This document shows, piece by piece, positions 1 through 64,000 of a DNA stretch of 64,000 bases. The notes beneath the pieces are model-generated. The model worked only from the letters and a program-made list of their open reading frames with translations, was not told the origin of the DNA and ran no database searches. The stretch lies in assembly GCA_017983795.1 (NCBI GenBank), contig JAGOAS010000013.1:46763-110762 (forward strand), given 5' to 3'. Positions within the stretch are counted from its first letter, which is position 1. Every line of letters begins with the position of its first letter. The position numbers and the translations under genes were made by a program. Source of the stretch: Piscinibacter sp. (GTDB lineage: Bacteria > Pseudomonadota > Gammaproteobacteria > Burkholderiales > Burkholderiaceae_C).

Positions 1-411
1 CTCTCGCACGGCGACGCGCTGTGCCTCGCCGACCACGAGTACCAGGCCTTCCGCACGCTGGTGCGCGGCGCGGCCTGGCAGCGCGACTTCCTCGCCCGCC
101 CGCTCGAAGAGCGCCAGCGTCTGGCGCGCCAGATGCGCGACCACAGCGAGCAGCGCAAGCGCGGCATGGCGTTGGAAGACTGGGTCGACCTCGACAAGCC
201 CGCCACGCTGCGCTGGATGCGCGAGGCGCGCACGCCGACGCTGATCCACGGCCACACGCACCGCCCGGCGCGTGAGGAACTCGCCCCAGGCTTCGTGCGC
301 GAGGTGCTGAGCGACTGGGATTGCGACGGCGACGGCGACGGCGTACCGCGCGCCGAGGTCCTTCGCCTGACGGCCGACGGCCGGCTGACGCGCCTGCCGC
401 TCGCCGCATGA
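1..411 (+). CDS. lpxH: UDP-2,3-diacylglucosamine diphosphatase LpxH, C-terminal part
   Basis: The frame is open from base 1 and ends with TGA at 409-411, so only the last 136 residues are present. LpxH is a peripheral inner-membrane metallophosphoesterase that removes UMP from UDP-2,3-diacylglucosamine in lipid A synthesis. The fragment begins with the metal-binding S-H-G-D-A-L-C motif and later has G-H-T-H-R-P, both typical of the calcineurin-like fold of this family. The stop overlaps the start of the next gene (ATGA), which suggests translational coupling. The N-terminal metal ligands lie upstream of the window. I am confident of the family. Confidence 0.9.
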   Translation, partial: LSHGDALCLADHEYQAFRTLVRGAAWQRDFLARPLEERQRLARQMRDHSEQRKRGMALEDWVDLDKPATLRWMREARTPTLIHGHTHRPAREELAPGFVREVLSDWDCDGDGDGVPRAEVLRLTADGRLTRLPLAA

Positions 412-1181
412 TTGCCGGCTGGTGGCGGCGCCGGCGCGCCGCGCGCACGCTGCAGCACCGGGCCATCCCCGATGCCCTCTGGACGCTCACGCTGGCGCGC
501 TATCCCTTCATCGCGCGGCGCAGCGAAGCCGACCGGCAAGGCCTGCGTGAACTCGCCACGCTGTTCCTGGCCGACAAGGAATTCGCCGGCATGCAGGGGC
601 TGGAGGTCGACGACGGCATGGCCGTGGCCATCGCCGCGCAGGCCTGCCTGCCGATCCTGCGGCTGGGCCTGGCGCAGTACGACGCCTTCAAGGGCATCGT
701 CGTGCACCCCGACATCGTCGTCGCGCGCCGCGAGGTGATGGACGAGGACGGCATCGTCCATCACTACGACGAGGAACTGGCCGGCGAGGCCATGGAAGGC
801 GGCCCGGTGATGCTCACGTGGCGCGACGTGGCCGATGCCGGTGACAGCGCCGAGTGGGGCTACAACGTGGTGGTGCACGAGTTTGCCCACGTGCTCGACA
901 TGCGCGACGGCGCTTCCGACGGCGTGCCGCTGCTGCCCGACCGCGCCGCGCGCGAACGCTGGCTGGCCGTGCTCAAGCCCGAGTGGCAGGACTTCTGCGA
1001 ACGCGTCGATGCCGGCGAGGACACGCTCATCGACCCCTACGGCGCCGAGGCGATCGACGAATTCTTCGCCGTCGCCTCCGAATTGTTCTTCGTCGACGCT
1101 GCCACCATGCGGAGCGAGCACCCCGCGTTGTACGAGTTGCTCGCCGGCTACTACCGGCAGGATCCGGCCGCCGACGCCTGA
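408..1181 (+). CDS. mtfA: MtfA-type zinc metallopeptidase
   Basis: This 257-residue cytosolic protein has a gluzincin zinc motif H-E-F-A-H at residues 157-161, followed by the V-L-D-M-R-D-G stretch characteristic of MtfA (DUF980). In enteric bacteria MtfA binds the glucose-PTS repressor Mlc and has aminopeptidase activity. Whether the Mlc link holds here is unknown, and homologues without Mlc are common. The ATG at 408 is chosen because it overlaps the lpxH stop (ATGA) and gives the usual family length. It ends a few bases before the convergent clpA stop. Confidence 0.9.
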   Translation: MIAGWWRRRRAARTLQHRAIPDALWTLTLARYPFIARRSEADRQGLRELATLFLADKEFAGMQGLEVDDGMAVAIAAQACLPILRLGLAQYDAFKGIVVHPDIVVARREVMDEDGIVHHYDEELAGEAMEGGPVMLTWRDVADAGDSAEWGYNVVVHEFAHVLDMRDGASDGVPLLPDRAARERWLAVLKPEWQDFCERVDAGEDTLIDPYGAEAIDEFFAVASELFFVDAATMRSEHPALYELLAGYYRQDPAADA

Positions 1182-1185
1182 CGGA

Positions 1186-3488
<2,303 letters not shown>

Positions 3489-3492
<4 letters not shown>

Positions 3493-3845
3493 GCGGCCTC
3501 CATAATGCACTGCAACGGGTGGCCGCCGCGCCGCGCGGCAGCCAGCACCAGTTCTACCTTGGTTGCGGCCACGTCCTTGGTGTAGACGCCGCAGACACCC
3601 CGACCTTCATGGTGAATCTTCAACATGATCTGCGTCGCGGTTTCGAGGTCGCGCTTGAAATACTCCTGCAACACCATCACGACGAACTCCATCGGTGTGT
3701 AGTCGTCGTTGAGCATCACCACCTGGTACATCCGGGGCGGCTTGGTGCGCTGCGTGCGCCGCTCGACGACGACTGCGCCCTGCCCGTCGTCGGGCACTCC
3801 CTTGCCGGGAGGCGCAGGCGGCTGCGGCGGTGTTTCGTCGGGCAT
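3489..3845 (-). CDS. clpS: ClpS adaptor of the ClpAP protease
   Basis: This 118-residue adaptor binds the ClpA N-domain and delivers N-end-rule substrates. The core has the [11 protein letters not shown] motif that forms the N-degron pocket, followed by the [12 protein letters not shown] segment. The first roughly 35 residues are Pro/Gly-rich and probably disordered, as expected for the extension that engages ClpA. It is first in a two-gene operon with clpA, and the two overlap by four bases. Confidence 0.97.
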
Positions 3846-4052
3846 GAAAACATTCTATCGACTTGACCGAGCACCCGGTCCCAGGGCTGGATATTGCACC
3901 GCGCGCGCGGATCACAAGTGCGCCAAATGCCCTTCCCTGCGCCGGCAATTCCCGGCACGCGCGGGAATGCCGAATGAACAAGCCTTGCGTTGCTTCAATG
4001 ACACGGACTCGAACGGCCACCCAGAATGATCTGTTCCAAAGAGGAGGACAGC
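3846..4052. other. Divergent clpS / cold-shock gene intergenic region
   Basis: About 200 bases separate the divergent clpS and cold-shock genes. No gene was recognised. The half nearest the cold-shock gene is less GC-rich and could be a long 5' leader, as cold-shock mRNAs often have, but I see no clear promoter or hairpin to anchor this. A strong ribosome-binding site (GAGGAGG at 4041-4047) precedes the cold-shock start. Confidence 0.5.
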
Positions 4053-4301
4053 ATGCCGATCGGCACGGTGAAGTGGTTCAACGACGCCAAGGGCTTCGGC
4101 TTCATCGAGCCTGAAGGCGGTGGCGAGGATGTTTTCGCGCATTTCTCGGCGATCCAGATGGAAGGCTTCCGCACCCTCAAGCAGGGCGGCAAGGTGAGCT
4201 ACGAGCTGGTGCAAGGCCCCAAGGGCCAACTGGCCCAGAACATCCAGCCGGTCGGCGCACCGGCCTCGCGCCGCCTCACCGACACCGCCACCGAACCCTG
4301 A
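4053..4301 (+). CDS. CspA-family cold-shock protein
   Basis: This 82-residue protein is a single OB-fold cold-shock domain with RNP1 (K-G-F-G-F-I) and RNP2 (D-V-F-A-H-F) motifs for single-stranded nucleic-acid binding. A short polar tail of about 15 residues follows the core. The ATG at 4053 is chosen over the one at 4026 because it has a good Shine-Dalgarno (GAGGAGG) and gives the canonical M-P-I-G-T-V-K-W-F start. The gene is monocistronic and ends in a strong hairpin at 4327-4349. Which Csp paralogue it represents cannot be told. Confidence 0.95.
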
Positions 4302-4326
4302 AGCGGCCGCCGCCCGCCAAACGACA

Positions 4327-4349
4327 AAGGGCCCGCAGTGCGGGCCCTT
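4327..4349. terminator. Bidirectional hairpin terminator between csp and icd
   Basis: A perfect inverted repeat, AAGGGCCCGC / GCGGGCCCTT with a three-base loop, lies between two convergent genes. The A and T ends give short tracts on both strands, so it can serve both. Confidence 0.85.
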
Positions 4350-4395
4350 CGCGTTTCCGGCAGCGATGCGGAGCGATTCACTCCGCGTGCCCGGC

Positions 4396-5649
<1,254 letters not shown>

Positions 5650-5692
5650 GGACTCTGTCTCCGCGCTTGGGGGTGAGTGGTCTTATCGGAAC

Positions 5693-5711
5693 GTGGAATT
5701 CTATTCCACGG
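5693..5711. promoter_or_regulatory. Operator-like palindrome upstream of icd
   Basis: A perfect 7-base inverted repeat with a 5-base centre (CGTGGAA-TTCTA-TTCCACG on the plus strand) precedes icd. Read toward icd it contains TAGAAT, which resembles a -10 box. A dimeric regulator bound here would cover the promoter. The regulator is not identified. Confidence 0.55.
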
Positions 5712-5752
5712 TGTCTGTCAATCGACTGACAAGGGCGTTGCCGCTGCCGTGA

Positions 5753-6442
5753 TCAGAACGGCAGGCAGAAGTCGCTGCCCATCGCCGTGGCGATGCCGTG
5801 CGCGAGCGCCCAGCCCGAGGCGCCGGCGAGCATCAGCCCCGCGAGCCGCACTGCCAGCACCTGCGCACGGCCAGCGTGCTTGCCGGCCAGGCGCAGCCAC
5901 AGCGCGGGCCCCAGCCACAGGCCTAGGCCGGAGCCGGCGGCGAACAGCGCCATCAGTGTTGCACCTTCGAGTGCATTCGAGCCGAGCGCGGCAACGACCA
6001 GGGCCGACTGCAGCAGGCCGCAAGGCAGCGCCACCCACAGCGAGCCCGCAGCGGCGGCACCCGCCGGGCCGCGCATCCAGATGATCTTGCGGCCGCTGGC
6101 GCCGCGGCCGAAGTTGTCGATGAAGGCGGGCTGGCGGCCACGCAGCAGCAGCCACACGCCGAGCACGAAAGCTGCCACCTGCAGCAGCGTCCACAGCGGC
6201 CGCAGGATGGCCACCTGGGCGCCCTGCGTGGCCAGCCACGAGACGCTGCCTGCCGCGAGCGCGCCGCCGGCCGCATAGCTCGCCAGCCGCGCGGCATGGA
6301 ACGACACGGTGCTCGCCTCCTGCGCGACGCCACCGGCGCAACCGCGCACGATGCCCGTGCAGGCCGCGCCGCACATCGCCGCGCAATGCGGCGCACCGGC
6401 CAGGCCCATCAGCAAGGCAGTGGCAGCGAGCGCGGCGTTCAT
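5753..6442 (-). CDS. TauE/SafE-DsbD-type membrane protein of the cbb3 locus
   Basis: This 229-residue integral membrane protein has about six hydrophobic helices. The first contains the G-L-A-G-x-P-H-C-A-A-M-C-G signature of the sulfite exporter TauE/SafE (DsbD_2-like) group that accompanies cbb3 oxidase genes. Homologues there are thought to act in copper or thiol handling during oxidase assembly, but the transported species is not established. It lies 10 bases downstream of hemN on the same strand and is probably co-transcribed. Confidence 0.8.
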   Translation of the reverse strand: MNAALAATALLMGLAGAPHCAAMCGAACTGIVRGCAGGVAQEASTVSFHAARLASYAAGGALAAGSVSWLATQGAQVAILRPLWTLLQVAAFVLGVWLLLRGRQPAFIDNFGRGASGRKIIWMRGPAGAAAAGSLWVALPCGLLQSALVVAALGSNALEGATLMALFAAGSGLGLWLGPALWLRLAGKHAGRAQVLAVRLAGLMLAGASGWALAHGIATAMGSDFCLPF

Positions 6443-6452
6443 GCCCGCAAGC

Positions 6453-7868
6453 TTAGATGATGCGAGAGAAACGCTCCCGCGTGCGGTCGGCCTGCAGGTA
6501 CTTGTCGAACACCATCGCGACGCTGCGAATGAAGTACCAGCCCAGTGCCGTGACCTGGATTGCCGTGGGTTCGATCACCACCAGGCCCGAGGCTTCCACC
6601 GCGCGCAGCTGCTCGAGCTCGGCGGCAAAGTGCTTGCGGAAGTCGATCAGGTGCGCGAGCTCGATCGACTCGAATTCGAGCCGCCCCTGGCACATGATGG
6701 CCATGATGACCGCACGGCGCAGCAGATCCTCGCGCGTCAGCGCCAGGCCGCGCACCACGGGAAACTCGCCGTGGTTCACGGCGTCGTAGTACTCGTCCAG
6801 CGTCTTGGCGTTCTGGCTGTAGGTGGCGCCGACGCGGCCGATGGACGAGACGCCCAGGCCGATCAGATCGCAGTCGGGCTGCGTGCTGTAGCCCTGGAAA
6901 TTGCGATGCAGCCGGCCCTGGCGCTTGGCCGCGGCGAGCGAGTCGCCCGGCAGCGCGAAGTGGTCCATGCCGATGTACTGGTAGCCCTGGCCGACGAAGC
7001 CCGCGATGGCCTCCGACAGCATGCGCACCTTGTCGGCCGCCGCCGGAATCGCGGCGGTGTCGATGCGGCGCTGCGGCTTGAAGCGCTGCGGCAGGTGGGC
7101 ATACGAATACAGCGCGATGCGCTCGGGGCGCAGCTCGGCCACCTGGCTCACGGTGCGCTGCAAGGATTCGGGCGTCTGCTTGGGCAGGCCGTAGATCAGG
7201 TCGACGTTGGTCGACTCGAAGCCGAGCTGGCGCGCCGACTCCATCAGCGCGGCGACCATCTCGCGGCTCTGCACGCGGTGCACGGCGTGCTGCACGGCGG
7301 CGTCGAAATCCTGCACGCCGAAGCTCAGGCGGTTGAAGCCCAGGCTGGCCAGATGGGCGAGGCGGTCGTGGTTGACGGTGCGCGGATCGACCTCGATCGA
7401 GGTCTCGGCGCCCGGCGCGATGCGGAAGGCGCGACGCAGCGAGGCCATCACCCGCGTCAGCTCGGCATCGTTGAGGAAGGTCGGCGAGCCGCCGCCGAAG
7501 TGCAGCTGCGAGACCGGCTGGCCGGCGCCGAGGTGCGCGACGTGCAGGGCGATCTCCTTGTCGAGCGCATCGAGGTACTCGGCTGCGCGCTCGTGGTGCT
7601 TGGTGATCACCTTGTTGCACGCGCAGTAGTAGCACAGCGACTCGCAGAACGGGATGTGCACGTAGACCGACAGCGGGCTCGCGCCGCCGATCACGCCGCC
7701 GCCGGCGGCGCGCTGTTCGAGCGCGCGGATGTAGTCGTCGGGGCCGAAGGCATCGACGAAGCGGTCGGCGGTCGGGTAGGAGGTGTAGCGCGGGCCGTTG
7801 ACGTCGAGCCGGCGCAGCAGCTCCTCGGTCACGACGGGGCGCTCGATGGGGGCGTGGGACGTCGACAT
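6453..7868 (-). CDS. hemN: Oxygen-independent coproporphyrinogen III oxidase HemN
   Basis: This 471-residue radical-SAM enzyme makes protoporphyrinogen IX without oxygen. The 4Fe-4S motif C-X3-C-X2-C is at Cys 75, 79 and 82 and is followed by another Cys. G-G-G-S-P-T and the C-terminal HemN domain are also present. The ATG at 7868 is preferred to the upstream GTG-like extension because it gives the family's normal N-terminus. It sits in the cbb3/fnr locus, consistent with heme supply under low oxygen. An FNR box lies about 45 bases upstream. Confidence 0.96.
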   Translation of the reverse strand: MSTSHAPIERPVVTEELLRRLDVNGPRYTSYPTADRFVDAFGPDDYIRALEQRAAGGGVIGGASPLSVYVHIPFCESLCYYCACNKVITKHHERAAEYLDALDKEIALHVAHLGAGQPVSQLHFGGGSPTFLNDAELTRVMASLRRAFRIAPGAETSIEVDPRTVNHDRLAHLASLGFNRLSFGVQDFDAAVQHAVHRVQSREMVAALMESARQLGFESTNVDLIYGLPKQTPESLQRTVSQVAELRPERIALYSYAHLPQRFKPQRRIDTAAIPAAADKVRMLSEAIAGFVGQGYQYIGMDHFALPGDSLAAAKRQGRLHRNFQGYSTQPDCDLIGLGVSSIGRVGATYSQNAKTLDEYYDAVNHGEFPVVRGLALTREDLLRRAVIMAIMCQGRLEFESIELAHLIDFRKHFAAELEQLRAVEASGLVVIEPTAIQVTALGWYFIRSVAMVFDKYLQADRTRERFSRII

Positions 7869-7906
7869 GATGGAGCGTGACTGTGCCTTGCCTCCCGTCA
7901 AGCGCC

Positions 7907-7920
7907 TTGACGTGAATCAA
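7907..7920. promoter_or_regulatory. FNR/ANR box between hemN and fnr
   Basis: TTGAC-GTGA-ATCAA matches the FNR consensus TTGAT-N4-ATCAA at nine of ten positions. A -10-like AATAAT at 7946-7951 on the plus strand would place the box centre near -42 of fnr, the usual activating position, suggesting autoregulation. It could also act on divergent hemN. Confidence 0.7.
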
Positions 7921-7984
7921 CGGGCTGCCACGAGGCGAACCGGAGAATAATTCACTGCCCTCCACCACACCGGATGTGACGTTC

Positions 7985-8785
7985 ATGACCGCCTCCAAGG
8001 CCCGCCTCGACGATGCGGAGCGCACGTCGGACATCACGCCGCGCAGCCCCATGAACCCCGTCGTGCCGATCCGGGCGGAAGCCTTCAAGGTTGCCTGCTC
8101 CAACTGCAACCTGCGCGAGCTGTGCCTGCCGGTCGGGCTGACGGATCCGGATCTGGAGCGACTCGACGAGCTGGTCGCCAAGCGCCGCTCGGTGACGCGC
8201 GGTGACGCGCTGTTCCGCACCGGTGACGCGTTCCAGTCGCTCTACGCCGTGCGCACCGGCTTCTTCAAGACCTGCGTCTCGTCGGAGGACGGCCGCGACC
8301 AGGTCACCGGCTTCCAGATGGCCGGCGAGTTGCTCGGCCTGGACGGCATCAGCCACGACCGCCACAACTGCGACGCGATCGCGCTGGAAGACTCGCAGGT
8401 CTGCGTGATTCCCTTCGGCCAGCTCGAGGAGCTCTCGCGCGACTTCACGCCGCTGCAGCACCAGTTCCACAAGATCATGAGCCGCGAGATCGTGCGCGAC
8501 CACGGCATGATGCTGCTGCTGGGCAGCATGCGCGCCGAGGAGCGCCTCGCGGCCTTCCTTCTGAACCTCACGCAGAGGCTGCAGGCGCGCGGCTTCTCGG
8601 CCTCGTCGCTGATCTTGCGCATGACGCGCGAGGAGATCGGCAGCTACCTTGGCCTCAAGCTCGAGACCGTCAGCCGCACCTTCTCGAAGTTCCAGGACGA
8701 CGGCCTGCTTGAGGTGAAGCAGCGCCACATCCGCATCCTCGACGAAGCCGGCCTGCGCCAGCTGATCACCAGCACCGCCTGCTAG
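7985..8785 (+). CDS. fnr: FNR-family oxygen-responsive transcription regulator
   Basis: This is a Crp/Fnr protein of about 266 residues. The N-terminal cluster C-S-N-C-N-L-R-E-L-C (Cys 38, 41, 47) and Cys 129 provide the four ligands for an oxygen-labile 4Fe-4S cluster. A cyclic-nucleotide-binding-like domain and dimer helix follow, and the C-terminal HTH has E-T-V-S-R-T-F for FNR-box recognition. GTG 7976 and ATG 8051 are alternative starts; ATG 7985 is a compromise. It ends four bases inside the convergent 86-residue membrane gene. The two FNR boxes nearby are its likely targets. Confidence 0.93.
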   Translation: MTASKARLDDAERTSDITPRSPMNPVVPIRAEAFKVACSNCNLRELCLPVGLTDPDLERLDELVAKRRSVTRGDALFRTGDAFQSLYAVRTGFFKTCVSSEDGRDQVTGFQMAGELLGLDGISHDRHNCDAIALEDSQVCVIPFGQLEELSRDFTPLQHQFHKIMSREIVRDHGMMLLLGSMRAEERLAAFLLNLTQRLQARGFSASSLILRMTREEIGSYLGLKLETVSRTFSKFQDDGLLEVKQRHIRILDEAGLRQLITSTAC

Positions 8786-9042
8786 CGTGGCCAGTGCCGG
8801 CCTCGGTCGGCGTTGATCTGTTCCGGGCGGGTGTCGAGCAGCGCCATCAGCGCGCCGGCCACCGAGATCACGCTCCAGAAGATCAGGAAAGTGATGGTGT
8901 AGACCGCCTGGGCCGACCAGTTCAGCGCCTCGCCGCCGAACCAGTGCAGGTCGGCGGGGTCGACGACCACGAAAACGAGCATCTCCAGCACGCCGGCCAT
9001 CAGGAAGGCCGGCCAGAGGATGGTCAGGGCGCGTTGCTTCAC
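8782..9042 (-). CDS. Small two-helix membrane protein of the cco cluster
   Basis: This 86-residue protein has two predicted transmembrane helices (about residues 8-27 and 45-66) and a short polar C-terminus. No catalytic motif is visible. It is the last gene of the ccoNOQPGH run, starting 23 bases after ccoH, and overlaps the 3' end of convergent fnr by four bases. Its position suggests a minor role in cbb3 oxidase assembly or an adjoining membrane function, but I do not recognise a characterised family. Confidence 0.75.
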   Translation of the reverse strand: MKQRALTILWPAFLMAGVLEMLVFVVVDPADLHWFGGEALNWSAQAVYTITFLIFWSVISVAGALMALLDTRPEQINADRGRHWPR

Positions 9043-9064
9043 GGGGTCTGAGTCTCGCCTGCGC

Positions 9065-9331
9065 TCACTGCTCGGCCGGCGTGGCCGCGTGGTTGCGGCC
9101 CTGCAGGGCCGGCGCCAGCGCGTCCTTGGGGCTCAGCTTGGGCGCCATGTTGTCGCCCGGCCGCACTTCGCCCTGCGGCGTGGTGGCGATCACCGGGTCG
9201 ATGTGCTTCCAGGCGATCACGGCGGTGGCGATGCTCGCGATCACCACCGACAGCGGCCCGCCCACCACGACCCAGACCATGGGCACGCGGTACCACGGCG
9301 TCGTCTTCTGCTTGTCGTCCTGCATATCCAT
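9065..9331 (-). CDS. ccoH: Short FixH/CcoH-like cbb3 assembly protein
   Basis: This 88-residue protein has one transmembrane helix (about residues 18-41) and a short Ala/Pro-rich periplasmic tail. It lies directly downstream of ccoG, where the assembly protein CcoH/FixH is expected. It is shorter than typical FixH (about 150 residues) and lacks most of the periplasmic domain. The name therefore rests mainly on gene order and the W-Y-R-x-P-M-V-W-x-V N-terminus. Confidence 0.7.
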   Translation of the reverse strand: MDMQDDKQKTTPWYRVPMVWVVVGGPLSVVIASIATAVIAWKHIDPVIATTPQGEVRPGDNMAPKLSPKDALAPALQGRNHAATPAEQ

Positions 9332-9343
9332 GTCCTTTGCGGT

Positions 9344-10804
9344 TCAGCGCGGCACGACGAAGGTCGACTTCTCGTGCACCTCGACCGCGCCGCCCGCCGC
9401 ATCCGCCAGCCGCGTGATCGTGAATCGTAGCGGGTGCGCGCCGCTGCCCAGGCTCGCCGCCGTCTCGGGCGGCAGTTGCACCGCCACCGGCACCCAGCGC
9501 GCTTCGGTGGGCCCGACCTGCACCTCGGCGCGCGGCGCGCTCACCACCACGCCCGCCAAGCCGTCGACCTCGATGCGGAAGCGCTGCGGCGACTCCAGCG
9601 CGTTCATCAGCTGCAGCCGGTAGACGTTCTCGACGCGGCCGTCGTCCACCAGCCGCGCCAGGGCGCCGCGATCGCGCACGACGTCGACGCGGAAGGGCGT
9701 GCGCAGCGCCAGGCTGGCCGCGAAGGCGGCGACCACCAGCACCATGATCGCCGTGTAGATCAGCACGCGCGGCCGAAGCACGCGGCGGAACATCTGCTCG
9801 CGCGTCCACTGCTGCGCGATGCCGTTCTGCGTCGCGTAGCGGATCAGGCCGCGCGGATAGTCCATCTTGTCCATCACGCCGTCGCACACGTCGATGCAGG
9901 CGGCGCAGCCGATGCACTCGTATTGCAGGCCCTTGCGGATGTCGATGCCGGTCGGGCAGACCTGCACGCACAGCGTGCAGTCGATGCACTCGCCCTTGCC
10001 CGCGTCCTTCAGCGCAGCGTGGCCCAGCGACTTCGGCCGCGAGCCGCGCGGCTCGCCACGCGCGGCGTCGTAGCTGATGATCATCGTGTCATGGTCGAAC
10101 ATCGCGCTCTGGAAGCGCGCGTACGGGCACATGTACTTGCAGACCTGCTCGCGCATGTAGCCGCCGTTGCCGTAGGTGGCGAAGCCGTAGAACAGGATCC
10201 AGAACCACTCCCACGGCCCGAAGCCGAGCGTGGGCACCGCCGCGGCCAGCTCGCGGATGGGCGTGAAGTAGCCGACGAAGGTGAAGCCCGTCCACAGGCC
10301 GAAGGCGATCCAGACGAACTGCTTGGCGCTCTTGCGCGCGATCTTCTCGCCGTTCCAGGGGCCGGCATCGAGCCTCATGCGCTTGGCGCGATCGCCCTCG
10401 ATGCGGTTCTCGAACCACATGTAGATCTCGGTGTAGACCGTCTGCGGGCAGGCATAGCCGCACCACAGGCGCCCGGCCACCGCGGTGAACAGGAACAGGC
10501 CGTAGGCCGAGAGGATCAGCAGCCCGGTGAGGTAGATGAAGTCCTGCGGGTACAGGACCAGCCCACCGATGTAGAAGCGGCGGGCGCCGAGGTCGAACAG
10601 CACGGCCTGGCGGCCGTTCCATTGCAGCCAGGGCAGCCCGTAGAAGAGCAGCTGGGTGGCCCAGACGAGCCCCCAGCGCCAGGTGGCGAACCAGCCGCTG
10701 ACCGCACGGGCGTAGATCTTCTTCTGCGCGGCATACAGCGAGACGATCTCGCCGGCCGCATCGGGAGCGGAGGCCCCCTTGGCCGCCGCGTGCGTGTCAG
10801 TCAT
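9344..10804 (-). CDS. ccoG: cbb3 oxidase accessory ferredoxin-type protein CcoG
   Basis: This 486-residue membrane iron-sulfur protein (FixG family) is known as a copper(II) reductase that helps assemble the CuB centre of cbb3 oxidase. It has several N-terminal transmembrane helices, a redox-active W-C-G-Y-A-C-P motif, two 4Fe-4S ferredoxin motifs (C-I-D-C-T-L-C and C-I-G-C-A-A-C) around residues 275-305, and a C-terminal Ig-like FixG domain. It starts 14 bases after ccoP and is part of the same operon. Confidence 0.96.
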   Translation of the reverse strand: MTDTHAAAKGASAPDAAGEIVSLYAAQKKIYARAVSGWFATWRWGLVWATQLLFYGLPWLQWNGRQAVLFDLGARRFYIGGLVLYPQDFIYLTGLLILSAYGLFLFTAVAGRLWCGYACPQTVYTEIYMWFENRIEGDRAKRMRLDAGPWNGEKIARKSAKQFVWIAFGLWTGFTFVGYFTPIRELAAAVPTLGFGPWEWFWILFYGFATYGNGGYMREQVCKYMCPYARFQSAMFDHDTMIISYDAARGEPRGSRPKSLGHAALKDAGKGECIDCTLCVQVCPTGIDIRKGLQYECIGCAACIDVCDGVMDKMDYPRGLIRYATQNGIAQQWTREQMFRRVLRPRVLIYTAIMVLVVAAFAASLALRTPFRVDVVRDRGALARLVDDGRVENVYRLQLMNALESPQRFRIEVDGLAGVVVSAPRAEVQVGPTEARWVPVAVQLPPETAASLGSGAHPLRFTITRLADAAGGAVEVHEKSTFVVPR

Positions 10805-10818
10805 TCAGCCTTCCGTCG

Positions 10819-11733
10819 TTACTGGGTGCCGGCACCCTGGGCGAGGTTCCACACATAGGCCGCCAGCACGTGGATCTGGTCGGCGGTCATGCGCGAGGCC
10901 TGGGGCGGCATCACGTTGGTCTTGCCATTGTTGACCATCGCGACGATCGCTTCCTCGCCCCAGCCGTGGAGCCAGACCTTGTCGGTCAGGTTCGGCGCGC
11001 CGAGGGCCTTCATGCCCTTGCCGTCCGGGCCGTGGCAGGCCGCGCAGGCGCCGAACTTGGGCTTGCCCAGCTGGGCGGCCAGTTCGTTGTGCGGACTGCC
11101 CGACAGGCTCAACACGTAGTTGGCGACGTTCTTGACGTCTTCCGACGTGCCGACCGCCGCGGCCATCGGGGGCATCATGCCCTGGCGGCCGTTGGTGATG
11201 GTCGCCTTGACCGCGTCGAACGAATCGGTCGCCAAGCGCGAGGCCACCGGCAGGGTCAGGTTGGGAAAGCCCTTGCTGCCCTTGGCATCGGAGCCATGGC
11301 ACTGCGCGCAGTTGTTGATATACAGCCGCTCGCCGATCGCCATCGCCTGCGCGTCCTTGGCGAGTGCCTCGGGCGTCTGGCTGGTGAACTTCGCATACAG
11401 CGGCGCCATCGCCGCCTGGGCCTTGGCCTGCTCGGCCTCGAGCTGGCCGACGCTGGTCCAGCCGAGCTGCCCGCCGAAGCTGCCCAGGCCGGGGTAGAGC
11501 GCCAGATACAGCACCGCGAATACCACCGTGATCACGAACAGGCCCATCCACCAGCGCGGCAGCGGGTTGTTCAGCTCGCGCAGGTCTTCGTCCCACACGT
11601 GGCCGGTGGTGTTGTCGCTGGCCATGACCTTGCGCCGGCTGGCGATGATCAGCAGCCCCAGGCAGGCCGCGAGGCCGAGGATGACGACGGCGGCGATGTA
11701 GATCGACCAGCCGTTGTTGATGAAGTCGCTCAT
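10819..11733 (-). CDS. ccoP: cbb3-type cytochrome c oxidase subunit III (CcoP)
   Basis: This 304-residue diheme cytochrome c subunit accepts electrons for the oxidase. It has an N-terminal transmembrane helix (about residues 9-30), a second hydrophobic segment near residues 60-85, and two C-X2-C-H heme sites at C-A-Q-C-H (Cys 142) and C-A-A-C-H (Cys 230). The ATG overlaps the ccoQ stop (ATGA). Confidence 0.97.
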   Translation of the reverse strand: MSDFINNGWSIYIAAVVILGLAACLGLLIIASRRKVMASDNTTGHVWDEDLRELNNPLPRWWMGLFVITVVFAVLYLALYPGLGSFGGQLGWTSVGQLEAEQAKAQAAMAPLYAKFTSQTPEALAKDAQAMAIGERLYINNCAQCHGSDAKGSKGFPNLTLPVASRLATDSFDAVKATITNGRQGMMPPMAAAVGTSEDVKNVANYVLSLSGSPHNELAAQLGKPKFGACAACHGPDGKGMKALGAPNLTDKVWLHGWGEEAIVAMVNNGKTNVMPPQASRMTADQIHVLAAYVWNLAQGAGTQ

Positions 11734-11906
11734 TGTTGGTTTCCTCCACGCAAGGCGCCGCCGGCGCCCTGCTCCTCGACGAAGGGCAGTTGGGCCGCCT
11801 CGTCGAACGCTGCACGGTTGTTGCGGGACCAGGCCCAGACGATGATGCCCAGGAAGGCGATCATCGAGACCACGGTCATCAGGCTCCTGAGGTCATTGAC
11901 GTCCAT
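11730..11906 (-). CDS. ccoQ: cbb3-type oxidase subunit CcoQ
   Basis: This small 58-residue open frame lies between ccoO and ccoP. It begins M-D-V-N-D-L-R and has one transmembrane helix with V-W-A-W, followed by R-N-N-R-A-A-F-D-E-A-A-x-L-P-F, a standard CcoQ/FixQ pattern. CcoQ stabilises the complex, particularly CcoP. The stop overlaps the ccoP start by four bases. Confidence 0.93.
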   Translation of the reverse strand: MDVNDLRSLMTVVSMIAFLGIIVWAWSRNNRAAFDEAAQLPFVEEQGAGGALRGGNQQ

Positions 11907-11918
11907 GACGCGCCTCCC

Positions 11919-12548
11919 TCACTTGGCAGCCGAAGCCGTGCCGAGCACCTGCAGATACGCAACCACCGCATCCATCTCGGTCTTGCCCTTGACGTCGTCG
12001 CCGGCCTTGGCGATCTCGTCGTCGCTGTAGGGCACGCCGACCACGCGCAACGCCTTCATCTTGGGCGCCATGTCGGCCGGATCGATCGTGGACTTGTTGA
12101 GCCACGAATAGGCCGGCATGTTCGACTCGGGAACGAGGTCGCGCGGGTTGTTCAGGTGGATGCGGTGCCAGTCGTCGCTGTACTTGCCGCCGACGCGGTG
12201 CAGATCCGGGCCGGTGCGCTTGCTGCCCCACTGGAACGGATGGTCGTAGACGAACTCACCCGCCTTGGAGTACTCGCCGTAGCGCAGCGTCTCGGCTCGG
12301 AACGGGCGGATCATCTGCGAGTGGCAGTTGTAGCAGCCTTCGCGGATGTAGATGTCGCGCCCGGCCAGCTGCAGCGGCGTGTAGGGCTTGAGGCCCGGCG
12401 CCGCCGTGGTGGTCGACTTCTGGAAGAACAGCGGCACGATCTCGACGAGGCCGCCCACGGCGACCACGAGCAGGATCAGCACGATCATCAGGAAGTTGTT
12501 GGTCTCGATCTTCTCGTGCGAGAGACCGGTGGCTTGGTTGTTTGCCAT
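11919..12548 (-). CDS. ccoO: cbb3-type cytochrome c oxidase subunit II (CcoO)
   Basis: This 209-residue membrane-anchored monoheme cytochrome c subunit has one N-terminal transmembrane helix (about residues 17-38) and a single C-Y-N-C-H heme site starting at Cys 72. The S-Q-M-I-R-P-F and Y-G-E-Y-S stretches are typical of CcoO. It is 21 bases downstream of ccoN and 12 bases upstream of ccoQ. Confidence 0.97.
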
Positions 12549-12569
12549 TTGTTCGGTACTCCTCGAGGT

Positions 12570-14018
12570 TCAGGCGTGCGCCGCGACGGCGGGCACGGGC
12601 ACGGGCTCGTACTTGCCGGTGGTGGCCGTCTTGATCGTGTTCCAGCCCATGATCACCATGCCGGTCAGGTACAGCAGGCCGCCGGTCAGGCGGATCACGT
12701 AGAACGGGAACGTCGCCTTCACGCTCTCGACGAAGCTGTAGACCAGCGTGCCGTCGGGGTTGATCGCACGCCACATCAGGCCCTGCATCACGCCGGCGAT
12801 CCACATCGCGGCGATGTAGAGCACGATGCCGATGGTGGCGATCCAGAAGTGCAGCTCGATGGCGCGCGTGCTGTACATGGTCTTGCGGCCGAACATGCGC
12901 GGGATCAGGTAGTACAGCGTGCCCATCGACACCAGGCCCACCCAGCCGAGCGCGCCGCTGTGCACGTGGCCGACGGTCCAGTCGGTGTAGTGAGACAGCG
13001 CGTTGACCGTCTTGATCGACATCATCGGGCCTTCGAAGGTCGACATGCCGTAGAACGACAGCGAGACGATCAGGAACTTCAGGATCGGGTCGTCACGCAG
13101 TTTGTGCCAGGCGCCCGAGAGCGTCATGATGCCGTTGATCATGCCGCCCCAGGACGGCGCCAGCAGCACCAGCGAGAACAGCATGCCCACGCTCTGCGCC
13201 CAGTCGGGCAGCGCGGTGTAGTGCAGGTGGTGCGGGCCGGCCCACATGTACGTGAAGATCAGCGCCCAGAAGTGCACGATCGACAGGCGATACGAGTAGA
13301 CGGGGCGCTCGGCCTGCTTGGGAATGAAGTAATACATCATCCCCAGGAAGCCCGCGGTCAGGAAGAAGCCGACCGCGTTATGGCCGTACCACCACTGCAC
13401 CATCGCGTCCTGCACCCCGGCGTAGGCCGAGTAGCTCTTGGTCAGGCTGACGGGAATGGCGGCGCTGTTGACGATGTGCAGCAGCGCCACGGTCAGGATG
13501 AAGGCGCCGAAGAACCAGTTCGCCACGTAGATGTGGCGCACCTTGCGCGTGCCGACGGTACCGAAGAAGACGATGGCATAGGACACCCACACGATCGCGA
13601 TCAGGATGTCGATCGGCCACTCGAGCTCGGCGTATTCCTTGGCCTGGGTGAAGCCCAGCGGCAGCGAGATCGCCGCCGCCACGATCACCAGTTGCCAGCC
13701 CCAGAAGGTGAACCAGGCGAGCTTGCCGGCGAACAGCGGAACCTGCGAAGTGCGCTGCACGACGAAATAGCTCGAGGCGAACAGCGCGCAGCCGCCGAAG
13801 GCGAAGATCACCGCGTTGGTGTGCAGCGGCCGCAAGCGGCCGTAGCTCAGCCAGGGGATCCCCAGATTGAGTTCGGGCCAAGTGAGCTGCGCGGCGATGA
13901 TGACGCCGACCAGCATGCCCACGATGCCCCATAGCACCGCAGCGAGCGAAAACGCCCTCACCACGGCGTCGTTGTAGACCGGCCCGCTCTTCGCGGCCGC
14001 CGACGCGTTGTTGACCAT
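12570..14018 (-). CDS. ccoN: cbb3-type cytochrome c oxidase catalytic subunit I (CcoN)
   Basis: This 482-residue heme-copper oxidase subunit has about twelve transmembrane helices and carries heme b and the heme b3-CuB centre of the high-affinity terminal oxidase. The W-W-Y-G-H-N-A-V region holds a CuB histidine ligand, and H-V-H-S-G-A-L-G-W lies further on. ATG 14018 is chosen because AAGGAGTGA precedes it closely. The longer frame to 14081 would run over the promoter. An FNR box is centred near 14096. Confidence 0.97.
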
Positions 14019-14080
14019 CGGGATCACTCCTTCCTTGGCTGTTCTGTTTCCGGATGAAATCATTGTTCCGCTCAGGGTCA

Positions 14081-14269
14081 TTATTGAACTTGATCGCTGT
14101 CAACTTTTCCCGAAGGCGGGAAGCGGGCTGTGTCGTCTGCGCCGAGGATGCGTTCGCCCTCGCGCTCCAGGTCGTCGAACTGCCCGGAATTGAGCGCCCA
14201 GGCGAAGATGCCGATCACCGCGAACACCAGCACGACGGACAGCGGGATGAGGATGAAGAGGATGTCCAT
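14081..14269 (-). CDS. ccoS: cbb3 oxidase assembly protein CcoS
   Basis: This 62-residue protein starts with one transmembrane helix ([12 protein letters not shown]) followed by the [12 protein letters not shown] motif diagnostic of CcoS. It is required to make active, cofactor-containing cbb3 oxidase. It begins five bases after the ccoI stop, and its 3' end overlaps the FNR site of the ccoN promoter. Confidence 0.95.
14090..14103. promoter_or_regulatory. FNR/ANR box upstream of ccoN
   Basis: TTGAT-CGCT-GTCAA matches nine of ten consensus positions of TTGAT-N4-ATCAA. It is 72-85 bases upstream of the ccoN start and overlaps the last codons of ccoS. This indicates that ccoNOQPGH has its own low-oxygen promoter separate from ccoIS. 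Confidence 0.75.
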
Positions 14270-14274
14270 GCCGA

Positions 14275-16575
14275 TCAGCCCTGCCCCGGCGCCGGCGCCA
14301 GCTGGGCCACGCGCAGCGCGTTGAGCACCACCAGCAGCGAGCTCGAAGCCATGCCGATGCCCGCGGCCCAGGGCGGCAGCCAGCCGACCAGCGCGAGCGG
14401 CACGCAGGCCGCGTTGTAGAGCGCCGCCCAGGCCAGGTTCTGGCGGATCACCCGCAGCGTGCGGCGGCCCTGGCGGCGCGCCAGCAGCACGTCGCCGAGA
14501 CGCTCGCCGAGCAGCACCACGTCGGCGCCGCCGCGCGCCACGGCCGAACCGTGGGCGAAGGCGAACGACACATCGGCGCGCGCCAGCACCGGCGCGTCGT
14601 TCAGGCCGTCGCCGACCATCGCCACGCGCCGGCCCTGGGCCTGCCAGGCGGCCACCGCCGCGAGCTTGTCGGCTGGCGTGGCGCCGCCCTGGACCTCGGT
14701 GATGCCCAGCCGCTGCGCCAGCGCGGCGGCACGCGCGGGCGCGTCGCCGGACAGCAGCGCGAGCTGGATGCCTTCGGCGCGCAGGGCCGCGATGGTCGCG
14801 AGGGCATCGTCGCGCAGTTGCTCGCGCAGCACGAAAGCCGCCTGCGCATCGCCCACCGGGCCGAAGCACAGCGCGCCCTCGGGAACGTCGGTCGAATCCG
14901 CCAGCTTCGCATCGACCCAGGCGCGCCGGCCGAGGCGCCAGCGCGTGCCGTCGGCTGCCGCCGCTTCCAGGCCCTGCCCGGGCACTTCCTCGACCTCGTG
15001 CCAGGCCGGCCCGCGTGCCGCGTCGCCGGCGGCGCCCACCAGGGCCCGCGAGGCTGGGTGCGTGGAGAGTTCGGCCAGCGACGCCGCCCGGCCGAGCAGC
15101 GCCGCGGCGTCGCCGCCCGCGCCGAGCACCAGCGTGTCGCCGAGCTCGAGGCGATCGCGTGTCAAGGTACCGGTCTTGTCGAACACCACCATGTCGATGC
15201 CGGCCAGCCCTTCGAGCGCCTCGATACGCTGCAGCAGCACGCCGCGCCGCGCCAGCGCGCCGGTGGCGGCGAGCAGCGCCGAGGGCGCGGCCAGCGACAG
15301 CGCGCAGGGACAGGTGACGATCAGCACCGACACGGCCACCCACAGCGCCCGCGACGGATCGATCATCGACCACACCGCGGCCGCGCCCGCGGCCAGCGCG
15401 AGCACGGCCCAGAGGAAGGGTCCGGCAAAACGTTCGGCCTGCTGCACGAGGCGCGGCCGCTGCGTCAGCGCGCTGCGCATCAGCGCCACGATGCCGGCCT
15501 GGCGCGTGTCCTCGCCGAGGCGCAGCACCTGCATCAGCACCGGCGCGCGCAGATTCAGGCTGCCCGCCACCAGTTCGTCGCCGGGCTGCTTGGCCACCGG
15601 CTCGGACTCGCCCGTGAGCAGCGCCTCGTCGGCCAGGCTGCGCCCTTCGAGCAGCACGCCGTCGGCCGGGAAGGCCTGGCCCGCGGCGACGCGCACGCGG
15701 TCGCCGGCGGCCAGCCGCGCGATCGCCACCAGTTCGACGCCGCCGTCGGCCCGCACGCGCTCGACGCTGTCGGGCAGCCGCGCCGTGCCGGCTTCCAGCG
15801 AGAGCGCCACCTTGTGCCGCGCGCGCAGCTCCAGCCAGCGCCCGCCGAGCAGGAAGAAGACGAACATCGTCAGCGAATCGAAATAGACCTCGTGGCCGAA
15901 GATGCCGCCGGGATCGAAGGTCGCGCCCGAGCTGGCGATGAAGGTCACGGCGATGCCCAGCGACACCGGCACGTCCATGCCGAGCCGGCCGTGGCGCAGG
16001 CTGTTCCAGGCGCCGCTGAAGAAGGGCCCGGCCGAGAACAGCAGCACCGGCAGGCTGAGCAGCCAGCTGGCCCATTGCAGCAGGCGCAGCATGTCGGGCG
16101 TGATGTCGCCGGGCTCCGAGACGTAGGCCGGCGTCGCGTACATCATCACCTGCATCATGCAGAAGCCGGCCACGAACAGCCGCCACAGCGCCTTGCGCTG
16201 CTCGGCCTCGCGCTGGGCGCGCGCGCTCGCGGCCGCGTCGGGCACGGCGCCGTAGCCGGCGCGGCGCACCGCCTCGACCAGCGCCGAGGCGCGGGTGCGC
16301 AGCGGATCCCAGCGCACCAGCGCGAGCGCGGTGGCGCTGTGCACGCGCGCCTCGAGCACGCCGTCGACCCCTTGAAGCGCCGTCTCGATCAGGCCGGCGC
16401 AGGCGGCGCAGTACATGCCGGAGACGCGGAACTGCGAGGTTGCCTCGCGCGCCCCGCCCTGGGCCTGCGAAAAGGTCGTGAACGACGCCTGGGTCAGCGG
16501 ATCGTCGAGCGCGCGCAGGTCGGCGTCGACCGCGCCCGCGACAGCGCGTTCACTCAATACGGAGGCCACCGCCAT
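14275..16575 (-). CDS. ccoI: Copper-transporting P-type ATPase CcoI
   Basis: This 766-residue P1B-type ATPase supplies copper for cbb3 oxidase assembly. It has an N-terminal heavy-metal-associated domain with C-A-A-C (Cys 56 and 59), eight predicted transmembrane helices, and the metal-site motif C-P-C at Cys 422. The phosphorylation motif D-K-T-G-T-L-T has Asp 466, and V-G-D-G-L-N-D-A-P hinge residues follow. Its place before ccoS identifies the FixI/CcoI group rather than a copper-resistance CopA. Confidence 0.96.
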   Translation of the reverse strand: MAVASVLSERAVAGAVDADLRALDDPLTQASFTTFSQAQGGAREATSQFRVSGMYCAACAGLIETALQGVDGVLEARVHSATALALVRWDPLRTRASALVEAVRRAGYGAVPDAAASARAQREAEQRKALWRLFVAGFCMMQVMMYATPAYVSEPGDITPDMLRLLQWASWLLSLPVLLFSAGPFFSGAWNSLRHGRLGMDVPVSLGIAVTFIASSGATFDPGGIFGHEVYFDSLTMFVFFLLGGRWLELRARHKVALSLEAGTARLPDSVERVRADGGVELVAIARLAAGDRVRVAAGQAFPADGVLLEGRSLADEALLTGESEPVAKQPGDELVAGSLNLRAPVLMQVLRLGEDTRQAGIVALMRSALTQRPRLVQQAERFAGPFLWAVLALAAGAAAVWSMIDPSRALWVAVSVLIVTCPCALSLAAPSALLAATGALARRGVLLQRIEALEGLAGIDMVVFDKTGTLTRDRLELGDTLVLGAGGDAAALLGRAASLAELSTHPASRALVGAAGDAARGPAWHEVEEVPGQGLEAAAADGTRWRLGRRAWVDAKLADSTDVPEGALCFGPVGDAQAAFVLREQLRDDALATIAALRAEGIQLALLSGDAPARAAALAQRLGITEVQGGATPADKLAAVAAWQAQGRRVAMVGDGLNDAPVLARADVSFAFAHGSAVARGGADVVLLGERLGDVLLARRQGRRTLRVIRQNLAWAALYNAACVPLALVGWLPPWAAGIGMASSSLLVVLNALRVAQLAPAPGQG

Positions 16576-16603
16576 AATCTAGCCGCCGCCCTCGGACACT
16601 CGC

Positions 16604-17068
16604 ATGACACGCATCAAGCCACGAACCCTCCTCGCTGTCCAGATCCTGGCCGGCGCGCTCGCTTGCGGCGCCGTTTTCGCGCAGGACCGCCCGCAGCGGC
16701 TGGCGAGCACCCAGCTCACCGCGGGCTTCCATCTGATCAATGCCGAGGTGGCGAGCACTCAGGAGCAGCGCGCCATCGGCCTGATGAACCGCCCGACCAT
16801 GCCGGCCAACGACGGCATGCTGTTCGTCTTCGAGCAGCCCGGCGAGCAGTGCTTCTGGATGAAGAACACGCTGCTGCCGCTGTCGATCGCTTTCCTCGAC
16901 GAGGACGGCAGCATCGTCAACATCGCCGACATGAAGCCGCAGACGCTCGACTCGCACTGCTCGGCCAAGCCGGTGCGCTTCGCCCTCGAGATGAACCAGG
17001 GCTGGTTTGCCAAGCGCGCCCTCAAGCCCGGTACCCGGCTCAAGGGCGCGCCCTTCGGCAGCCGCTGA
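16604..17068 (+). CDS. Exported DUF192 family protein
   Basis: This 154-residue protein has a probable signal peptide (about residues 1-26, ending A-V-F-A-Q) followed by a DUF192 domain. The E-Q-R-A-I-G-L-M-N-R and C-F-W-M-K-N-T-L-L-P-L-S-I motifs are characteristic. The family is widespread and its molecular role is not known. It is monocistronic, divergent from ccoI with a short shared upstream region and convergent with sodB. Confidence 0.88.
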   Translation: MTRIKPRTLLAVQILAGALACGAVFAQDRPQRLASTQLTAGFHLINAEVASTQEQRAIGLMNRPTMPANDGMLFVFEQPGEQCFWMKNTLLPLSIAFLDEDGSIVNIADMKPQTLDSHCSAKPVRFALEMNQGWFAKRALKPGTRLKGAPFGSR

Positions 17069-17093
17069 ACGCGGCGCGCGCGACTTCGCCGGA

Positions 17094-17675
17094 TCAGGCG
17101 AAATTCTTCTGCGCGAACTCCCAGTTCACCAGCTTGTCGAGGAAGGTCTCGACGAACTTCTGGCGCAGGTTGCGGTAGTCGATGTAGTAGGCGTGCTCCC
17201 ACACGTCGACCGTCAGCAGCGCCTTGTCGGCCGTCGTCAGCGGCGTGCCGGCGGCGCCGGTGTTGACGATGTCGACCGAGCCGTCGGCCTTCTTCACCAG
17301 CCAGGTCCAGCCCGAGCCGAAATTGCCCACCGCGCTCTTCACGAAGGCCTCGCGGAAGGCCGCGTAGCTGCCCCACTTGGTCTTGATGGCCGCGGCCAGC
17401 GCGCCGCCCGGCTCGCCGCCGCCGGCGGGCTTCATGCAGTTCCAGAAGAAGCTGTGGTTCCAGATCTGCGCGGCGTTGTTGTAGATGCCGCCGGAGGACT
17501 TGCGGACGATGTCCTCGAGCGACATGCTCTCGAACTCCGTGCCCTTCTGCAGGTTGTTGAGGTTCACGACATAGGCGTTGTGGTGCTTGCCGTGGTGGTA
17601 CTCGAGCGTCTCCTTGCTGTAGTTCGGCGCCAGGGCGTCGATCGCGTACGGCAGCGGCGGCAGGGTGTGTTCCAT
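17094..17675 (-). CDS. sodB: Iron superoxide dismutase
   Basis: This 193-residue cytosolic enzyme dismutates superoxide. Metal ligands are visible as His 27, His 74 (W-N-H-S-F-F-W), Asp 157 and His 161 (D-V-W-E-H-A-Y-Y-I-D-Y). A-A-Q-I-W-N-H carries the Gln in the position typical of iron-type rather than manganese-type enzymes. Its length is standard. It lies directly after xseA on the same strand, with an intervening gap of about 80 bases. Confidence 0.97.
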   Translation of the reverse strand: MEHTLPPLPYAIDALAPNYSKETLEYHHGKHHNAYVVNLNNLQKGTEFESMSLEDIVRKSSGGIYNNAAQIWNHSFFWNCMKPAGGGEPGGALAAAIKTKWGSYAAFREAFVKSAVGNFGSGWTWLVKKADGSVDIVNTGAAGTPLTTADKALLTVDVWEHAYYIDYRNLRQKFVETFLDKLVNWEFAQKNFA

Positions 17676-17756
17676 GGTGATCCTCTCTCTGTCGGTGATG
17701 GCAGGTCGGCGCGCATTGTAGGCAGCGCTCCAAGGCCTTGCAGGCAGCTGTGATGC

Positions 17757-19070
17757 TCAGCGCCGCGGCGTCGGTTCGACCTCGGCCACCGTCAGGCCGG
17801 CTTGCCCGTCGGCGAGCGTCGCGCGCAGCGGCTGGCCGACCGCCAGCTGCCGCACCGACTGCAGCACGCGGCCCTGCTCGTCGGTGAGCCAGGCGAAGCC
17901 GCGCGAGAGCACATGCTGCGGGTCGAGCGCCTCGAGCCGCGCCTCGAAGGCGGCCAGGCGCTGCTCGCGTGAGCGCAGATCGACATGCGTTGCGCGCACC
18001 AGGCGCTGGCCGAGTTGGCCGAGCTGCAGGCTGCGCCGTTCGACCAGCCGCGTTCCCGACGTAGCCAGGCGCTGGCCGAGCAGCGCCAGCTGCTGGCGGC
18101 GCGCCTGCACACCTTCGGCCGGGCGGGCGAGGCGCAGCGCCAGGCCGTCGAGGCGCTGCGCCTGGGTGTCGAGCAGCGCATGGGCGCGCTGCGTGGCGGC
18201 ACGCTGCAGCACCGCCAGGGCCTCGACGCAGTTGCGTGTGGCCGGGGCGGCGAGTTCGGCGGCGGCCGTCGGCGTCGGGGCGCGCAGGTCGGCGGCGAGA
18301 TCGGCCAGCGTCACATCGGTCTCGTGGCCGACGCCGCAGACCACGGGAATGGCGCACTCGACGATGGCGCGCACGACGCGTTCGTCGTTGAAGGCCCACA
18401 GATCCTCCAGCGAGCCGCCGCCGCGCACCAGCAGCAGCGTATCGACCTCACCGCGCTGCGACGCCAGCCCGAGCGCCTGCACCAGCGCTGCCGGTGCCTC
18501 CGCGCCCTGCACCGGGCTCGGGTAGACGATCACCTCGACATGCGGGCTGCGCCGCGCCAGCGCCGTCAGCACATCGTGCAGGGCCGCCGCTGCCAGCGAG
18601 GTGACCACGCCGATGCGGCGCGGAAACGCGGCGATGGCGCGCTTGCGCTCGGGCGCGAACAGCCCCTGCGCCTCGAGCTTGGCCTTGAGGCGCAGGAACT
18701 GCTCGAACAGCGCGCCGACGCCGGCGCGCTGCATGCCCTCGACGACGAACTGCAGCTCGCCGCGCGGCTCGTAGACCGCCAGGCGCCCGCGCAGCTCGAC
18801 GAGCTGGCCGTCGGCCGGCGCGAAATCGAGCAGGCTGGCGGCGCGGCGGAACATCGCGCAGCGCAGCAGCGCGGCCGCGCCGTCGGCATCCTTGAGGCTG
18901 AAGTAGCAATGGCCGCTGGCTGCGCGCGTGAAGGCCGAGAGTTCGCCGCGCACCACGCAGACCGGGAAACGCGCCGCGAGGGCGTCGGCGACGGCCTGCA
19001 CCAGCGCCGCGACGCTCCACACCAGCCGCGCCGAAGCGCCGGATGCCGCGTCAATCACGCGCAAACCCAA
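17757..19070 (-). CDS. xseA: Exodeoxyribonuclease VII large subunit
   Basis: This 437-residue subunit acts with XseB to degrade single-stranded DNA into oligonucleotides. It has an N-terminal OB fold (about residues 15-110) and then the exonuclease domain with R-I-G-V-V-T-S, V-R-G-G-G-S-L-E-D-L-W-A-F-N and G-V-G-H-E-T-D-V-T-L-A-D, all conserved in XseA. A C-terminal coiled-coil rich in Arg/Gln/Leu follows. The partner xseB is not adjacent. Confidence 0.96.
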   Translation of the reverse strand: MGLRVIDAASGASARLVWSVAALVQAVADALAARFPVCVVRGELSAFTRAASGHCYFSLKDADGAAALLRCAMFRRAASLLDFAPADGQLVELRGRLAVYEPRGELQFVVEGMQRAGVGALFEQFLRLKAKLEAQGLFAPERKRAIAAFPRRIGVVTSLAAAALHDVLTALARRSPHVEVIVYPSPVQGAEAPAALVQALGLASQRGEVDTLLLVRGGGSLEDLWAFNDERVVRAIVECAIPVVCGVGHETDVTLADLAADLRAPTPTAAAELAAPATRNCVEALAVLQRAATQRAHALLDTQAQRLDGLALRLARPAEGVQARRQQLALLGQRLATSGTRLVERRSLQLGQLGQRLVRATHVDLRSREQRLAAFEARLEALDPQHVLSRGFAWLTDEQGRVLQSVRQLAVGQPLRATLADGQAGLTVAEVEPTPRR

Positions 19071-19391
19071 TGCCGGCGCGGGCCGAGAACTCCACAGCGA
19101 GCAGCGGCGCGCCCTGGGACCGCGGCGCGGCCGTCACGGTCCCGTCATAGACATGCAAGTGCTTGATTTTCAAGGCTTTGTTGCTGCTGAATTTTTGAGC
19201 GATCCAGAGCAGCGTGAGATCTGGCGCGGCTTGGAGCGCGGTGCAGGGGCGTTGCCCACAAAGTTATCCACACGCTCGGTGGATTGCGCGGGCATCGCAT
19301 GCTCGGTGTGTCGATTAAGGGCACGACAAGTCTCTTGGACTATGATCGCGCCTCGAAAAAGAACCCGCCTCACGCCTTAGAAAGGGCTCGC
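19071..19391. other. Intergenic region upstream of exbB with DnaA-box-like site
   Basis: This 320-base region holds no recognised gene. An AT-richer patch lies at about 19160-19200, and a perfect TTATCCACA (a consensus DnaA 9-mer) is at 19264-19272. A possible -10 box, TATGAT at 19341-19346, could serve exbB, but no good -35 is placed for it. A single DnaA box does not make an origin. Confidence 0.5.
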
Positions 19392-20027
19392 TTGTTTTCG
19401 ATCATACAAGCCGCTGGCTGGCCGATCTGGCCGCTCATCATCTGCTCGATCATCGCGCTGGCGCTCGTGGTGGAGCGCCTGTCCAGCCTGCGGGCCGTGC
19501 GCGTCGTGCCCCCGAAGCTGCTCGACGAGGTGATGTCGGTGACGCGCTCCAACCTGCCGGCACCCGACGTGGTCACCAAGCTCGCCGACAACTCCATCCT
19601 CGGCCGCGTGCTGGCCAGCGGCATCCGCGCCGTGGTCGCCGATCCGCGCATCAACGAGGAAGCCCTGCGCAGCACCTTCGAGTCGGCCGGCCGCGCGGCC
19701 GTGCACCGCATGGAGCGCTACCTCAACACGCTGGGCACCATCGCGCAGTCGGCGCCCTACCTCGGCCTGCTCGGCACGGTGATCGGCATGATCGAGATCT
19801 TCGCCTCGCAGTCGCCGTCGGGCAGCAACCCGTCGCAACTCGCCCAGGGCATCTCGATCGCGCTCTACAACACCGCCTTCGGCCTGATCGTCGCGATTCC
19901 CGCGCTGATCTTCTACCGCTACTTCCGCGGCCTGGTCGACCAGTACACGCTGGACATGGAGCAGGCCGCCAACCGGCTGGTGCCGCATCTGCTGCGCTTC
20001 ACCCGCGAGCGCAACAACGCCGGCTGA
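19392..20027 (+). CDS. exbB: ExbB/TolQ-type proton channel protein
   Basis: This 211-residue MotA/TolQ/ExbB protein is predicted to have three transmembrane helices, at about residues 10-30, 115-140 and 160-185. The second contains P-Y-L-G-L-L-G-T-V-I-G-M, typical of the channel that powers TonB or Tol. A TTG start at 19392 after AAAGGG gives the N-terminus L(M)-F-S-I-I-Q-A-A-G-W-P-I-W-P common to this subgroup. The upstream frame has atypical composition. It is followed seven bases later by exbD. Confidence 0.9.
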   Translation: MFSIIQAAGWPIWPLIICSIIALALVVERLSSLRAVRVVPPKLLDEVMSVTRSNLPAPDVVTKLADNSILGRVLASGIRAVVADPRINEEALRSTFESAGRAAVHRMERYLNTLGTIAQSAPYLGLLGTVIGMIEIFASQSPSGSNPSQLAQGISIALYNTAFGLIVAIPALIFYRYFRGLVDQYTLDMEQAANRLVPHLLRFTRERNNAG

Positions 20028-20034
20028 GGCGCGC

Positions 20035-20466
20035 ATGTCGCTGAACTTCCGCAAGGGCCGCCCCGAGGAACCGGAGATCAACCTGATCCCGTTCATCGAC
20101 ATCCTGCTGGTCGTGCTGATCTTCCTGATGGCCTCGACCACCTACTCGAAGTTCACCGAGCTGCAGGTCACGCTGCCCACCGCCGACGCCGAGAAGCTGC
20201 GTGACCGGCCGCGCGAGATCGTCGTGCTGGTCAGCGCCGATGGCCGCTACGTGGTCAACCGCAAGCCGGTCGAGGGCCGCAGCGTCGAGCTGCTGGCCGC
20301 CGAGCTGAACGCAGTGTCCGAAGGCGCGAAGGATCTGGTCGTGATCGTCTCGGCCGACGCCACCGCCGCGCACCAGAGCGTGGTCAACGTGATGGACGCG
20401 GCGCGCCGCGCCGGCCTCGCGCGCCTGACCTTCGCCACGCAGAGCTCCGGAGGCGGCGAGCGCTGA
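20035..20466 (+). CDS. exbD: ExbD/TolR-type protein
   Basis: This 143-residue partner of ExbB has a short cytoplasmic N-terminus and a single transmembrane helix containing the essential Asp in I-P-F-I-D-I-L-L-V. The rest is a periplasmic ExbD domain. The gene forms an operon with exbB and then lpxK. There is no tonB here, so it may energise a TonB encoded elsewhere (for example at 31949-32617) or another process. Confidence 0.95.
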   Translation: MSLNFRKGRPEEPEINLIPFIDILLVVLIFLMASTTYSKFTELQVTLPTADAEKLRDRPREIVVLVSADGRYVVNRKPVEGRSVELLAAELNAVSEGAKDLVVIVSADATAAHQSVVNVMDAARRAGLARLTFATQSSGGGER

Positions 20467-21491
20467 GCGCCATCGAAGCGCCGCTGCAGCGCATCTGGGC
20501 CGGCCGCGGGCCGTGGGCCGTTGCGCTGCTGCCGCTGGCCGGATTGTTCGGCTTGCTCGCCGCACTGCGCCGTGCGCTCTACCGCCTCGGCGTGCTGCGC
20601 ACTCATCGGCTCGACGTGCCGGTGCTCGTGGTGGGCAACCTGATCGCCGGCGGCGCCGGCAAGACGCCGACCACGCTCGCGCTCATCGCCGCGCTGCGGC
20701 GCGCCGGCTGGCAGCCGGGCGTGATCTCGCGCGGCCACGGCCGCCGCTCGCAAGACCTGGTCGACGTCGAACACGACACACCCGCCGCGACCAGCGGCGA
20801 CGAACCCCTGCTGCTGCGCCTGCGCGGCCGCGTGCCGGTGTGCGTGGCGGCCGATCGTGTCGCTGCCGCGCGCACGCTGCGCCAGCGTCACCCCGAGGTC
20901 GACATCGTGCTGTGCGACGACGGCCTGCAGCACCTGCGCCTGGCGCGCGACGCCCAGGTGCTGGTATTCGACGAGCGCGGCGCGGGCAACGGCTGGCTGC
21001 AGCCGGCCGGGCCGCTGCGCGAGCCGCTGCCCGAGCGCGTGCCAGCGCGCAGCGTCGTGCTGTACAACGCCGCGCGGCCGAGCACGCCGCTGAGTGGCCA
21101 TCTCGCCCGGCGCGGACTGGCCGGCGCGGCTTCGCTGGCCGACTGGTGGGCCGGCGCCGCGCCGCGCCGCGAGACGCTGGACGCCCTGCGCGGCCGGCCG
21201 CTGCTGGCCGCCGCCGGCGTGGCGCGCCCGCAGCGCTTCTTCGCCATGCTGCGCGAGGCGCGGCTGGACATCGTCGAGCATCCCCTGCCCGATCACCACG
21301 ACTACGCGGCGCTGGCCTGGCCTGACGGCACGAGCGACGTGATCGTGACCGAGAAGGACGCCGTCAAGATCCGCCCCGAGCGCGCCGGCGCCGTGCGCAT
21401 CTGGGTCGCGGCGCTAGACTTCGGCTTCCCCCCGGCCTTCGAGCGCGAACTGCTCGCGCTGCTGCCGCCCCGCCCGCACACCACCGCCTGA
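20463..21491 (+). CDS. lpxK: Tetraacyldisaccharide 4'-kinase LpxK
   Basis: This lipid A kinase phosphorylates the 4' position of the disaccharide precursor at the inner membrane. The P-loop [19 protein letters not shown] and the late D-H-H-D-Y and T-E-K-D-A-V-K motifs are present. The amphipathic N-terminal helix requires translation to begin upstream of the first conventional codon (TTG 20544). The only in-frame start-like codon in a good position is CTG at 20463, which overlaps the exbD stop (CTGA). It gives 342 residues. The exact start is therefore uncertain. Confidence 0.9.
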
Positions 21492-21494
21492 GTC

Positions 21495-23178
<1,684 letters not shown>

Positions 23179-23191
23179 GGACGGCACGCAC

Positions 23192-23950
23192 ATGGACATC
23201 GCAGGCAAGGTCTTCATCGTCACCGGCGGCGCCTCGGGCCTGGGCGAAGGCACGGCGCGCATGCTCGCCAAGAATGGCGGCAAGGTCGTCATCGCCGATC
23301 TGCAGGCCGACAAGGGCGAGGCGATCGCGAAGGAACTCGGCGGCGTTTTCGTCAAGTGCGACGTCAGCCAGGAAGCCGACGGCCAGGCCGCGGTGGCTGC
23401 GGCGCTCGAGCTCGGCAAGCTGATGGGCCTGGTCAACTGCGCCGGCATCGCGCCGGCGGCCAAGACGGTCGGCAAGGACGGCGCGCATGCGCTGGCGCTG
23501 TTCGCCAAGGTGATCACCGTCAACCTGGTCGGCAGCTTCAACATGATCCGCCTCGCCGCCGAGGCGATGGCGAAGAACGAGCCCGAGTCCACCGGCGAGC
23601 GCGGCGTGCTGATCTCCACCGCCAGCGTGGCCGCCTACGACGGCCAGATCGGCCAGGCGGCCTACTCGGCCTCCAAGGGCGGCGTGGTCGGCATGACGCT
23701 GCCGATCGCGCGCGACCTGGCGCGCAACGGCATCCGCAACATGACCATCGCGCCGGGCATCTTCGGCACGCCGATGCTGTTCAGCATGCCCAAGGAAGTG
23801 CAGGACGCGCTGGCCGCCGGCGTGCCCTTCCCCAGCCGCCTCGGCACGCCCGAGGACTACGCCAAGCTGGTGCACCAGATCGTCACCAACGACATGCTCA
23901 ACGGCGAGGTGATCCGCCTCGACGGGGCGATCCGGCTGGCGCCGAAGTGA
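23192..23950 (+). CDS. Short-chain dehydrogenase, 3-hydroxyacyl-CoA dehydrogenase type
   Basis: This 252-residue Rossmann-fold oxidoreductase has the N-terminal cofactor motif [10 protein letters not shown] catalytic Ser sits in S-T-A-S-V-A-A-Y, and Tyr/Lys are in Y-S-A-S-K. Sequence features ([10 protein letters not shown] and the acidic D-L-Q-A residue after the second strand) suggest an NAD-dependent type II 3-hydroxyacyl-CoA dehydrogenase (HSD17B10-like) in beta-oxidation or branched-chain degradation. Substrate is inferred from the family. It starts 13 bases after adk. Confidence 0.85.
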
Positions 23951-23981
23951 TGCGGCGCGGGCGGGCGATCCCGCCCCTCGC

Positions 23982-25934
23982 CTATGGTGGGTTGTACTTG
24001 CCGAGGAAGGCTTCCATCTTGCGGTAGTAGTCCAGGCGGTTTTCCGGCTTCATGAAGCCGTGGCCCTCGCCGCTGTAGACGACCCACTCGTACGGCTTAC
24101 CCGCCGCCTTGAGCGCGTCGCGCATTCCCTCGGCGTGCTTGATCGGCACGCGCCGGTCATCGGCCCCGTGGACGAACAGCACCGGCGCCTCGATCTTGCC
24201 GGCATGGCGCCGCGGCGAGTACTGCTCGAGCATTGCCCGATCGGCCTTTTCGTCGCCCATCGTGACGGCAAGGTGTGCGTCTGCGGTCTCCGGCCGATAG
24301 GATGCAAAGTCGGAGTAGCCGAGTTCGTACATCCATAGAAGATCGGAGACGCCGACGACGCTGATGCCGCAGCGGTACTGTTTGGGATTCCTCACGAGGC
24401 CCATCAGGGTCGCATACCCGCCGTAGCTGCCACCGCCAATGCAGACGCGCTTCTCATCGACGATGCCTTCGGCCACGAGATGGCTCACGCCGTCGGTGAT
24501 ATCGTCCTGCATCGACTGCCCCCACTGCTTGAAGCTTGCCGTGATGTGCTTGCGTCCGAATCCCGTGGAGCCTCGGAAGTTGGGTTGCAGCACCGCGTAG
24601 CCTCGGCTAGCCAGGAACTGCACGTCCGGGTTGTAGCCCCATTCGTCGCGCGCCCAAGGACCACCGTGGATCCATGCCACAAGGGGCAGGCTCTTCGGAT
24701 CGCGCCCCTTGGGCAGCGTCAGGTAGGCCGGAATCTCCAGACCGTCGCGGGCCTTGTAGCGCACGACGGTGGTCTTGGAGAGCGCCTCGGGCGAGAGCCA
24801 GTCGAGGGTGCGCAACATCTCCTCAAGTGTGCGCTTCGCAGGGTCGAGCAAGTAGTAGGTTCCGGCGTCGCGATCGCTGGTCGACGCCACCACCACCTTG
24901 CCGTTGTCGAGCGGGACCAACCGATTCGCGCGGCCAGGCAGGCTGACATCGGCGAGCTTCTGCACCTTGGCCAGGCCTTCGTCGAACCAGACGGACTCGG
25001 GCTTGTCGGCGTCGATGTTCATGCCCACGACCGCGTGGTCGCGGGCTCGCACGACGAGCTCTTCGCCGATGTCCACGAGCGGATGCTGCGCGACCTTCTC
25101 ACCGGGCCGGTTCGTCTTGGGGTCGAACACGTAGAGTGCCGCGCGGTCGCTGTCGAGATCCGAGGACACATACAGTGCACCGTCGGCGTCGAAGGCCACA
25201 GGGCGGAACTGCGGCGCATACTCCTGGAACGTGCCGACGCGGCGCCACTTTGCGTTCGCATCGTCCCTGTACCAGAACGACGACTCGCGGGTGTGCGGAT
25301 CGAAGCTGAGCGCGGCGCGCGGCGCGAAGTTCTTGTCCATGACCCAGCGGTAGATCTTGCCGGGGTTCTCCTCGGTGAGCAGCGTCTTGCGGCCGGTGCG
25401 CGTGTTGAGCCGGTAGAGGTCATCGGTCTCCAGATCGCGCTCGTTCGCGATCGCGATGATCTCGTCCTCGCTTCCGGCGATGCGGCTGAAGAAGCGCGTC
25501 TGTCGGCAGACCTGATTGCGAGCCTCGCAGTCCTTCGCGGTCGGCGACAGTTCCTTCGGCTCGGAGCCGTCGAAGTTCACCGCGAACAGCCCGCCGCCGC
25601 GCTGCTCGGTGAGCCCTTTGTTGTTGTCGAAGACGGCGAACACGATGCGCGTGTTGCTGATCCACCGGTAGCTCGAGACATCGACGGACGTGAAGGCGGT
25701 GACACGCGTGAGCTTGCGCGCCTTCGTGTCGGCAGCGACGAGGTTCATCCGGCCGCCGACGTCCTGCACGGCAGCAAAGCGCTCGCCGTCGGGTGAAAAC
25801 GCCGGGCTGCGCAGCTTGGGTCGGCGAGCGAAGTCCTCGGCCGAAAGAGTCGGGGTGAACGGCGCCGTGCTCTGCGCCACGGTCGAGGCACACGCGGCCA
25901 TGGCCAGCGCAGCACAGCAGACAGCTCGCAGCAT
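23982..25934 (-). CDS. S9-family prolyl oligopeptidase-type peptidase
   Basis: This exported serine peptidase of about 650 residues has a signal peptide (M-L-R-A-V-C-C-A-A-L-A-M-A-A-C), a beta-propeller-like N-terminal region and a C-terminal alpha/beta-hydrolase domain. The catalytic triad is visible: Ser 503 in G-G-S-Y-G-G-Y, Asp in G-A-D-D-R near residue 592, and His 625 in G-E-G-H-G-F. S9C-like enzymes cleave short peptides. ATG 25934 has GGAGGAGC just upstream. The gene follows a TonB receptor by about 95 bases, pointing to peptide use. Confidence 0.9.
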   Translation of the reverse strand: MLRAVCCAALAMAACASTVAQSTAPFTPTLSAEDFARRPKLRSPAFSPDGERFAAVQDVGGRMNLVAADTKARKLTRVTAFTSVDVSSYRWISNTRIVFAVFDNNKGLTEQRGGGLFAVNFDGSEPKELSPTAKDCEARNQVCRQTRFFSRIAGSEDEIIAIANERDLETDDLYRLNTRTGRKTLLTEENPGKIYRWVMDKNFAPRAALSFDPHTRESSFWYRDDANAKWRRVGTFQEYAPQFRPVAFDADGALYVSSDLDSDRAALYVFDPKTNRPGEKVAQHPLVDIGEELVVRARDHAVVGMNIDADKPESVWFDEGLAKVQKLADVSLPGRANRLVPLDNGKVVVASTSDRDAGTYYLLDPAKRTLEEMLRTLDWLSPEALSKTTVVRYKARDGLEIPAYLTLPKGRDPKSLPLVAWIHGGPWARDEWGYNPDVQFLASRGYAVLQPNFRGSTGFGRKHITASFKQWGQSMQDDITDGVSHLVAEGIVDEKRVCIGGGSYGGYATLMGLVRNPKQYRCGISVVGVSDLLWMYELGYSDFASYRPETADAHLAVTMGDEKADRAMLEQYSPRRHAGKIEAPVLFVHGADDRRVPIKHAEGMRDALKAAGKPYEWVVYSGEGHGFMKPENRLDYYRKMEAFLGKYNPP

Positions 25935-26030
25935 GCGGGCTCCTCCTGGAAGTTCAGTGCTCAAGAAATGCGCGGGTGGGGCGCGCCCCGAAGAGCGCCC
26001 CACCCGCTGCGCGATCAACAAGTAGCCGGT

Positions 26031-28697
26031 TTACCAGAACGTGTATTTCGCGTTGAACGCGACAAAGCGACCGAGTTGATTGTGGTACGAGGAATTGAAC
26101 AGCGTGAAGCGGGTCTCACGACGCTGGTCGATCGGCGCTTCCTTGTTCTCGATGTTGCGGATCGACAGGCCGAGTTCGAGGTTCTTGAACCCCTTGTAGG
26201 CGATGAACACGTCGCCCGTCGTCCACGACTTCACCGAGCACAGATTCTCGAATGCGCCGCCCGTGTAGGCGCAGCTGAGATCCGACGAGGTGTACGCGCG
26301 CAGGTAGCCGCCAACGTAGTTGATCACGCCGCGCACGGTCCACGGGCCCTTCTCCCAGGTCGCGCCGAGCTGGATACGCTCCTTCGGCTGCGTATAGGTA
26401 CCTGCCCACTGCTCCGGCTCCGCGTCGGCGACGGGGCGGACCTTGTAGCTCGGCTGGCGGTTGTAGACGCCTTGCAGCGTCAGCGTGCCCATCTCGGCCA
26501 TCGGGATCTTGCCCTTGACGTCGATGTCGTAGCCCCAGGTCGCTGTCGATCCGAGATTCGAATAAGGCAGGTTCAAGCGGGTGATCTCGTTCGTGACGGG
26601 ATCACGCTCGACATAGCCCGGATATTGCGATTCGTGCGCCAGCAGGTAGTTCGGGTCGAGGCCGGTGATCTCATTGCGACGCTTGATGCGATACGCATCG
26701 ACTGCGATGCTCAGGTCGCTGCTCGGCTCGAAGACCAGGCCGACAGTGAAACTCTTCGACTTCTCCGGTTTGAGATTGGGGTTGGAACCGGAGATCGCTT
26801 CCACGGAGATGTCGCAATTGAGGTTTGTCGTGTCGGTCGGATCGGGGCACAGTTGTGGATCCACGAGACCGCTGTAGAAGCCCCGTGTCGGGCTCTGCAC
26901 CAGTTCGGTCAGCGCCGGCGCCCGGAAGCCTTCCGAGTAGGTGCCACGCAGCGCAAGGATCGGGAGCGCCTTCCACTTCAGGCCGAGCTTCGGCGTGGTG
27001 GCCGTACCGAAGTCGCTGTAGTGGTCGACACGGATAGCAAGCTGCGACTCGAGCCCCTTCAGGATCGGCGCGGACAGTTCGGCGTAGACGGCCGAAATGT
27101 TGCGCGAACCATCCGAAGACGATCCACCCAGCACGCTGAGTTCGCCGGCCGCGATCAGCGGATCCGGCGTGCTCTTGAACGACTCATGGCGGACCTCGGC
27201 GCCCACCGCGATGCCCATCGCACCCCCCGGCAGACTGCCGAATTCGCGCGAGCCGCGCGCGTCGATGCTGGTCGTCGAGGTCTTGCCGATGTTCTCCAGC
27301 GTGGGGTACAGGCGCGCCATCAGGGCCGGATCGTTGGCCGCCGGATTGCCGAAGATGAACGTCGGCCGCGCTTCGTAGTTGTTGAGTGGATCCAGCACCT
27401 CATCGGTCATCACCGAGTCGCGCAGGAAGCCTGTCTCGCGATACCGCGTTTTCAAGCGCGAAACCAGCAAGCCCGACTCGGCATCCCAGCCGGCCACGGT
27501 CCCGCGGACGCCGAGCACCATGCGTTGCGTATCGCTGACCACGTCCGCCGTCTGCGGCACGTCGGACCAGCGATAACGCAGCATCACGGGACCGGCGGTG
27601 GGGTTCTGCGGGTGCCCGACCGGCAAGGTGATCGCCCGCGTCGGGATGTTCGCGTTGGTGTCGTAGTAGGTCGACGAGCTGTAGGACGGGCTCTCCTGCA
27701 GGAACTTCGTGCGCACGATCGACAGATCACCGAACAATTGCGCGCCGCCGCCGAGTTCGATCGTCCCAGCGGTGAACAGCGAGTCACGCGACGTATCCGC
27801 AACGATGTCCTGATGCTGGACGAGGTCGTAGATGCAACGCCCGTTCAGCGCGCTTCCATCGGCCACAGGCGTGCAGCCAGCCAAAGGCTGGATGAATGCG
27901 GCACCCGAACCCTGCACTCCGCCCACCGTGTAGAGGTTGCCAGGATTGGCATACGACGAACGGCGGTCGACGCCGGTCAGGCGCCGGAAGTCCGAGCTGG
28001 CGGTCATCGGCCGCTCGCTCGCCTTCACGGGATCCTGTTCGGTGTGCTCGAAATTGATGAAGAAGTTGTACTTGTCGGCAGCGAGCGAGCCCTTGCCCCA
28101 AATGAGCGCCGCGCGCTTGGAAGTTGCATCACCGTAGGGCATGGCCTGCCCGACGCTGCCGCGCACCTGCAGGCCGTTGAAGTCCCTGCGCAGGATGACG
28201 TTGACGACCCCGGCCATCGCGTCGGAGCCATACAGCGCCGAGGCGCCATCGAGCAGCACGTCGATGCGCTCCACCGCATCGAGAGGAATGGAGTTGACGT
28301 CCACGAATGTCGTCTGCCCACCCGACGCAAAGCCGAACGGCGCGACGCGACGACCGTTGATCAGCACCAGCGTGGCCTGCGCACCCAGGCCACGAAGCGA
28401 GACGCCGCCGGCGCCCGGCGTGAAGCTCGCGACGGCGTTCTCGTCGAACGCGCCGGCGTTGTTCGACGGCAAGCTCTTCAGCACCTCGGTGATGGACGTC
28501 GCTCCCGACTGCTCGATCTGTGCACGAGTGATCACTTGGACCGGCGCCGGCATCTCGGCGTCCACGCGCTTGATGCGCGAACCCGTGATCTCGACTCTCG
28601 AGAGGTCCTGCGTTTGCTGCTGGGCTAGCGCCGACAGATGCGCGCTGGTGGCGCACAGTGCCAGGATGGCCAGCCGGATTCGATTGGGCTTGAACAT
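26031..28697 (-). CDS. TonB-dependent outer-membrane receptor
   Basis: This 888-residue protein has a signal peptide (about residues 1-25, ending L-S-A-L-A-Q). An unusual TonB-box region V-E-I-T-G-S-R-I-K-R precedes the plug domain (about residues 50-160) with R-G-L-G and V-L-I-N-G-R-R. A long 22-stranded barrel ends in the aromatic F-W. The G-S-R-I-K-R N-terminus is typical of the oar/CirA-like receptors with diverse substrates, so the ligand cannot be read. The adjacent exported S9 peptidase suggests peptides. Confidence 0.92.
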   Translation of the reverse strand: MFKPNRIRLAILALCATSAHLSALAQQQTQDLSRVEITGSRIKRVDAEMPAPVQVITRAQIEQSGATSITEVLKSLPSNNAGAFDENAVASFTPGAGGVSLRGLGAQATLVLINGRRVAPFGFASGGQTTFVDVNSIPLDAVERIDVLLDGASALYGSDAMAGVVNVILRRDFNGLQVRGSVGQAMPYGDATSKRAALIWGKGSLAADKYNFFINFEHTEQDPVKASERPMTASSDFRRLTGVDRRSSYANPGNLYTVGGVQGSGAAFIQPLAGCTPVADGSALNGRCIYDLVQHQDIVADTSRDSLFTAGTIELGGGAQLFGDLSIVRTKFLQESPSYSSSTYYDTNANIPTRAITLPVGHPQNPTAGPVMLRYRWSDVPQTADVVSDTQRMVLGVRGTVAGWDAESGLLVSRLKTRYRETGFLRDSVMTDEVLDPLNNYEARPTFIFGNPAANDPALMARLYPTLENIGKTSTTSIDARGSREFGSLPGGAMGIAVGAEVRHESFKSTPDPLIAAGELSVLGGSSSDGSRNISAVYAELSAPILKGLESQLAIRVDHYSDFGTATTPKLGLKWKALPILALRGTYSEGFRAPALTELVQSPTRGFYSGLVDPQLCPDPTDTTNLNCDISVEAISGSNPNLKPEKSKSFTVGLVFEPSSDLSIAVDAYRIKRRNEITGLDPNYLLAHESQYPGYVERDPVTNEITRLNLPYSNLGSTATWGYDIDVKGKIPMAEMGTLTLQGVYNRQPSYKVRPVADAEPEQWAGTYTQPKERIQLGATWEKGPWTVRGVINYVGGYLRAYTSSDLSCAYTGGAFENLCSVKSWTTGDVFIAYKGFKNLELGLSIRNIENKEAPIDQRRETRFTLFNSSYHNQLGRFVAFNAKYTFW

Positions 28698-28893
28698 CTG
28701 AACGATCCTCCAAGAAGGGCGGCGTGCCGTCCTGTGTTGTGGTTGCTTGTGGCGCTGCTGCCGGATCACGGAGCGCACGCGCAATGAGCGTAACGCCACG
28801 TGTCCGTTGCGCGCCTCATGGGGATCACTGATGCGGCGCGTTAGCAACAGCGCATGACGGCCTCGTGACGCAAGCGCCGACCCCGGAAACGAA

Positions 28894-28919
28894 GAAGCCC
28901 CCGCATTCGCGGGGGCTTC
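28894..28919. terminator. Rho-independent-type hairpin after the TonB/TPR operon
   Basis: A perfect 11-base inverted repeat, GAAGCCCCCGC / GCGGGGGCTTC with loop ATTC, lies just downstream of the minus-strand TPR gene. It is also upstream of the 26031-28697 receptor gene and so separates the two units. Confidence 0.85.
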
Positions 28920-28947
28920 CGTGTCGGGCCCGCTGTACTGGCCTAGG

Positions 28948-30156
28948 TCAGTTGCGCCGCTTCGCGTAGAGCGACCACAGGCGCGCCAGATCGGCCGTGC
29001 CGTCGCTGCCGCCCACGCTGCGCAGCGTTGCCTGGGCCTTGGCGTCGCCGGCCAGCACCTGCGCGATGCCCAGGTGCAGCTTGGCGTCTTCGGGCCGCTT
29101 CAGCCCGCCCTTGGCGATGCCCTGCTGCATCGTCTGCAGCCCGGCGGCCGTGTCGCCGCCCATGGCACGCGCGAAGCCGAGCTTCACCAGGCCGTCGCCG
29201 TCCTTGGCCGCCTTGGCCTCGGCCTCGGCCGCCGCCTGGTTGGCCTTGGCCTCGGCCACCTTGCGCGCCACCAGGTCGCGCAGGCGCTTGTGGCGCTCGG
29301 CCTCGGCGCCGCTGCCCAGCACGCCGGCGGCGAAGCCCTTGTCGACGACCTGGCGCGCCTCCTCCTCGTTGCCGGCCTGCAGCGCGAGCTGGCCCATCTC
29401 CATGAAGTCGGCCGCCGACGAGAGGCTGCCGGTAGCCAGGCTGAGGCGGTAGGTATCGAGCACCAGGCGGTCGCTGAAGCCCGGCTTGCGCTGCATGCGG
29501 CTGAGCAGGTCGACCCAGTACTCCTTCTTCGGGTAGTAGGTCACCAGGCGCTCGAGCGCGAACACCGTGGCGTTGGTGTCCTTCAGCTGCGCCGCGGCGT
29601 TGAGCAGCAGGTTGAGCCGGTCCTGGCCCGGCGCAGTGCCGCCCTTCTCCGCCGCCTGGATCTCGGCCGTGAGCTCGCGCGCGGCGCCGGCGTAGTCGCC
29701 GGCGAGGTATTGACTCTGGATCAGCAGCGTGCGGATGGCCGGGTTGCTACCCCCCTCCTTGAAGTAGCGTTGACCCCACTGCATGGCACGGGTGTAGTCC
29801 TTCGCGCGGTAGTAGCCCCCCGCGATCGACTCGGCCATGCGCGCCTTGTCGGCCGCGGCCAGCTTGCCGCCCGCGGCGAGCGCCTCGAAGGCCCTGGAGG
29901 CGGCTTCCATGTCGCCCGCGCCCGAGGCCGCCGCGATGCGCATGCGCTCGACGAGGTAGGCCTCGTTGGCGTTCTTGTTGCCCACCGCGTCGGCATCGCG
30001 CACCTTGGCGAGCGCCTCCTTGTACTTGCCGGCCTTGATGAGATCCTGCGCCGCCTGCAGCGGCTTGCCGACATCCGGGCGCACCGCTTCCTGGGCCTGC
30101 GTGCCGAGCGCGGCGAGCAGCGCCACGGTCAGCACGGCGAATCGAAGTTGCTTCAT
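28948..30156 (-). CDS. Exported tetratricopeptide-repeat protein of the Ton system
   Basis: This 402-residue protein has a signal peptide (about residues 1-21, ending T-Q-A-Q) and helical repeats (e.g. A-G-K-Y-K-E-A-L-A-K-V, Y-R-A-K-D-Y-T-R-A-M) consistent with TPR motifs. A long Ala/Lys coiled stretch runs through the middle. It starts five bases after the second exbD and is last in the TBDR-tonB-exbB-exbD-exbD operon. In other bacteria such TPR proteins accompany the Ton machinery (compare TtpA-like proteins). The role here is inferred from position. Confidence 0.8.
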   Translation of the reverse strand: MKQLRFAVLTVALLAALGTQAQEAVRPDVGKPLQAAQDLIKAGKYKEALAKVRDADAVGNKNANEAYLVERMRIAAASGAGDMEAASRAFEALAAGGKLAAADKARMAESIAGGYYRAKDYTRAMQWGQRYFKEGGSNPAIRTLLIQSQYLAGDYAGAARELTAEIQAAEKGGTAPGQDRLNLLLNAAAQLKDTNATVFALERLVTYYPKKEYWVDLLSRMQRKPGFSDRLVLDTYRLSLATGSLSSAADFMEMGQLALQAGNEEEARQVVDKGFAAGVLGSGAEAERHKRLRDLVARKVAEAKANQAAAEAEAKAAKDGDGLVKLGFARAMGGDTAAGLQTMQQGIAKGGLKRPEDAKLHLGIAQVLAGDAKAQATLRSVGGSDGTADLARLWSLYAKRRN

Positions 30157-30160
30157 GGCG

Positions 30161-30592
30161 CTACTTGACGAACTGTTCGTTGCCCACCATGCCCAGCTTG
30201 GTGACGCCCAGGCGCTGCGCCGAAGCCAGCACCATCGCCACCTGCTTGTACTCGACCAGCTTGTTGGGGCGGATGTGCACCTCGGGCTGGTCGGGCTCGG
30301 CCGCCGCCCGCGACAGATTCGCCTCCAGCGCGGCGCGGTCGGCCAGCATCTGCCCGTTCCACAGCACCGAGCCGTCGAAGTCGATGTCGATGGTCACGAC
30401 CACCGGCTCCTTCTGCTGCGGCGGCGGTGCGCCCTGCGGCATGTTGAGGTTGACGCTGTGCAGCTGGATCGGGATGGTGATGATCAGCATGATCAGCAGC
30501 ACCAGCATCACGTCGATCAGCGGCGTGGTGTTGATGTCGACCATCACGTCCTGGTCGCCCGAGCCGGGGCCCGAGCCGATGTTCATTCCCAT
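30161..30592 (-). CDS. exbD: ExbD-type biopolymer transport protein (second copy in operon)
   Basis: This 143-residue protein has a single transmembrane helix with the motor Asp in T-T-P-L-I-D-V-M-L-V-L-L-I and a periplasmic ExbD domain. It follows the other exbD by four bases and precedes the TPR gene by five. The tandem ExbD arrangement with ExbB and TonB is known from Xanthomonas- and Vibrio-like Ton systems, in which the second ExbD is needed only for certain receptors. Confidence 0.94.
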   Translation of the reverse strand: MGMNIGSGPGSGDQDVMVDINTTPLIDVMLVLLIMLIITIPIQLHSVNLNMPQGAPPPQQKEPVVVTIDIDFDGSVLWNGQMLADRAALEANLSRAAAEPDQPEVHIRPNKLVEYKQVAMVLASAQRLGVTKLGMVGNEQFVK

Positions 30593-30596
30593 GTGA

Positions 30597-31025
30597 TCAC
30601 CCCTTCGGCGGCGGTTCGGTCACGAAGCTGATCTTGGCGATCGCCGCGCGCTGGCAGGCGAACACGACGCGCCCGATCGATTCGTAGCGCGCCGCCTGGT
30701 CACCGCGGATGTGCACCTCGGGCTGCGGGTTCATCACCGCCACCTTCTTGAGGCGCTGGAACAGCGCTTCGCTGTCCCCCACCGACTGGTTGTTCCAGAA
30801 CACGTCGCCGTCGCGGTTGACCGAGATCTCGATGTTCTCCGGCTTGGTCTGCCGCGCGATGTTGGTCTCCTGCGGCAGCTTCATCGCGACCGACTGCGTC
30901 ACCACCGGGATGGTGATGAGGAAGATGATCAGCAGCACCAGCATCACGTCGACCAGCGGCGTGGTGTTGATGCTGCTGTTGATCGGATCCTCGTCGCCGC
31001 TCGCCGAACCCACGTTCATGGCCAT
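30597..31025 (-). CDS. exbD: ExbD-type biopolymer transport protein (first copy in operon)
   Basis: This 142-residue protein has an Asp-containing transmembrane helix (N-T-T-P-L-V-D-V-M-L-V-L-L-I) and a C-terminal periplasmic domain. It shares the S-I-N-T-T-P-L-V/I-D motif with its neighbour but differs through the periplasmic part, so it is an old paralogue rather than a recent duplication. It lies 31 bases after exbB. Confidence 0.95.
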   Translation of the reverse strand: MAMNVGSASGDEDPINSSINTTPLVDVMLVLLIIFLITIPVVTQSVAMKLPQETNIARQTKPENIEISVNRDGDVFWNNQSVGDSEALFQRLKKVAVMNPQPEVHIRGDQAARYESIGRVVFACQRAAIAKISFVTEPPPKG

Positions 31026-31056
31026 GGCGTTCTCTCCTGGTCGGAACCGGGCCGCC

Positions 31057-31887
31057 TCAGCGCGCCTTGGCGCCCATCAGCACGCCGTGCACGTCGGCCG
31101 CGAAGCCGCGCACCGCGTCCATCGTGACCTTGTTGCGACGCACCAGCCAGTTGTAGCCCAGCACCGCCGGCACCGCGACCGCGAGGCCGATGGCCGTCAT
31201 CAGCAGCGATTCACCCACCGGGCCGGCGACCTTGTCGATCGAGGCCTGGCCGGCGATGCCGATGGCCGTCAGCGCGTTCAGGATGCCCCACACCGTGCCG
31301 AACAGGCCGATGAACGGCGCGGTGGAGCCGACGGTGGCCAGGAAGGCCAGGCCGTCCTGCAGGCGCGACTGCACTTCCTCCACCGAGCGCTGCACGCTCA
31401 TGCCGACCCAGGTGTTGCGGTCGATGTTCTCGGTGAGCGCGCCTTCGTGATGGTCGCCGGCCTCGACGGCCGTCTCGGCGATGTAGCGGAAGGCGCCGTT
31501 GGCCTTCAGCTTGGTGATGCCCTCCTGCAGGCTGGCCGACTTGAAGAAGGTGCCGCGCGCGTTCTTGGCCTCGCCGCTGATCTTCAGGCTCTCGAACAGC
31601 TTGGAGAACAGGATGTACCAGCTGCCCGCGCTCATCAGCACGAGGATGATCAGCGTGCTCTTGGCGACGATGTCGCCCTGCGCCCACAGCGCCTTCAGGC
31701 CGTAGGGGTTGTCGACGGTCTCCTTGCTGACGGCCGGCGCGGGTGCGGCGGCGGCTGCCGGTGCGGCGGCCTCCTGCGTGGCGGCGGGCGCGGCTGCCGG
31801 GGCCGAGGCCTGGGCCAGCACGGCCTGCGGCGCGATGCCCAGCGTGAGCGAGAGGAAGAAGGCGGCGATGGTGTGACGGAAATTCAT
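31057..31887 (-). CDS. exbB: ExbB-type Ton motor protein with N-terminal extension
   Basis: This 276-residue protein has a cleavable-looking signal sequence (about residues 1-25), an Ala/Pro-rich periplasmic stretch (residues 26-60), and the three-helix MotA/TolQ/ExbB domain with S-T-A-P-F-I-G-L-F-G-T-V-W-G. The extended N-terminus is typical of the long ExbB subclass. ATG 31887 is used because an earlier in-frame ATG has no ribosome-binding site and would precede the signal peptide. Confidence 0.94.
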   Translation of the reverse strand: MNFRHTIAAFFLSLTLGIAPQAVLAQASAPAAAPAATQEAAAPAAAAAPAPAVSKETVDNPYGLKALWAQGDIVAKSTLIILVLMSAGSWYILFSKLFESLKISGEAKNARGTFFKSASLQEGITKLKANGAFRYIAETAVEAGDHHEGALTENIDRNTWVGMSVQRSVEEVQSRLQDGLAFLATVGSTAPFIGLFGTVWGILNALTAIGIAGQASIDKVAGPVGESLLMTAIGLAVAVPAVLGYNWLVRRNKVTMDAVRGFAADVHGVLMGAKAR

Positions 31888-31948
31888 GGGGTTCTCTTTC
31901 TGGGGTGCAGAGAAGTGAATGCGAGTCGGGGCGCGGATGGCGGCCCGC

Positions 31949-32617
31949 TCAATCGAGCTTGAAGCTGAAGGGGATGCGCACGGTCTGGATCTCATGGCCC
32001 TGGCCAACGCACTTGACCTCGCTTTCGACCTGGCGCGCCGCGTAGCGGCCGAAGATCGGATGCGTGGCCGAGACGACGCGGACGTTCTTGACCTCGCCGC
32101 CGGCGCTGAGGCTGAACTCGATCATTGCCTCGCCGCGCGTCAGGCCGGCGCGGTTGGCGTCGCGCGGATAGCCGGCCTCTTTCACCTTCTCCTGGTAGCC
32201 GGGGCAGACCACACCGGCGGAGACGACGGCCGGCGCAGGCGGCGCCGCCGGCGCCGGAGCGGCTGCCACCGGCGGCGCCGGAGCGATCACCACCGGTGCC
32301 GGCGGCGGCGTGGGCGTCACAGCGGTGATGGTGGGCTGAGGCGGCGGCGGCGTCGCGATCTGCACCTCGGGCGGCGGGATGAAGGGCGGCGGCGGGGCCT
32401 CGAGCTTGGGCGGCGGCGGCAGCACGACCTCGGGCGGCGGAGGCGGCTTCTTGACCTCCTCGATGACCTTGGTCTCGATGGGCGCGCGCACCACCTCGAT
32501 GACTTTCTTGGCCAGGCCGGTCATCAAGGCATAGATCACGAAGCCGTGGAACAGGATGACAGCCGCGATGCCGACGAAATGCTTCGTCGGGTCACGCTGT
32601 CGCTGACCGAAGTTCAT
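31949..32617 (-). CDS. tonB: TonB energy-transducing protein
   Basis: This 222-residue protein has an N-terminal transmembrane anchor (about residues 20-38), a Pro-rich periplasmic spacer (about residues 60-145, with repeated P-P-P-P and A-P-A-P) and a C-terminal TonB domain. The C-terminal domain has G-Y-P-R-D-A-N-R and F-S-L-S-A-G-G. It transmits proton-motive force to outer-membrane receptors. It lies between the receptor at 32719-35421 and exbB. Confidence 0.94.
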   Translation of the reverse strand: MNFGQRQRDPTKHFVGIAAVILFHGFVIYALMTGLAKKVIEVVRAPIETKVIEEVKKPPPPPEVVLPPPPKLEAPPPPFIPPPEVQIATPPPPQPTITAVTPTPPPAPVVIAPAPPVAAAPAPAAPPAPAVVSAGVVCPGYQEKVKEAGYPRDANRAGLTRGEAMIEFSLSAGGEVKNVRVVSATHPIFGRYAARQVESEVKCVGQGHEIQTVRIPFSFKLD

Positions 32618-32718
32618 GTCCTGGGATCTCCAGTTCGAAAGCGTCTGAGGTTAACAAAAATGCCCGCCGGCTCGTGACCAGCGGGCATGAGGAAACAAGT
32701 CTAGCGCTTTGCCTGGAC

Positions 32719-35421
32719 TCAGAACGACAGGTTGAGCTTCGCCTGCCAGGTGCGTCCCAGCGGGCTGTAGTAGCGGTAGTCGAAGCCCAGCATGTGGGCA
32801 CCGTCTGACCGCAGCGACAGCGGCGGATCCTTGTCGAACAGGTTCTTCACGCCGACGGTCAGCGTAAGCGCCTTGTTGAAGGAGAACGCGGTCTGCCAGT
32901 CGACGGTGTAGTAGCTCTTGATCTTCAGGCGCACGGTGTCCGCTGCCACGATCGCCCCAGAGGCATCGAGTTCGTACACTTCTGCCGGGAAGTCTTGGTA
33001 GCCCGACTGGAAGTTCAGGTTGAGCGTGTGCGCCCAGTTGCCCATGCGCAGCGTGTTGCCCAGGGTGCCCTTCCAACGGAACGCCACTTCACCGACCGAC
33101 GGGTTGTTGTCGGCCAGCGTCGAGTAGTACGTGCCGCCGGTCAGCAACTGACGTGCCTCGCGCAGGATGTAGGTTGCCCGCAACTGCGTCTGCAAGGGAC
33201 CGATCGGCGTCTCGTTGCGGCCGACGATGTCGAAGTCGATGCCCGAGACGAACTGCTTGCCGAGGTTGGTGGTGCTGCTGTTGTAGGCCAGGTAGGTCTT
33301 GCCGGTCACCGGATCGTTGTAGGTGGTCCACAGGTTCGCGTACTTGGCCGCGTTCCCGAAGGCCTCCGGCTCGTCGACGGACCCGAACGTATCCTTGATG
33401 CCCACCCACCAGAGGTCCGCACCCATCGACAGCTGATCGTTGGGCTCGAAGCGCAGGCCCAACGAGGCCTGCTTGGACTTCTCCGGCTGGATCGACGGAA
33501 CACCACCCGTCTTCACGTCGTACTGCACGTTGCCGATGCGGCACTCAGCGCCCAGGCTGGTGGCAATGTCCAGCATCTCTTGAGTACACGTGTACGGCTT
33601 GGCGGTGACGCCGAAGGTCTGGAGCGGCCGGTACAACTGGCGCAGCGTCGGCGCGCGGAAGCCCGTACCCACCGAGCCGCGTACCAGCAAGCTGCGCATC
33701 GGCTGGTAGCGGAAACTCAGCTTGCCGTTCAGGGCGCTGTCGATGTTCTTGTAGTCGTCGTAGCGCATTGCGGCGCTGAGTTCCAGTGCCTTGGTCACCG
33801 GGGCGACCAGTTCGGTGAACAGGCCCATCGACTTGCGCGTCGCCGAGTACGGGATCGCGGCGGAAGCATCGCCGAAGCGCGAGTCATCGCCGTTCGGGCC
33901 GCCCAGGCCCATGGCCGTGGCGCTCGGTTGCGAAGACACCGCATCTTCGTTGTAGTTCAGACCCACGGCGAGTGCCGCCGCGCCGCCACCGAGCTGGAAC
34001 AGGTCGCGACTGACCTTCGCGTCGACCGACTTGAGCGTGCTGATCTCGCCGTCGTAGTAGCCGTCGGTCAGGATGGACTTGGCCGCCGCGATTGCCGCCG
34101 GGCTCTGGTTGCCGGGCAGCACGAACGGGTTCCACAGGCCGCTGGCCATCAGGTCGTTGAACGCGATGCCGAAGGGGTAGCCCTGGTTGAACTCGCGATA
34201 GTGCGTCTTCTGGTAGCCGACCGATGCCTTGTAGTCCCAGTCGGCAATGCGGCCGTCTGCGCCGAACCAGAAGCCGTAGCTCTCGCGCTTGTAGATCGCG
34301 GTCCGGCCGCCCAGATCCATCGCGCGATACGACACGGTTGCGTTGCCGTCGGCCGGGTTCCAGCCCACTTGGCTCAAGTAGCTGCCGAGCGGCCCGTTCG
34401 GGTCGATCGACAGTTCGCCAGGCACGGCCGCGATCGAGGCGCGGGTGCGCGTCTTGGAGTAGTAGGTGTCCAGGTGCAGCGTGGTGTCCGGGTTGGCCTT
34501 GATCGCCAGGTTGGCCATCAGGTTGGTGCGGTCGCGCGTGGGGAAACCCATCACGGTGGATGCGTAGTCGAAGTAGCAGTCGCCCTCGACGTCCACGTGC
34601 GACGGCGGGCAGACGCCGTTGGCGGCTTCGTAGGGATTCCCGTATGTCCCGTCAGGCATGTTGACGTTGCCCGGGATCGACCGCGGCGACCCGTTGAAGA
34701 ACAAGTAGTTCTTTCCACTCAGGCCGAACTTGATGATGCCGGACTTGGAGAAATCGCGCTGCGACGCGTACAGTGAATCGCGGCGATCGAATGACGCAGC
34801 CATCAAGACGTTGACGCCGTCCTTGTCGAGATCGCCGAAGCCCTTCGACAGCGCAAAGCCACGCTCCTTGGCGCCAGCCTTCTGGGGCTTGGTCAGAGAG
34901 AGTTCCAGACCACCGGCCTGGCTGTTCTGCGCCGTGATGAAGTTGACCACACCCGCCACCGCGTCCGAGCCGTAGATGGCCGATGCGCCGTCGGTCAGCA
35001 CCTCGACTCGCTCGATCGCCGACAGCGGGAGCATGTTGATGTCCACCGAACCGCCGGCCTCGCCGACGATACGACGGCCGTTGAGCAGCACCAGGGTGCG
35101 GTCGCCGTTCAGGTTGTGGATCGAGGCTTCCGCCGCGCCGCCGCCGCCGCCGCCGATCGCGTCACCTTCGGTGATGCCGCCCTGCATCGCCGGCAGCTTC
35201 TGGATCAGTTCCACCACGGAGGTCGCGCCGCTGCGCGCGATCTCGCTCTTGCTGACGGTCTGCACCGGCAGGGCACCTTCCGCCGCTACCCGCTTGATGG
35301 ACGAACCGGTGATCTCGACGCGCTCCAGCGTCTGCTGCTGCGCCTGCGCGGGCGCGCTGGCGATGCTCATCGCGCCCAGCGCCGCCAGCACACCGGCATT
35401 GACCTTTGTTCTCCTGAACAT
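32719..35421 (-). CDS. TonB-dependent outer-membrane receptor heading the tonB operon
   Basis: This 900-residue receptor has a signal peptide (about residues 1-27, ending A-P-A-Q-A-Q), a V-E-I-T-G-S-S-I-K-R Ton-box-like segment, a plug domain and a barrel ending L-N-L-S-F. The plug carries a run of six glycines near residue 95. The N-terminal architecture resembles the receptor at 26031-28697, so the two are distant paralogues. It starts the operon with tonB, exbB, two exbD and the TPR gene, so it is probably the principal client. The ligand is unknown. Confidence 0.92.
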   Translation of the reverse strand: MFRRTKVNAGVLAALGAMSIASAPAQAQQQTLERVEITGSSIKRVAAEGALPVQTVSKSEIARSGATSVVELIQKLPAMQGGITEGDAIGGGGGGAAEASIHNLNGDRTLVLLNGRRIVGEAGGSVDINMLPLSAIERVEVLTDGASAIYGSDAVAGVVNFITAQNSQAGGLELSLTKPQKAGAKERGFALSKGFGDLDKDGVNVLMAASFDRRDSLYASQRDFSKSGIIKFGLSGKNYLFFNGSPRSIPGNVNMPDGTYGNPYEAANGVCPPSHVDVEGDCYFDYASTVMGFPTRDRTNLMANLAIKANPDTTLHLDTYYSKTRTRASIAAVPGELSIDPNGPLGSYLSQVGWNPADGNATVSYRAMDLGGRTAIYKRESYGFWFGADGRIADWDYKASVGYQKTHYREFNQGYPFGIAFNDLMASGLWNPFVLPGNQSPAAIAAAKSILTDGYYDGEISTLKSVDAKVSRDLFQLGGGAAALAVGLNYNEDAVSSQPSATAMGLGGPNGDDSRFGDASAAIPYSATRKSMGLFTELVAPVTKALELSAAMRYDDYKNIDSALNGKLSFRYQPMRSLLVRGSVGTGFRAPTLRQLYRPLQTFGVTAKPYTCTQEMLDIATSLGAECRIGNVQYDVKTGGVPSIQPEKSKQASLGLRFEPNDQLSMGADLWWVGIKDTFGSVDEPEAFGNAAKYANLWTTYNDPVTGKTYLAYNSSTTNLGKQFVSGIDFDIVGRNETPIGPLQTQLRATYILREARQLLTGGTYYSTLADNNPSVGEVAFRWKGTLGNTLRMGNWAHTLNLNFQSGYQDFPAEVYELDASGAIVAADTVRLKIKSYYTVDWQTAFSFNKALTLTVGVKNLFDKDPPLSLRSDGAHMLGFDYRYYSPLGRTWQAKLNLSF

Positions 35422-35611
35422 GAGCTCTCCTCGGATTCCTTGAAAGGTTGATCGGTAGACCTTCCCTCGAGCAAGACACATGCCGCCTCTGTAAGCCGGC
35501 TATGTCTCGTCTGCGAAGGCTTGTAAACGGATTGTCACCACAGCGGTGCGGCAACTTGTCTAGGGGTTTCCTGCAAACGGTGCGTGCAACCGACACTTGC
35601 CGCACCCGGAT

Positions 35612-37453
<1,842 letters not shown>

Positions 37454-37487
37454 GGCTTCCTCTGCATTGCTGTCGCTCCCCGACCCC

Positions 37488-37587
37488 GTTCGGGCTGAGC
37501 CTGTCGAAGCCCTCCTATCGAGCCGTCAACGTTGCCCCTTCGACACGGGGACTTCGACAAGCTCAGTCCCCTGCTCAGGGCGAACGG
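37488..37587. repeat. REP-like inverted repeat
   Basis: GTTCGGGCTGAGCCTGTCGA (continuing to 37511) is mirrored by a GACTTCGACAAGCTCAG segment running to 37587, around a central spacer. The motif is a familiar dispersed palindromic element in Burkholderiales genomes. It lies between yejE and yejF. Confidence 0.75.
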
Positions 37588-37639
37588 TTGTCCGGCACGG
37601 CGGTCAAGCGGCCGCTGCGGAACCGGCTTTGCCGGGCCG

Positions 37640-37688
37640 CTGGCGGCGCCCCCCTGGGGGGGAGCGCCGAAGGCGCTACGGGGGGGGG
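37640..37688. repeat. Dispersed GC-rich repeat with G8 run
   Basis: The segment has GCGCCCCCCTGGGGGGG, then AGCGCCGAAGGCGCT (a perfect stem), then a run of G residues. It resembles a short repeat found many times between genes in Comamonadaceae-type genomes. It abuts the yejE stop. Confidence 0.6.
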
Positions 37689-39131
37689 TCATGCCGCGCT
37701 GCGCCGCAGCGGGCGCGGGCGCACGCTGCGCGCGCGCGGGTCGAAGGCGTCGCGCACGCCGTCGGCGAACAGGTTGGCCGCCAGCACCAGCGTCACCATG
37801 AAGCCGAAGGCGGCGGCGAAGCTCCACCACACCACCGGGTCGCGGCTCATCTCGTTGCGCGCCAGGTTGATCATGCCGCCGAAGCTGTTCATCGACGGAT
37901 CGACGCCGACGCCGACGTAGGTCAGCACCGCCTCGTAGAGGATCAGGTCGGAGAAGCTCAGCACCGTGGTGATGAGCACCAGGTGCATGACGTTGGGCGC
38001 GATGTGCTTGGCCATGATGCGCGCGTGGCCGACGCCGAAGGCGGTGGCGGCCTGCACGTATTCGAGCTCGCGCAGCTTGAGCGTCTCGCCGCGCACCAGC
38101 CGGCACAGCGTGGCCCAGCCGGTCAGGCCGAGGATCACGCAGAGCAGGAAGATCTTCAGGTCGGAGCGCTCCAGGCCGGTCTCGAACAGGTCGGGGTTCT
38201 TGTCGAGGAACACCTGCACCATCAGCACGCAGGCGGCGATGAGCAGCACGTTGGGCACCGAGCTGAGCATGGTGTAGAGGTACTGGATCACCTCGTCGAC
38301 CCAGCCGCGGAAGTAGCCCGCGAGGATGCCCAGCACCACCGCGAAGGGCAGGGTCGCGACGGTCGCCAGCGTGCCGATCACGAAGGCGGTGCGCACGCTC
38401 TTCATCGCCTGGTAGAGCACGTCGTTGCCGGTGCGGTCGGTGCCGAAGACGTGGTAGTGGCCCATCAGCGCGAGTACGCCGCCGATCAGCATGGCCGACA
38501 CGGCCACGGTGGCCAGCGCGGCGCGCAGGGGCAGCTCGGTGCGGTCGGCAGCGATGTCGCGCAAGGCGCCGGCCACGCCGCCATGCGTGCGGCGCAGCAG
38601 CGCGGCGGCGCCGAGCGCGGCCAGCGCGGCGAACAACAACCCTCCGACCGCACCGCCAGCGGCACGCGCCAGCACGTCGGCGCTGCGCTGCGCGGCCGGA
38701 TCGGCCAGGTGCGCGCCGCCGAACTTCAGGCGCGGAAAGTCGCGCACCGGCTGGCCGTCGCGCTGCAGCGGCTCCTTGGTGAGGCCCAGGTAGGCGAGCG
38801 GATCGGAGTAGCCGGTCTCGCGCATGGCGATCTGGCGCGCCATCAGCAGGTCGAGCACGCTCTCGGTGCTGGTGGCATAGAAGGTCTTCGCGCCGGCGGG
38901 CGCGTCGGGCGGCGGCGGCAGCGCGCGGCGGAAGTGCAGGCTGTCGGCCGCCGTCACCAGCGCGAACAGCGCCAGCACGATGCCGGCCGAGAACGCTGCC
39001 GGGTCGCGCAGCACCTTCCACCAGTTGGCGCGCAGGTTGGCGTTGGCGCGCACGCGCAGGCCGTACCAGATCAGCACGGCGAACATCGCGTACAGCACGA
39101 CATCGGTCCAGAGCAGGACGATCTTGGGCAT
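37689..39131 (-). CDS. yejE: Peptide ABC transporter permease (YejE type), extended
   Basis: This 480-residue permease is clearly longer than the usual 300-350 residues for the DppC/OppC/YejE group. The C-terminal half is the standard BPD_transp_1 module with G-T-D-R-T-G-N-D-V near residue 230 and the EAA-like A-A-T-A-F-G loop. The N-terminal half has extra hydrophobic segments and a periplasmic region of about 130 residues. It begins nine bases after yejB. Confidence 0.92.
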   Translation of the reverse strand: MPKIVLLWTDVVLYAMFAVLIWYGLRVRANANLRANWWKVLRDPAAFSAGIVLALFALVTAADSLHFRRALPPPPDAPAGAKTFYATSTESVLDLLMARQIAMRETGYSDPLAYLGLTKEPLQRDGQPVRDFPRLKFGGAHLADPAAQRSADVLARAAGGAVGGLLFAALAALGAAALLRRTHGGVAGALRDIAADRTELPLRAALATVAVSAMLIGGVLALMGHYHVFGTDRTGNDVLYQAMKSVRTAFVIGTLATVATLPFAVVLGILAGYFRGWVDEVIQYLYTMLSSVPNVLLIAACVLMVQVFLDKNPDLFETGLERSDLKIFLLCVILGLTGWATLCRLVRGETLKLRELEYVQAATAFGVGHARIMAKHIAPNVMHLVLITTVLSFSDLILYEAVLTYVGVGVDPSMNSFGGMINLARNEMSRDPVVWWSFAAAFGFMVTLVLAANLFADGVRDAFDPRARSVRPRPLRRSAA

Positions 39132-39140
39132 GGCGATCAG

Positions 39141-40124
39141 TCAGGAGAGCCGCACGCGCGGGTCGGCCCAGGTGTAGGCCACGTCGATCAGCACGTAGCT
39201 GAGGATGTAGAGCAGCGCGCCGAGGAAGACCATCGAGCGCACGATGGCGAAGTCCTGCCCGCTGATCGCCTCGATCACGAAGGCGCCCAGCCCGGGGATG
39301 CCGAAGAAGCTCTCGAACACCAGGCTGCCGAGGAACACGTAGGGCAGGTAGGAGCCGGCGCTGGTGATGATGGGGATGAGCGCGTTCTTCAGCACGTGGC
39401 GGAACAGCACCACCGCCTCCGACAGGCCCTTGGCGCGCGCGGTGCGCACGTAGTCCTTGCCGATCTCCTCGAGGAACATCGCGCGGTACAGGCGCGCCTC
39501 GCCGCCCAGGCGCGACAGCAGCGACAGGATGATGGGCAGCACCAGGAACTTCACCGCGTCCAGCCCGGCCGCGTAGCCGTTGATCGGCACCAGGCGCAGC
39601 ACGCGCGAGAACAGATACTGGCCGACGATGATGTAGAACAGCGCCGAGATCGACAGCATCAGCACGCACAGCACCACGCCCCAGAAGTCGATGCGCGAGT
39701 GGCGGAAGAACACCAGCAGCAGCGCGAAGGCCGTGCTCGCGATCACCTGCAGGATGAACAGCGGCAGCGCCAGCTGCAGGCTGACCCCCATGCGCGTCTT
39801 GATCTCGTGGCCGATGTCGATGGCGTTGCGCGCGTCGGAGCGGCCGAAGTTGAGCGCGAACAACGACACCGAGCGCTCCCAGACGATGGTCTTGGTCAGC
39901 TTTGCGCCGCCCTCCTCCTTCGCATTCCAGTACAGCGGCTTGTCGTAGCCGCGTTCAGCCTTCCACTTGTCGATCTGCTCCTGCGTGACGCGCTTGCCGC
40001 CGATGTTCAGCCGCGCCATGTCGTCGGGCGTATTGACGGTGAAGAAGAGCACGAAGGTGAAGAGGTTGACGCCGATGAGGATCAGCACCCCGTAGCCGAG
40101 ACGGCGGATCAAGTAGTTCAGCAT
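39141..40124 (-). CDS. yejB: Peptide ABC transporter permease (YejB type)
   Basis: This 327-residue inner-membrane permease of the DppB/OppB family has six predicted helices. The first contains Y-G-V-L-I-L-I-G-V-N, and the loop motif V-R-T-A-R-A-K-G-L-S is present. It is encoded one base after the substrate-binding protein and next to yejE, giving a YejB-YejE heterodimer. Confidence 0.95.
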   Translation of the reverse strand: MLNYLIRRLGYGVLILIGVNLFTFVLFFTVNTPDDMARLNIGGKRVTQEQIDKWKAERGYDKPLYWNAKEEGGAKLTKTIVWERSVSLFALNFGRSDARNAIDIGHEIKTRMGVSLQLALPLFILQVIASTAFALLLVFFRHSRIDFWGVVLCVLMLSISALFYIIVGQYLFSRVLRLVPINGYAAGLDAVKFLVLPIILSLLSRLGGEARLYRAMFLEEIGKDYVRTARAKGLSEAVVLFRHVLKNALIPIITSAGSYLPYVFLGSLVFESFFGIPGLGAFVIEAISGQDFAIVRSMVFLGALLYILSYVLIDVAYTWADPRVRLS

Positions 40125-40125
40125 G

Positions 40126-42360
40126 TCAGACAGCAGCCGGTGCGGCGTTCTTCGGCTTGGCGGTCGCCTGCTGGCGCGCGCGATAGCCGCGCCAGGCCGA
40201 CAGCACCATGGCGATCAGGGCCAGCGCGATCAGCGCCAGCGGCCAGCGCACCGGCTGGTTCCACTCGGCCTGCTTGGCCACGCGTAGCGCCGGGTCGATG
40301 CGGTAGTACTTGGCCAGGTCGCGCACCACGATGCTGGGCTTGCCGTTGTGCGCCCAAGGCTGGAAGGCCAGCGCCACGTAGGGCCAGTAGCCCCAGGCCC
40401 AGGGTGCGTCCTCGCGCACGATGGCCACCATCTGGTCCATCACCTTCTGCTTCTCCGGGCCGTCGTCCATGGTCTGCATCAGGCGGTAGAGGCGGTCGTA
40501 TTCGGGGTTGCTGTAGTTGGCCGTGTTCTCGCCCTGGTTGGGGTACTTGGCATTCGGGCCGTAGAGCAGGAAGAGGAAGTTCTCCGCGTCGGGGTAGTCG
40601 GCCAGCCAGCCCCACCAGAAGATCTGCTGCTTGCCCTTGAGCACCTTGTCCTGGAACTGGTTGTAGTCGGTGGCGCGGATCTCGAGCTGCACGCCGAGCT
40701 TGCCGAACTGGCGCACCATCCAGTCGAGCTCCGACTTGATCTCGGGCGTGGGCGCGCGCTGGAAGTCGTAGTTCAGCACCAGCGGCTTGCCGGTCTTCGC
40801 GTCGCGGCCGTCGGGGTAGCCGGCTTCGGCGAGCAGGCGCTTGGCATCCTCGATGGGCCGGCGCACCGGCTGGCCGTTCACCGCGCGGTGCGTCACCGGG
40901 TTGATGCCCTCGGGCGTGAGCTCGCGCGAGCCGAATACGCCCGGCGGCACCGGCCCGTGCGCGGCCACGCCGCCCTTGTTGCGGAAGATGCGGCCGTAGC
41001 CCTCCTCCCAGTCGATCGCGATCGACAGCGCCTGGCGCAGCTTGCGGTTCTTCACCTGCTGCTCGGGCGTGTCGCCCTTGCCCACCACCGGATCCAGCCA
41101 GTTGAAGCCGAGGTACCAGTTGTTGATGTCGACGGCCTGCGGGAAGGCGAAGCCGCGCGCCTCGAATGCACGCCGCACGTCGTCGGAATCCTCCATGTCG
41201 GCGCGGAACTGCACGCCCCAGTCGGGCCGCTCGATCTCGGGCACGTCGAGGTAGCCCTGCTTGAACATCTCCTTGCGCGGCACGGCCTCCTTGACGATGG
41301 TGGAGACGATGGTGTCGACGAAGGGCATGGTCTTGCCGCAGTCGTCGAGCAGGCCCTTCTCCTTGTCGCCGGGCTCGCCTTCGCAGGGATAGGGCTCGCC
41401 GCGGAAGTTCGGGTTGCGCTTCATGACGTGCCGGCGGTCCTGCACGTACTCGGTCATCATGAAGGGGCCCGTGCCCACCGGCCACTTCACCAGCGACAGG
41501 CCGTTGGCATTCATGCCCGGCTGCGCGTAGAAAGCATCGGCCTCCCAGGGCACCGGCGAGCTGAAGGTCATCGCCAGCCAGTATTTCCACTGCGGATACT
41601 TGCCCTTGATGCGAAAGCGCACCGTGTACTTGTCCGGCGCGGTGACGCCGGCCAGCGGCCAGCGGCGGAAGTCGAGGAAGGGCTTGTCAGGGCTCGATTC
41701 GGGCAGGCCCTTGAGCAGCTTGGCATCCTCGGCCTTGATCAGCTCGCCGTATTCCTTCAGGCCGAGCACGTACTCCGAGAAGATGGCGTAGATCGGCGCC
41801 TCGATGCGCGTGGTGGCGTGGCGCTTGAAGGCGTAGACGTAGTCCTCGGCCACCAGCTCGCGCGTGCCCTGCTTCTCGAAGTCCCAGGGCGAGCGCTTGT
41901 CGCCCACCTGCTCGCGCGTCAGGTGGTGGTAGAGGTACTCGCCCTTGTCGTTCTTCGCGAAGGCCGGGTGCGGCGCGTAGAGGATGCCCTTCTTGAGGTG
42001 GACGTCGTAGATGCTCTCGGCGATCTGCTCGGGTGGCGCATCGTCGGGCAGCGGCTGCCCGGCCTTGTCGACGTAGTGCGGCTTGGCCACGGCCTCGGCC
42101 GTCTTCGGGATCAGCTCGTAGGGGCGCTTGAGGTAGTGGTACGCATACATCGGCTCGTAGGCCGAGTACGTGTAGGGCGTCTCGGGGTTGCTGTACGACG
42201 CCGTCGGATCGAGGTAGCGCGGCGAGCGCTCGTCGAAGGAGTTGAAGATCGTATTGGTGGCGGCAGCGCCGTCCGGGTACGGGCTGTTGTTGCAGGCGGC
42301 CAGCAGCAGCGACAGCGCCAATGCGATCCGCACCCTCCACCCTCTCATCGGACCGTGCAT
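40126..42360 (-). CDS. yejA: Peptide ABC transporter substrate-binding lipoprotein (YejA type)
   Basis: This 744-residue SBP_bac_5 family protein captures peptides in the periplasm. The start at 42360 gives a lipoprotein signal peptide with lipobox L-L-A-A-C at about residue 23; the upstream frame is not signal-like. It is larger than the usual 550-600 residues, and a C-terminal hydrophobic segment (about residues 712-730) could be a second membrane anchor. It is the first gene of yejABEF. Confidence 0.9.
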   Translation of the reverse strand: MHGPMRGWRVRIALALSLLLAACNNSPYPDGAAATNTIFNSFDERSPRYLDPTASYSNPETPYTYSAYEPMYAYHYLKRPYELIPKTAEAVAKPHYVDKAGQPLPDDAPPEQIAESIYDVHLKKGILYAPHPAFAKNDKGEYLYHHLTREQVGDKRSPWDFEKQGTRELVAEDYVYAFKRHATTRIEAPIYAIFSEYVLGLKEYGELIKAEDAKLLKGLPESSPDKPFLDFRRWPLAGVTAPDKYTVRFRIKGKYPQWKYWLAMTFSSPVPWEADAFYAQPGMNANGLSLVKWPVGTGPFMMTEYVQDRRHVMKRNPNFRGEPYPCEGEPGDKEKGLLDDCGKTMPFVDTIVSTIVKEAVPRKEMFKQGYLDVPEIERPDWGVQFRADMEDSDDVRRAFEARGFAFPQAVDINNWYLGFNWLDPVVGKGDTPEQQVKNRKLRQALSIAIDWEEGYGRIFRNKGGVAAHGPVPPGVFGSRELTPEGINPVTHRAVNGQPVRRPIEDAKRLLAEAGYPDGRDAKTGKPLVLNYDFQRAPTPEIKSELDWMVRQFGKLGVQLEIRATDYNQFQDKVLKGKQQIFWWGWLADYPDAENFLFLLYGPNAKYPNQGENTANYSNPEYDRLYRLMQTMDDGPEKQKVMDQMVAIVREDAPWAWGYWPYVALAFQPWAHNGKPSIVVRDLAKYYRIDPALRVAKQAEWNQPVRWPLALIALALIAMVLSAWRGYRARQQATAKPKNAAPAAV

Positions 42361-42581
42361 GCGGTCGTCCCCTTCGTCGATCGGGGGTGCGCCGCAGGCT
42401 TGACGCGGCCACCCCGCCAAAAGAATCTGCCCCCGACGAACACCGGCTTGTGGCCGCGCCGCCGGAAGGCAGTCGCGGATGATAAGCGTCATGCCGGCGG
42501 CTTCGCTCAGGGTTTCACCCGCGGCCGCCCGCAAACTTGGGGGGCCGCGGTGCGATTAGAGCGGCGACTCCAGCGCGGCCG
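42361..42581. other. Spacer between ldcA and yejA
   Basis: About 220 bases without a recognised gene, carrying the presumed yejA promoter. I saw no clear operator, hairpin or small open frame with support. Confidence 0.4.
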
Positions 42582-44089
<1,508 letters not shown>

Positions 44090-44102
44090 CTACGCTCGCC
44101 GC

Positions 44103-45152
44103 ATGCAGGACGAGCTGTTTTCCGACTCCGCGCCGAGTGCGCCGGCACCCAAGCCGGGCCGGCCTCGTCGCAACGCGGGCGTGCAGGCGGCCAGCGTTGG
44201 CCCGGAGCTGACGGCACTCGCCGCGCGTCTACCGCCGCGCCTGCACCTGGGCACTTCGTCGTGGAGCTACCCCGGCTGGGACGGCATCGTGTGGGGCGGC
44301 GAGTACAGCGAGAGCCGCCTGGCGCGCGACGGCCTCGCCGCCTATGCACGCCATCCTTTGCTGGGCTGCGTCAGCATCGATCGTTCCTTCTACCAGCCGC
44401 TGAGCAGCGCGCAGTACGCGGCCTACGCGGCACAGGTGCCGGAATCCTTCCGCTTCGTCGTCAAGGCGCCGGCCGCGGTGAGCGACGCGGTGCTGCGCGA
44501 CGAGCGCGGCCGCGCGACGCAACCGAACCCGCTCTTCCTGGATCCCGAGCGCGCCTGCCGCGAGTTCGCCGAGCCGGCGCTGTCCGGCCTGGGGCCACGC
44601 CTGGGTGCGCTGGTCTTCCAGCTCAGCCCGCTGCCCGCGGCGTGGCTGGCCGATCTGCCCGGCCTGTTCGAGCGCATGAGCGCCATGTTGCACGCCCTGC
44701 CCTCGCTGGCCGAGACGGCGCCGGATGCGGTGGTGGCCGTGCAGGTGCGTGATGCCGCCCTGCTGACGCCGCACTTCGCCGCACGGCTGCGCGAGGCCGG
44801 CGCCACCTACTGCCTGGGCCTGCACGCCCGCATGCCGCCCATCGAAGACCAGCTGCCCATGCTGCGCGCGCTGTGGCCGGGCCCGCTGGTGTGCCGCTGG
44901 AACCTGCACCGGCGCCACGGCGCCTACGGCTACGAGAAGGCGCGCCAGCTCTACGAGCCCTACACGCAGATCGCCGATGCCGACCTGCAGACGCGCCAGC
45001 TGCTCGCCAAGGTGGCGCTGGCCACGGCCGCAGCGGGCCGGAGCGCCTTCATCACCATCGGCAACAAGGCCGAAGGCTGTGCGCCGCTGTCGGTGATCGC
45101 GCTGGCCGAGGAGATCGCGGCGCAGGGCCCCTACCAGGCGAGCGCGCCCTGA
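44103..45152 (+). CDS. DUF72 family protein
   Basis: This 349-residue cytosolic protein of the DUF72 (YecE) family has a TIM-barrel-like fold. It has the N-terminal L-G-T-S-S-W-S-Y-P-G-W motif, S-I-D-R-S-F-Y, F-R-F-V-V-K-A-P and a C-terminal I-G-N-K-A-E-G-x-A-P-L-S motif. The first 45 residues are Pro/Ala-rich and probably disordered. The family has no established biochemical activity. ATG 44103 is chosen by similarity in length and because it lies outside the tadA promoter. Confidence 0.88.
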   Translation: MQDELFSDSAPSAPAPKPGRPRRNAGVQAASVGPELTALAARLPPRLHLGTSSWSYPGWDGIVWGGEYSESRLARDGLAAYARHPLLGCVSIDRSFYQPLSSAQYAAYAAQVPESFRFVVKAPAAVSDAVLRDERGRATQPNPLFLDPERACREFAEPALSGLGPRLGALVFQLSPLPAAWLADLPGLFERMSAMLHALPSLAETAPDAVVAVQVRDAALLTPHFAARLREAGATYCLGLHARMPPIEDQLPMLRALWPGPLVCRWNLHRRHGAYGYEKARQLYEPYTQIADADLQTRQLLAKVALATAAAGRSAFITIGNKAEGCAPLSVIALAEEIAAQGPYQASAP

Positions 45153-45697
45153 CGCTGCAGCAGCGGCCAGCGGCCGAGCACTTCGTGGACACTCTTTCCG
45201 ACGTGGCTGTCGATCAGCAGCAGTTCGTCCACGCGCCACTCGAGCGGTTCGATCGCCTCGCGGGCGACGTAGACGCCGGGATAGAGCAGGCTGACATGCG
45301 GCTTGAAGTGCGAACGCGCATAGTGGCCGATGCCGGCAGCCTTCATCTCGTCGCCCAGCGCACGCTGGAAGCGCCGCAGCGCCGCCAGGTTCTCGCCGCC
45401 GGTGAGCACCAGCGGGCCGGGGTCGCGCGCCCCGCCGATGCTGCCGACCTGGTCGAAGCGGACGTCGAAGGGTTCGGCCACCAGATTCGTCGCCGCCGCG
45501 CTGGCGGCATCGCACAGCGCCTGCGGAAACTCGTCGTGGTCGGCGAGCCAGTGCAGCGTCACGTGCAGCCGCTCGGCGGCGACTGGCCTGCCCTTCAGGC
45601 CGAGGCGCTCGCAGACCTGCTGGCGCGCCGCGACGATCGCCTGCACGCCAGCGGGCGTGGGCCGCAGCGCGAAGAACAGGCGATGCTGCTGCGCCAC
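45131..45697 (-). CDS. thpR: RNA 2',3'-cyclic phosphodiesterase (ThpR)
   Basis: This 2H-phosphoesterase of about 188 residues carries the two H-X-T/S-X motifs H-V-T-L-H-W and H-V-S-L-L-Y. The GTG at 45697 gives M-A-Q-Q-H-R-L-F-F-A-L-R-P. A TTG at 45712 is also in frame but lies inside the mobile element's attachment sequence. In the pre-insertion chromosome guaA would end two bases upstream, so the element has probably cut thpR off from its native transcription. Confidence 0.88.
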   Translation of the reverse strand: MAQQHRLFFALRPTPAGVQAIVAARQQVCERLGLKGRPVAAERLHVTLHWLADHDEFPQALCDAASAAATNLVAEPFDVRFDQVGSIGGARDPGPLVLTGGENLAALRRFQRALGDEMKAAGIGHYARSHFKPHVSLLYPGVYVAREAIEPLEWRVDELLLIDSHVGKSVHEVLGRWPLLQRQGALAW

Positions 45698-45698
45698 C

Positions 45699-45716
45699 TC
45701 ACTCCCACTCAATCAT
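45699..45716 (-). other. Probable ICE attachment site: retained 3' end of guaA
   Basis: Read on the minus strand this is ATG-ATT-GAG-TGG-GAG-TGA, encoding M-I-E-W-E-stop. GuaA (GMP synthase) proteins end in T-I-E-W-E, and the 3' end of guaA is a well-known ICE/genomic-island target. Similarity to guaA ends immediately upstream (S-L before M-I-E-W-E), so crossover lies within about 15-18 bases. No guaA body is present here. Confidence 0.7.
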
Positions 45717-46140
45717 CAACGAGCCTTCTAAGCTGTTGAATCGTAAGGCGCTCGTCGCTGCTTCGCAGACTTTTACCGTCATTTTTACCGTCAAAGTGCG
45801 GGGCACCAGCATTGGCGCGGGTTTGCGGGCGGTTCGGCCGGAAGTGACCTTTCGAGATCTATCGACATCTATCGACTCCCGCGACCTTCGCGGACACCGT
45901 CGGCGAGGCATCGGCGTCGCTCAGGGCAACGACCAAGAAGGGCTGGCATCGAGCGCCTTAAGCTATTGTCCCGACTCGATTTTTCGCCCATTTTTTTACC
46001 GTCACGAGCCGCACGGGCGGGGCAGTTGAAAGTCACCATCAAGATCGATCGACTCGCTCGTCTCGGAGAACGATCTGGCGGAGCCAGATCAACCTCAAGC
46101 ATTCTGGCAGAGCGCTTCACTAGCGGACAGTGTCGACCGC
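45713..46140. other. Non-coding terminal region of the ICE
   Basis: About 430 bases of visibly lower GC than the flanking chromosome, without a credible gene. It contains three copies of TTTTACCGTCA and runs of T. This composition fits an attachment-site arm region where integrase and accessory proteins bind. A 70-residue open frame that reads through into the guaA tail is not considered a gene. Confidence 0.6.
45771..46004. repeat. Three direct repeats TTTTACCGTCA (possible integrase arm sites)
   Basis: Copies are at 45771-45781, 45783-45793 (12 bases apart, about one helical turn) and 45994-46004, all in the same orientation. They lie within 60-300 bases of the inferred crossover, as arm-type sites of tyrosine recombinases do. 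Confidence 0.6.
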
Positions 46141-48405
46141 TCACTGCGGACTTGGCCGATGTTGCGTTCGATCGCGCAGATCCCAAACAGCCTCCGTCTC
46201 GATCACCTCAATGAAGCGCTCTGCACTGAACCCGTCCGGATACAGAGTCCAGGCAGATCTGCTTGTATCGGCTTCACCCGACTGGTCTTCCCGGTAGTTC
46301 CCGGCGAGGAGACCTTCGGGGTCGTTCAAGAGGTGACGATCATCGCGAAGCGCGATCAACAGCTCTTCGACTGAGACCTTCAGAAAGCCGGCGAAGCGCT
46401 TGTGGTCGCACTCGATGGATGTGTCGGCGATCCAACCATGGTGGCGAGTTGGGGCACGATCCTCAGTCAAGTCGAGCAACGCACGAAGCTCGGGATCCGA
46501 GGCCATTGCCACCGAAACCGCTTCGACCTTGCGGCGAAGTTGCTGACCGGCCTTGCGAAGCGTCGTGGTGGAGTGCAGCCACGCGTCACGCTGCGATCGT
46601 CGCATGAACGTCGACTTCACCTCGATGACGAACAGATGCTGGCCAAGGGTGGCGATCAGGTCCACCTCGCCAGGGTCATCCAGGTCGCGCGGCGGCTTCC
46701 AATTGAGCAGCGTCTTGAATCCGCGCGTCTCCATAAGCCGAGCCAGACCGGCCTCGATCCGTCGCGCCTCGTCCCGAGCCTGCCCGCGCCGAGCGCCGAG
46801 CCGCCTCAGGTTGTTGATCGCCGCCGCGCTGTTGTTCTGCACTCCAACGACCCACGGCAACTGCACAAGCGACGCCCCGAACTTGAGGACCGGCCGCTCG
46901 AACAGGTGGGGCTGAAGACCGGGCTCATTGCGCTGAAGCCGCTCCGCTGTCGCGACCATGTCGTAGGTCCAGAAGTCCAGGATCGCGGATGCCATCCTTG
47001 GATTGCCCGCGGGCTCCGACTTCGTGACCGTCCACCCGGTGATGTTGGACACCTTCGAGTCTCGGCTCGACCAAGTGAGTGGCATTCGGTTCTGAAGCCC
47101 GTCGCGCAGACCGTCCATGGCCAGACGCTGCAACGCCACGATCCAGTCGCCCGACGCATCGACGCGTTCCGCAAAGGCGGCCAAGAAATCCCGCAGGAAG
47201 AAGGCGGACATCAGGTCGAGCGACAACAGCGCCCGGAAGAGATCGACCGTCTCTCCGGAGTCAGACGTCACTTCGTCGGCGACGCCGTACGCCTCACGCA
47301 GTCGAAGCTGCGCTTGCAGAGAGCGCAGCCAAGCCACGCGGTTGGCCTCGGCGTTCTCCGTTCGACCGATCATCCACGTGGCCGGATCGGCGGCCACCTG
47401 CTCGACGTAGGTGTCGACGGCACGGTGGAACCAGTACCCGTGCAGGCGCTCGAGCTTCAGCCCGTCGCGTTGCCACGCCGCCCTCGCCGCCGGATCGACT
47501 TCGACGATCTCCAGCCGATCGCCGCTCCGCTCGAAGCGAATGCCATCGTCGTAGCTGAACGCGTCGGCGGACCTGGAGATGAACTCGTTCAACTCGACCT
47601 GCGCGTCCATCAGCGCGTGAAAGGCGCTCAGATACCGAAAGGCCTCGCCCGTGCTGGTCGTGCCGGATTCGAAGAGGACCGGTCGAAGATGCCGCGCGAT
47701 CGACCTCCCGATGCTGTCGTCCGTCAGCTTCAGTGACGAGCCGCTGGCCCCTGCGAGCTTCCACGCGAGCAGATCGCTGAGTGCATCCCAAGCGACTTGG
47801 ACATCAGCCCCGGAACGCGGTGCGGGCAGTTTGCCGGTGAAGTCCTTCGGCACGAGCACTTCGAAGGCATAGAGGCTCGCGTAGATCAAGACGTCGAAGA
47901 CCGACAACCCCGCCAGCTGCGCCTTGTGCGCTTCCAGGGCCGCGACCCGTTCGCGATGCGCCCGGGCAAACAGGTCGAGCACACGGCACAACTCAGCCAC
48001 CGCTTCGCATTCGGACGCCGCCTGGTCCAACTCGGCTCGTCGTGGAGAGTTCGGGTTCAGAACGAGCCCGGAGTGCCTGACCGCGCGTATCAACGCCTCG
48101 GGCGCCTCGCGCGCGACCCGCGTCACCAATCGATCGGCAGTGACAGGCTCCTGCCCGAGGTAACGCGCCAGGGCGAGCGACATCGCTTCGGCCCCCCACG
48201 CGTCGGGCGGGCAGCACCTCACAACGTCGCTAGACCAGAAGAGGCCGTCGCGCTCCTTCTTCGTGAGCTTCTTCTTGCCAACCGGTGAAGGCTTTCCGTC
48301 AAGGTAGGCAGTCCCGACTCGCTCGACGGCGATCCGTTGCGAAACACCGTCCCCGATCAAGCGAACGAACAGGCCGTCATAGTAGTTCGTCGCGCGCTGA
48401 ACCAT
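46141..48405 (-). CDS. Large cargo protein with C-terminal PD-(D/E)XK nuclease-like domain
   Basis: This 754-residue protein matches no family I know over its first 550 residues, which are helical and soluble-looking. Near the C-terminus, E-A-G-L-A-R-L-M, then E-V-D-L-I-A (Asp 582), then V-I-E-V-K (Glu 595, Lys 597), and a later Q-Q-L-R-R helix match the order of a PD-(D/E)XK endonuclease core. This suggests metal-dependent DNA cleavage. It is last in the cargo operon, 38 bases after the membrane protein. GC is lower than in the chromosomal genes, indicating transfer. Confidence 0.75.
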   Translation of the reverse strand: MVQRATNYYDGLFVRLIGDGVSQRIAVERVGTAYLDGKPSPVGKKKLTKKERDGLFWSSDVVRCCPPDAWGAEAMSLALARYLGQEPVTADRLVTRVAREAPEALIRAVRHSGLVLNPNSPRRAELDQAASECEAVAELCRVLDLFARAHRERVAALEAHKAQLAGLSVFDVLIYASLYAFEVLVPKDFTGKLPAPRSGADVQVAWDALSDLLAWKLAGASGSSLKLTDDSIGRSIARHLRPVLFESGTTSTGEAFRYLSAFHALMDAQVELNEFISRSADAFSYDDGIRFERSGDRLEIVEVDPAARAAWQRDGLKLERLHGYWFHRAVDTYVEQVAADPATWMIGRTENAEANRVAWLRSLQAQLRLREAYGVADEVTSDSGETVDLFRALLSLDLMSAFFLRDFLAAFAERVDASGDWIVALQRLAMDGLRDGLQNRMPLTWSSRDSKVSNITGWTVTKSEPAGNPRMASAILDFWTYDMVATAERLQRNEPGLQPHLFERPVLKFGASLVQLPWVVGVQNNSAAAINNLRRLGARRGQARDEARRIEAGLARLMETRGFKTLLNWKPPRDLDDPGEVDLIATLGQHLFVIEVKSTFMRRSQRDAWLHSTTTLRKAGQQLRRKVEAVSVAMASDPELRALLDLTEDRAPTRHHGWIADTSIECDHKRFAGFLKVSVEELLIALRDDRHLLNDPEGLLAGNYREDQSGEADTSRSAWTLYPDGFSAERFIEVIETEAVWDLRDRTQHRPSPQ

Positions 48406-48443
48406 GATCGGATGACCGGCATCGGCAATTCATTGAGAGACGA

Positions 48444-49742
48444 TCATGGGGTCGTCGCCTCTTCTTTGCCGGGCTTCTCGAAGTTGGCTGGCACGCGCTG
48501 GAAGTACTTCTTCAGTGCCCAGCCAGTGCGATGCTCCTGGTAGAGCCAGTGGTAGTACTCGAACTCGATCCACTTGCCGCGTTCCGAGATCGGCCGGACC
48601 ACCTCTCGCGGCAGCAACTTGCCCTGAACGGCAGACCCGGGCTCCGGCTTGGACCGAACTATGGCCACGCGATCCAGAACGACGAAGCGCTCCTCCTGCC
48701 GTTTGGCTTCTTGCACCAAGGCCCTCTCCACCAACTTCGTGAGGGCATCGATCGTCTTTCGTTGCGCCTCCAGGTGGGTGCCAAGCGCCTCGATCCTCTC
48801 GGTCTGTCCCGCGAGCGTTCTGTCGGCCGCTGCCTGCCACTGTGAAGAGCTGAACTCTTGGTAAAGCGGGACCAGTACCGCGAGTATGAAACTCAGCAGT
48901 GTCATCAACTCCAAGGCCTTGCGGCTGAGACCGACACCGTCTTCTTGCTGAACAAACTGGACGTTGATTGACCCATCCGGGTTGATGCCCATCGCCGCAA
49001 GCTGCGCCTTGATGCCCTCCGGCCCAAGCACTTTCGCGAGCGTGGCGGCAGAGGCTGCATCCATGACGGGCAAGGACAGCCTGCCCATTTGCTCCTGCAG
49101 TGCCTGCAAGGGGCCGAGCGAGTCCAGCAAGGGCTGAGGAACGACCCAACGCTTGTTGGCCTCCTCGAAGCTCTTCATGAGCTGCCCGATACCACTACTG
49201 ACCGAGGCATCAGCAAGTATCTTGCGAGCACTCTCGATCGAGCCCTCTATGCTCGAATGCATGGCCTTCAGAAGGGCACTGGATCCCGTGGCTTGTTCCA
49301 CGAGCTTGGCCAACTGTCCCGACGCAGCAAGTGGTTTCGCGAGGTCCTCCAACATCCGCTGGGTCGCACTGTCCTTCAGAAGCGCATTGCGAATGTCTTG
49401 AAGAGGTTCGAGCATTTTTCTGATGCTCTCTTGTTCGGTCCTTTGCACCTCCTGCCATTGCTTCGCCATCTGGACAGCCAGCGAGTTCTCCGGGATGAGC
49501 AGCTTCATCTGTTCAGCGACGGAGTAGGCCTGCAGCTCCTTTGCCTGCTTACTCAGCTGGGCCGCAAGAGACGTGTCTCCCACCAGCTTCTTCATCTGCT
49601 CTGCGAGGCTGTGGCTCTGGGCAATGGCCGCCATCCAAGAGGCGCGCTCCAGTTCCAATCTGCGCAGTTCACCGGCCACACCGCTGGTCAGCAAGCCACC
49701 GATCTTGTCGAGTTCCAAGCTCTTCAGGGCGTCGCTCTGCAC
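48444..49742 (-). CDS. Coiled-coil membrane protein with C-terminal SH3-like domain
   Basis: This 432-residue protein starts from a GTG four bases after the protease stop; a longer open frame upstream would overlap the protease. Residues 1-240 are amphipathic heptad-like helices, including a repeated S-L/V-A-E-Q-M-K-x-L unit. One transmembrane helix lies at about residues 276-296 (L-L-S-F-I-L-A-V-L-V-P-L), followed by a second coiled coil and a bacterial SH3-like domain (about residues 365-425, with V-R-S-K-P and G-W-A-L-K-K-Y-F). I do not recognise the family. It looks like a sensor or membrane effector. Confidence 0.72.
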   Translation of the reverse strand: MQSDALKSLELDKIGGLLTSGVAGELRRLELERASWMAAIAQSHSLAEQMKKLVGDTSLAAQLSKQAKELQAYSVAEQMKLLIPENSLAVQMAKQWQEVQRTEQESIRKMLEPLQDIRNALLKDSATQRMLEDLAKPLAASGQLAKLVEQATGSSALLKAMHSSIEGSIESARKILADASVSSGIGQLMKSFEEANKRWVVPQPLLDSLGPLQALQEQMGRLSLPVMDAASAATLAKVLGPEGIKAQLAAMGINPDGSINVQFVQQEDGVGLSRKALELMTLLSFILAVLVPLYQEFSSSQWQAAADRTLAGQTERIEALGTHLEAQRKTIDALTKLVERALVQEAKRQEERFVVLDRVAIVRSKPEPGSAVQGKLLPREVVRPISERGKWIEFEYYHWLYQEHRTGWALKKYFQRVPANFEKPGKEEATTP

Positions 49743-49746
49743 GATT

Positions 49747-52236
49747 TCAGACCACGATGGCAACCTTGTTGGCGATGACGGCGTACAGGTCCACTTCGGT
49801 CTGCTCGGTGTGGATCGACACGACGAGGCTGTATCTCGCCGGAAGCGCGTAGCGTTCGAGCGCAGGTCGCGAACGCCACCAACCAGCCGATGGGTACACC
49901 GCGATGAATCCCCTGCTGGCCAAGTCTGCAGCGGTGCCTTGCCAGACATCGCGATGAAGCGACCCACGGTGACGCTGCCGCTCCCCCAGGTACCAATCCG
50001 TGTCCTTCGGGTTCGCCGCATCGCCTTCGTCTTCGCGCTGGGCGGCGGCGTTCACTCGTGCGATGAAGTCATCCGTCGACGCGTCGAGCGGCCGTTGGAC
50101 GTCGAACCTGAGGCGGTGCGACGGATAGTGGAACTTCGACGACACGCCTCTCGCCGAAGGGTTGGGCTCGACGAAGTAGGACAACGTGACATGCAACTGC
50201 ACCTCGGCATCGCCGAGCGCTTCCAGCTCTTCCTTTGGCCAAGGAAGTGCGTGCAAATTCATGTCGCGGCTGACGACGCCCCTCTTCTCGTCTTTGCCAT
50301 AGGGATGGACCTGGTCTTCGACCACCAACGTCAGCGAGTTGCCCGCGCTCCAGAGTGCCCGGTCGAGATCTGGCATGCCCCAGCCGCAGTGCCGGATGAG
50401 ATTGACATAGTCTTTCTTGGTCGGCTTGGCATTGGTGGGCAGATACATCTGCAGCATTGCGGGCGTCCACCTCGCGGAATGAACGATCAGCGCACGAACC
50501 GTCTCGGCACGCAGCTGCGGATAGGCCGCCATGATCTGTGCGGCCATGCGCGCACACAGCGCCGAGGCGGCGCTGGTGGCATTGGTCGTCGTGAACAGCC
50601 GCTCATTCGGTCGGTGGTTTGTCGTGAGCAGGTTCAGGCTCGACATCCCCACCGCACCTTGCTGGTCCTTGGCGACGTTGCCCCCTTCGAAGACAACGTC
50701 GGGCTTGTGGGGCCACGCGGGGTCCCAGGTCCTAGACGTGGTGGTGTAGGGGCTCAAGCCGCCATCAGGTGCAATCGCGACCAACGAATCATGTTCGGTG
50801 TCGACCTTGTTCGTGCAGGCGCCCACGGTGATCGCATTCCATGCCTGACCCGGGTCGTGCACGAGGTTGGTCGACAGGCTGTCCGGATACTTCGCCCATG
50901 CATCGTGATCCCGAGTGTTCCCGGCGGCGAGTATGAATAGCCGCGGGTACTGACCGACGTTGTCGACATCGGCGGCCATCCGATCGATCATCGAAGACCA
51001 CGACGACGGGCGACCGCGGTCGCGGTAGTCAGAGGCGGTAACTGCGGATGCGAAAACCCGTCGCCGATCTGCAGCCGTGACCTCCGGTCGGCTGACCGCC
51101 TCGGCGAACAGATAGGCGTGGTGTTTGCTGTCGCCTTCGTTCGACCCCTCGTCTGGCGTCAGCTTGACCGATTCGAGCCGGTGCGCGACCTGCACCACAT
51201 CGGTCTCGCCCAGGACGTGCGTCAAGTCTCCATAGGCGGCAAGGCCTGCCAAGCCAGTGCCATGGTTCGCCGTGTCGTCGACTCCCCACGCGGGATTCAC
51301 CGAGTGCAGATCTGGCTCGGCGAGCAAGGGCTCAAGTAGTGGGTGGCCTCGATTGACGCCCGTGTCGAGGAAGCAGACGTGCGGCGCGTCCGTTCCCTCT
51401 GGGGCAAACTGAGCTTGCGCCAGCATGTCGTTCATCCACAGCCCCTGCTCCTCGACACCCATCGCATCGAAGAACTCGGCGGTGTCCTTGGCGCGGCGCA
51501 GTTCGGCAACACAGTTCAGCAGCATCACAGACTGTGTGAACTGACCCTGCGACCCGTACATCAGCAGGACGGTCCGTTCGGGGAACTCGGCTTGGTGTTC
51601 GCTGACGGCACAGCCCGCCAGTTGGGCGAGCTTTCTGAAATCTGAGACCACGGCCTGCCGGGCTGATCGCACCGGCAACCAGACCTCCCACCAGAACGCC
51701 TCATCTGGATTCTCTGGCAGTAGACCTGGATCGTCGGTCCAGAGAGCACGCAGCTCGGCGACGCGGATCGACGCGATCGTGTTCAGCAAGGCCTTGTGAT
51801 CCAGCGCCTGCCCATTCTTGCCCTTCTTTTCCTCCAAGTAGTCGGCGACGTAGCGCTCGAAATGACCGAGCCCTCCATCCGGTACGAACACATTGGCGTA
51901 GGTGACATCACCCTCTCTCCGTACGCTCAGCAGTTCGATCTTCTTCCGATCGTCAGCGAGGCTCTGGAAAGCCAGCTCTACATCGGGTTGACCGACGAAC
52001 TCAATCTGCAGGCCGAGTCCGCTCTCGAGCGCAAGCTCACGCTGAGACGCAGCCGCGGTGTCCGCTGCCGTCTCCAACTCTTGCAGCTGCCCCCGCAGGG
52101 CCTGCCCGTGCGCCTGGCGATCGCGCTCAGGTAGCTTCTTCTTTCTGCCGCCCGGACTGTGCGCAGTGAAGGCGTGCGGTTGCGACGTGCCGTGAAGGAG
52201 AAGGTGCGCGCGCTTATCGGCTGCTGGATCCGGCAT
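49747..52236 (-). CDS. Subtilisin-like (S8) serine protease of the cargo operon
   Basis: This 829-residue protein has an S8 catalytic domain in the middle: Asp 291 in F-L-D-T-G-V, His 325 in N-H-G-T-G-L-A-G, oxyanion Asn in L-A-A-G-N-T, and Ser 555 in A-T-S-A-A-S. There is no signal peptide, so it probably acts in the cytoplasm. The N-terminal 280 residues and C-terminal 200 residues are family-specific and may recognise substrate or partners. Its start overlaps the AAA+ ATPase gene by 23 bases, indicating coupled expression. Confidence 0.88.
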   Translation of the reverse strand: MPDPAADKRAHLLLHGTSQPHAFTAHSPGGRKKKLPERDRQAHGQALRGQLQELETAADTAAASQRELALESGLGLQIEFVGQPDVELAFQSLADDRKKIELLSVRREGDVTYANVFVPDGGLGHFERYVADYLEEKKGKNGQALDHKALLNTIASIRVAELRALWTDDPGLLPENPDEAFWWEVWLPVRSARQAVVSDFRKLAQLAGCAVSEHQAEFPERTVLLMYGSQGQFTQSVMLLNCVAELRRAKDTAEFFDAMGVEEQGLWMNDMLAQAQFAPEGTDAPHVCFLDTGVNRGHPLLEPLLAEPDLHSVNPAWGVDDTANHGTGLAGLAAYGDLTHVLGETDVVQVAHRLESVKLTPDEGSNEGDSKHHAYLFAEAVSRPEVTAADRRRVFASAVTASDYRDRGRPSSWSSMIDRMAADVDNVGQYPRLFILAAGNTRDHDAWAKYPDSLSTNLVHDPGQAWNAITVGACTNKVDTEHDSLVAIAPDGGLSPYTTTSRTWDPAWPHKPDVVFEGGNVAKDQQGAVGMSSLNLLTTNHRPNERLFTTTNATSAASALCARMAAQIMAAYPQLRAETVRALIVHSARWTPAMLQMYLPTNAKPTKKDYVNLIRHCGWGMPDLDRALWSAGNSLTLVVEDQVHPYGKDEKRGVVSRDMNLHALPWPKEELEALGDAEVQLHVTLSYFVEPNPSARGVSSKFHYPSHRLRFDVQRPLDASTDDFIARVNAAAQREDEGDAANPKDTDWYLGERQRHRGSLHRDVWQGTAADLASRGFIAVYPSAGWWRSRPALERYALPARYSLVVSIHTEQTEVDLYAVIANKVAIVV

Positions 52237-53242
52237 GGTTCACTGGCTTGTTGTTCTTTTCCAGCTTCTCACTCAACCTGCGACGCTCCAGGAGCGCCCG
52301 GCCGAGAGCATCCGCATCCACTCGCCCTCCTTCATGCATGACGACCTCCTTGATGGACTCGTCGACGGCACGGCGAATCTCCGCGAAGCTCAGACCGACA
52401 GTCTTCGCCGCCAACGCCTTGGCCGGCAATGGCTTTGGCGCGTAGGTGCCGAGACGAGACCGGATGAGAGCCATGGCCTGCTCTGGCGTCGGCAGGTGGT
52501 ACTCGATGACATCGTCGAAACGACGGAACAACGCGTAGTCCAGGATCTCCGGGTGATTCGTGGCCGCCAGGATCAGGCTCGTCGACTGGTCGCGCTCGAT
52601 CATCTGCAGGAAGCTATTGAGCACGCGTCGAATCTCGCCGACGTCGTTGGCCAATCCACGCTGTGATCCGATGGCGTCGAACTCGTCGAAGAAATAGACC
52701 CCGCGCACATCCGAGACGGCATCGAAGACCTGTCGCAGCTTCGCTGCAGTCTCGCCCATGAACTTGGTGATCAATGAATCCAAACGCACCAGGAACAGCG
52801 GAACCCCGAGCTCACCAGCCAATACGGCGGCTGTCATCGTCTTGCCGGTTCCCGGCGGACCCACGAGCAGAATCTTCCGTCGCGGTGAAAGTCCGTGCTC
52901 GCGAATACGCGCATGCAGTCGCTGCTCCTTCATGATTCGCTGCAACTGCTCGAAGACCGTCGGATCGAGCACCATGTCGGCCAGGCGATTCTTGGGATAG
53001 CTGACGTCCAGCAAGTTGGCCAGTTCGCCACGCGGCCGTGCCAACGGGACGAGCTTTCCAGGCTCGCTTGAGATGCTGCGCGTCTTGGCGGCATCGATCA
53101 TGTCGCGCAGCTCTTCGGCGAGCTTGCCGTGGCCAGCCTTCGCTTCATGCGCAGCGACCTGCATGGCGACGGAATAGAACTGGTTGTCGTCCCGACTGAT
53201 ATGGGACTTGACCAGTGCCTTCAGTTGATCCGCGCTAGCCAT
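52214..53242 (-). CDS. AAA+ ATPase partner of the S8 protease
   Basis: This 342-residue single-module AAA+ protein resembles FtsH/Vps4-type ATPases. It has Walker A G-P-P-G-T-G-K-T (Lys 134), Walker B F-F-D-E-F-D (Glu 187), sensor-1 A-A-T-N-H-P-E and an arginine-finger region R-R-F-D-D. The N-terminal 90 residues are helical and could bind partners. It has no protease domain of its own. Being immediately upstream of and overlapping the subtilisin gene, it probably unfolds or delivers substrates to it, or gates its activity. Confidence 0.9.
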   Translation of the reverse strand: MASADQLKALVKSHISRDDNQFYSVAMQVAAHEAKAGHGKLAEELRDMIDAAKTRSISSEPGKLVPLARPRGELANLLDVSYPKNRLADMVLDPTVFEQLQRIMKEQRLHARIREHGLSPRRKILLVGPPGTGKTMTAAVLAGELGVPLFLVRLDSLITKFMGETAAKLRQVFDAVSDVRGVYFFDEFDAIGSQRGLANDVGEIRRVLNSFLQMIERDQSTSLILAATNHPEILDYALFRRFDDVIEYHLPTPEQAMALIRSRLGTYAPKPLPAKALAAKTVGLSFAEIRRAVDESIKEVVMHEGGRVDADALGRALLERRRLSEKLEKNNKPVNHAGSSSR

Positions 53243-53284
53243 CTCTACCCTCCGCTCCCGCGATACCGATGGCCGAAAGACCCC

Positions 53285-53590
53285 TCAGCCACGGACCGCC
53301 CCCGCGTCGTTCGCCGAGAGAATCGATGACATGGCCGCGCGCTGCAGTCTCCCGGCCAGCCGACTATCGATGTTCCCCAACTCCTTCTCTTCAGATGCCA
53401 TCACGAAGAGCGCTCCAACAGGCACATGAAGCGCCTCGGCGATCTTCGTGATCATCGACAACGTCGGGTCGCGCTTGTTGTTCTCCAGCATCGACAGGTA
53501 CGACACCGAGCAATCGGCGCGAACCGCTACGTCGGTCTGAGACACGCCGCGCCGCTTCCGACACAGGCGAATAGCATTTCCCACGTCCAT
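53285..53590 (-). CDS. XRE-family helix-turn-helix regulator
   Basis: This 101-residue protein has an N-terminal Cro/C1-type HTH (about residues 6-60, with R-R-G-V-S-Q-T-D-V-A and V-S-Y-L-S-M-L-E-N-N-K-R-D-P-T) and a 40-residue C-terminal tail. It is the first gene of the cargo operon, 42 bases before the ATPase, so it likely represses that operon. Such regulators often lead defence operons on ICEs. Confidence 0.92.
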   Translation of the reverse strand: MDVGNAIRLCRKRRGVSQTDVAVRADCSVSYLSMLENNKRDPTLSMITKIAEALHVPVGALFVMASEEKELGNIDSRLAGRLQRAAMSSILSANDAGAVRG

Positions 53591-53655
53591 CGCGCACTAC
53601 CCCCCGCTGAATCGCCCAGGAAGCGGTGCTCCAATAGCCCGCCCTAGCCTCCCGG

Positions 53656-53675
53656 AATTTTACCAGCAGTGAAAT
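53656..53675 (-). promoter_or_regulatory. Candidate promoter/operator of the cargo operon
   Basis: On the minus strand ATTTCACTGCTGGTAAAAT contains a -10-like TAAAAT and an imperfect dyad TTTCAC-N5-GTAAA. It lies about 66-85 bases before the XRE start in an otherwise GC-rich spacer. It is a plausible XRE operator. No strong -35 box is visible. Confidence 0.4.
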
Positions 53676-53737
53676 CGCCGAGGAAGCTCTGTTTGCCGAG
53701 AGGCGCCGTCGACGAAAGCGCGGGGAGCCCAGCCACA

Positions 53738-54451
53738 CTACATGTGCTTCTTGTAGTACGCCCACTGCACAATCGCCAGGCCGCCGGTCAGCAGCGCGCC
53801 CAGAGTCACGCACAGTTCCCAAAGCACTGGCCCTGGCCACATCAACAGGGCGACACCGCCCAGCCCCAGCACCGCCAACTGCAGGTACTTCGCCCGGTGG
53901 TACAGGCTGGCCGACTCGCGCCCCCCGCAAGCCCGACGGATCGCACGCTGGGTGAACCCATCGGCGGCGCCGACCGCATACAGAAGCAGGAGCAGCGGCG
54001 CGAACCGCGCCAGGATCGCCGCGCGCACGCCGAGCAACTGGGTGCCGACCATCGCTGCCTCGATGCCCTCCCTGTGCGAGACATAGCTACGCCGCATGAT
54101 CGTGTCCGGGATCGACAGGGCTGACCCGTTGGCGAACTGCGTGCCCATGTCGTGGATGCCGGTGGCCTCGAACACGATCGAGTAGAGGGCATTCGCAGGC
54201 GCGGTGATGACGCCGGCGCCGGCGCCTTGTCGAGCGGCAAGCGCAATACCGCCGGCAAGATCGTGAGCCAGGAGATCCCGCAGTCGCTCGACCCCCTGCG
54301 GCCAGACCTTGAACACGAACACCCAGTCGACGATCCAGACGCACATCAGGAGCGCGACTAGACCCAGGGCCAGCGAGAAGGCCAGCTTCAGCGGGCCGAG
54401 CAGCACGCCCGCCAGCGCTCCGTCGTGAAAGGCCGCATTCCTAGACGTCAC
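53738..54451 (-). CDS. ICE integral membrane transfer protein (TIGR03747 type)
   Basis: This 237-residue protein has several hydrophobic helices (about residues 12-40, 145-165 and 185-225). It matches by position and pattern the conserved membrane protein encoded directly downstream of traD in PFGI-1-class ICEs. The GTG at 54451 overlaps the traD stop region by 11 bases. Its role is thought to be in the mating apparatus but has not been defined. The family name is from memory. Confidence 0.75.
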   Translation of the reverse strand: MTSRNAAFHDGALAGVLLGPLKLAFSLALGLVALLMCVWIVDWVFVFKVWPQGVERLRDLLAHDLAGGIALAARQGAGAGVITAPANALYSIVFEATGIHDMGTQFANGSALSIPDTIMRRSYVSHREGIEAAMVGTQLLGVRAAILARFAPLLLLLYAVGAADGFTQRAIRRACGGRESASLYHRAKYLQLAVLGLGGVALLMWPGPVLWELCVTLGALLTGGLAIVQWAYYKKHM

Positions 54452-56444
54452 GCCGATCCTCCGGTTCGGAATCGTTCTCCGGCTGATTCCAGGGCCCGTC
54501 GAGGCGGGCACGCAGTGTCTCGCCGATCGCCGCGAGGCTCGTCAGCATCAGCGGATCGCTCGACGCCGAAGGCAGCGGCATGCGCATCTTGTGCAGCTGG
54601 CCGCCATGAATGAGCGCAAAGGCCTCGCCCTTGGGCAGTTGCACCAGATCGGTCGGCTCGAGCATGCGGACGGTTTCCGGGGCGATGCGGTCCTCGTTGC
54701 GGCTGGCGAAGTCCGCGAAGTCGACCGGGTCGTTTGTGTCGGAGACCGACGACGACACGACGGTCGAGACCACATGCACTTCGGGCAGCTGGCTCGTCAG
54801 CAGCTCGGCGGTGGCCACCTCCTTCACCCGCAGCATGATCAGGGTGTTGAAGTTGCCGGCGATCTGTCCGGCCTTGGCCGGCGAACCGATGCGCGCTTCG
54901 ACGTCCGACCAGGTCTGCGTGTACGCCGTCACCTGAAACCCCGCCCCGCCCGCCTTGTTGAGCAGCGGGATGAACTCGTCGCCGATCAGCTCGTTGAACT
55001 CGTCGGCGTGGATCGCGATCCGCCGGGGCGCCACCTCGCCCGGCAGGCCGCGACCGGCGCCGAACTTGTAGAGGCTGCCGGCCACGCTGGTGAGGTCGGC
55101 GAACATCGAGTTGCCCACCGCCGCGGCCACCTCGTAGTCGGACAGCGCATCGAGCCCGACGTAGACGATGCCGCCCAGGTTGATCACCGCGGTCCAGTCG
55201 AACACTGGCCGCCAGTCGGTCTGATCGTCGAGCTCCGGCGACAGCAGTGAGGCGGTGCGCCCGGTGGTGAGCTTCTCCATCAGGGGCAGCAGTGACGCCA
55301 CCAGCTTGTCGAAGTGGCTCTTCTCGTAGTTGAGCGTCGATGCGAGCGCGTGCGCGATCGGGTCGTAGAGCTTCTTGCGCCGCGCGTACTCCACGAGGCT
55401 GACCGCACGCGCGCCGCGCGACTGCAGGCCCTTGTCGAGATTCTTCTTGTCGATGGCGAGCGATCGCAGCTCGTCACGCCAGCCCGCGGCGGCGGGCTCC
55501 CGGTCGAGCCAGTACTCGAAGTAGTCGATCAGCAGCGGCTCGACATCGGACGCATAGCGGTTGATCTCCTGGTAGTCGGGCTTGCGACCGAGCGCCACGA
55601 GCGCTCGGGCCATCACGTTCACGAAGCGCCAGACGAACTCCTTGAAGGCGGCCGACTGACCCTCCGACGGCAACTGGCCCGCAATGCGGGTGGCGACCTC
55701 GGTGATGCGCGAGAAGCTGCCCACCGGGTTGTAGCGCGCCGAGATGTCCGGATGTCCGAGGTGGAACATGAAGAACTCCCCTCCCCGCCCGGCCCGCTCG
55801 GCTTCCGCAAACACGCGGCGCAGCAGATCGACGTCGCCCTTCGGATCGAAGACGATCACCACCTCACCGCGGCGGATGTCCTGGGCGATCAGCAGTTCGG
55901 CCAGGCGCGTCTTGCCGACGCGCGTGGTGCCGAGCACCAGCGTGTGCCCGACCCGATCCTCCAGGTCCATCCAGATCTCGGTCTCGTCGGGCTCGACACC
56001 GTGGATGGCGGGATCCCCGCCGACGCCACCGGTGTCTTCCGCTGCGGGTACGAACGCCGCCAACGCCCCTGCGAAAGGTCCGCCCTGAAGCAGCGGCCGG
56101 TTTACCGGAAGCCGCGCCTCGAACAAGCGTTGGGTGTGGCGCTGGTCCCACCGAAACCCGCGCCCCAGAAAGAGCCGATCCCCCGACCAGGGAATGTCGG
56201 CGGAGGCCAATTCATAGCGCCGTCGGCGGCGCAGGTTGGCGCGATAGCGCAGCGTGCTCAGTCCGGCCGCGCCGCGCCACGCCGCGTGACCCAGCAGCAG
56301 GCCGGCAAGCGCCAGGTGCCAAGGAGAAGAGAGCAGGAAGAGCCCCGGGCTGCTCAGTACCAGGGCCGCGCCCAGTGCCGACACCGAGGCCGCGCCGAGT
56401 TCGTGCGCCGGCCGCAGCCGGGCTTCCAGCGGATAGACCATCAC
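54441..56444 (-). CDS. traD: Type IV coupling protein TraD
   Basis: This 667-residue hexameric ATPase links the relaxosome to the secretion channel. It has two N-terminal transmembrane helices (about residues 18-60), Walker A T-R-V-G-K-T (Lys 178) and Walker B I-V-F-D-P-K-G-D, then the TraG/TraD C-terminal ATPase core with H-A-D-E-F-N-E-L. This is the SXT/PFGI-1 TraD subclass. It overlaps traI by four bases (ATGA), so relaxase-like and coupling proteins are co-translated. Confidence 0.94.
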   Translation of the reverse strand: MMVYPLEARLRPAHELGAASVSALGAALVLSSPGLFLLSSPWHLALAGLLLGHAAWRGAAGLSTLRYRANLRRRRRYELASADIPWSGDRLFLGRGFRWDQRHTQRLFEARLPVNRPLLQGGPFAGALAAFVPAAEDTGGVGGDPAIHGVEPDETEIWMDLEDRVGHTLVLGTTRVGKTRLAELLIAQDIRRGEVVIVFDPKGDVDLLRRVFAEAERAGRGGEFFMFHLGHPDISARYNPVGSFSRITEVATRIAGQLPSEGQSAAFKEFVWRFVNVMARALVALGRKPDYQEINRYASDVEPLLIDYFEYWLDREPAAAGWRDELRSLAIDKKNLDKGLQSRGARAVSLVEYARRKKLYDPIAHALASTLNYEKSHFDKLVASLLPLMEKLTTGRTASLLSPELDDQTDWRPVFDWTAVINLGGIVYVGLDALSDYEVAAAVGNSMFADLTSVAGSLYKFGAGRGLPGEVAPRRIAIHADEFNELIGDEFIPLLNKAGGAGFQVTAYTQTWSDVEARIGSPAKAGQIAGNFNTLIMLRVKEVATAELLTSQLPEVHVVSTVVSSSVSDTNDPVDFADFASRNEDRIAPETVRMLEPTDLVQLPKGEAFALIHGGQLHKMRMPLPSASSDPLMLTSLAAIGETLRARLDGPWNQPENDSEPEDRRDV

Positions 56445-57565
56445 TCCGCGGCCGGCGCGGAGTCACCGACGCGCACGAGCGCCGGGTTGATCGCCGGCAC
56501 CGGATCGAAGAATCGTCCCGGCGAGAGAATCACGATGCCGTGGATGCGAGCGACCGCGCGCCCGTCCTGCTTCCACGCATAGCCATGCAGGTTCACGCCG
56601 CCATCGGCCCGCAGGTGCCACCCGGCCCGCAGGACCTCGCGCTGCAGCCGCTTGGCGGCGTCGCCGGGTTCGGCCTGGCCGGCGCCTTCGCGCCGGATGA
56701 ATCCCCGGAAGATGCCCGGTGAGACGAGCAGCAGTCCGTCCTCGACCCCGTGCACGAGCGCGCCGCGCACGTTGACCGGCAAGGTTCCGTCGGCGATCCC
56801 CTGCCGGACCCACTCCATGAAGCGCCGGGGTCGCTCGGCGGCCGCCGCGTCGACACCGTCGAGGAATTCGGGTCCGTCAGCCTTGGGGGCGATTGGCGCC
56901 GTCTCAACGCTCGCCTCCGCCGTGCAGGCAATCGACTCCGACTGCGCACAAGGCACCGCCACCTCGGCATGCGGGCGCGCGCCGGTCGCGGCGCGCTCGA
57001 CCAGTTCGGCAATCGCGCTGGATGCATGCGCGCGGCCCACCAGCACGGCGCGCAGTTCCGCCATCAGCGGAGGATGTTCGGCCAACCATGCCTGGACGAT
57101 CGGCGGAACCCAGCGCTCGAACATTCGCACTGAGTCGTCCGACGGACGTCCGCCGACATTGCGCAGCAGCGCTGCCGCGAACACCGCGTAAGTCCATCGA
57201 TGCGCGAGCGCGCCCAGGATCTCGGGCGGCGCATTGCGCGGCAGGATCTGGCCGCGCCGGTGATCGAGTGCGCGCAGCGCAGTCACGAGCCCGCGCTGCA
57301 GTTGTCCGCCCGGACCGCCATATCGACTGGAGCCTGGCATCGGCCGCAGCTGCACGAACTCCGCATAGCCGTCGATCAGTGGCCGCGCCGCCAGCGCGAA
57401 GCTCTCCGCCGGGAACCCCATCCTGACGCGAAGCAGGACGATCAGGTTCGCCGCCCCGCTGCGATCGATGATCGCCTGCGCGCAGAGCACCGGCCCCTCG
57501 GGCACGAAGGGCGACCTGATCGCTCGCGATGACGCAGACCCGGAGGGCGTGTCGTTGAAAGTCAT
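56441..57565 (-). CDS. traI: MobH-type TraI-like protein, apparently degenerate
   Basis: This 374-residue protein begins at ATG 57565. The N-terminal part (about residues 20-160) resembles the TraI_2 relaxase domain of MobH relaxases, and the C-terminal part (about residues 255-350) resembles the DUF1528 domain that follows it. It is much shorter than usual MobH relaxases. The metal-binding motifs expected as H-H-x-x-x-G-G-L-L and H-D-x-G-K read Y-G-G-P-G-G-Q-L and R-N-V-G-G-R, so key His/Asp residues are missing. It may be an accessory or inactive paralogue, with another relaxase elsewhere. Confidence 0.75.
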   Translation of the reverse strand: MTFNDTPSGSASSRAIRSPFVPEGPVLCAQAIIDRSGAANLIVLLRVRMGFPAESFALAARPLIDGYAEFVQLRPMPGSSRYGGPGGQLQRGLVTALRALDHRRGQILPRNAPPEILGALAHRWTYAVFAAALLRNVGGRPSDDSVRMFERWVPPIVQAWLAEHPPLMAELRAVLVGRAHASSAIAELVERAATGARPHAEVAVPCAQSESIACTAEASVETAPIAPKADGPEFLDGVDAAAAERPRRFMEWVRQGIADGTLPVNVRGALVHGVEDGLLLVSPGIFRGFIRREGAGQAEPGDAAKRLQREVLRAGWHLRADGGVNLHGYAWKQDGRAVARIHGIVILSPGRFFDPVPAINPALVRVGDSAPAAE

Positions 57566-57866
57566 TCGACCAGTATTCCGGGCGGCTTGACGGCCATCAG
57601 CTTCGATCGAAGCCTCGACGAGGACCCGATGTCCTCTTGACGAGTTCGACCGAGCTTCGTCGTGAGCCACGCCGCAGCACCGGCTCCTCGCATCGGCCGC
57701 TCGTCGCACGTCGGCGGCAGAGATTCCGCGCCGATGCAAGCCGGATTCGAGGCTTCATCGAAGCCCCGATTGAGCCTGATTCGCACGTGCTCGCTCCCTA
57801 GGATGGCAACGCAATGCGGCTCGCTCGAAGCGCCGCACTTCCGCGCCAACGTGAAGGGGGTTCCGA
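57566..57866. other. Divergent intergenic region between traI and the tra secretion operon
   Basis: About 300 bases lie between the minus-strand traI-traD genes and the plus-strand secretion genes, so it should hold promoters for both and possibly oriT. I cannot point to convincing -35/-10 pairs. A 95-codon minus-strand frame (57562-57849) ends in an ATGA overlap with traI, but its composition is unlike the tra genes and it matches nothing I know, so it is left uncalled. Confidence 0.4.
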
Positions 57867-58391
57867 TTGCGCAAGACAGCGAGCTGGGTGCCGACAGCAG
57901 GACTGATCACCGCGATCGTCACGCTCGCGGCCCTACCCGCCCACGCTTGCTGGGACGAGGCGGCCACGCGCTACCGCGTCAGCAGCGAGTTGCTCTACGC
58001 GATCGCGCGCACCGAATCTGCGCTCGACCCGCATGCCGTCGGACGCAACCGCAACGGCACGCGCGACATCGGACTCATGCAGATCAACTCGGCTTGGCTG
58101 CCCACGCTGGCCGCCCACGGCATCGGCGAGCGCGATCTCTTCGACCCGTGCACCAGCATCCACGTCGGCGCCTGGATCCTCGCCGGCAACGTCCAGCGGC
58201 TGGGCTACACGTGGGATGCGGTCGGCGCTTACAACGCCGCCAATCCCGCCTTGCGTCGCGCCTACGTCGACAAGGTCCGCCGCCACCTGCGCAGCGCCGA
58301 CGACGGCGCGCATCGCGCCAACCACGGCGCCACGCGTACCGCCTTCACCCGAGGCGACCACCGAGCAGCGGTGGTCGCAACCCTGCCCTGA
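57867..58391 (+). CDS. Lytic transglycosylase of the conjugation apparatus
   Basis: This 174-residue protein has a signal peptide (about residues 1-28, ending L-P-A-H-A) and an SLT domain with the catalytic Glu 50 in A-R-T-E-S-A and the I-G-L-M-Q-I-N motif. It opens the peptidoglycan for assembly of the secretion channel (VirB1-like role). The start is TTG with a GGGGG upstream. It leads the plus-strand operon. Confidence 0.9.
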   Translation: MRKTASWVPTAGLITAIVTLAALPAHACWDEAATRYRVSSELLYAIARTESALDPHAVGRNRNGTRDIGLMQINSAWLPTLAAHGIGERDLFDPCTSIHVGAWILAGNVQRLGYTWDAVGAYNAANPALRRAYVDKVRRHLRSADDGAHRANHGATRTAFTRGDHRAAVVATLP

Positions 58392-58439
58392 CCGCTCGCC
58401 CGAGCACTTCCTCTCTACCCAACCACGAGACACCACACC

Positions 58440-58736
58440 ATGACTCTGATCCGCCGCAGCAGCACTGCCGTTCCCCTCGCCCTCGTCCTGACTCTTGCCG
58501 CCGGCTCGGCCCTGGCCGGGACCACCGGTACCGAGTTCCAGACCATGTACACGACCCTTCTCAACTGGGCGACCGGCTTCCTCGGCAAGTCGATCGCGAT
58601 TGCCGCCTTCATCCTCGGTGCCGGCATCGGCATCGCGCGCTCCTCGCCGATCCCGGCGCTCGCCGGCGTCGTCTTCGCGCTCTTCATGGTCTACGTGCCG
58701 ACCATCATCGACTCGATCATGACGGCCGTGATCTGA
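58440..58736 (+). CDS. Pilin-like small membrane protein (TraA/TIGR03745 type)
   Basis: This 98-residue protein has a signal peptide (about residues 1-26, ending A-L-A-G) and two hydrophobic helices separated by a short loop (A-R-S-S-P-I-P). That architecture is shared by VirB2/TraA pilins. By position and size it is the probable conjugative pilin precursor or the TIGR03745 protein of PFGI-1-type ICEs. Confidence 0.8.
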   Translation: MTLIRRSSTAVPLALVLTLAAGSALAGTTGTEFQTMYTTLLNWATGFLGKSIAIAAFILGAGIGIARSSPIPALAGVVFALFMVYVPTIIDSIMTAVI

Positions 58737-58748
58737 CGGGCCGCTGCC

Positions 58749-59039
58749 GTGATCGACGCGTCCCTCGACATCCCCCGTCGCCTGAATGACCCGCCGCGCA
58801 TGTTCTGGTGGGACATCGACGTGGCCCTGCTGGTGCTGGGGGCCGCGCTGGCGGGCATGGTCGCGGGCTTCTTCGTGAGCGGCTGCGCCGTCGGCTTGCT
58901 GCTCGCCTCGGCCTACGGTCGCGCGAAGGCGGGCAAGCACCCCGCCTTCGCGCTGCACCTGCTGTACTGGCACCTGCCTGCCTTCATGACGGGCCTAAAG
59001 CGCACGCCGCCTTCCTACCTGCGCGAGCTGGCCGGATGA
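58749..59039 (+). CDS. traL: Conjugal transfer protein TraL (TIGR03750 type)
   Basis: This 96-residue inner-membrane protein has a hydrophobic helix pair at about residues 24-58. The N-terminus R-R-L-N-D-P-P-R-M-F-W-W is typical of the TIGR03750/TraL group. The GTG start follows the pilin-like gene by 12 bases, and the stop overlaps the traE-like start (ATGA). Confidence 0.8.
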   Translation: MIDASLDIPRRLNDPPRMFWWDIDVALLVLGAALAGMVAGFFVSGCAVGLLLASAYGRAKAGKHPAFALHLLYWHLPAFMTGLKRTPPSYLRELAG

Positions 59040-59659
59040 AGCTCGACTGGCTGCGCGCCGACATCGCCAGCGCACGCCGCGCGAGCGCGCTGCTCGTGCT
59101 GCTGCTCGCCTGCTCGATGCTCGCCAACGTGACGCTCGCCGCATTCGCAATGCACATGGCCGGCCGCGAGCGCGTGGTGGTGGTGCCTCCCAGCATCAGC
59201 AAGACCTTCTGGGTCGAGTCCGAGCGCGTGAGCGCCGAGTACCTCGAGCAGATGGCCTATTTCCTCCTGCAACTCACGCTGAACGTCACGCCGCAAAGCA
59301 TCGACCATCAGTCCCGGGTGCTGCTCCAGTACGCCGCGCCGGCCTCCTACGGAGAGCTGCGCAGCGTGCTGGCCACCGCCGCCGAGCGCGTCAAGCGCGA
59401 TGGCGCATCCACCGTGTTCAGCGCGCAGGACCTCGCCGTCGACGAGCGCACCCAGCGTGTGGGCGTGCGCGGCCTGCTCACCACATTCATCAGCGACCGC
59501 CGCGTATCCGAAGTCTCGAAGGGCTACGCCATCGAGCTGCAGTACGCCGGCGGCCGGATCTTTCTGAAGGCGTTCCGGGAGACCAGTCCAAATGACCCAC
59601 TCGAAATCCAAGCTCAGTCCCAGCTTCGCCTGGCTCCTGCTGCTGGCACTGGCCGCTAG
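59036..59659 (+). CDS. traE: Conjugal transfer protein TraE-like (TIGR03746)
   Basis: This 207-residue protein has one N-terminal transmembrane helix (about residues 17-40) and a periplasmic domain with K-T-F-W-V-E-S-E-R-V-S and F-L-L-Q-L-T-L-N-V-T-P, patterns of the TraE/VirB8-like core component. It starts on the stop of traL and ends 68 bases inside the traK-like gene. Confidence 0.87.
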   Translation: MKLDWLRADIASARRASALLVLLLACSMLANVTLAAFAMHMAGRERVVVVPPSISKTFWVESERVSAEYLEQMAYFLLQLTLNVTPQSIDHQSRVLLQYAAPASYGELRSVLATAAERVKRDGASTVFSAQDLAVDERTQRVGVRGLLTTFISDRRVSEVSKGYAIELQYAGGRIFLKAFRETSPNDPLEIQAQSQLRLAPAAGTGR

Positions 59660-60320
59660 CCAGCCCGCCCAGGCGCTGCAGGTCGTCGACGCGCGCGACG
59701 GCGAGACCGTGCTCGCCAAGGTCTCGCGCAAGGAGGTGACGCGCATCTCCGTCGATCGTGGCCGCATCCGCAAGGTGACGGGCAACGCCGGCGAGTTCGT
59801 ACTGGAGAAGGACGGCGAGAAGGGCCAGGTCTTCATTCGGCCGGCCGCCCCGGACAGCACCAAGCCCATCAACCTCTTCGTCAGCACGGAGCGTTCGACG
59901 ATCGGGCTGCTGCTGCAGCCGGTGGACACCCCGAGCGACGCCATCGTGATCCGCGAGGCCCGCGACGCCGCGACCGGACCCGCACGCATCGAGCGCAGCG
60001 GCCGTCACGTGCGCACGATGAAGAACCTCCTGCTCGCGATGGCCGAGGACGCGCTGCCCGACGACATGGAGGTGCGCGAGCCCGGGCGCGAACTGACTCT
60101 GTGGCCTGGCGCAAGACTCACGTTGCAGCGCCAGTGGCTCGGCGCAGGCGTGGTCGGCGAGAAGTACCAGCTTCTGAACACCGGTGCGTCCACGCTCGAC
60201 CTCGCCGAGCGCGATCTCTACAAGCGCGGCGTGATGGCCGTGAGCGTCGAGCAGGCGGCCCTGCGCTCGGGCGAGACCACCCAGCTCTTCGTGATCCGGG
60301 AGCGCCGCGCCGATGACTGA
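59592..60320 (+). CDS. traK: Conjugal transfer protein TraK-like (TIGR03749)
   Basis: This 242-residue periplasmic protein has a signal peptide (about residues 1-29, ending A-Q-A), followed by a secretin-like N-terminal half and a C-terminal domain with L-Q-R-Q-W-L-G and G-V-M-A-V. In F-type systems TraK binds TraB and TraV in the outer-membrane complex. The ATG lies 68 bases before the traE stop, a longer overlap than elsewhere in the operon. Confidence 0.85.
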   Translation: MTHSKSKLSPSFAWLLLLALAASQPAQALQVVDARDGETVLAKVSRKEVTRISVDRGRIRKVTGNAGEFVLEKDGEKGQVFIRPAAPDSTKPINLFVSTERSTIGLLLQPVDTPSDAIVIREARDAATGPARIERSGRHVRTMKNLLLAMAEDALPDDMEVREPGRELTLWPGARLTLQRQWLGAGVVGEKYQLLNTGASTLDLAERDLYKRGVMAVSVEQAALRSGETTQLFVIRERRADD

Positions 60321-61710
60321 TCCCGCCCTGCCGCCCGGCATGTCGCCGACCGGCGCGTCTCACCCATCGGGCCAAGCGTCCCCATTGGCCCAGGCAGAGC
60401 CTTCGGCCGCGGCCGTCAAGCGCCGTCAGGTCCTGTTGCTCGCAGGCATCGCCGGCACGATCGTGGCCGGCACGCTGCTGTCGGTCTCGCTGACCGGCAC
60501 CAAGGGCAACGACGCGCAGCCCGCGAAGCCGCAGTCGACGAACATCCTCGCGCCGGGTGCGCAGGTCGATCCCCGCGACGCATGGCGCGGCCAGGCCGAT
60601 GCTCAACTGAAGGCGATCGAGCAGCGCTCGCGCGACCTCGCGCAGCGCAACGCCGAGCTCGAAGGTCAGGGCAAGGAAATGCTCGAGCGCCTGAAGAAGC
60701 TCGAAGGCAGCGGACTCACACCGTTGCCGCCGCCGCCCGTCGCAACGCCGGCGGCACGGCCGAGTTTCGGGCCGGATCGTCCGGGGAACCTGCTACCGGA
60801 CTCCGGTCCGCAGCGCTTCCCGCCGCCGCCCCTTCCGCAAGGCACCGTGCCGGGTGCTGGCCTGCCCCCGCCGCCCGGCGGCGTCCAGACCATGCCAACG
60901 CCCACGGGCATCGTCAGCATCGTGCTGGGGGACGTCGCAGCGGGCAAGGGTGCCAAGCCGGCCGCGGACGCGGCAGCGACCAGCTCAACCGTTCGCGACA
61001 CGCGCCGCTATCTGCCGAGCGGCGCCTTCACCCGAGCGGTACTTCTCGGCGGCCTGGACGCACCCACCGGCGGCCAGGCGCAGCGCAACCCTCAGCCGGT
61101 GCTGCTGCGCCTCGCCGACAACGCGATCTTGCCCAACCAGTTCCGCGCGCGGGTGAAGGAGTGCTTCATCGTCGGCGCCGGCTATGGCGACGTGAGTTCC
61201 GAGCGCGCCTACATCCGCACGGAGTCGCTGTCGTGCGTCACCCGCGACGGCACCGCCATCGACGTGCCGGTGAAGGGCTACGTGGCCGGCGAGGACGGCA
61301 AGGCCGGCATGCGCGGACGCCTGGTCTCCAAGCAGGGGCAGATCCTCGCCAACGCCCTGCTCGCCGGCGTGGCCAGCGGCATCGGTCATGCCTTCACGCA
61401 GAGCTCCACCACGCTGTCGGTCTCACCGCTGGGCACCACCAGCTCCGTCGACCCCGGCAAGCAGCTCGAAGCCGGTCTGGGCACCGGCGTGGGCAAGGCC
61501 CTGGACCGGCTCGCCCAGTACTACATCAGCCTCGCCGAGAAGGTCTTCCCGGTGATCGAAGTCGACGCGGGCCGCAGCGTCGACGTGGTCCTCACGCAGG
61601 GCGTCGCCCTGCCCGGGACGCTGGACGCCGCCGGCACCGATCCCGACAACCTCGCGCAACTCGCCGAGCGCGCCCGCACCCTCCGGAGGAACGACGATGA
61701 AGACGACTGA
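60313..61710 (+). CDS. traB: Conjugal transfer protein TraB-like (TIGR03752)
   Basis: This 465-residue protein has a short cytoplasmic N-terminus, one transmembrane helix (about residues 40-58), a coiled coil (about residues 95-135), a Pro-rich stretch (about residues 137-190) and a C-terminal TrbI/VirB10-like domain. The latter includes C-F-I-V-G-A-G-Y-G-D-V-S-S-E-R-A. It spans the periplasm linking TraV/TraK to the inner membrane. It overlaps traK by eight bases. Confidence 0.9.
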   Translation: MTDPALPPGMSPTGASHPSGQASPLAQAEPSAAAVKRRQVLLLAGIAGTIVAGTLLSVSLTGTKGNDAQPAKPQSTNILAPGAQVDPRDAWRGQADAQLKAIEQRSRDLAQRNAELEGQGKEMLERLKKLEGSGLTPLPPPPVATPAARPSFGPDRPGNLLPDSGPQRFPPPPLPQGTVPGAGLPPPPGGVQTMPTPTGIVSIVLGDVAAGKGAKPAADAAATSSTVRDTRRYLPSGAFTRAVLLGGLDAPTGGQAQRNPQPVLLRLADNAILPNQFRARVKECFIVGAGYGDVSSERAYIRTESLSCVTRDGTAIDVPVKGYVAGEDGKAGMRGRLVSKQGQILANALLAGVASGIGHAFTQSSTTLSVSPLGTTSSVDPGKQLEAGLGTGVGKALDRLAQYYISLAEKVFPVIEVDAGRSVDVVLTQGVALPGTLDAAGTDPDNLAQLAERARTLRRNDDEDD

Positions 61711-62527
61711 CGCGCGCCTCGCGCTGCGCGCTCTCGCTGCCAAGGCCACGTTGGCCGCGGCGCTGACCACCTGCCTGACCGTCACGGCATGGGCGCAGCC
61801 CAGCCAACCGCCAACCACGCCCGAGCTGACCAGCCTCTCCGAGCGCCTGCAGGCGCTCTACCCCTCGACCCGCTTCGGCGAGATCCGTCCGACGCCGTGG
61901 CCGGGTGTCTTCGAAGTGGCGATGGGCGCCAACCTCGCCTACGTGGACGTGAGCGGCCAATACTTCCTGTTCGGCCACCTGTACGACATGAAGGCGCAGC
62001 GCGACCTCACCGCCGAGCGCAAGGACACGCTGGCCCGCATCGACTTCAGCGCGCTGCCGCTGGCCGATGCCATCAAGGACGTGCGCGGCCGCGGTTCCCG
62101 TGCGCTCGCGATCTTCAGCGATCCGGACTGCCCGCATTGTCGGCGGCTGGAAGCCGAGCTGAAGAGCCTGTCCGACGTGACGATCCACACCTTTCTGATG
62201 CCGATCGCCTCGCTGCACCCGCAGGCGCGCGCGAAGGCCATCGCCGTCTGGTGCGCGAAGGATCGCCTCGGCGCCTGGCAGGCGCTGATGACCCGCGACC
62301 AGGTGCCGCCCAGCGCGGAGTGCGCACACCCGGTCGATCGCAATGTGGCGCTGGCCGAGCGCCTCGGCGTGACCGGCACCCCGACGCTGGTCGCTGCCGA
62401 CGGCCGCGTGCTGCCCGGCGCCGCGAGCGCCGAGCAGATCAGCGCCTGGCTGTCGCGCTCGACCACGAGTGCCGAGGGCCCCGCGCCGAGCAACCCTGCT
62501 GGCCAGGCGACGGGCAAGGCGCCATGA
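61697..62527 (+). CDS. DsbC-like periplasmic thiol oxidoreductase
   Basis: This 276-residue protein has a signal peptide (about residues 1-33, ending A-W-A-Q), a short dimerisation-like domain, and a thioredoxin fold with active site C-P-H-C (Cys 145, 148) and the cis-Pro in V-T-G-T-P-T. It resembles DsbC disulfide isomerases encoded in many tra operons. It probably helps fold cysteine-containing TraV, TraB or pilin proteins. It overlaps traB by 14 bases and traV by four. Confidence 0.9.
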   Translation: MKTTDARLALRALAAKATLAAALTTCLTVTAWAQPSQPPTTPELTSLSERLQALYPSTRFGEIRPTPWPGVFEVAMGANLAYVDVSGQYFLFGHLYDMKAQRDLTAERKDTLARIDFSALPLADAIKDVRGRGSRALAIFSDPDCPHCRRLEAELKSLSDVTIHTFLMPIASLHPQARAKAIAVWCAKDRLGAWQALMTRDQVPPSAECAHPVDRNVALAERLGVTGTPTLVAADGRVLPGAASAEQISAWLSRSTTSAEGPAPSNPAGQATGKAP

Positions 62528-63114
62528 CGGGCATGCGACGCACCGTCGCCCTCCTCATCGGTGCGACCGCCACGCTGTTGGGTGGCTGCGCGTCCACCAT
62601 GAGCGGACTCGGCGGCGAGGGCAGCTACGCCTGCAAGGCCCCGGTCGGTTCGCAGTGCACCTCGGTCTCTGGCGTGTATGCGAACTCGATCCACGGCCAG
62701 CCGCCCGCCTCCGCCCTGCCGAAGCCCGCCAGGCCACCGGCGAGCACGGCCGCCGCCGCGACCGCCGTCTCGGCATCCACAGCCCCTCCAGGGCTTGGCG
62801 CGCCGCCATCGGCACTCCGCTCCCAGCCTCGCGTGCTCCGCCTGTGGATCGCGCCGTGGGAAGACGCCGACGGTGACCTGCACGAGGCCTCGGTGGTGCA
62901 CGTGCTGGTCGATACCGGCCGATGGCTGATCGAACGCGTCCTCCCGGCGAATCGACAGCGCGTCGACGCCGTGCGGCCTCCCATCCCGTCCACGGCGCCT
63001 GCCTCCGCGCCGTCACCGGCGAGCGAGCCCGCGTCGTCCACAGAGACAGCTCCCGATCGCTTTCCTTCGCGCACGGGACTGCTGCCCGGCAATGGCGCGA
63101 GCCAGGAGCCCTGA
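62524..63114 (+). CDS. traV: Conjugal transfer lipoprotein TraV (TIGR03751)
   Basis: This 196-residue outer-membrane lipoprotein has a lipobox L-L-G-G-C at about residue 22 and the conserved Y-A-C-K-A-P-x-G-x-x-C-T-S-V-S-G-V-Y-A-N-S motif that identifies TraV. A Pro/Ala-rich linker and a short C-terminal domain follow. It forms the outer ring with TraK and TraB. The start overlaps the DsbC-like gene by four bases. Confidence 0.92.
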   Translation: MTGMRRTVALLIGATATLLGGCASTMSGLGGEGSYACKAPVGSQCTSVSGVYANSIHGQPPASALPKPARPPASTAAAATAVSASTAPPGLGAPPSALRSQPRVLRLWIAPWEDADGDLHEASVVHVLVDTGRWLIERVLPANRQRVDAVRPPIPSTAPASAPSPASEPASSTETAPDRFPSRTGLLPGNGASQEP

Positions 63115-63117
63115 GCG

Positions 63118-64000
63118 ATGTGGCGCAGCCTGCTGACTGATCTGGAGTCCGTGCTGAAGGGCGCGAAGGCCGCGGACCTGATCCGCGTTCCTAAGTCCGG
63201 CCCCGCATCGCGCGGCGAGGACGCCGCCGCGTTCTCCGAGTGGCTGCCGTACCGCGCCTGGATCGCGGACCGCCAAGTCTTCGTCAATCTCGACGCGCTG
63301 GGCTTCTGCCTCGAAGTGCGACCGCAATCCGGCGCCGACGAGGAGATGGCGCGCGTGCTGACCGCGCTCTACGCGGCCTCTCCGCCCGGCACGGGGATCC
63401 AGTTCCATCTGTACGCGAGTCCTGCCATTCGCGCGCCGCTGGCGCGCTACGCGAACCTGCGCGTCGCCGACGACGTCGTGCCGGAGCTCGACACCCTCGG
63501 CCGCGCCGGCCGGAACACCAACATCCACCGCACCATGGCCCGGCGCCGTGCCGGGCACTACCTGCAGGGCAGCCGGACGTCGCTGCTGTCGGCGCAGAGC
63601 TACCTGTTCCGCGACTACCGGCTGGTGGTCAGCGTCTCGCTTCCCGGCAGCCCGGAGAACCTCTCGCGCCTGGAGGAGTTGCTGCTGCTGCGCGACGGCA
63701 TCCGGGCCACGCTGCACGCCGCCGGCTTCCCGTCGCGTTCGTGGACGGCGGAGGACCTGATCAACTGGGTCTCCGCGCTGCTCGACCCGCACCGGCAAAC
63801 CGGCGACGCCATCCCGCTCACCTACGACGACGGGCGCGAGCTGCGCGACCAGGTGATCGACCGGGCCACGCGTCTGCGCATCGACCGCCAGGGCATCGGC
63901 CTGGCCAACCCGGCCGCCGACCTGCAAACCGAGCTTCGCCTGATGTCGGTGCGCGCCTTCCCGCCGCGCTTCGCGCTGTGGAACGCCGGCAGCCTGATCG
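63118..64000 (+). CDS. traC: Type IV secretion ATPase TraC, N-terminal part (runs off window)
   Basis: This open frame starts at ATG 63118, three bases after traV, and continues to the last base (294 codons). It begins M-W-R-S-L-L-T-D-L, and A-F-S-E-W-L-P-Y-R-A matches the N-terminal region of TraC/VirB4 ATPases of the PFL_4706 type. The ATPase domain with Walker motifs lies beyond the window. Only the first third or so is seen. Confidence 0.88.
   Translation, partial: MWRSLLTDLESVLKGAKAADLIRVPKSGPASRGEDAAAFSEWLPYRAWIADRQVFVNLDALGFCLEVRPQSGADEEMARVLTALYAASPPGTGIQFHLYASPAIRAPLARYANLRVADDVVPELDTLGRAGRNTNIHRTMARRRAGHYLQGSRTSLLSAQSYLFRDYRLVVSVSLPGSPENLSRLEELLLLRDGIRATLHAAGFPSRSWTAEDLINWVSALLDPHRQTGDAIPLTYDDGRELRDQVIDRATRLRIDRQGIGLANPAADLQTELRLMSVRAFPPRFALWNAGSLI

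What the first reader, a model, noticed from the sequence alone, without database searches (positions are those of the whole stretch)
46141..53590. Five-gene ICE cargo operon: XRE, AAA+ ATPase, S8 protease, coiled-coil membrane/SH3 protein, PD-(D/E)XK protein
Five same-strand genes (XRE regulator, AAA+ ATPase, subtilisin, membrane coiled-coil/SH3 protein, nuclease-like protein) are spaced by 4-42 bases, with one overlap. They fill the slot between the att site and the transfer genes, where ICEs often carry defence cargo. GC is visibly lower than in the neighbours. An ATPase-controlled cytoplasmic protease plus a membrane protein and a nuclease suggests a regulated abortive or anti-phage system. 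ATPase-S8 pairs occur in mobile elements, but I know of no characterised system with this full set.
Basis: partly seen in the sequence, partly recalled or inferred. Interest (0 to 1): 0.88.

Follow-up and report, generated by a model that had tools for sequence, protein, structure and literature searches.

The report
Iet defence locus with guest genes
This mobile-element locus is a diverged form of a known ATPase-protease anti-phage system (Iet) with two extra genes, one of which codes for an uncharacterised membrane protein whose relatives also sit inside unrelated phage-defence operons.

Summary
The five same-strand genes are real, but not one unknown system. The first three (XRE, AAA+ ATPase, S8 protease) are a diverged Iet locus: PADLOC Iet models match almost end to end, though NCBIfam's strict Iet cut-offs are not reached. 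In 13 other Iet loci examined, IetA lies next to IetS and the last two genes are not seen nearby. Those two are add-ons: the order IetS - coiled-coil/SH3 protein ("ccSH3") - nuclease recurs on one further contig (L042; 86% DNA identity over 2,760 bases, dN/dS 0.05-0.23), and one genome keeps a ccSH3 remnant before the nuclease. The new part is ccSH3: of 14 further loci with a substantial relative, one is L042, eight lie within BREX, type I or type III restriction loci, and five have weak or no defence context. All match Pfam SH3_3 and have a hydrophobic segment; no PADLOC model matches. The nuclease family keeps its PD-(D/E)XK residues and on one plasmid lies just upstream of a BREX operon. 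Most likely: an Iet system extended by a membrane-bound accessory and a nuclease effector. The mechanism is inferred, not shown.

The parts
53285..53590 (-). XRE/HTH_3 regulator, 101 aa
   Evidence: Pfam HTH_3 4.5e-15; PADLOC HTH_VI 6.7e-25; relatives directly before IetA in L010 and L011
52214..53242 (-). IetA-type AAA+ ATPase, 342 aa
   Evidence: Pfam AAA 5.2e-30; PADLOC IetA 1.8e-76 over residues 3-328; NCBIfam IteA 211.7 bits against a cut-off of 510; Walker A and B motifs
49747..52236 (-). IetS-type S8 (subtilisin) protease, 829 aa; motifs with D291, H325, S555
   Evidence: Pfam Peptidase_S8 2.2e-52; PADLOC IetS 4.4e-41 over residues 37-825; NCBIfam IteS 87.7 bits against a cut-off of 900; motifs
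48444..49742 (-). ccSH3: N-terminal part that looks coiled-coil (by eye), hydrophobic segment (276-294), C-terminal bacterial SH3 domain; 432 aa from GTG
   Evidence: SH3_3 22.4 bits, below the gathering score of 27, but 15 of 15 family members match at E up to 0.01; hydrophobic segment; relatives inside BREX and R-M loci
46141..48405 (-). NERD/PD-(D/E)XK-like protein, 754 aa; D582, E595, K597
   Evidence: PADLOC NERD 1.9e-17; Pfam NERD and UPF0102, both below gathering; motif invariant in 7 of 7 aligned rows, the window's included

Best explanation
A diverged Iet anti-phage locus (XRE regulator, IetA, IetS) carried beside conjugation genes and extended by two accessory genes. Inferred working: the XRE protein sets expression; IetA, as an AAA+ ring, senses infection or unfolds substrates and controls the cytoplasmic subtilisin IetS, which cuts host or phage proteins. 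ccSH3 is a membrane-anchored accessory that couples the system to the cell envelope or guards it against phage inhibitors. The nuclease is a second effector acting on DNA. Shown: gene order, families, intact catalytic motifs, low dN/dS, conserved order on one other contig, recurrence of ccSH3 inside other defence operons. Everything about activity, trigger, topology and substrate is inference. The confidence is for 'diverged Iet locus with add-on genes'; that the add-ons work together with Iet is nearer 0.5, and the rivals below overlap with this reading.
For: Iet models match IetA and IetS over almost the whole proteins. IetA beside IetS in 13 of 13 other loci examined. XRE relatives before IetA in 2 of 13. 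IetS(94%)-ccSH3(83%)-nuclease(80%, cut) in the same order on L042, 86% DNA identity over 2,760 bases and dN/dS 0.05, 0.23, 0.23. ccSH3 remnant directly before the nuclease in G822. ccSH3 inside BREX, type I and type III R-M loci. Nuclease relative directly before a BREX operon.
Against: NCBIfam equivalog cut-offs for Iet are not met. In 13 of 13 Iet loci found through IetS the last two genes are not seen in the stretches held, so Iet does not need them; L042, the one that has them, was found through ccSH3. XRE was not detected in 11 of 13. L042 is a 3.1-kb contig of a MAG labelled Planctomycetota, cut at both ends, possibly misbinned, and close to the window: one event, not broad co-inheritance. 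ccSH3 has no known activity, flanking charges do not settle its orientation, and no structure could be predicted.
Confidence: 0.72

Rival explanations
1. Two or three independent defence cargoes stacked by chance in one slot of the element: an Iet system, a stand-alone nuclease and a stand-alone ccSH3 gene, perhaps co-transcribed but not functionally coupled.
For: Each module is found alone elsewhere, within the stretches held: Iet without the two genes (13 of 13 loci), nuclease without Iet or ccSH3 (7 of 7 plasmid loci fetched, two of them cut near the gene by the record's end), ccSH3 without Iet or nuclease in 13 of 14 loci (two of them cut close upstream).
Against: IetS-ccSH3-nuclease order is kept at 86% DNA identity on L042; ccSH3-nuclease junction traced in G822; in 9 of 14 loci ccSH3 lies inside a recognised defence operon, not merely near one.
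Confidence: 0.35
2. ccSH3 is a guard or back-up module in the manner of PrrC: silent while the neighbouring system is intact, and triggered at the membrane when a phage inhibitor blocks it.
For: Type I R-M and BREX are targets of phage anti-restriction proteins (PMC2610378, passages; PMC12839542, section 35 part 1). An OLD/AriA-like ATPase gene (L044) and genes I read by eye as AlbA/Schlafen-like (L043, L047; PADLOC gave only weak pAgo-associated matches) share ccSH3-bearing loci, and such genes are called back-up effectors in that census.
Against: No catalytic residues or toxic domain recognised in ccSH3; Iet is not a DNA-modifying system; no phage inhibitor of Iet is known to me (recall).
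Confidence: 0.25
3. A toxin-antitoxin or element-maintenance operon rather than phage defence.
For: XRE-led gene run on a mobile element; protease and nuclease could be toxic; nuclease relatives lie on plasmids with toxin-antitoxin genes nearby (L003, L004).
Against: Iet models and the defence-locus context of the modules; no small antitoxin-like partner recognised besides XRE.
Confidence: 0.1

Closest known systems
Iet (IetA-IetS) anti-phage system (PADLOC IetA/IetS, NCBIfam IteA/IteS; Gao et al. 2020 recalled, not read)
   Same: Adjacent AAA+ ATPase and S8 protease genes with overlapping ends, near full-length PADLOC matches, intact motifs
   Different: Below NCBIfam equivalog cut-offs; has an XRE gene before and two extra genes after
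Auxiliary nucleases embedded in BREX loci (PMC12839542; section 35 part 1 of 2 read; passages)
   Same: Guest genes between or beside core genes of a defence operon; PD-(D/E)XK, Schlafen and OLD guests are listed there
   Different: The census main text has no occurrence of 'SH3' or 'transmembrane'; ccSH3 shows no nuclease domain
PrrC / RloC genes linked to type I and III restriction loci (PMC2610378, passages)
   Same: Accessory genes linked to R-M loci; PrrC is activated when the R-M enzyme is inhibited
   Different: PrrC and RloC are ATPase-tRNases; neither domain was found in ccSH3
Viperin-associated NERD (PADLOC PDLC02906)
   Same: C-terminal residues 541-741 of the nuclease-like protein match the profile's C-terminal part
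   Different: The first 540 residues are unmatched; no viperin-like gene among the five

Membership tests
Iet | AAA+ ATPase gene directly followed by an S8 protease gene | tested here: met
   overlap of 23 bases
Iet | Match to PADLOC IetA and IetS models over most of the protein | tested here: met
   IetA 1.8e-76, residues 3-328; IetS 4.4e-41, residues 37-825
Iet | NCBIfam equivalog cut-offs for IteA and IteS | tested here: not met
   211.7 against 510 and 87.7 against 900 bits; so 'diverged Iet', not the equivalog
Iet | Intact Walker A/B and Asp-His-Ser motifs | tested here: met
   Motif positions; residue roles from knowledge of the families
Iet | Protects against phage | not testable with these tools
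   Needs expression and phage challenge
BREX or R-M accessory gene (ccSH3) | Lies inside loci of those systems in other genomes | tested here: met
   8 of 14 further loci (L043, L044, L053 BREX; L047, L050, L051, L052 type I; L048 type III)
BREX or R-M accessory gene (ccSH3) | Required for or affecting the host system | not testable with these tools
   No functional data
PD-(D/E)XK nuclease (NERD-like) | Conserved D...ExK residues | tested here: met
   D582, E595, K597 invariant in 7 of 7 rows; Pfam NERD itself below gathering
PrrC-type guard | ATPase plus anticodon-nuclease domain | tested here: not met
   ccSH3 members match SH3 models and scattered single-member models only

The most novel reading that the evidence does not exclude
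ccSH3 defines an unrecognised, portable membrane-anchored accessory family shared by unrelated defence systems (Iet, BREX, type I and type III restriction). A cytoplasmic coiled-coil part docks onto whichever system it travels with, and an SH3 domain outside the membrane ties it to the envelope. Cytoplasmic anti-phage machines would thus be held where phage DNA enters, or told of envelope damage.
Probability: 0.3. Interest if true: 0.85.

Novelty: new variant of a known kind. Interest (0 to 1): 0.58.

Why it matters
The Iet core is known, but the guest gene points to a layer that I did not find in the texts searched: one membrane protein family inserted in mechanistically unrelated defence operons. 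If it is a shared anchor, sensor or guard, the question of where in the cell BREX, restriction and Iet act could be tested with one protein, and defence loci could be found by their guest rather than by their core.

Tried and rejected
Rejected: 'uncharacterised five-gene system' (core is Iet; the set is not widely co-inherited). Rejected: nuclease as part of a viperin system (only its C-terminal part matches that model; no viperin-like gene among the five). Rejected as chance: influenza matrix protein and coiled-coil chains matched by the ccSH3 profile, GerD and other models matched by single members. Led nowhere: ccSH3 single-sequence scan of viral contigs (0 relatives among 22 candidate stretches), ccSH3 in 72,556 plasmid records (0), Rfam scan of 43000-64000 (0), promoter and terminator scan (1 and 5 found; 1.0 and 5.5 expected), repeats in the locus, scan of 8 genomes of the genus for the left flank (besides the window's own locus only matches under 70 bases), solved structures for the nuclease profile (one weak match, E 0.093) and for IetS (none), papers on IetA/IetS (4 listed, none read) and on Iet with S8 peptidase (0).
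Full report
Observation. Five - strand ORFs at 46141-53590 were confirmed. The spacings are 42, -23, 4 and 38 bases. The fourth gene's longest ORF starts inside IetS; GTG 49742 agrees with the starts of relatives. Gene GC is 0.60-0.64 and GC3 0.76-0.79, with six of seven other ORFs at 0.83-0.90 and one (probably not a gene frame) at 0.42; sliding windows show the same dip. On the right lie a TraD coupling protein of the TOL/SXT type and a weaker TIGR03747-like protein, which fits an ICE. The contig ends at the window's right end, so the att sites could not be tested.

The core is Iet. The ATPase matches PADLOC IetA (1.8e-76, residues 3-328) and the protease IetS (4.4e-41, residues 37-825). NCBIfam's anti-phage IteA and IteS models are the best NCBIfam hits of the two proteins but stay below their equivalog cut-offs (211.7 of 510; 87.7 of 900), so this is a diverged Iet. 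The catalytic motifs are intact. IetS relatives (E up to 1e-5) occur in 487 of 72,556 plasmid records and 2 of 50,697 phage records, and (E up to 1e-20) in 8 of 398 other genomes of the order. I fetched 5 of the 487 plasmid loci and all 8 genome loci. IetA lies next to IetS in 13 of 13, an XRE relative is detected before it in 2 of 13 (L010, L011), and ccSH3 or the nuclease is detected in 0 of 13 within the 15-22 kb held.

The last two genes are add-ons, but not a one-off. On contig L042 (JADZDL010000258.1, 3,112 bases), which was found through ccSH3 and is not among the 13, IetS (94% identical), ccSH3 (83%) and the nuclease (80%, cut by the contig end) follow in the same order. DNA identity is 86% over 2,760 bases, and dN/dS is 0.05, 0.23 and 0.23, which points to purifying selection on all three. 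The contig comes from a MAG labelled Planctomycetota and may be misbinned. In genome G822 the last 35 residues of a ccSH3 (86% identical) lie directly before the nuclease's start, with efflux-type genes (read by eye, not searched) in place of the rest, and IetS was not found in that genome. The nuclease is split there between two contig ends; its pieces were compared apart and have dN/dS 0.26 and 0.22.

ccSH3 is the most interesting part. L055 holds only a 26-residue match and was dropped, leaving 14 loci with a substantial relative besides the window. In those searches ccSH3 is rare: 3 of 398 other genomes of the order with the single sequence, 4 of 368 of the class with the profile. The class hits include the G822 remnant and two distant short relatives (L073, L074) whose neighbours were not scanned against PADLOC and look unremarkable; these are outside the 14.

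PADLOC scans of neighbours place the 14 as follows. BREX: L044 (BrxC, PglX, ccSH3, OLD-like ATPase, two further genes, PglZ), L053 (PglX end, ccSH3, two genes, PglZ, BrxL), L043 (ccSH3, a gene I read as AlbA/Schlafen-like, PglZ, BrxL; upstream cut off). Type I restriction: L050 and L052 (HsdM, HsdS, ccSH3, HsdR), L051 (HsdS, ccSH3, a short transposase-like gene, HsdR), L047 (HsdS, a further gene, a HamB-like helicase, ccSH3, an AlbA-like gene, HsdR). Type III: L048 (Mod, Res, ccSH3). Iet: L042, by similarity to the window's IetS. That is 9 of 14 inside a recognised defence operon. The other five: L049 (next to a gene with a weak PDC-S36 match, behind a helicase with a ZorD match of 1.1e-19), L045 (a SIR2 gene with a PDC-S25 match 0.9 kb downstream, a resolvase-like gene between), L046 (behind an SNase-like gene and a kinase gene with weak matches), L056 (behind an SNase-like gene; downstream neighbour without a match), L054 (neighbours not scanned). 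As a rough control, 1 of 8 genes that I picked from the window's 1-43 kb matched PADLOC at the same threshold, a protein with two ATPase regions that is probably housekeeping; this control is small and not matched.

All 15 ccSH3 members, the window's included, match Pfam SH3_3 (E up to 0.01), though the window's own score is below gathering. The strongest hydrophobic segment lies at a similar place in all 15 (best 19-residue mean hydropathy 1.41-2.15; 13 of 15 above 1.6), but flanking charges give only a weak hint of orientation. That the N-terminal part is coiled-coil is judged by eye. No PADLOC model matches any of the 15, and no NCBIfam model except a chance-like GerD match in one. In a tree of the 15, five rows (three type I, L049, L054) form one clade (100/100), the three BREX cases another (98/98), and the two Iet cases group with L045 (93/98). 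The type III case and the fourth type I case (L047) lie with the BREX and Iet rows on the other side, so the gene has probably changed host systems more than once; only 3 of 12 inner branches are strongly supported.

The nuclease. D582, E595 and K597 are invariant in 7 of 7 aligned rows. Relatives occur in 8 of 72,556 plasmid records; 7 were fetched and in none is Iet or ccSH3 detected nearby, two of them being cut near the gene. Surroundings of three that were scanned: directly before WYL, BrxA, one unscanned gene, BrxC and PglX (L005), after a PD-Lambda-1 gene (L004), in an island with LmuB-like and PDC-S06 genes (L008). The other four lie among transposase, toxin-antitoxin, resistance or unnamed genes. 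Two viral contigs also hold it. It is rare: 1 of 148 other genomes in the relatives set (a 55-residue match with a stop inside) and 1 of 368 in the class set.

Print. The BREX census PMC12839542 has no occurrence of 'SH3' or 'transmembrane' in its main text; section 35, of which I read part 1 of 2, lists nuclease guests including PD-(D/E)XK, OLD and Schlafen. PrrC/RloC (PMC2610378, passages) are the precedent for guards linked to R-M loci. Searches for BREX with SH3, for embedded accessory membrane genes, for SH3 with anti-phage terms and for SH3 with type I loci (10 of 17 papers shown) listed no paper whose title or abstract start speaks of such a protein; bodies were not read, so this is weak evidence of absence, and only open-licence papers are held. 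Gao et al. 2020 is recalled, not read.

Mechanism. Best reading: an Iet system whose protease is gated by the ATPase, with a membrane-bound accessory and a nuclease as added layers. The alternative of independent cargoes stacked in one slot is not excluded, because each module also lives alone; I give it 0.35.

Noticed in passing
L047:4615-16233: A type I restriction-like locus combining HsdS, a HamB-like (PDC-M23B) helicase, ccSH3, an AlbA-like gene and HsdR.
   Followed up: partly
L044:2795-17906: BREX locus in a Methylophilus MAG with ccSH3, an OLD/AriA-like ATPase, a 462-aa gene without a PADLOC match and a gene I read as Fic-like, all between PglX and PglZ.
   Followed up: partly
L005:9866-21536: A nuclease relative lies directly upstream of a WYL-BrxA-BrxC-PglX BREX operon on a Pseudomonas veronii plasmid.
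   Followed up: partly
L046:9157-9780 and L056:9266-9751: A gene I read as an exported thermonuclease (SNase-like) sits just upstream of ccSH3 in two loci; a similar gene lies some kilobases away in L052 (15254-15760).
   Followed up: no
L073:4384-5211 and L074:1026-1943: Shorter, very distant ccSH3-like proteins (275 and 305 aa) that match only the hydrophobic-segment and SH3 end.
   Followed up: no
L070:226-2260: In G822 efflux-pump-like genes abut a ccSH3 remnant, as if they had replaced an older defence locus.
   Followed up: partly
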